Under the pieces are notes generated by a model. The model was not told the origin of the DNA. It searched no databases and saw only the letters and a program-made list of their open reading frames with translations. Below, piece by piece: positions 1 through 20,709 of a DNA stretch of 20,709 bases (position 1 is its first letter; each line of letters opens with the position of its first letter). The stretch comes from a virus. A program made the translations under genes and the position numbers. The stretch covers positions 1-20,709 of IMG/VR virus record IMGVR_UViG_3300025769_001071; one strand, given 5' to 3'.

Positions 1-1
1 A

Positions 2-85
2 CCACTCGACCCAACCAACCGCCACTACGCCGAAATCATGCGCCAAGTAGAAGCTGGCACACTTACCATACAGGACGCAGACTAA
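2..85 (+). CDS. C-terminal end of an unknown protein (partial)
   Basis: An open frame enters from the left edge and ends at TAA 83-85. Only the last 27 residues are visible, ending in TLTIQDAD, and they carry no recognisable motif. The stop overlaps the ATG of the next gene (TAATG), so the two are probably co-translated. Its position before the lysis cassette suggests a late gene, perhaps the end of the structural or tail module, but the visible part cannot show its function. Confidence 0.6.
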   Translation, partial: PLDPTNRHYAEIMRQVEAGTLTIQDAD

Positions 86-258
86 TGGAAAGCAAGACCG
101 TACAAGACATAGCTATTGGTGCTGGAGCAATTAGTGCCCCAATGTGGGTGACTAGCGCGACTGCTTGGGTCGAGCTTTTGGTCATGTGCGGTGGTCTTGT
201 TTTGGTAGGGATTCGTATTTGGCAAGCATTGCGAGAACGCAGCAATGGAACCGATTAG
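85..258 (+). CDS. Small holin-like membrane protein (57 aa)
   Basis: The ATG overlaps the previous stop (TAATG), and the frame ends at TAG 256-258, inside the next gene. The 57-residue product has a short polar N-terminus, a hydrophobic Gly/Ala-rich stretch at about residues 9-22, a clear membrane segment at about 28-45, and a charged C-terminus (RIWQALRERSNGTD). This size and topology match class II phage holins, which pierce the inner membrane to release endolysin. A second holin candidate lies at 1139, so this protein could be holin, antiholin or an unrelated membrane protein. The call rests on hydropathy and on the lysis-gene neighbourhood only. Confidence 0.6.
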   Translation: MESKTVQDIAIGAGAISAPMWVTSATAWVELLVMCGGLVLVGIRIWQALRERSNGTD

Positions 259-715
259 TGCCGCCCTTACTGGAATAGCTTTAGTTCAGAAGTCTGTAGA
301 TTTTATCAAATCGAATATCTCCACAGCCAACGACATCAAGGACATTGCTGGTGCCTTAGATGGGCTTTTTGCTGGTGAAAAACAGGTGCAAAAAGAGCGT
401 TTTTCTGACAAATCTATGCTGGGGCAAACAAAGGATGCCGCATCTAAAGTCATAGATGCCAAACTTGCTGCCGAAGCTATGCAAGAGATGCGAACACTCA
501 TCAATCACCGCTTCGGGCACGGTACTTTTCAGCAAATTATTGCAGAGCGCAACAAGGCTATCAGGGAAGAGAAAGAACGCATTGCCGAACAGAAGCGCAT
601 ACTCCGCAAACGTCAGCAGGAGCGCAAAGAAATGATGATGATTGCGGGTTCTGTTGTTGGTGGTATCGGCATCTTCTTCTTACTTCTGTTGGTGTTTTTA
701 ATGACTGACATATAA
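245..715 (+). CDS. Tail-anchored coiled-coil protein of unknown function
   Basis: This 156-residue protein overlaps the end of the preceding small membrane gene by 14 bases. The N-terminal half is mixed helical. Residues of about 100-128 form a very charged helix rich in Glu, Lys and Arg, probably a coiled coil. The last 25 residues (about 131-155) are a single hydrophobic segment starting near MMMIAGSVVGGIG. It therefore looks tail-anchored, with a long cytoplasmic domain. The lysis location suggests a role at the envelope, but it is not a classical Rz-type spanin, whose membrane helix is N-terminal. Function unknown. Confidence 0.75.
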   Translation: MEPISAALTGIALVQKSVDFIKSNISTANDIKDIAGALDGLFAGEKQVQKERFSDKSMLGQTKDAASKVIDAKLAAEAMQEMRTLINHRFGHGTFQQIIAERNKAIREEKERIAEQKRILRKRQQERKEMMMIAGSVVGGIGIFFLLLLVFLMTDI

Positions 716-737
716 CTTCATCTGTATAGGACGTATC

Positions 738-1142
738 GTGAGGGGAGCCGTTCAAATCGGCAAAGTGGGGGAGCTTCTGGCTCAAGCTATATTTGAGAGC
801 TTTGGTTATAAAACGGCCTTAGTGAACCATGAAGGCTTTGACCTTATCGTTCTGGATGATGACAGCAACAGCTACAGGGTTGAGGTCAAGGCCGCTTCTA
901 GTCAGGACGGAAAAAGCAGACGATACAACTTTATGACATCCCGTGGGAGTAGGCAGAAGCGCATCATTACAGATGATGATGCAGACATAATCTGTTATGT
1001 GGCTTTGGACGCGAGGCGCATTGTGGTAAGATGCGTCAGAACCATAACAAAGAAAAAGACGAAAGTTTCTTGTTGTGAGTTTGAGGTGGATGAAAACGCC
1101 CAGATAAGACGGGCTTTTACAGAGGTTAAAAAGAGGCGATGA
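738..1142 (+). CDS. PD-(D/E)XK-fold nuclease-like protein
   Basis: The frame starts at GTG 738; no in-frame ATG lies early enough to keep the motifs. The order of conserved residues fits the PD-(D/E)XK nuclease core: Glu12 in a GELLAQ helix, Asp35 in GFDLIVLD, then Glu49 and Lys51 in YRVEVKAAS. The C-terminal third is basic and ends in KKRR. Such proteins in phages include resolvases, repair nucleases and restriction-like enzymes; the exact substrate cannot be told. It sits inside the lysis cassette and overlaps the following holin gene by 4 bases (ATGA), so it is translated with lysis genes. A late role in resolving DNA before packaging or degrading host DNA would fit, but this is inference. 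Confidence 0.65.
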   Translation: MRGAVQIGKVGELLAQAIFESFGYKTALVNHEGFDLIVLDDDSNSYRVEVKAASSQDGKSRRYNFMTSRGSRQKRIITDDDADIICYVALDARRIVVRCVRTITKKKTKVSCCEFEVDENAQIRRAFTEVKKRR

Positions 1143-1525
1143 TTAACTTATTGACTGCCGTTGCTGGTATAGCTGGGAATTGGGTAGATGGTAAAGTACA
1201 GGAAACGAAAGCAAAGTCACGAGCGCGTGTCGCGGATGCAGAGGCACGTGCGGAAGTATCAAAAAGAGTCGCGGAAGGAACGCAACAGTGGGAGAACACT
1301 ATGGCAGACTCGACCAAAGACTCATGGAAAGACGAGCTTGCCCTTGTGGTGCTATTATTGCCCCTGCCCTTCGCGCTTTATGAACCGACGCGGGAGGGTG
1401 TGCGAGAGGCTTTCGTAATCCTTGAGAGCTTGCCTGACTGGTATCAATATCTTCTGTTCATCGCTATCTCTGCCAGCTTCGGCATCAAGGGGGCAGACAA
1501 ACTGATGAGCTTGCGGGGAAAGTGA
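1139..1525 (+). CDS. Holin, 3TM Gram-negative type
   Basis: This 128-residue protein has a short hydrophobic N-terminus (about 1-14), an Ala/Glu/Arg-rich helical middle, and two strong membrane segments at about 66-82 and 101-120, separated by a loop with LPDWYQ. This pattern resembles the GTA_holin_3TM family found in phages and gene transfer agents of Gram-negative bacteria. It would form the inner-membrane lesion that lets the endolysin out. The start overlaps the previous gene (ATGA), and the stop overlaps the M15 endolysin frame, so the holin and endolysin are directly coupled. The family call is from overall pattern and context. Confidence 0.7.
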   Translation: MINLLTAVAGIAGNWVDGKVQETKAKSRARVADAEARAEVSKRVAEGTQQWENTMADSTKDSWKDELALVVLLLPLPFALYEPTREGVREAFVILESLPDWYQYLLFIAISASFGIKGADKLMSLRGK

Positions 1526-1527
1526 CA

Positions 1528-1992
1528 ATGAGCAATCGCTTATCTGAGCATTTCACGCTGGGTGAGATGACAAAGAGTCAGACCGCCACGCGACTTGGCA
1601 TAGACAACAGCCCCTCAGAAGAACACAAAGCCTCTATGAAGGCTCTCTGTGATAATGTGCTAGAGCCTGTCAGGAAACGCTTTGGTCGCCCTGTAATCAT
1701 CTCTAGCGGCTACAGAAGCCCATCTCTGTGTGAGGCTATCGGCAGTAAGACGACAAGCCAACACGCGAAAGGCGAGGCGGCAGACTTTGAGGTGATTGGT
1801 GTGTCCAACTATGAGGTCGCCAAGTGGGTGCAGGACAATCTCAGCTTTGACCAGATTATCCTTGAGTTCCATAACCCTGAAGACCCTCAGAGCGGTTGGG
1901 TGCATTGTAGCTACAAGAACAGAGCAGACAATCGCAACGCATCATTGAGCTATGATGGCAAGTCTTACACATTAGGGCTAGGCAATGGCTGA
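1528..1992 (+). CDS. Endolysin, M15 family peptidase
   Basis: The protein is a zinc D-Ala-D-Ala peptidase of the M15 type, which cuts peptide cross-bridges of peptidoglycan during lysis. The typical metal site is visible: His79 and Asp86 in SQHAKGEAADF, and His126 in GWVHCSYK. The catalytic Glu may be Glu113 in IILEF. The SGYRSP segment (about 60-65) before the first ligand is also characteristic. At 154 residues it is a lone catalytic domain without signal peptide, so it depends on a holin. ATG 1528 is chosen because GGGGAAAG at 1515-1522 is well spaced from it; a GTG at 1522 in frame lies too close to that site. It overlaps the next gene by 8 bases. Confidence 0.9.
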   Translation: MSNRLSEHFTLGEMTKSQTATRLGIDNSPSEEHKASMKALCDNVLEPVRKRFGRPVIISSGYRSPSLCEAIGSKTTSQHAKGEAADFEVIGVSNYEVAKWVQDNLSFDQIILEFHNPEDPQSGWVHCSYKNRADNRNASLSYDGKSYTLGLGNG

Positions 1993-2401
1993 GAAGAGTA
2001 AATATACCAAGCCGAAGCTGCGAGAACGCCTGAAAAACAAGATTATGGCTGGCAGCAAGGGTGGTAAGGCTGGGCAGTGGTCTGCGCGTAAGGCTCAGAT
2101 GCTGGCACAGCAATACAAGGCGGCTGGCGGTGGCTATCGTGGCGGCAAGGGTAAGAAGCAGAAGAGCCTTTCCAAGTGGACTAAAGAGGAGTGGGGCACC
2201 AAGTCTGGCAAGCCCTCTGTGCAGGGCAAGAAGGCTACTGGTGAGCGTTATCTGCCCAAGAGGACACGACAGAAGCTGTCTGCGGCTGAGTATCTTGCTA
2301 CGTCTGCCAAGAAGCGGCGTGATATGAAAAAAGGAAAGCAGTTCTCTAAGCAACCCAAGAAGATTGCGAAGAAAACTGCCAGACTCCGTAAGAAGTCGTA
2401 A
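1985..2401 (+). CDS. Basic DUF5872-like protein
   Basis: This 138-residue protein is extremely rich in Lys, Arg and Gly. It contains KAGQWSARKAQ (about 28-38), a Gly-rich stretch near 48-56, and WTKEEWGTKSGKPS followed by TGERYLPK (about 65-92), a combination I associate with DUF5872-type proteins of phages and large viruses. The C-terminus is almost all Lys, Arg, Gln and Ser. Such composition suggests nucleic-acid binding, perhaps DNA condensation or packaging, but no function is established here. It is the last gene of the plus-strand lysis block and faces the minus-strand recombination operon. Confidence 0.7.
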   Translation: MAEKSKYTKPKLRERLKNKIMAGSKGGKAGQWSARKAQMLAQQYKAAGGGYRGGKGKKQKSLSKWTKEEWGTKSGKPSVQGKKATGERYLPKRTRQKLSAAEYLATSAKKRRDMKKGKQFSKQPKKIAKKTARLRKKS

Positions 2402-2525
2402 GTGTCGCCTAAATTTCCTGTCAATGCTTTAAGGCTGTTCAGGTTTGCGTACATCAGACCCCTATAGTTAACCATGCTAGGGCAGAAGTCTGACTAACGA
2501 TTTAGGCTGTCAAGCGACGCACTTA
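2399..2525. repeat. Nested inverted repeats between convergent operons
   Basis: The space between the stops at 2401 and 2561 can fold as a nested structure. TAAGTG (2399-2404), TCGC (2405-2408) and CCTAAAT (2408-2414) face CACTTA (2520-2525), GCGA (2514-2517) and ATTTAGG (2500-2506), with bulges on the right side. Inside, CAGAC (2455-2459) faces GTCTG (2488-2492), and CCCTA (2460-2464) faces TAGGG (2478-2482). No T-tract marks a simple intrinsic terminator on either strand. It may be a bidirectional RNA structure or a small RNA. No gene is apparent in the rest of 2526-2560. Confidence 0.45.
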
Positions 2526-2560
2526 CTCACCGCCAAAGAAATAACAGCCACCCTGATTCC

Positions 2561-2740
2561 TTAATCTTCCAAAGACTGCAAAACCTGAGACAGTATGCTT
2601 GTGCTGTCTGCAAGGCTTTCTTTGACCTTTTCGTTCTTCATTGCGTCAAAGCCTTCGCGTGTTTCGTTCAACTCCTGCAAAGCCTTTGTCTGCTTCAGCA
2701 CCGTGTCTGTGTGCATGTCCAGTATCTTAATTAAGTCCAT
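2561..2740 (-). CDS. Small helical protein of unknown function (59 aa)
   Basis: The last gene of the minus-strand operon. ATG 2740 is chosen because AAGGGG lies just upstream in the end of the previous gene, whose stop is only one base from this start; the longer reading frame would begin inside that gene. The product is polar and helical (MDLIKILDMH at the start, LSQVLQSLED at the end), with regular Leu and Thr spacing that suggests a coiled coil. No family recognised. Confidence 0.6.
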   Translation of the reverse strand: MDLIKILDMHTDTVLKQTKALQELNETREGFDAMKNEKVKESLADSTSILSQVLQSLED

Positions 2741-2741
2741 A

Positions 2742-2939
2742 TCATTTCCCCTTGTTAAAAAACTTACGCTGACCAAGTAGGTGGACAGCTTCTTTTGCTA
2801 GATTATACAGTGCCCTTTCGGACATCCCTACTACTGTATAGTTCACCCCATCCTTGACGCAAATCTCTGCTGCCAAGTTATCGTCTGGAGAGCCTCTCAG
2901 GTACACCAAGGTTATATCGTCTATCTCACTCACGCTCAC
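2742..2939 (-). CDS. Small protein of unknown function (up to 65 aa)
   Basis: The frame can begin at GTG 2939 or GTG 2933. The second is better spaced from GGAGA, and both overlap the end of the upstream gene. The product contains short alternating hydrophobic segments (ITLVYL, NYTVVGM) and a helix (ERALYNLAKEAVHLLG). The last part resembles the helix PMSSRQLYKLAHYALSVA at the C-terminus of the zinc protein at 4054-4395, with shared S-R-LY-LA-A spacing. These two operon genes may therefore share a small C-terminal domain. Function unknown. Confidence 0.55.
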   Translation of the reverse strand: MSVSEIDDITLVYLRGSPDDNLAAEICVKDGVNYTVVGMSERALYNLAKEAVHLLGQRKFFNKGK

Positions 2940-3111
2940 TCTCCAATCTCTCTAGGGATTTCAGAAGCTCCTCTTGCTCTATGCAGAGGGTTTCGTATTT
3001 CTGCTCAAGGGCATATCCTTGGATACGCCATTGACCGTCTTGCTGGTACATATTGCAGTTCTCTTCAATGTACTCTATCTCGACAGTCAAATCATCCAGC
3101 CTAGAGTACAT
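2926..3111 (-). CDS. Small acidic coiled-coil protein (61 aa)
   Basis: The reading frame is open up to 3237, but ATG 3111 is preferred. It lies 13 bases after the stop of the zinc-finger gene at 3125 and is preceded by GGAAGAG, whereas a longer version would overlap that gene by over 100 bases. The product is rich in Glu and Leu (LDDLTVEIEYIEENC at the N-terminus, EELLKSLERLESERE at the C-terminus) and is probably a coiled coil. An alternative start at 3237 has a good AAGGAG (3247-3252), so a 103-residue form cannot be excluded. Function unknown. Confidence 0.5.
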   Translation of the reverse strand: MYSRLDDLTVEIEYIEENCNMYQQDGQWRIQGYALEQKYETLCIEQEELLKSLERLESERE

Positions 3112-3124
3112 CTCTTCCAAGTCT

Positions 3125-3331
3125 TCAGAGTTCTCCGAAGTCAGGGATGTCGTTTGACCGCCAAAGTTGTAATCCACACGAGTAATGTGCTGTATGATAT
3201 GCCCCATCCTTGTAAAAAACTGCCCAATCGTGTCCATCTATATCTACTCCTTGCCCACATCCTTGGCATCTGTCTCGTCTAATAGTTTTGCGAGAGCCTC
3301 TCTTGCCTTTTGCTTTCTTAGTTTTAGCCAT
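3125..3331 (-). CDS. Zinc-finger protein, CxxC...HxxHxxC type
   Basis: This 68-residue protein has a Lys/Arg-rich N-terminal tail (1-21) followed by a compact metal-binding module: Cys22 and Cys25 in RCQGCGQ, then His46, His49 and Cys52 in YHTAHYSCG. The Trp, Phe and Tyr residues between them look like a small beta core. The basic tail suggests nucleic-acid contact. The start is 6 bases after the stop of the DnaA-like gene, with AAGGA overlapping that stop region, which supports the gene model. An out-of-phase frame at 3244-3504 overlaps its first third. Function not known. Confidence 0.65.
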   Translation of the reverse strand: MAKTKKAKGKRGSRKTIRRDRCQGCGQGVDIDGHDWAVFYKDGAYHTAHYSCGLQLWRSNDIPDFGEL

Positions 3332-3337
3332 CCCTGA

Positions 3338-3850
3338 CTATCCTTCGGGACAGACGAGATTTCCAACAGCTTCCACTCCGCTTGCAAAGCACGGTTCCTC
3401 CAAGTCTCTGCTTCTCTCTTCCAGTGCTTCTTGGATTTTTCGTTTAATCTCTTCAGCACCTTCTCTAGCCTCTCTCTTTTTTTCTGCTTCATATTGCTCT
3501 GCAAGCTCCTTTGCCATCATTACCATGTCTTTATACATATCGTTCTGGCGCATAAGTTGTATGCACCTGTTGCGTCCCCACAGTACAGTCGTGTGGTCGC
3601 GTTCAACCATCTCACCAATGCGGGGCAGACTGCTTCTAGTCTTGAGCCAGCACAGGTAGTACATGGCTTGCCGTGCCCGTGCTACATAGGCTGGGCGGCG
3701 TTTGCTTTTCAACGTAGACTCGTCCACCATGAAGACATCACCGACAGCCTTTATGACAGAAGCTACAGAGACAATATCCTCATCATCGTAGAAGACTTCC
3801 TGACCGTCATCACCCTTCATGTTTACTTTTACCTCAACATTTACTTTCAT
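3338..3850 (-). CDS. Stand-alone DnaA domain IV (DnaA-box-binding) protein
   Basis: Residues of about 26-105 match the C-terminal DNA-binding domain of the replication initiator DnaA. They include KSKRRPAYVARARQAMYYL (48-66) and the DnaA signature IGEMVERDHTTVLWG, with Arg84, Asp85, His86, Thr87, Thr88 and Val89. The AAA+ ATPase and helicase-loading domains are absent; residues 105-150 are a charged coiled coil instead. It should recognise DnaA-box-like DNA without being able to open an origin. It might steer host DnaA, silence host initiation or regulate phage genes. It lies in the recombination operon, 3 bases after the preceding gene. The domain call is firm; the role is inference. Confidence 0.85.
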   Translation of the reverse strand: MKVNVEVKVNMKGDDGQEVFYDDEDIVSVASVIKAVGDVFMVDESTLKSKRRPAYVARARQAMYYLCWLKTRSSLPRIGEMVERDHTTVLWGRNRCIQLMRQNDMYKDMVMMAKELAEQYEAEKKREAREGAEEIKRKIQEALEERSRDLEEPCFASGVEAVGNLVCPEG

Positions 3851-3853
3851 TGT

Positions 3854-4057
3854 TCACGCCCCGTTTTGCTTTGTATCGGTTACAAAAAAATCGCGGTGAA
3901 CGACATCTGTACGATAATTTTCTGGCAAATCGTTTGAATGTTCTTCAACAAGTTCCATAGCTATTTTTTCTGCCTCTAACTCACTTGCCGCTCTAACGTT
4001 AAATTGGAAGCCCTCTTCGTAGGCAACACATACTGTAAAATCTTTTTTACTTGTCAT
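3854..4057 (-). CDS. Small DpnD/PcfM-like protein of unknown function
   Basis: This 67-residue protein begins at an ATG overlapping the previous stop (ATGA). It reads as a beta strand (FTVCVAYEEGFQFNV), then a helix with alternating Ala/Glu (ASELEAEKIAMELVEEH), then a strand near the end (HRDFFVTD). That strand-helix-strand order, with an A-S-x-x-E-A helix start, is reminiscent of small DpnD/PcfM-like domains common in mobile elements. The similarity is loose and gives no function. Confidence 0.6.
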   Translation of the reverse strand: MTSKKDFTVCVAYEEGFQFNVRAASELEAEKIAMELVEEHSNDLPENYRTDVVHRDFFVTDTKQNGA

Positions 4058-4395
4058 TGTTTGTTTTCCTTCTCATAAGCCTCAGTGTCCATTGCAACAC
4101 TCAGCGCGTAGTGCGCCAGCTTGTATAGCTGCCGTGAGGACATTGGGCGTTGATACGTCTTGCCATTCACATAAACACGCATTGCGCCGTTCATTGGTAT
4201 GGCAATCAGTTCTGGTTCCCTTACTTTTATATCTGGTTCATTATCCATTAGCTGTGCCTTTGATACATAACCTGTCCCATCGCAGTGGGGGCAGGGCTTT
4301 TCGATGTAAGAGTCTCCCTCTCCATCTGATGAAATGTTGATGAGCAGGACTCCGTGCCCATCACACTTACCGCATTTGTAGGCTGTCCCGCTCAT
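4054..4395 (-). CDS. DnaJ-type zinc-finger protein
   Basis: The N-terminal part has two CxxCxGxG-like repeats: Cys8/Cys11 in CGKCDGHG and Cys35/Cys38 in CPHCDGTG. These would bind one zinc ion as half of a DnaJ central domain. No J-domain is present, so it is not a chaperone partner in the classical sense. The C-terminal half has a short beta region (RVYVNGKTYQRP) and a helix (SSRQLYKLAHYALSVA). Start ATG 4395 is used because AGGAG lies 8 bases upstream; a TTG four bases closer is less likely. It overlaps the following gene by 4 bases. Such small zinc proteins recur in phage replication and recombination operons, without a fixed role. Confidence 0.7.
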   Translation of the reverse strand: MSGTAYKCGKCDGHGVLLINISSDGEGDSYIEKPCPHCDGTGYVSKAQLMDNEPDIKVREPELIAIPMNGAMRVYVNGKTYQRPMSSRQLYKLAHYALSVAMDTEAYEKENKQ

Positions 4396-4406
4396 CTTCA
4401 ATACTC

Positions 4407-4652
4407 CTAAAACGGGATTTCGTCATCAAGAGCTTCAGGAGCGGCCTCTGCGCGTTCCTTCTTCTCTTCATGCTTGCCCTTCAAGGCTGGAGCCTTGGGG
4501 TTGTCGCTGTCGTTTTCCCACAGAGCTACCTCTCTGGAAGAGCCATCCATCAGGATGACAGACCCTTTGTACTTGGGGTACTTCCCACCCACTTCGTACT
4601 TCTCATTTAACCAGAGAGATATCTGGCCTCTGTTGTCGTATTTCTGGCTCAT
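4407..4652 (-). CDS. Putative single-stranded DNA-binding protein with SSB-type tip
   Basis: The 81-residue protein has a compact beta-rich first half (ISLWLNEKYEVGG, YKGSVILMDG, REVALWEND), then a Lys/Glu/Ala-rich linker, and ends in DDEIPF. That last hexapeptide matches the acidic C-terminal tip by which bacterial SSB proteins recruit partner enzymes. The first half is shorter than a classical OB fold, so this is either a minimal ssDNA-binding protein or a decoy carrying the SSB tip. It lies directly after ERF with a 4-base overlap (ATGA), which fits a role in strand annealing. The function is inferred from tail and neighbourhood. Confidence 0.65.
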   Translation of the reverse strand: MSQKYDNRGQISLWLNEKYEVGGKYPKYKGSVILMDGSSREVALWENDSDNPKAPALKGKHEEKKERAEAAPEALDDEIPF

Positions 4653-5263
4653 TTCGTTTCCTTTCCGATTTCAGCCTTACGTTTGGCAAACAAGGCAACA
4701 GTGCTGTCTTGCTCCCCCTTCTTCATTGCCTGTAGTTCTTCTTTCACCTCTGTATACAGGGCGTTCAAACCAGCAAGGTCAGGCGTAGCGTTTACACGCT
4801 CCTCAATGGTCTTATTAGGCGACCCCGAAGGCTTGGGAGGGCTAGACTTCGGGGTCTTGGGAGTCTCCGTCGAGGCTCCCTTTTCAAGTTTCGTTGCGGC
4901 GTTTCCGTCATCATCGTAATCGCCAGATGCCATGCCCAGCACTGCGCCGTATGCGTAACGCCGTGCGTAGGTGATGGCACTGCCCATAGACTGCGCGTCT
5001 TGTTTGGCAGAAAAGATGGGCTGGTTTGATGCGATGTGTTCGCCACTTTCGTGCATCAGGATGGTGGTCAAGACAAACTGACCATCAACCAAGTTGGGTG
5101 ATTGAGAGATAGACAGGCCATGCTTTGCCAACACTGGCTTGGCAGAGTTCACATAATCTTCCATCGTGCTGTACTTTGATTTATGAAACGGGTTGAGTCC
5201 CGTCTGCGGTACAGTGCTAAACTCACCCTGTGCCGCGCTCAATGCTTTTGCTAGATTTTCCAT
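4649..5263 (-). CDS. erf: ERF-family single-strand annealing protein
   Basis: This 204-residue protein matches the ERF (essential recombination function) family, which anneals complementary single strands for phage recombination and genome circularisation. Family hallmarks are visible in order: NPFHKSKYSTMEDY (24-37), KPVLAKHGLS (42-51), TTILMHESGEHI (66-77), and the strongly conserved GSAITYARRYAYGAVLG (94-110) followed by DYDDDGN. The C-terminal half is a Pro/Lys/Ser-rich linker and a helical tail, typical of the family. Its ATG overlaps the stop of the RecB-like nuclease gene by one base (TAATG), and the SSB-like gene follows. This nuclease-annealase-SSB order is a classic recombination set. 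Confidence 0.9.
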   Translation of the reverse strand: MENLAKALSAAQGEFSTVPQTGLNPFHKSKYSTMEDYVNSAKPVLAKHGLSISQSPNLVDGQFVLTTILMHESGEHIASNQPIFSAKQDAQSMGSAITYARRYAYGAVLGMASGDYDDDGNAATKLEKGASTETPKTPKSSPPKPSGSPNKTIEERVNATPDLAGLNALYTEVKEELQAMKKGEQDSTVALFAKRKAEIGKETK

Positions 5264-6120
5264 TATATCTTAAACAACTCCTTCGCTTGTTGTAGGTAAT
5301 CATCTGGCATAAACCGCCAGCGAAAGTCGTCCCAGTTTGGTTGTATCCAATACTTCAGGACATTCGGGTCACTGCTGATGGACAGCAGATTCTCCCACAC
5401 AATCGCATTGTGCAGAATCTGGTTAAAATGGTGGTTGAGTGACGCATCAGATAGAAGGTCACAGTTATCTGAGTTGAAGGTCACATAGCCTTCCGTGGTG
5501 GCATACACCAGATTGGCTTTCTTGCCTGTTGCCGCGCTGTACACAGCCACCTGTCTTACATGCTCTGGCTGAGGCACCTCTGGTAGCTTCACCTTCCGCA
5601 CACCACGGCTTCCATCTTTTCTTTCCATGCCAAGACCGTTCCACTTGGTCTTGATTTCGATAAACTCAAAGTCACCAGTCAAATCGACAAAGCCGATAAT
5701 CGGCATGGTCAGCTTTGGATGCTCTACTGTAATTTGCTCTTCAGCAGTCATTGCTTCATTGAACCAGCCACTCGTCAGGCTTAAACAACCCTCAGTGCCA
5801 TTGGCGACCATAGCCTCAACGTCCTCAACGTATCTGTCACGCTTTATCTCGTCATTATCATCGGTGGGGGCGTGTTCTGATATACGCTTCTGAGCCACCT
5901 GTATGGCATCCTCTGGCGCAAGACCATCACACAGGATGCCCTGTATGGCATCGTGAGCGGAGCCACCAGCAATTGCTGGAACATTGGTAGGGATATTCTT
6001 ACGCTCGTCTTTGAGGTAAACGTACTCAAACAGGCGTAGACAGATAGGCTTCTCGTACTGGCTTGGAGAGCCATGCGTAAGCCCAATTGCGGCGATGTTT
6101 GCCTGTAGTTTTTCTCTCAT
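5263..6120 (-). CDS. RecB/Cas4-like PD-(D/E)XK exonuclease
   Basis: The 285-residue protein has the motif order of RecB-type nucleases: His56 in GGSAHDAIQ, Asp146 in GFVDLTGD, Glu155 and Lys157 in FIEIKTKW, then the motif Gln190-x3-Tyr194 in RQVAVYS. It would resect double-stranded ends to give single strands for the ERF protein encoded next. Start ATG 6120 is chosen because AAGGAG lies 8 bases upstream; the open frame continues to 6219 but would overlap the upstream gene. No cysteine cluster of the Cas4/AddB iron-sulphur kind is obvious. Confidence 0.85.
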   Translation of the reverse strand: MREKLQANIAAIGLTHGSPSQYEKPICLRLFEYVYLKDERKNIPTNVPAIAGGSAHDAIQGILCDGLAPEDAIQVAQKRISEHAPTDDNDEIKRDRYVEDVEAMVANGTEGCLSLTSGWFNEAMTAEEQITVEHPKLTMPIIGFVDLTGDFEFIEIKTKWNGLGMERKDGSRGVRKVKLPEVPQPEHVRQVAVYSAATGKKANLVYATTEGYVTFNSDNCDLLSDASLNHHFNQILHNAIVWENLLSISSDPNVLKYWIQPNWDDFRWRFMPDDYLQQAKELFKI

Positions 6121-6178
6121 TCCCTTTTCTCCTTGTCCACATAATGCACATGCAAAGTGGATAGTCAATACATTTCTT

Positions 6179-6571
6179 TCATTGGTCGTCCAGACCCAGA
6201 AATTCATTACACGCATCAACCACCCTCATGCCGATATACATGCTCTCGCTGGTCACTCCGTCACGAACAGTCGTGCATTTCGTTATGATGCAGTTTCCAA
6301 CGTCAATGTGCTGGCTTGGGTTGGTGTCGTGTTCTGCCACCATCAGGCACACCTCACAGCCTGCGGCGACTAGGTTTTGGATTAGGTAGCGAAGCATCCT
6401 TCGCTGGCCTTCGGGCATGGATGCCCCAACGCCCTTGAGTTCACCCAGCACATACTTTTTACCCTTAAGGTCATAGATAAAATCTATGTCTGTCGGCGTG
6501 TAACCGTTGAGGACTAGGTTGGTGTAGTCCTTCACCTGCCCAGCCCGTAGAGGCCATTTGATTAACGTCAT
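6179..6571 (-). CDS. Small PD-(D/E)XK-like protein, first gene of the recombination operon
   Basis: This 130-residue protein shows a likely nuclease core: Asp28/Asp30 in YTPTDIDFIYD, then Glu44 and Lys46 in KYVLGELKG, followed by Gln56 in PEGQRRML. This is the D...ExK arrangement of small resolvase-type or restriction-like enzymes, comparable in layout to T7 endonuclease I. The second half has a beta-alpha pattern (CEVCLMVAEHD) that fits the fold. ATG 6571 is chosen because AAGGAG lies 6 bases upstream. A junction-resolving or end-processing role is plausible but unproven. Confidence 0.65.
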   Translation of the reverse strand: MTLIKWPLRAGQVKDYTNLVLNGYTPTDIDFIYDLKGKKYVLGELKGVGASMPEGQRRMLRYLIQNLVAAGCEVCLMVAEHDTNPSQHIDVGNCIITKCTTVRDGVTSESMYIGMRVVDACNEFLGLDDQ

Positions 6572-6600
6572 GGTGTTCTCCTTGATTCCTTGCAGATGCA

Positions 6601-6629
6601 GTTCTAGCATCTTTTTGCAGCCTTGACAA
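6601..6629 (-). promoter_or_regulatory. Promoter of the leftward recombination operon
   Basis: Read on the minus strand, TTGTCA (6629-6624) and TAGAAC (6606-6601) are separated by exactly 17 bases and resemble sigma70 -35 and -10 boxes (5 of 6 and 4 of 6 matches). Transcription would start near 6594, about 20 bases before the first ATG at 6571. Confidence 0.55.
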
Positions 6630-6651
6630 TGCTTTCACGGGATGATACGTC
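6623..6651 (+). promoter_or_regulatory. Possible promoter of the rightward regulator/replication operon
   Basis: TTGACA at 6623-6628 is a perfect -35 hexamer and overlaps the -35 of the leftward promoter by five bases. The -10 is weak: candidates are TACGTC (6646-6651, 17-base spacer) or GATACG (6644-6649, 15-base spacer). A weak -10 would suit an activated promoter. The gene start at 6679 has an AAGGAG site upstream. Confidence 0.35.
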
Positions 6652-6678
6652 TGGTGCATCTGAAAGAAGGAGAAACAG

Positions 6679-6900
6679 ATGTCTTATCAAAATACGAAAC
6701 TTGGTGAGTGGTGTGAACTCAAAGGCATATCAAGCTATGAGTTGGGGCGACGTTGCAACGTCACGCAATCGTGCGCCTTTAGGTGGATGACTGGCGAGAC
6801 TCGCCCAGACTGGGGGCACATACCGCTCATAACTCAGGCGACTGAGGGCGCTATTACCGCAAACGACTTTGTGCCAAGTGCCGAAAATGTCGAAGCGTAG
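6679..6900 (+). CDS. Cro/CI-like helix-turn-helix regulator
   Basis: This 73-residue protein is a small HTH DNA-binding protein. Helices 2 and 3 correspond to SSYELGRRCNVT and QSCAFRWMTGE (about 18-40), followed by RPDWGHIPLITQATEGAITANDF, a pattern seen in Cro- and YdaS-like phage regulators. It is the first rightward gene beside a divergent promoter region, the usual place of an early switch regulator, so it probably binds there and balances leftward recombination against rightward replication. It has an AAGGAG ribosome binding site and overlaps the next gene. Confidence 0.8.
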   Translation: MSYQNTKLGEWCELKGISSYELGRRCNVTQSCAFRWMTGETRPDWGHIPLITQATEGAITANDFVPSAENVEA

Positions 6901-7327
6901 CAGAGACAAGGGTGCCGCTTTTGAAAGAACTTGCATAGCGGAACTTCGGGAAATTTTGGGCGATGCTTTGGTATCACAAAGCGTGCGCCGCAACCTGTCT
7001 CAATTCCAAGAGGTAGACCTTCCCGACATAACTTTGGAGCCGTTCTGTATTGAGTGTAAGCGTTATGCAAAAGGCAGTTGGTACCAGAAAGACTGGCTGG
7101 AGCAGTGCAATCGCGCTGCCGAAAAAATGAATATGATACCAGTTTTAATTTGGAAATACGACAGGCTTCCAATACGGGTGACGCTGCCTATTTTTGCGGT
7201 CAACAGCGAGTGGGCGGTCGGGCGTTCAGACCAATATTCTTGGCCTGTTTCTGGCAATGCCATGATACCCGTGACATTCACCACGCTGGAGGATGCTTGC
7301 AGTGTGATGCGTGAGTGGCTTGTATGA
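6887..7327 (+). CDS. PD-(D/E)XK nuclease, phage resolvase-like
   Basis: This 146-residue protein has a clear nuclease motif set: Glu13 in KGAAFERT, Asp47 in DLPDI, Glu56 and Lys58 in FCIECKRY, and Gln73 in WLEQCNRAA, followed by strands with IPVLIWKYD. The pattern is that of archaeal Holliday-junction-resolvase-like and related phage nucleases. ATG 6887 is chosen over an upstream TTG at 6869; it overlaps the regulator gene by 14 bases. It lies directly before the replication initiator, where it could resolve branched replication intermediates. The fold is fairly certain; the substrate is not. Confidence 0.75.
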   Translation: MSKRSRDKGAAFERTCIAELREILGDALVSQSVRRNLSQFQEVDLPDITLEPFCIECKRYAKGSWYQKDWLEQCNRAAEKMNMIPVLIWKYDRLPIRVTLPIFAVNSEWAVGRSDQYSWPVSGNAMIPVTFTTLEDACSVMREWLV

Positions 7328-7773
7328 GTTTCAGGCTGGTCGAAAGTGCCTTCGATGCACCCGTGGCAGACCCACAAGCCAAGCTGGTTTTGTTGGCTAT
7401 TGCCCGTCACGCAGACGAGCGCGGTTCGTGCTATCCATCAGCCGCACGCTTGATGGTAGTGACGGGACTGAGCAAGGCATCGGTGTACCGCAAGATAGGC
7501 TACCTTGAAAAGCATGGCTTTATTCGAGTTAGGCGCAGGTGGGGCACGGGCAAAAACACAAGCAATTTATATCATCTCTTGTTGTCTCAGGCCGAGACTA
7601 AACAGTCTCTGTGTGAGACTAAAGTGTCTCAGGGTGAGCCACTAATAAGTCAAGAACCTATCAATAATATATCTAGTCATATTAGTGACTCACAGGGAGA
7701 CAACGAAACAAAACAAGACCCGTTTTTAGACTTGGCAAAGAAAGCATTGGAAGGGAAAAATGACACAAAGTAA
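7324..7773 (+). CDS. O-like replication initiator with winged helix-turn-helix
   Basis: Residues 1-88 form a winged-helix domain of the HTH_36 / phage replication protein O kind: LVLLAIARHADERGSCYP (24-41), the HTH LMVVTGLSKASVYRKIGYL (about 46-64), and the wing KHGFIRVRRRWG. The remaining 60 residues are a polar, low-complexity linker and a short helix. As in lambda O, the linker-coding DNA carries repeated palindromes (7584-7701) that look like the binding sites of the protein itself. ATG 7324 overlaps the previous stop (ATGA). The next gene is a possible lambda-P-like partner. A purely regulatory role is possible, but position and iterons favour initiation. Confidence 0.75.
   Translation: MSFRLVESAFDAPVADPQAKLVLLAIARHADERGSCYPSAARLMVVTGLSKASVYRKIGYLEKHGFIRVRRRWGTGKNTSNLYHLLLSQAETKQSLCETKVSQGEPLISQEPINNISSHISDSQGDNETKQDPFLDLAKKALEGKNDTK
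7584..7701 (+). repeat. Iteron cluster A, candidate replication origin
   Basis: Four palindromes of the form GTCTC-N5-GAGAC lie at 7584-7598, 7605-7619, 7626-7640 (right half GAGCC) and 7687-7701 (left half GACTC). The first three start exactly 21 bp apart, i.e. two helical turns. Between the third and fourth lies a 32-base AT-rich spacer flanked by CACTAATA and TATTAGTG, so 7626-7647 and 7680-7701 form a 22-bp inverted repeat with 18 matches. This is iteron plus AT-rich unwinding element architecture inside an O-like gene. Confidence 0.65.
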
Positions 7774-8314
7774 AATGGATTATGAAGGCCGAATGAGCCT
7801 ATGTCGCACAAAATTCGCGGCGAACATGGCGACACTATACGCGCCACACGTTGCGCTTAGAGACAATCCAGAGGGCGCGAAGCTATACCTTCAGGAAATT
7901 TGCGAAGCCATAAACAGCAATATGCCCAGCGATATTAACAGCGAATTATATACAGAATATCTGCGTAAAATATGGCGGGGCGTAATTGGCGAACACACTA
8001 GCCGCTATTGGTTCCCGCTTAATTTAATCGTGAAACACTCGAAACAAGTGGCGCGTGAACACCACCAGAGAAATAGAACACCTGCAAGCTATATCCCGCA
8101 AGGGCAGCAACAGGCCGATGATATTCGCACAAAGGGTGGAAACTGGACGGTCGAAGGCGCACGGGCGGCAATCACCAAAACACAAGCCGAAATAGATTCG
8201 GGTGCCCTGCCTGTCAATATTGGCAACATGCTATTAAAGATACCTCAAAAGGCTTTAGAGCGTCTTACAGAGGCAAACAGGGGTGACGATATACCAGACC
8301 TAGGCGATTTATAA
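7760..8314 (+). CDS. Putative replication accessory protein
   Basis: This 184-residue protein overlaps the initiator gene by 14 bases and has a good AAGGG site before its ATG. It is soluble and mostly helical. Its N-terminal part includes ATLYAPHVALRDNPEGAKLY and a YLRKIWRGVIGEHTSRYWFP segment; the C-terminus ends in DDIPDLGDL. No ATPase motif is visible. Position directly after an O-like gene is where lambda-type phages place their helicase loader (P), so a loader role is a reasonable guess. The acidic tail weakly recalls an SSB tip. No sequence family recognised. Confidence 0.65.
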   Translation: MTQSKMDYEGRMSLCRTKFAANMATLYAPHVALRDNPEGAKLYLQEICEAINSNMPSDINSELYTEYLRKIWRGVIGEHTSRYWFPLNLIVKHSKQVAREHHQRNRTPASYIPQGQQQADDIRTKGGNWTVEGARAAITKTQAEIDSGALPVNIGNMLLKIPQKALERLTEANRGDDIPDLGDL

Positions 8315-8355
8315 AAACGCCTGTAAGGTGCCTGTGAGGGCTTTTAAGGGCTATG

Positions 8356-8386
8356 CAATAAAAAGGGGCGACCCGAAGGCCGCCCC
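8356..8386 (-). terminator. Intrinsic terminator of the accessory operon
   Basis: On the minus strand a 9-bp GC-rich stem (GGGGCGGCC with GGTCGCCCC, one G-U pair) closes on a TTCG tetraloop and is followed at once by TTTTTATTG. It lies downstream of the last minus-strand gene (ending at 8411). Confidence 0.8.
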
Positions 8387-8387
8387 G

Positions 8388-8425
8388 ATAAGACGTAAAG
8401 GGAAAACGTCTTATGTGTTTTGTTG
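8388..8425 (+). terminator. Probable terminator of the replication operon
   Basis: ATAAGACGT (8388-8396) and ACGTCTTAT (8406-8414) form a perfect 9-bp stem with a 9-base loop, followed on the plus strand by the T-rich GTGTTTTGTTG. It overlaps the stop codon of the opposing gene and sits back to back with the minus-strand terminator. Confidence 0.6.
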
Positions 8426-8620
8426 TCTCCGCAGATATGCGGGTTGGTCTATATGGTGTTCATCATATAGCCAGTGGCCTATGTTTCTCCCGCCACAATT
8501 TGTTATAAGCCGCACGGTCACTTTTGGGGGGCGTGACGTTTTGTGTACGTATAAATGCGCCCCGCCATAAATGGCGATAAATAAAAACAAACTAAGCATA
8601 ATTGCAAAAACTATAAACAT
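8411..8620 (-). CDS. Small membrane protein of the accessory block
   Basis: The 69-residue protein begins with one hydrophobic segment (FIVFAIMLSLFLFIAIYGG, residues 2-20), then a basic, soluble tail with HKTSRPPK and WLYDEHHID. It is likely anchored in the inner membrane. Its ribosome binding site and start (AAGGATAAACAATG) are the same as those of the gene before it, with the upstream stop TAA inside the site. It is the last gene of the block. Such small membrane proteins near ArdC may serve superinfection exclusion or anti-defence, but there is no direct evidence. Confidence 0.6.
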   Translation of the reverse strand: MFIVFAIMLSLFLFIAIYGGAHLYVHKTSRPPKVTVRLITNCGGRNIGHWLYDEHHIDQPAYLRRQQNT

Positions 8621-8623
8621 TGT

Positions 8624-8896
8624 TTATCCTTCCCCGTTTTCTGGTAATTTCACGATAACAGCACGCCATGTGCTATCAACCTTTTCAAGCAATCCGCGCC
8701 TAATTAAGCCTTGTATGGGCTGGCTTTTTGCAGTGGAACATTTAATCCCATTGTCTTTGCAATGCTTCCTGAAATACTCAAAAATGTTATTTCCGTACCT
8801 ATCCATTCCATATTCGCTTGTATAAAAGGCGGCTTTCCCGTTTCCTTCCTTCACAATGTCCAAAATGACTTGCTGTTCATATGTTAAATTTGTCAT
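8624..8896 (-). CDS. Winged-helix-like small protein of unknown function
   Basis: This 90-residue protein starts at the ATG of an AAGGATAAACAATG site that also contains the previous stop. Its layout, an N-terminal helix (LTYEQQVILDIVKEG), a middle helical region with EYFRKHCKD, and IQGLIRRGLLEKVDSTW ending in strands (RAVIVKLP), resembles a winged-helix fold, where GLLEK followed by strands forms the wing. It could be a regulator of the accessory operon. No family is recognised. Confidence 0.6.
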   Translation of the reverse strand: MTNLTYEQQVILDIVKEGNGKAAFYTSEYGMDRYGNNIFEYFRKHCKDNGIKCSTAKSQPIQGLIRRGLLEKVDSTWRAVIVKLPENGEG

Positions 8897-8899
8897 TGT

Positions 8900-9070
8900 T
8901 TATCCTTTCCAAAATTTCACTAATCCAACCACAAGCAGGGTGGTGCCCAAATAGCCCATCCCATTGCTTGTGTGGTCTGATATCGGGGCGATACCTTCCA
9001 GACCTGCGATAGCCAGTCCGACAAAAGCAAAGCCCAAATATAAAAAACAAATTGAATAAATATTTTTCAC
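8900..9070 (-). CDS. Two-helix small membrane protein (56 aa)
   Basis: The frame is open to 9097, but GTG 9070 is preferred because AAGGA stands 7 bases before it, as in the two following genes; the upstream residues would be the site itself read as codons. The product has two hydrophobic segments (about 4-23, containing FLYLGFAFVGLAIAG, and about 38-52, GYLGTTLLVVGLV) with a short loop, ending in KFWKG. It is probably an inner-membrane hairpin. Function unknown; the context is the ArdC accessory block. Confidence 0.55.
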   Translation of the reverse strand: MKNIYSICFLYLGFAFVGLAIAGLEGIAPISDHTSNGMGYLGTTLLVVGLVKFWKG

Positions 9071-9090
9071 TGTCTTATCCTTCCTTAAAA

Positions 9091-9291
9091 TTAGCAAAAC
9101 TTAGGGTTGTGTGTTCGGGTGTTTCTAATTTGCATAAACCGCACATAATCCAAAAACCCGCGCTGATATGGGCTATCGGGCGGGTCAAACTTAAAACTAT
9201 CAACCGCCAGCGTTATATCTAATTCACCCGCTTCATGCTCGCGCCTAGCGTCATGCCAGCCTTGCCCGTGTTGTACTTCATCCCTTGTCAT
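9091..9291 (-). CDS. Small protein of unknown function (66 aa)
   Basis: ATG 9291 is chosen; it follows the stop of the Cys-rich protein at 9296, with AAGGG about 11 bases upstream. The open frame up to 9342 would overlap that gene. The product is soluble and includes QGWHDARREHEAGE and a C-terminal YQRGFLDYVRFMQIRN. The spacing of Trp, His, Arg and Tyr suggests a real, compact protein, but no family is recognised. It belongs to the ArdC accessory operon. Confidence 0.6.
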   Translation of the reverse strand: MTRDEVQHGQGWHDARREHEAGELDITLAVDSFKFDPPDSPYQRGFLDYVRFMQIRNTRTHNPKFC

Positions 9292-9295
9292 TGCT

Positions 9296-10024
9296 TTAAT
9301 TTCCCTTCGCAATTGTATCGGCTTTTTTCGTTCTAAAACCATGAGCAGGAAAGCCGATTATAGCCCTGCGGTTTTGGTTTTGACATAGGCCACAATTGGC
9401 GCAATTGACAACGTCAATAAACGTAGCAGGGCAAACGGTAACGCGCCGCCCTTTAGGTGTTTGTTTAGGCAATTGAGAAACTCGCGCCTTGTATTCTTGC
9501 AAGCTTTCCTTTTTGCCGCGCCCGTATTCGGCGGGCAATACCGACACAACGGGCGCAATATCTTGCGCCGCCAATGCGTCGGCATGGGCTAGGTTATTAG
9601 CTGACAAATTGACGGTAAAGCCGCCAGCGTTTGCCGCCCGTACCGCTTCGCGGTTTTCGGCGTGGTTTAGCGTGTTGTGGTGCGTATATGTAAACCCGCG
9701 CTTGCCCTTGTTTGCTTTTGTCAATTCGGCAAGTTTTGGCGCGTCAATTGTCACCCCGTCGCTTTGCAAATCGCCTGCCACGTTATGCCGCCACAACGCG
9801 CCCTTTATTATTTTTGTTTTAACCGCGCCGATAAATTCTTGCCATTGCAAGCCCATTTCGCCGCCCGTAATTTTGCGCCAATTTATAGCGGTTGCGCCGC
9901 CATCGGCATAGCAACCCGCGCCCTTTAAAGGGCAGTCATTAGGGCATGACTTTGCACTGGTCATGGTGGTTGATATTGCGCCCGTTTTTCGATTGCGGCT
10001 TGTTTGCGTAAATTGTGTAAACAT
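9296..10024 (-). CDS. Cys-rich Gp88/DUF7227-like protein
   Basis: This 242-residue protein begins TSRNRKTG...TT and has two cysteine clusters: Cys27, Cys31 and Cys38 (SCPNDCPLKGAGCYA), and Cys198, Cys208, Cys211 and Cys214 (ending NCANCGLCQ). Between them lies HHNTLNHAENREAVRAA and a beta-rich core. Conserved phage and plasmid proteins annotated as gene-product-88 or DUF7227 share this opening. The cluster spacing suggests bound zinc or an iron-sulphur centre; it is not the CxxxCxxC of radical SAM enzymes in its usual form. ATG 10024 has GGGG 6 bases upstream. It follows ArdC in the same operon, so an anti-defence or DNA-transfer role is possible, yet unproven. Confidence 0.65.
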   Translation of the reverse strand: MFTQFTQTSRNRKTGAISTTMTSAKSCPNDCPLKGAGCYADGGATAINWRKITGGEMGLQWQEFIGAVKTKIIKGALWRHNVAGDLQSDGVTIDAPKLAELTKANKGKRGFTYTHHNTLNHAENREAVRAANAGGFTVNLSANNLAHADALAAQDIAPVVSVLPAEYGRGKKESLQEYKARVSQLPKQTPKGRRVTVCPATFIDVVNCANCGLCQNQNRRAIIGFPAHGFRTKKADTIAKGN

Positions 10025-10044
10025 GTCTTTCCCCTTTGCATATT

Positions 10045-10091
10045 CGGGCAAAATAACCCGTATTATAGGGCACCACATGGGCACCCTATAA
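10045..10091 (-). other. Two hairpins between ArdC and the Cys-rich gene
   Basis: TTATAGGG (10063-10070) and CCCTATAA (10084-10091) form an 8-bp stem, and CGGG (10045-10048) with CCCG (10057-10060) a smaller one. On the minus strand they sit between the ArdC stop and the next start. A TATAAT on the minus strand (10068-10063) lies in the stem, but no matching -35 is clear. They may be an RNA processing or attenuation site. Confidence 0.35.
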
Positions 10092-10097
10092 CGCTGA

Positions 10098-10958
10098 TTA
10101 TTCTGCAGCTATAGCTTGTTCGGCTTGCAATCCCTCTAAATAGTCAACCGCTTTTTGCGCTTGCGACATTGCGCTATAGATAGCCTTATAGTCGTCTGCA
10201 ATGGCTTGCATCCAGCTATTGAGGTATTTTGCATGGTCGGGGGTCGGTTGCTTCTCGACCCCTAATGACATGCAAAGCAAAGCCGCACCACACTCCGCGA
10301 CTAATTCTTCTCGTGCGTATTTTTCCGACCCGAAACTATTTTGCAGGTCACGCTTGCAACGTGTTTCGTGACCCGTCCAGTGTGTCAATTCATGAAGCAG
10401 GGTTGAATAATAACCCGTTGCGCTTTTGAACGTGTCACGCGCTGGCATACCGATATAGTCCAGCGTCGGGTGATAAAATGCGCGACCATCATTTTCGCGG
10501 ATTTGCGCGCCCGTATTTTTTACGAAATTTTCGGCAAATTCGACGGGCACAATATCGGCCTGCTTTTCTTGTTTTGGCATTTCGTAGCCTTCCACTTGCG
10601 CGACATTAAAAACCTTAAAATATCTCCACATGCCGAAACGCTCTTTTTTGCCCGTTTCTTTATTGTCTTTTTCAATCATACTAAAAAAGAAAATATCGCT
10701 TGCTTTTTCGCCCTTGCGAATTTTCGCGCCCTTGCTTGTCCATTGCTTAAAGGTTGCCCAAGCGTTGTGGTCGTAACCACGGGCGCAAGTTAACGCGCCA
10801 AGGTAAAAGCTATTCATACCTCTATAAGGCTTTCCCGATACAAGGTTATAGGCCACGCCCTTACTTGTCCAAGGCTTTGCCCAATCGGTGCCATGTTCAC
10901 GCATCAAATCGATTATTTCGTTTGCAACGGCTTGCATCGCGTCTTTGGTTTTAGTCAT
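10098..10958 (-). CDS. ardC: ArdC-type antirestriction protein
   Basis: This 286-residue protein has the two-domain layout of ArdC. The N-terminal ssDNA-binding ArdC_N/DUF1738 domain shows DWAKPW (25-30), PYRGMNSFYL (44-53) and AWATFKQW (67-73), a pattern typical of that family. The C-terminal zinc-metallopeptidase-like domain has the HELTH motif (189-193) in YYSTLLHELTHWTG, and the downstream EELVAECGAALL helix (about 217-228) that supplies the third metal ligand. ArdC proteins from plasmids protect entering DNA from host restriction. ATG 10958 has AGGGA upstream. It heads an operon of small accessory genes, away from the structural genes. Whether it protects this phage is inference from family knowledge. 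Confidence 0.85.
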   Translation of the reverse strand: MTKTKDAMQAVANEIIDLMREHGTDWAKPWTSKGVAYNLVSGKPYRGMNSFYLGALTCARGYDHNAWATFKQWTSKGAKIRKGEKASDIFFFSMIEKDNKETGKKERFGMWRYFKVFNVAQVEGYEMPKQEKQADIVPVEFAENFVKNTGAQIRENDGRAFYHPTLDYIGMPARDTFKSATGYYSTLLHELTHWTGHETRCKRDLQNSFGSEKYAREELVAECGAALLCMSLGVEKQPTPDHAKYLNSWMQAIADDYKAIYSAMSQAQKAVDYLEGLQAEQAIAAE

Positions 10959-11051
10959 TTGAAAATTCCCTTTTTCTGTTTGCCGCTTTATTGCGACTAA
11001 TCCTTTAAGTAATGCAAGACGGGCATCATTACAAGAAAAAAATAACAGGGC

Positions 11052-11085
11052 TTTACGTTTTTTTTATGTGTGGTATTTTTGCAAC
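11052..11085 (+). promoter_or_regulatory. Candidate promoter P1 upstream of the TerS-like gene
   Basis: TTTACG (11052-11057), a 16-base spacer and TATTTT (11074-11079) resemble sigma70 boxes, with TG in the extended -10 position. The 20-base core ATGTGTGGTATTTTTGCAAC (11066-11085) recurs at 16965-16984 with 18 of 20 bases the same, and more loosely at 11563-11582. Confidence 0.5.
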
Positions 11086-11112
11086 GGTAACAAAAGGATG
11101 GACAATTAAAGT

Positions 11113-11469
11113 ATGACAAAAGCTATTAAAGAGACCCGGGGGCGAAAACCTTATAAGAATGGCGGGCAAGGTGGAGGCTGGCAAAGGCTGTCCAGTCAGC
11201 TTGCGACGGTATTCGATAAGGCTATACAAAAGCACGGGGGGCATGATGCCCTCGCTCAGACCGTTGCCGACGAATTATCAGCGCGCCCCGTCGAGGCTCT
11301 TAGGTTGCTGGCAACGCTAATGCCCAAGAACATAAACGTAAACGCCGAGATATCGCCAAGCGATAGCCTTGCCAGTGCGCTTGCCAATGTACAAGACGCG
11401 CTAGAGCTACAGCGTAGCGAAAACGCCACGGTAATAGAAGCAGAATTTACAGATAAATCAGAGGGTTAG
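11113..11469 (+). CDS. Putative terminase small subunit
   Basis: This 118-residue protein has a basic N-terminus with an AT-hook-like TRGRKP (8-13) and a Gly-rich turn. A helical middle follows (SQLATVFDKAIQKHGG, DALAQTVADELSARPVEAL), with LRLLATLMPKNINV (about 63-76). The last pattern, a helix ending in L-x-x-LMPK, is common to phage TerS-like and DUF5681-like proteins. TerS recognises the packaging site on concatemeric DNA and presents it to the large subunit. The large subunit gene follows after a 410-base control region. The start ATG has AAAGGATGG further upstream, so the site is less than ideal. The call relies on position as much as sequence. Confidence 0.55.
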   Translation: MTKAIKETRGRKPYKNGGQGGGWQRLSSQLATVFDKAIQKHGGHDALAQTVADELSARPVEALRLLATLMPKNINVNAEISPSDSLASALANVQDALELQRSENATVIEAEFTDKSEG

Positions 11470-11562
11470 CCCCAGGTTTAGAATTGTTCTAATTTTAGTT
11501 TGCGATTAGCCCCCCTTAAATTTTCGGGCGGGGGCTGTTATATATTATATATACCCCTCCCT

Positions 11563-11582
11563 ATGTGTGACATATCTGCAAC
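11563..11582 (+). promoter_or_regulatory. Candidate promoter/operator motif P2
   Basis: ATGTGTGACATATCTGCAAC matches the P1 core at 16 of 20 positions, keeping TGTGTG and TGCAAC at the ends. Its -10-like part (CATATC) is weaker than in P1 and P3. It points towards terL. Confidence 0.35.
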
Positions 11583-11649
11583 ACCCCCCCCCTTCGTCCT
11601 CAGAAACGTCAAGGTACCCTAGCCAAAAAATTTCCTGAAATATTCACGA

Positions 11650-11743
11650 GTCTCTGTGTGAGCCACTAATATAATAGATATATTATATATATTACTGACT
11701 TATTAGTGACTCACTGTGAGACTACTAAGTCTCTGTGTGAGAC
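11650..11743 (+). repeat. Iteron cluster B, noncoding mirror of cluster A
   Basis: Three palindromes of GTCTC-N5-GAGAC type lie at 11650-11664 (right half GAGCC), 11708-11722 (left half GACTC) and 11729-11743. The last two start exactly 21 bp apart. A 29-base AT-rich spacer (11672-11700) separates the first from the others, and 11650-11671 and 11701-11722 form a 22-bp inverted repeat with 18 matches. The 15-mer GTCTCTGTGTGAGAC is identical in both clusters, and the layout is cluster A reversed. Confidence 0.65.
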
Positions 11744-11783
11744 TACTTGCCAGTAACACCGCACCTGTGTCATAAATATCACA

Positions 11784-11875
11784 GAGGAGAGTTTGTTTCG
11801 GTTGAGCGTTCTCCTCCTTGTCGCTCCCGATTGGGGGGACGGGTTATTTCCCTTTCCTGTCCCCCCTACAAGGAG
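11784..11875 (+). promoter_or_regulatory. terL leader with sequestered ribosome binding site
   Basis: CTCCTTGT (11814-11821) is the exact complement of ACAAGGAG (11868-11875), which is the terL Shine-Dalgarno site. Between them GGGGGGAC (11833-11840) pairs with GTCCCCCC (11859-11866), so the two would be held together. The competing GAGGAGA (11784-11790) can pair instead with TCTCCTC (11810-11816), freeing the site. Two mutually exclusive folds would control terL translation. Confidence 0.45.
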
Positions 11876-11880
11876 AAGTT

Positions 11881-13281
11881 ATGAGTGATAAAAAATTAAA
11901 CGTAGAGGAGTTGTTGCTTGCAATAGCCCTTGACCCTGTTTTGTTTGTTGAGTCCATCCTGCAAGCCAAGCCAGAGGAGTGGCAGCGCAAGGCTCTGTGT
12001 GCTGTGAGAGATAATGACCGTGTAGCCATCCGCTCTGGTCACGGTATCGGCAAGACTGCATTTCTTTCGTGGTTGATACTCTGGTGGGTATTGACACGCT
12101 CCCCTAGTCGGATAGCATGTACTGCCAACACTGCTAGTCAGTTGTCAGACATTTTATGGGCAGAGGTTGCAAAGTGGCATCGCCGTATGCCAGACGGCCT
12201 GAAAGATTTGATAGAAGTGAAGTCTGACAAAGTTGAGCTTACAGGGCACGACAGTTTTGCCGTTGCCCGTACTGCGCGCCGAGAGACTCCAGAGGCGTTG
12301 CAAGGTTTTCACTCACCCAACATGCTGTTTCTGATTGATGAGGCATCTGGTGTGGACGATATCATCTTTGAGGTTGGTGAAGGTGCTATGTCTACAGAGG
12401 GTGCCAAGACCGTTATGACGGGCAACCCGACCCGTACATCTGGATATTTCTACGAAGCCTTCAACAAGATGAGAGAGAGATGGTTTACCATGAAGGTGGC
12501 CTCTGCTGATAGCAGTCAGGTCAGCGACAATTTCATAGATGATATGAAAATGAAGTATGGGGAGGACAGCAATATTTATCGTGTGCGTGTTTTGGGTGAA
12601 TGGCCTGAAGCCGATGACGATGTGGTCGTTCCGTTGCACCTCTTGCAAGCTGCCTCAGAGCGTGAACAAGAGGCCGCAGAAACAACGACAGTTGTTTGGG
12701 GCTTGGACGTTGCGCGTTTTGGCACCGATAAAACTGCCCTGTGCAAGCGTAAAGGGAATGTCGTGACTGAGCCAGTCAAGACATGGCGCAACAAAGACCT
12801 AATGGAGATATGTGGGATTATACTGAATGAATATGAAACGACTAGGTGGAGTGATAGGCCATCCGAAATACTTGTTGACAGTATCGGTCTTGGTGCTGGT
12901 GTTGTTGACCGCCTCATGGAACTTGATTTACCTGTGCGTGGGATTAACGTCGCTGAGTCCCCCGCAATGGGTGACAGATACGGACGCTTACGCGATGAGT
13001 TGTGGTTTCTCGCAAAAGAGTGGTTTGAAGCCCGTGAGTGTACAATACCAAAACAAGACGAATTGATTGATGACTTGTCAAAGCCACGATTCAAGTTTAC
13101 GTCAAATGGTAAACTGAAGGTTGAAAGCAAAGATGAGATGAAAAGGCGTGGGCTAAACTCTCCCGACCTTGCAGACAGTTTTTGCCTGACGTTTGCAACT
13201 CGTGCTAGCATTGCCAAGAGTGGCGGCGCACACAAATGGAACAGGCCGCTAAATTATGGTTCAGCAAAGTGGGTGGTGTGA
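11881..13281 (+). CDS. terL: Terminase large subunit
   Basis: This 466-residue protein is the motor and nuclease that packages phage DNA into proheads. The ATPase domain has a Walker A motif SGHGIGKT (52-59), Walker B LFLIDEA with Asp153-Glu154, and coupling motif TGNP (180-183). The C-terminal RNase H-like nuclease has Asp276 in GLDVARFG, Asp333 in LVDSIG, and the final acidic SPDLADSF near residue 440. ATG 11881 is chosen because AAGGAG stands 5 bases upstream; a longer reading from 11818 adds 21 unlikely residues. Its stop overlaps the next start (TGATG). The leader can fold to hide the ribosome site. Confidence 0.95.
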   Translation: MSDKKLNVEELLLAIALDPVLFVESILQAKPEEWQRKALCAVRDNDRVAIRSGHGIGKTAFLSWLILWWVLTRSPSRIACTANTASQLSDILWAEVAKWHRRMPDGLKDLIEVKSDKVELTGHDSFAVARTARRETPEALQGFHSPNMLFLIDEASGVDDIIFEVGEGAMSTEGAKTVMTGNPTRTSGYFYEAFNKMRERWFTMKVASADSSQVSDNFIDDMKMKYGEDSNIYRVRVLGEWPEADDDVVVPLHLLQAASEREQEAAETTTVVWGLDVARFGTDKTALCKRKGNVVTEPVKTWRNKDLMEICGIILNEYETTRWSDRPSEILVDSIGLGAGVVDRLMELDLPVRGINVAESPAMGDRYGRLRDELWFLAKEWFEARECTIPKQDELIDDLSKPRFKFTSNGKLKVESKDEMKRRGLNSPDLADSFCLTFATRASIAKSGGAHKWNRPLNYGSAKWVV

Positions 13282-13499
13282 TGGATGAGTACATCGAAAT
13301 GGGTGGCGAAGAGTTTGAAGCCATCGTTACGCTACTTGAAGAGTTGAGTGATTCGGGGGTCGAGTGGGATGACCTTTTGAACCTGACCTTGCTTGCGTCA
13401 GCCTATTGTGGTCAAATGGCAGAAATGTCTCCTGAAGAGTATTTGCAGATTATAAGCTCTATCAGAGTGACAGAAGATGGAATTTACGGGGAAGCCTGA
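13281..13499 (+). CDS. Small acidic protein after terL (72 aa)
   Basis: The ATG overlaps the terL stop (TGATG). An alternative ATG at 13236 lies within terL and is less likely. The product is acidic and helical (MDEYIEMGGEEFEAIVTLLE, LLNLTLLASAYCGQM, SPEEYLQIISS), unlike its basic neighbours. It may be a packaging or head-assembly accessory, but no family is recognised. The stop overlaps the next small gene in the same manner, so translation is probably coupled along the chain. Confidence 0.7.
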   Translation: MDEYIEMGGEEFEAIVTLLEELSDSGVEWDDLLNLTLLASAYCGQMAEMSPEEYLQIISSIRVTEDGIYGEA

Positions 13500-13618
13500 T
13501 GGCTAAGAAAACAGTGGTAGTTTTTGAGCCGCGCACACCTACGCGCCGTAGACACAAAAAACGTGGTCTGCACATTCGCAAAAAACTCGGCCCGAAACAC
13601 CACATGAGGATTCGCTGA
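13499..13618 (+). CDS. Basic microprotein (39 aa)
   Basis: A very short gene between two TGATG junctions, so both ends are fixed by coupling with its neighbours. The product is strongly basic: MAKKTVVVFEPRTPTRRRHK at the start, followed by KRGLHIRKKLGPKHHMRIR. It has no hydrophobic segment. Such a composition suggests binding of DNA or RNA, or of an acidic partner such as the scaffold. Function is unknown; the evidence is context and intact coding frame. Confidence 0.65.
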   Translation: MAKKTVVVFEPRTPTRRRHKKRGLHIRKKLGPKHHMRIR

Positions 13619-14028
13619 TGGCTAGGCTCAATACAAACGAGATTTTAGGTGCAACCCTGCCGTACTTGCAGTTTATACATGACTACCACAACGACACTGT
13701 ATCTAAAGGCATGGCCTTGCGTCATTTGAACGATATGGGGGAGCCAGTAACCACCACTGTATTTAGCAGAGGTCTGCCCTACAAAGGTAAATTTTATGAA
13801 GTTCCCTCTTATGATAGGGAAACAGGAAAAATACTCTCAGAAGATGAGGCTTACGAAAAATATATTCCTATGCTTGAGTCTGGAGAGCTTCAGGAAATGT
13901 ATGGCGACTTTGGCATACCAGAAGAAAACTATAAGACAATTATGAATTTGTATCAGATGTATAAAAAACAAAGCGATTATGGCAAGGTTCCTGATTCAGC
14001 AATAAAATACGATAGGACAAAAAAATAA
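13618..14028 (+). CDS. Conserved-looking phage protein of unknown function (136 aa)
   Basis: The ATG overlaps the preceding stop (TGATG). The product is mixed, with ILGATLPYLQFIHDYHN near the N-terminus, a Gly/Tyr-rich middle (RGLPYKGKFYEVPSYD), and a Tyr/Met-rich C-terminal helix (NYKTIMNLYQMYKKQ). It is the largest of the small genes between terL and portal and could be a minor virion or head-assembly protein. No family is recognised. Confidence 0.65.
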   Translation: MARLNTNEILGATLPYLQFIHDYHNDTVSKGMALRHLNDMGEPVTTTVFSRGLPYKGKFYEVPSYDRETGKILSEDEAYEKYIPMLESGELQEMYGDFGIPEENYKTIMNLYQMYKKQSDYGKVPDSAIKYDRTKK

Positions 14029-14303
14029 TGGCTATTGTTTACCGTGGTGAGCGTTTTGCTGGTTACAACAAACCGAAGCGTACTCCGAAGCATCCCAAAA
14101 AGAGCCATGCTGTGCTGGCAAAGGAAGGCGACAAAGTTCGCCTAATACGTTTTGGTCAGCAGGGTGTGAAGGGTGCTGGTAAAAATCCGAAGACAGCAAA
14201 AGAAAAAGCGCGTAGAAAGAGCTATTATGCTCGTCACAATGCACAAGGTAAGCCTACAAGCAAGCTGAGTGCAAAATATTGGTCACACAAAGTGAAGTGG
14301 TAG
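14028..14303 (+). CDS. Basic conserved-looking protein (91 aa)
   Basis: The ATG overlaps the previous stop (TAATG). The product is very basic, with FAGYNKPKRTPKHPKKSHAV (about 10-29), a short strand-like VRLIRFGQQG, and a C-terminal RKSYYARHNAQGKPTSKLSA segment followed by KYWSHKVKW. The SYxARH...KLSAxYW...KVKW pattern recurs in marine phages as far as I recall, where it is a protein of unknown function. Nucleic-acid binding during packaging is a guess based on charge. Confidence 0.65.
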   Translation: MAIVYRGERFAGYNKPKRTPKHPKKSHAVLAKEGDKVRLIRFGQQGVKGAGKNPKTAKEKARRKSYYARHNAQGKPTSKLSAKYWSHKVKW

Positions 14304-14312
14304 GAGTTTAAA

Positions 14313-14411
14313 ATGGCAGGTTATATGTACAAAACTAGCAACTCTAAAAATAAAGATAAGAAAAAGAATAAAAAAGTAGCAAGAAAAACTACAAGAAAGC
14401 GGAGAGCGTGA
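14313..14411 (+). CDS. Lysine-rich microprotein (32 aa)
   Basis: ATG 14313 has AGGAG 7 bases upstream, and the stop overlaps the next start (TGATG). After MAGYMYKTSNS the product is almost only Lys, Arg, Asn and Thr. It is the fourth of a series of basic micro-genes. The ribosome site and junction support translation, but no function can be assigned. Confidence 0.55.
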   Translation: MAGYMYKTSNSKNKDKKKNKKVARKTTRKRRA

Positions 14412-14587
14412 TGGCTAAGGGAGTCGCACACTATTTTCGAGATGGCACTCGTCATACTGGTGGTATGCACAAGATGCCGAATGGAGAGCTTCACAGTGGG
14501 GCGCGACATACTGCATCAAGCAAAAAGCTCTATCACTATGCAGACCTTTCTGAAACTGCTAAGAAGAAAGCAAGGAAGCGTTCTTAA
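14411..14587 (+). CDS. Small conserved-looking protein (58 aa)
   Basis: This gene is fixed by TGATG at its start and TAATG at its end. The product is rich in His, Gly and Lys: VAHYFRDGTRHTGGMHK, then MPNGELHSGARHT, then LYHYADLSE and a Lys-rich tail. Two H-x-G-type repeats with DG and NG turns suggest a beta-hairpin repeat unit, with dG..y/hTG..H repeated twice. I associate this repeat with small proteins of marine phages. The His content could bind metal. Function unknown. Confidence 0.65.
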   Translation: MAKGVAHYFRDGTRHTGGMHKMPNGELHSGARHTASSKKLYHYADLSETAKKKARKRS

Positions 14588-14718
14588 TGTATGTTACTAT
14601 TTACACAAGGAATCGTGCTGCTGAGAAAGAGGCTGCACTGAAAGCTCAAAAAGCTGCTGAAGAGGCCGCTCCGAAAAAACGTGGTCGCCCACGCAAACAG
14701 AGAAAGACAGACAAATGA
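14587..14718 (+). CDS. AT-hook microprotein (43 aa)
   Basis: The start overlaps the previous stop (TAATG), and the stop overlaps the following start (ATGA). The product has an Ala/Glu/Lys helix (RAAEKEAALKAQKAAEEAA) followed by PKKRGRPRKQRKTDK, in which RGRPRK is a textbook AT-hook that enters the minor groove of AT-rich DNA. It may help pack or guide DNA, perhaps at the AT-rich control regions. This is the only clear AT-hook among the micro-genes. Confidence 0.65.
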   Translation: MYVTIYTRNRAAEKEAALKAQKAAEEAAPKKRGRPRKQRKTDK

Positions 14719-14927
14719 TTTGCCCACACTGCGGATACCCAAACCCTAATGGTTATCATGGAAACTGTAAGTCCTGCCGCAAGCCCTTGCAGGTTGAGCC
14801 TGTTGTTGAGACAAAACCAAAGGTTAAGTCAGAGCCTAAACCAAAATCAAAACCGAAGAGCAAAAACCAAAATCAAAACCGAAGAGCAAAAAAGCCAAAG
14901 TATCTAAGAAGGCATAGTCATGGCTAA
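14715..14927 (+). CDS. Zinc-ribbon protein with frameshifted tail
   Basis: Residues 1-22 form a zinc ribbon with Cys3, Cys6, Cys18 and Cys21 (CPHCGYPN...CKSCRKPL). A low-complexity Lys/Pro/Ser tail follows. A perfect 26-bp tandem duplication at 14841-14892 shifts the frame. Removing one copy would give a tail ending KSKKAKVSKKA with a stop at 14915-14917, two bases before the portal ATG. As it stands the tail reads NQNQNRRAKKPKYLRRHSHG and overlaps portal by 8 bases. The N-terminal ribbon is intact in either case. Its ATG overlaps the preceding stop (ATGA). Confidence 0.7.
   Translation: MICPHCGYPNPNGYHGNCKSCRKPLQVEPVVETKPKVKSEPKPKSKPKSKNQNQNRRAKKPKYLRRHSHG
14841..14892 (+). repeat. Perfect 26-bp tandem duplication
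   Basis: Two identical adjacent 26-base units (14841-14866 and 14867-14892), each starting CCAAAATCAAAACCGAAGAG, lie within the tail of the zinc-ribbon gene. Because 26 is not a multiple of three, the duplication changes the reading frame after it. It looks recent, or could be a sequencing or assembly artefact in low-complexity DNA. Confidence 0.9.
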
Positions 14928-16944
14928 AATGAACGACATTGAGTTTCAGGCGATTGTTCGCAATGAGATTGAACAGGCACTAGGACATTACGATACGGAA
15001 TACTCGCAAGACCGTATTGATGCGATGGACTACTATCTGGGTGAGCCATTTGGCAATGAGCAGACTGACCGCTCTCAAGTCGTTAGCACAGAAGTATCCG
15101 ACACCATTGAACACATCATGCCATCTCTCATGCGTATTTTTACGCAGTCTGATGACTATGTGCGTTTCGTTCCACACGGCCCCGAAGATGTTGCCATTGC
15201 CGAGCAAGCCAGTGACTACTGCAACTGGATTATTAACAATGACAATCGCGGTTTTGAAATCATGCACAACTGGTTCAAGGATTCTCTTATCCTGAAACTT
15301 GGTGTTGTGAAGTTCTATTGGGATGAAATCGTAGATGTTGAGACAGAGGAGTACGAAGGTCTTAACATGGACGAGCTAACCATCTTGGTTTCAGACCCAG
15401 AGGTTGAGGTTGTTAGTCAGGATGAGCGCACCATCGGTGAAGACCTAGAGACACCAGAGGGTATCGTTATCCCTGCCCCTGTTATCTATGATGTAAAAAT
15501 CAAGCGCACAAAAAACACTGGCAGTGTGCGTATTGAAAACATACCGCCAGAAGAGTTTTTGATTGGCAACAGAGCTAAGTCTCTTGAGGATGCCAGTTTT
15601 GTTGCACACCGTTCAGCTATGACTGTCAGCGACCTTGTGTCGATGGGCTATGACCGTGATGAGATTGAACAGTATGCTGGTTACACAGACCTAGATATTT
15701 CTGAAGAGCGCACATCTCGCTTTGAAGACCTAGAGTCAAACTCAGCCACTGATAGCAACGACCCGACCATGCGTCACGTTCTTGTGACCGAATGTTATAT
15801 TCGCTCCGACTATGATGGTGATGGTGTTGCTGAGTTCCGCAGGGTTCTTACTGTAGGCAATGGATATCACATTCTTGAGAATGAAGAGTTTGACCATATA
15901 CCGTTTGCTGTCCTGTCTCCGATTCTTATGCCGCACAGAGCCATTGGTCGCTCTGTAGCAGAGCTTGTCATGGATGTGCAGCTTATCAAGTCTACGCTTA
16001 TGCGTCAGTTGCTTGATAATATTTACAACACAAATAACGCTCGTGTTGTTGCTGTTGAGGGTCAGGTAAACCTAGACGACCTACTTACTAACAGGCCAGG
16101 CGGGATAGTTAGAACCCGCACTGCTGGTGCTGTTCAGCCATTACAGGTTCCAGAGGTATCTTCATCTGTATTTCCTGCGTTGAACTATATGGACAGTGTT
16201 CGTGAGCAGCGTACAGGTATTAGCAAGCAATCAATGGGCTTGGATGCAGATGCTTTGCAATCAACAACGGCTACTGCTGTTGCCGCCATGCAAGCTGCTT
16301 CGCAGGGCAAGATTGAAATGATTGCCCGTGTATTTGCAGAAACTGGTGTGCGTAGTCTTTTCCGTGGCATTTTGCATCTAGTTACGAAGTATCAGAACAA
16401 AGAAAAAATTATTCGTTTGCGTAATCAGTTTGTGCCCATGAACCCCCGTGAGTGGGAAAGTGCCTATGATGTACAAATCAATGTAGGCTTGGGCACGGCG
16501 CAGCGTGACCAGCAGGTTGCCTTCTTGTCTCAGATTGCTCAAAAACAAGAGCAAGTTCTTATGCAAATGGGGTTGAACAACCCAATGGTTAGCTTATCTC
16601 AGTATCGCAATACGCTTGCCAAGATTGCAGAACTTTCTGGCTTCAAGGATGCTTCTCAGTTTTTTGCACCTGCCGAACAGATTGAGGCCACACTTATGCA
16701 ACAGGCGCAAGCTGCTCAACAGGCTGGGCCGCAGCAAGACCCTGCTGTTGCTGTTGAAATGCAAAAAATGCAAGCTGAGTTGCAGATGGAGCAACAGAAG
16801 ATGGAGATGGAGTTTCAACTTAAACGCGAGAAGATGGCTGCTGAACTTGAACTTCGTCGCCAAGAGCTTGAATTTGAAATGCAGCTTCGTACAGAAAAAG
16901 TGCGCTCTGGCATAGAAACATCAATAAATCTACCCCGTGTATAA
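14920..16944 (+). CDS. Portal protein, P22-like
   Basis: This 674-residue protein forms the dodecameric ring through which DNA enters and leaves the head. N-terminal features fit podovirus P22-like portals: YYLGEPFGNEQTDRSQVVST (38-57), then IMPSLMRIFTQSDDYVRFVP. The wing/stem region has PPEEFLIG and the segment GVAEFRRVLTVG. The C-terminal region carries DVQLIKSTLMRQLLDNIYNT (about 347-366), and the last 90 residues form a Gln/Met/Glu-rich coiled coil, as in the barrel or clip-adjacent tails of large portals. Its size is in the upper range for portals. It follows the zinc-ribbon gene with an 8-base overlap and precedes promoter P3. Confidence 0.9.
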   Translation: MAKMNDIEFQAIVRNEIEQALGHYDTEYSQDRIDAMDYYLGEPFGNEQTDRSQVVSTEVSDTIEHIMPSLMRIFTQSDDYVRFVPHGPEDVAIAEQASDYCNWIINNDNRGFEIMHNWFKDSLILKLGVVKFYWDEIVDVETEEYEGLNMDELTILVSDPEVEVVSQDERTIGEDLETPEGIVIPAPVIYDVKIKRTKNTGSVRIENIPPEEFLIGNRAKSLEDASFVAHRSAMTVSDLVSMGYDRDEIEQYAGYTDLDISEERTSRFEDLESNSATDSNDPTMRHVLVTECYIRSDYDGDGVAEFRRVLTVGNGYHILENEEFDHIPFAVLSPILMPHRAIGRSVAELVMDVQLIKSTLMRQLLDNIYNTNNARVVAVEGQVNLDDLLTNRPGGIVRTRTAGAVQPLQVPEVSSSVFPALNYMDSVREQRTGISKQSMGLDADALQSTTATAVAAMQAASQGKIEMIARVFAETGVRSLFRGILHLVTKYQNKEKIIRLRNQFVPMNPREWESAYDVQINVGLGTAQRDQQVAFLSQIAQKQEQVLMQMGLNNPMVSLSQYRNTLAKIAELSGFKDASQFFAPAEQIEATLMQQAQAAQQAGPQQDPAVAVEMQKMQAELQMEQQKMEMEFQLKREKMAAELELRRQELEFEMQLRTEKVRSGIETSINLPRV

Positions 16945-16950
16945 AATATC

Positions 16951-16984
16951 TTGCGTAAAAAGCATTGTGTGATATTTTTGCAAC
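16951..16984 (+). promoter_or_regulatory. Candidate promoter P3 before the capsid genes
   Basis: TTGCGT (16951-16956), a 16-base spacer and TATTTT (16973-16978) with extended TGA before it mirror P1 exactly in spacing. The core TTGTGTGATATTTTTGCAAC (16965-16984) is nearly identical to P1. An AAGGAG site follows, so the leader would be short. It sits in the 52-base gap after portal and would drive the scaffold and capsid genes. Confidence 0.5.
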
Positions 16985-16996
16985 AAGGAGATGTGA

Positions 16997-17248
16997 ATGA
17001 ATGAAGGGAAACTAAGGGGGGAGCAAGATAGGGGTGAGCGCGCAAAAGCATTGCTTCGTGACCCTCTTATCTTGGAGGCGTTTAGTAAGTTAGAGGAGAC
17101 TTACTTGGACGCTTGGAAAAATCCCTCGTCATCTACTGATGAACGAGAAACGCTATTTCAGATGTACCAAGCACTAATGGTGGTGCAAGGCCATTTGAAT
17201 GAGGTTGTCGAGACAGGCAACTTAGCAAAGATAGAGCTAGGCTCTTAA
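16997..17248 (+). CDS. Small helical head-module protein
   Basis: This 83-residue protein starts 12 bases after AAGGAG-containing DNA downstream of P3. It is helical: ILEAFSKLEETYLDAWKN (about 25-42), then DERETLFQMYQALMVVQGHL and VVETGNLAKIELGS. The repeated aromatic/Leu pattern with E-x-Y-x-x-A-W recurs in small proteins of podophage head modules, between portal and scaffold. It is probably an assembly or virion component, but no function is known to me. Confidence 0.7.
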   Translation: MNEGKLRGEQDRGERAKALLRDPLILEAFSKLEETYLDAWKNPSSSTDERETLFQMYQALMVVQGHLNEVVETGNLAKIELGS

Positions 17249-17270
17249 AGATTTATAGAGGAGAAACGAA

Positions 17271-18320
17271 ATGAGCGATGAACCCAGCACCCTGTTAGGA
17301 ACTGGAGAGTCACTTAGTAAGGGTCAAGCTGTTGACCTTCTCTTGAACACCAACGCCCCTGAAGAGGCAAGCGGAGATGCTCAAGAGCCTGTAGCCGAAG
17401 TTGAAGAGGCCGTTGAGGTCGAAGAAACTGAGGCGACATCTGAAGATGAATTTGAGGTTGAGGACGCGCAAGAGCTATCCGAAGCTGATGGGGATTATGA
17501 GGATGATGAAGAGTATGACGTTGACGTATCTGAGATTGAAGAAGTCGAAGACGAGACAGAATACTACACTGTGAAGATTGATGGTGAAGAGAAGAACGTC
17601 ACTGCTGACGAACTTGTCAAATCTTATCAGTTGGAACAGGCTGCACAAAAGCGGATGCAAGAAGCTGCTGAGATTCGCAAGAACTCAGAAGCAGAGGTAG
17701 CCGCCCTAGCGCAGCAACGAGAGCAGTATGCTCAGGCTTTGCAATCGTTAGAAGGCCATTTAAGCTCCACTGAAGAGCAGCCCAAAGAGTATTGGGACAA
17801 TCTCTACAGTGAAGACCCGATGGAGTATATGCGTCAACGTGAGGCTTATCGTGACCGTAAGGAAGCGATGGAAAAAGTAAAAGCTGAACAAGAGCGTGTA
17901 CAGGAAGAACGTCAGCAAGAGTTGGTGGTACAGCACCAAGAATATTTGGCAAAAGAGCAAGAGAAACTTCTTGAAGCTCTGCCAGATTGGAAAGACCCTG
18001 ACGTTGCAGCAAAAGAGAAGCAACAGATTGTTTCATATGCCCAGCGTGTGCTTGGTTTTTCGGAACAAGAGGTTTCTAACATTGCAGACTCTCGCGGTGT
18101 CTTGGCTATTCGCAAGGCGTATCTTTACGATGAGTTGATGGCTAAAAAGCCAGTAGCTGAGAAGAAAGTAAAGAAAGCCCCGAAGGTCACTAAGTCAGGC
18201 AAACCAACGACCAAAGCTCAAGCTAATGCTAATCGTAAGAAACAGGCACTTGAACGCCTAAATAAATCTGGCAGCAAAGAAGATGCTGTCGCCGTACTAT
18301 TAGAGAGAATGAGGTCTTAA
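17271..18320 (+). CDS. Scaffolding protein
   Basis: This 349-residue protein has the usual character of phage scaffolds. The first 100 residues are very acidic (Glu/Asp-rich, with EVEEAVEVEETEATSEDEF), residues 120-230 are a charged coiled coil (EAAEIRKNSEAEVAALAQQR), and the C-terminal 50 residues are strongly basic (KKVKKAPKVTKSGKPTTKA), where scaffolds bind the coat protein. It directly precedes the major capsid gene, 1 base from its ATG. It would organise the prohead and leave before DNA packaging. A GAGGAG site precedes the start. No protease signature is visible. Confidence 0.85.
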   Translation: MSDEPSTLLGTGESLSKGQAVDLLLNTNAPEEASGDAQEPVAEVEEAVEVEETEATSEDEFEVEDAQELSEADGDYEDDEEYDVDVSEIEEVEDETEYYTVKIDGEEKNVTADELVKSYQLEQAAQKRMQEAAEIRKNSEAEVAALAQQREQYAQALQSLEGHLSSTEEQPKEYWDNLYSEDPMEYMRQREAYRDRKEAMEKVKAEQERVQEERQQELVVQHQEYLAKEQEKLLEALPDWKDPDVAAKEKQQIVSYAQRVLGFSEQEVSNIADSRGVLAIRKAYLYDELMAKKPVAEKKVKKAPKVTKSGKPTTKAQANANRKKQALERLNKSGSKEDAVAVLLERMRS

Positions 18321-18321
18321 A

Positions 18322-19269
18322 ATGGCACAATTTACTACAGCCAACGCAGTTGGCGAACGGGAAGACCTGAGTGATGTAATCACTCGCATCGACCCAGATG
18401 AAACTCCAATTTTTTCTGCTCTGCGGAAAGAAACTGGTAACGGTGTATTTGTCGAGTGGCAAGTACAAGAATTGGCTGCTGCCGTAGCAACCAACTACCA
18501 AAACGAAGGTGCTGATGCAGCATACGCAACCCCGACAGCTACGACTCGCCTCGGAAACTACATGCAAATTTCACAGAAAGATGCACAAGTTTCTGGCACT
18601 CTGGACGCTGTTGATAAGGCGGGGCGTGATGCGGAAGTCGCATACCAAAAAGTTCTTAAAGGACTTGAGTTGCGGCGCGATATAGAAAAGTATCTGAACT
18701 CAGATACGGCTCGTAGCGCATCTGACCCGCGTAAAGCTGGTACTCTGTCAAGCTGGATTACCAACGTGTCTATCGCTAGTGACGAAACTGCTTTCAATGC
18801 AGGCGTTGGCACTGGCACGCACGTTCCTGCTATGGATGGCACGAATCGCACTATGACTCTTGCAATGATTGACGCTGCTATGCAAGCTGCCTACACCGAT
18901 GGTGGTCAGCCGAACATGCTCGTTGTTTCTCCTGCTAAGAAGGCTTCCTTTAGCGACCTGAACAGTGGTTCAGTTGCTACCAACCAAATCAACTATACTG
19001 CTCCTCGTGAGGCAGCTATTGTTGGGTCGGTTTCGCTGTATCTCAGCGACTATGGGCAGCTTGATGTGGTCATTGACCGTTTTGCCTCAGATGACCGCGT
19101 GTATCTGCTCGACAGTGACTACGCAAGCATCTGCACACTTCCCAACCGTAACTTCACGGTTGACGATTTGGCTAAAACGGGTGACTCAGAGAAGTTCCAA
19201 ATCATTACGGAATTTACTCTGAAGGTATCTGCACCAAAAGCTCACGGTGCGGTTTACAACCTGTCGTAA
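18322..19269 (+). CDS. Major capsid protein, SU10/DUF5309-like
   Basis: This 315-residue protein fits the HK97-fold coat proteins of the SU10/DUF5309 family. The N-terminal signature is TTANAVGEREDLSDVITRID with PDETPIFSALRKE, then FVEWQVQELAAA. The P-domain or backbone segment GNYMQISQKDAQVSGTLDAV and RRDIEKYL follow. Near the C-terminus come VSLYLSDYGQLDVVIDRF and DDLAKTGDSEKFQIITEFTL, typical of this family. It is the main shell protein. It has no long N-terminal delta domain, consistent with the separate scaffold gene upstream. A terminator-like hairpin follows. Confidence 0.9.
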   Translation: MAQFTTANAVGEREDLSDVITRIDPDETPIFSALRKETGNGVFVEWQVQELAAAVATNYQNEGADAAYATPTATTRLGNYMQISQKDAQVSGTLDAVDKAGRDAEVAYQKVLKGLELRRDIEKYLNSDTARSASDPRKAGTLSSWITNVSIASDETAFNAGVGTGTHVPAMDGTNRTMTLAMIDAAMQAAYTDGGQPNMLVVSPAKKASFSDLNSGSVATNQINYTAPREAAIVGSVSLYLSDYGQLDVVIDRFASDDRVYLLDSDYASICTLPNRNFTVDDLAKTGDSEKFQIITEFTLKVSAPKAHGAVYNLS

Positions 19270-19276
19270 GTCTTTA

Positions 19277-19309
19277 GGGGGTAGCTTCGGCTACCCCCAT
19301 TACTTTTGG
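19277..19309 (+). terminator. Terminator-like hairpin after the capsid gene
   Basis: GGGGGTAGC (19277-19285) and GCTACCCCC (19290-19298) form a perfect 9-bp stem closed by a TTCG tetraloop, followed by ATTACTTTT. The weak T-tract suggests partial termination, which would make capsid mRNA more abundant than downstream mRNA. Confidence 0.65.
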
Positions 19310-19317
19310 GGAGAAAG

Positions 19318-19644
19318 ATGAAGAAGAGACTTGTTACGTCTGACCCTCTTTCTGGTAAGGAAACGTGGGCGCATTTTAACGAAGATGGCAAGATTATTTA
19401 CGAGAGTAAGCAGAACGTAGACGCTATGCTTTCTCGTAACAGGGAAGAGAGAAACAGCTATAGGCAAGACTCTCTGATTGGTAATACACAAAAACACCAT
19501 CAGAAGGTTGCGGAAATACCTTCGGCTCTGTATCATCAGCTTATTAAAGAATTGGGTGAACCAAAGCATAATCCGAAGGCTTGGAAGAAGTGGCTGAATG
19601 ATTATGACAACAGGTTCTTTAGAACTGGCGGCGGCAACGTATAA
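19318..19644 (+). CDS. Unknown protein between capsid and adaptor
   Basis: This 108-residue protein starts at ATG 19318, with GGGGAG four bases upstream. An in-frame start 12 bases earlier is less well placed. The product is basic and polar: DPLSGKETWAHFNEDGKIIY (about 9-28), then HQKVAEIPSALYHQLIKELG and WKKWLNDYDNRFFRT. Similar proteins with a P-x-x-L/VYHQL motif and a Trp-rich C-terminus occur between capsid and adaptor genes of podophages, as far as I recall. It may be a minor head or neck protein. Confidence 0.65.
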   Translation: MKKRLVTSDPLSGKETWAHFNEDGKIIYESKQNVDAMLSRNREERNSYRQDSLIGNTQKHHQKVAEIPSALYHQLIKELGEPKHNPKAWKKWLNDYDNRFFRTGGGNV

Positions 19645-20273
19645 TGGCTATCACAAATTATTCTGAGCTAAAAACATCTATTGCCAACTTTTTGGCTCGT
19701 GATGATTTGACCACGCAAATTCCAGATTTTATATCTCTTGCAGAGTCTCGCATGTCTCGTGAGATGAACGCTCGTAGTCAGGAGAAGAGGGCTACGGCGA
19801 CTCTTGTGGGTGGTGACGCATACGTCTCTTTGCCAACAGACCTGCGTTCTATACGCTTGGTTAAGCTAAACACATCTCCCAAAGAGGTTCTTGAGTATTA
19901 CACACCAGCGAAGCTGGATGAGTTGTATGCAAGCAATGCACAAGGTAAGCCTCGTGCGTATACTATTATCGGCGGTGAGATTAAGTTTGCTCCAGAGCCT
20001 GACTCATCGTACACGGCAGAAATTGTGTACCAAGAGGGTGTGCCAGACCTTTCTGACAGCAATACTACCAATGAGATACTAACTCGTCATCCAGACGCAT
20101 ATCTTTATGGTTCTTTGGCTGCGGCTAGTGTATATTTGATGGACGACCAGAAAACCACTGTGTATGAACAGTTGTTTACACGGGCTATTGATGAAGTTAA
20201 GCGCGAAGAAGAGCGGAGCAAGCAAGCTGGCTCTGCACTTCAAATGAAATCTGATTACGGAGAACTGACATGA
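19644..20273 (+). CDS. Head-tail adaptor, SU10-like
   Basis: This 209-residue protein matches the SU10-type adaptor, which binds below the portal and connects head to tail. It begins MAITNYSELKTSIANFLARD, followed by IPDFISLAESRMSREMNARS. A beta-rich core (YVSLPTDLRSIRLVKLNT), PRAYTIIGGEIKFAPEPDS and YTAEIVYQEGV come next, and the helix RHPDAYLYGSLAAASVYL (about 150-167) with a charged C-terminal helix follow. The ATG overlaps the previous stop (TAATG), and the end overlaps the next start (ATGA), so the neck genes are coupled. Confidence 0.8.
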   Translation: MAITNYSELKTSIANFLARDDLTTQIPDFISLAESRMSREMNARSQEKRATATLVGGDAYVSLPTDLRSIRLVKLNTSPKEVLEYYTPAKLDELYASNAQGKPRAYTIIGGEIKFAPEPDSSYTAEIVYQEGVPDLSDSNTTNEILTRHPDAYLYGSLAAASVYLMDDQKTTVYEQLFTRAIDEVKREEERSKQAGSALQMKSDYGELT

Positions 20274-20659
20274 GCGCAATGAGCGATTACCTTGAGAACA
20301 AGTTTCTCGACCACTTTCTTGGAACGTCTAGTACGTCTTCTCCAACTAATGTTTATGTTGCACTGCACACTGCCGACCCCACAGATGCTGGAACGGGCAC
20401 AGAAGTAAGCGGGAATGGATATGCTCGTCAAACCATCTCTTTCGGTGCTGCTTCATCTGGCACTGCTTCTAATAGTGGTGCCGTTGAGTTTCCTGCTGCT
20501 TCTGGCGGTGATTTTGGAACGATTACTCATATCGGCCTATGGGATGCAGCAACGAGTGGCAACCTTCTTTTCCACTCTGCGTTAACCACATCAAAAACTA
20601 TCGCTGACGGTGACATCTTTAAGATTGCTGCATCAGGTATTGACATTACGGCAGCTTAG
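20270..20659 (+). CDS. Tail or neck structural protein, Gp80-like
   Basis: This 129-residue protein is a beta-rich structural protein. It begins with an N-terminal helix (YLENKFLDHFLG), then NVYVALHTADPTDAGTGTEV, GYARQTISFGAA, a Ser/Gly/Ala-rich region, and THIGLWDAATSGNLLFHSAL. The pattern YLEN...LHT.DPT..G.EV...GYAR...IGLWDA..GNLL is typical of small phage tail-fibre-associated proteins of the mycobacteriophage gp80 kind. ATG 20270 overlaps the adaptor stop (ATGA) and has GGAG 7 bases upstream; ATG 20279 is an alternative start. Confidence 0.7.
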   Translation: MSAMSDYLENKFLDHFLGTSSTSSPTNVYVALHTADPTDAGTGTEVSGNGYARQTISFGAASSGTASNSGAVEFPAASGGDFGTITHIGLWDAATSGNLLFHSALTTSKTIADGDIFKIAASGIDITAA

Positions 20660-20661
20660 TT

Positions 20662-20709
20662 ATGGCTGACATTGTAGGGCCAAACCTTGAGCAGCTTGAT
20701 AACTGGGGT
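20662..20709 (+). CDS. Start of an unknown structural gene (partial)
   Basis: A frame opens at ATG 20662, three bases after the preceding stop, and runs off the window. The 16 visible residues are MADIVGPNLEQLDNWG. They continue the coupled order of neck and tail genes, so another virion protein is likely, but the sequence is too short to classify. Confidence 0.5.
   Translation, partial: MADIVGPNLEQLDNWG

Follow-up and report, generated by a model that had tools for sequence, protein, structure and literature searches.

The window analysed here, a whole IMG/VR entry of 20,709 bases, contains two clusters of phased dyad iterons: cluster A lies inside the gene of an O-like replication initiator, and cluster B is noncoding and precedes the gene of the large terminase subunit (terL). 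These are real, conserved and specificity-matched origin-like arrays, which most likely form a variant of the dual origin described for SPP1, built on a lambda-type O origin. Comparison of related sequences makes it very probable that the initiator binds at B as well as at A: in eight of nine group representatives B matches the iterons that the phage's own initiator gene carries, and it follows neither terL nor the gene in the terS position. The window itself comes from a phage that only metagenomes have revealed and is probably a piece of a genome of about 35 kb, the size of two of its relatives (35,014 and 35,060 bases).

A search for GTCTC-N5-GAGAC allowing at most one mismatch gave seven matches in the 20,709 bases (7584, 7605, 7626, 7687, 11650, 11708 and 11729); dinucleotide shuffles of the window (n=100) contained on average 0.42 and at most 3 of them, and 0/100 reached 7. 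All seven fall within the two clusters, in agreement with the original prediction, which also had their coordinates right. Its description of them as palindromes was too generous, as only three (7584, 7605 and 11729) are perfect. The other four have one mismatch (7626 and 11650 end with GAGCC, 7687 and 11708 start with GACTC), and these are the iterons that face the AT-rich cores. The predicted 21-bp steps within the iteron groups are present at the coordinates checked, the AT-rich spacers do measure 32 and 29 bases between CACTAATA and TATTAGTG arms, and the 15-mer common to both clusters is identical (7605 and 11729). Cluster B was also said to be A reversed: between the inner iterons reverse-complemented B is indeed identical to A at 40 of 45 positions, and the alignment score of A with reversed B (30.5) can be set against 12.5 for the best of 5,000 shuffles and 17.0 for B left unreversed.

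The two clusters are separated by approximately 4 kb. Their cores are rich in A+T (76% in A and 86% in B, versus 53% in the whole window); core A belongs to the top 0.8% of windows ranked by A+T, and the A+T content of core B is reached in only 3 of 20,667 windows. The GC skew across A and B gave no clear origin signature. Cluster B abuts a promoter-like stretch, and a transcriptional role is possible. The coordinates of all of these elements, together with those of the other relevant genes, are given in Table 1.

Table 1. Iteron clusters, their components and relevant genes of the window
Feature	Position	Strand	Remarks
SSB-like protein	4407..4652	-	weak match, phrog_18154, 3.5e-5
Erf-family single-strand annealing protein	4649..5263	-	strong match
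Cas4-like nuclease candidate	5263..6219	-	weak match, phrog_1706, 2e-5
RusA-like/PDDEXK Holliday-junction resolvase-like protein	6881..7327	+	strong match
O-like replication initiator, 149 aa	7324..7773	+	phrog_8540, HTH_36, AlphaFold2 model
Cluster A, origin-like array	7584..7701	+	three iterons, AT core, one iteron; inside initiator gene
A iteron 1, GTCTCAGGCCGAGAC	7584..7598	+	
A iteron 2, GTCTCTGTGTGAGAC	7605..7619	+	identical to 11729-11743
A iteron 3, GTCTCAGGGTGAGCC	7626..7640	+	one mismatch
A core, 46 bp, 76% A+T	7641..7686	+	putative unwinding element, CACTAATA/TATTAGTG arms
A iteron 4, GACTCACAGGGAGAC	7687..7701	+	one mismatch
Conserved helical protein, candidate helicase loader by position	7760..8314	+	adjoins initiator
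terS-position gene, no family match	11113..11469	+	used as control in tracing the co-variation of B
Cluster B, noncoding origin-like array	11650..11743	.	one iteron, AT core, two iterons; upstream of terL
B iteron 1, GTCTCTGTGTGAGCC	11650..11664	+	one mismatch
B core, 43 bp, 86% A+T	11665..11707	+	
B iteron 2, GACTCACTGTGAGAC	11708..11722	+	one mismatch
B iteron 3, GTCTCTGTGTGAGAC	11729..11743	+	
Promoter-like TTGCCA-N18-CATAAA	11747..11785	+	by eye; begins 3 bp past B
Terminase large subunit (terL)	11881..13281	+	

The gene harbouring cluster A had been predicted to be O-like, and its product does match the PHROG family "replication initiation O-like" (phrog_8540, 3e-20) as well as Pfam HTH_36 (1e-13). 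In the AlphaFold2 model residues 1-85 form a winged helix, predicted with confidence, a disordered linker spans residues 89-131 and a short helix residues 133-143; cluster A coincides with the codons for residues 87-126, inside this linker. Fold comparison of the initiator yielded generic winged-helix matches and nothing else, a sequence search of solved structures returned nothing specific, and a DNA-level search of a phage collection with the O region gave no match. The adjacent gene (7760-8314), which stays beside the initiator gene in relatives, had no family match in profile searches; its product is modelled as helical, with lambda P among the weak fold matches (Z 7.9).

Across relatives, neighbouring iterons are spaced by 21-23 bp nearly everywhere (with one step of 24 and one of 33 bp), and the step across the core measures 55-74 bp. 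Within the coding cluster A both 21- and 22-bp steps are found, and the iterons do not all share one reading frame. The phasing is therefore a constraint on DNA and not a seven-codon protein repeat, which, together with the noncoding nature of B, upholds the proposal that the repeats act at the DNA level.

Two close relatives, L006 and L007, have both clusters with the same phasing as in the window, and their three B sites are identical to those of the window. In their A iterons the centres have changed, along with amino acids of the initiator, and the arms are kept. Three of the four places where arms flank the cores read CATAAA/TTTATG, where the window has CACTAATA/TATTAGTG; this change is mostly common to A and B. 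When A was compared with reversed B of the same genome, 40/45 positions were identical in the window and 39/45 in L006, whereas the orthologous cores of the window and L006 are less alike (36/48 for A and 35/45 for B). On the strength of this sequence comparison, the A and B cores show concerted evolution, which may reflect recombination between the copies, common selection, or both.

For a wider comparison 80 TerL relatives were fetched; all of those carrying both clusters are metagenomic contigs, and a search of bacterial genomes with TerL for a host gave distant matches only. Nearly all relatives with TerL above approximately 85% identity and enough upstream sequence carry an array of the same layout before terL, made up of different iterons (e.g. 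GTGGCACTGTGCCGT, AGGACACTCTGTCCT, TAGTCACTGTGACTA and CTGACACGCTGTCAC). Among the phages with a readable initiator gene, to which the class readings are limited, the linker region of the initiator carries the iteron class of the phage's own B in L025, L103-L106, L112, L019, L020, G013 (L032), G014 (L039), G015 (L040) and G006 (L021). In an all-against-all comparison 8 of the 9 group representatives matched their own B best, ties included (p 5e-5 by permutation), and a second method, which does not select palindromes, gave p 2e-5; these values should be taken as a guide only, because L106 and L112 have the same class and there is relatedness among the group representatives. In the palindrome-free method L106 is marginally closer to the B of L112 (same class) than to its own. 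The exception is G007 (L023), whose initiator and cluster A are of the TGACA type but whose B is that of L025; a recent mosaic, or chimerism of the contig, may account for this. In another relative, L119, cluster A is present and no B was found, which means that B is not indispensable in every relative. Overall, the repeats are neither absent nor out of phase in close relatives, a test proposed along with the original prediction: both clusters are kept and phased there, and also in most of the wider relatives.

The identities of the initiator, the terS-position protein and TerL were used to determine what cluster B follows, with the terS-position gene, assigned to terS from its location, as a control. 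L006/L007 and the window have the same B sites and initiators of 81-83% identity, while identity of their terS-position proteins is only 32%. The reverse applies to L025 and L105, where the terS-position protein (80-81%) and TerL (91-92%) are well conserved, the initiator is 37-38% identical, and B consists of other iterons. L021 agrees with the latter pattern (terS-position protein 80%; initiator, on the same contig, L107, 30%; B different). These identities indicate that B tracks the initiator, and that it does so independently of the packaging proteins. It also persists, and still matches the initiator, in L019 and L020, where it lies upstream of a gene that separates it from the terL leader. 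The possibility that B is a fragment of the initiator gene was rejected, as the weak tblastn matches comprise the iteron region only.

The mirrored arrangement of the clusters, a central element of the original prediction, holds for the window but not as a general rule: in L019, L020, L112 and L032 the initiator gene is oriented opposite to terL, A and B are not mirrored, and B is still matched. As far as these sequences allow, the mirror seen in the window arises from gene orientation and is not obligate.

The lambda origin is located within gene O and contains iterons with an adjoining AT-rich region (PMC4488673). Cluster A resembles it, as had been predicted, in having four iterons and an AT-rich core inside an O-like gene, with a candidate loader gene adjoining. 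In lambda, however, the AT-rich region lies at one side of the four iterons, whereas the iterons of the window flank the core on both sides; moreover, the literature consulted on the lambda origin (PMC4488673) describes no second array, while the window has one. The more distant Psychrobacter phage vB_PmaS_Y8A and Vibrio phage 1.266.O encode a related initiator with in-gene dyad iterons (GTGACA...GTCAC class) spaced by about 21 bp, and no second cluster was found in their records. Since these two phages and L119 have cluster A only, a second cluster is not required by every O-like phage.

The closest parallel to the pair is provided by the Bacillus subtilis phage SPP1, in which oriL lies within gene 38 and oriR is noncoding, among late genes, at a distance of 12-13 kb, and both are bound by gp38 (G38P); stalling at oriR is thought to trigger the formation of concatemers, with the participation of an annealing protein, an exonuclease, SSB and a Holliday-junction resolvase (PMC6316719, PMC3485210). 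Like SPP1, the window has two arrays of similar layout, composed of repeats and an AT-rich (putative) unwinding element, one of them in the initiator gene and the other noncoding. Set beside the recombination genes of SPP1, the window has a comparable but less certain set, in which the Erf and resolvase-like genes are strong matches and the SSB-like and Cas4-like genes weak ones. The two systems differ in that A and B are separated by about 4 kb only, with B beside terL, and in that SPP1, whose host is Gram-positive, encodes its own DnaB-type helicase, none being seen in the 20,709-base fragment.

Based on these sequences and on the SPP1 analogy, we consider it fairly probable that A and B are two lambda-type origin arrays for the phage's own initiator, with A as the start of theta replication and B as a second origin or a fork barrier. 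Initiator dimers would bind the 15-bp dyad iterons of A, which are placed two helical turns apart and flank the AT-rich core; the initiator would then melt this core, and the host replicative helicase would be loaded, assisted by the protein that the next gene encodes, so that theta replication could start from A. The same initiator would bind B, near the packaging genes, and B could act, as in SPP1, as a second origin and/or as an initiator-bound barrier at which forks stall. Such forks would be restarted by the annealing, SSB-like, nuclease and resolvase-like proteins, giving concatemers for the terminase. What can be read directly from the DNA is the layout with its conserved phasing, the joint change of the two clusters and the way in which B varies with the iterons in the initiator gene; we infer the binding of the initiator to the arrays from the sequence, and for the origin or barrier step at B we rely on its layout and on the parallel with SPP1.

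The main rival reading is that B is not an origin but an initiator-bound operator at the terL promoter, which would switch or time late transcription and couple it to replication. This appears unlikely as the full account. Initiator binding would explain the co-variation equally well, and B ends 3 bp before the TTGCCA-N18-CATAAA stretch, which is kept upstream of terL in relatives, even in those in which B has been displaced. An operator needs no AT-rich core, however, and every B array read retains one; the distance from B to the promoter-like stretch is not constant (with a gene intervening in L019 and L020), and this stretch, recognized by eye, was not flagged in a consensus promoter scan. 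Sequestration of the initiator by B, or looping with A, which would limit or time initiation in the manner of handcuffing in iteron plasmids, is suggested by the iterons and spacing common to two clusters 4 kb apart, and ectopic origin copies are known to arrest lambda replication (PMC4488673), so a second array can influence initiation. Handcuffing, too, could dispense with the AT-rich core that B keeps, and the B of the window has only three iterons, fewer than A; we consider this explanation very improbable.

The original prediction had listed a packaging site among the roles of B. A pac or cos site for the small terminase subunit, with the likeness to A being secondary, would fit the position of B between the terS-position gene and terL, and in many relatives the contig stops 220-430 bp upstream of terL, perhaps at a genome end. 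The contig ends vary, however, and assembly breaks at a variable region could produce them. A site of this kind would be expected to follow the type of small terminase (terS here being identified by position), whereas B is identical at 32% terS-position identity, different at 80-82%, and follows the iterons inside the initiator gene. We therefore regard a packaging function as very improbable; of the proposed roles, a second origin or control of forks is favoured by the full origin layout of B. The least credible alternative, in our opinion, is that B has no function and is a copy of A whose likeness is maintained through recombination. That the two cores of one genome change in concert, that the phage encodes an Erf annealing protein and that B is mismatched in L023/G007 would be consistent with such a copy, but B is made of origin parts alone, with no additional initiator coding sequence, and it has survived divergence of iteron class, insertion and inversions of modules with its dyads and 21-23-bp phasing intact.

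Returning to B as a second origin or fork barrier, a more specific form of this reading, which we offer tentatively and with some doubt, is that a fast-changing matched set is formed by the initiator, its in-gene iterons and the iterons of a second origin beside the packaging genes, and that B fires or stalls forks, handing the DNA over to the terminase. The set would change jointly through recombination between A and B and through selection, e.g. for the avoidance of cross-firing between co-infecting phages. Within the open-access literature searched, paired initiator-bound phage origins were found to be described for SPP1 only, and no report of the A/B pair was found. A natural series of phages with matched but differing iteron classes constitutes independent evidence for selection on a second origin-like site, and it supplies ready sets of initiators and sites for testing. 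As each initiator can be paired with its own B and with a foreign B, the proposal that a late origin serves to switch replication from circles to concatemers becomes directly testable.

As regards the initiators themselves, their alignment is without any conserved stretch. An Arg residue in the recognition helix is common to L106 and L019/L112, all of which have GGGCA iterons, and this is suggestive; it is left out of the evidence, since C72C1 has the Arg and yet a TGACA iteron.

The untranslated leader that separates cluster B, the noncoding iteron array, from terL is strongly conserved among the relatives and contains inverted repeats (e.g. GGTTGAGCG...CGCTCCC). On the other side of cluster B, swapping at the terS position seems to be frequent; the gene found there, named by position, shares 32% identity with its counterpart at 13686 of L006, a close relative holding both clusters, whereas the TerL proteins are 100% identical.

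Many of the relatives' contigs (L015, L018, L027-L031, L034, L036 and L044) end 220-430 bp upstream of terL, which places their termini at, or slightly past, cluster B. These ends may be either assembly breaks, in a variable region beside a C-tract, or true genome ends.

Another feature of the window is a 19-nt motif (TGTGTGGTATTTTTGCAAC and variants), which is repeated at the starts of gene blocks and is possibly a phage promoter element.

Location of features in the window
Feature	Position	Strand	Pfam match
19-nt motif/variants	11067, 11564, 16966
Similar stretch before terL	11768
Bac_DnaA_C protein, 170 aa	3338-3850	-	Bac_DnaA_C, 2.5e-16
DUF7227/GP88-like protein	9296-10084	-
ArdC-type anti-restriction protein	10098-10958	-
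terS-position gene	11113-11469	+
terL leader	11785-11880
Tandem 26-bp repeat	14831-14882
Portal, phage SU10 type	14920-16944		SU10_portal, 1e-227
Major capsid protein, phage SU10 type	18322-19269		SU10_MCP, 1e-81

The ArdC-type and DUF7227/GP88-like genes lie between cluster A, the array inside the O-like initiator gene, and cluster B, and a tblastn search of the more distant relatives detected neither of them. The Bac_DnaA_C protein carries the C-terminal DNA-binding domain of DnaA and lacks its ATPase; DnaA boxes of the host or of the phage could be its targets. The likeness to phage SU10 concerns the portal and the major capsid protein. The tandem repeat (two copies, 92% identical) is contained within a small ORF.
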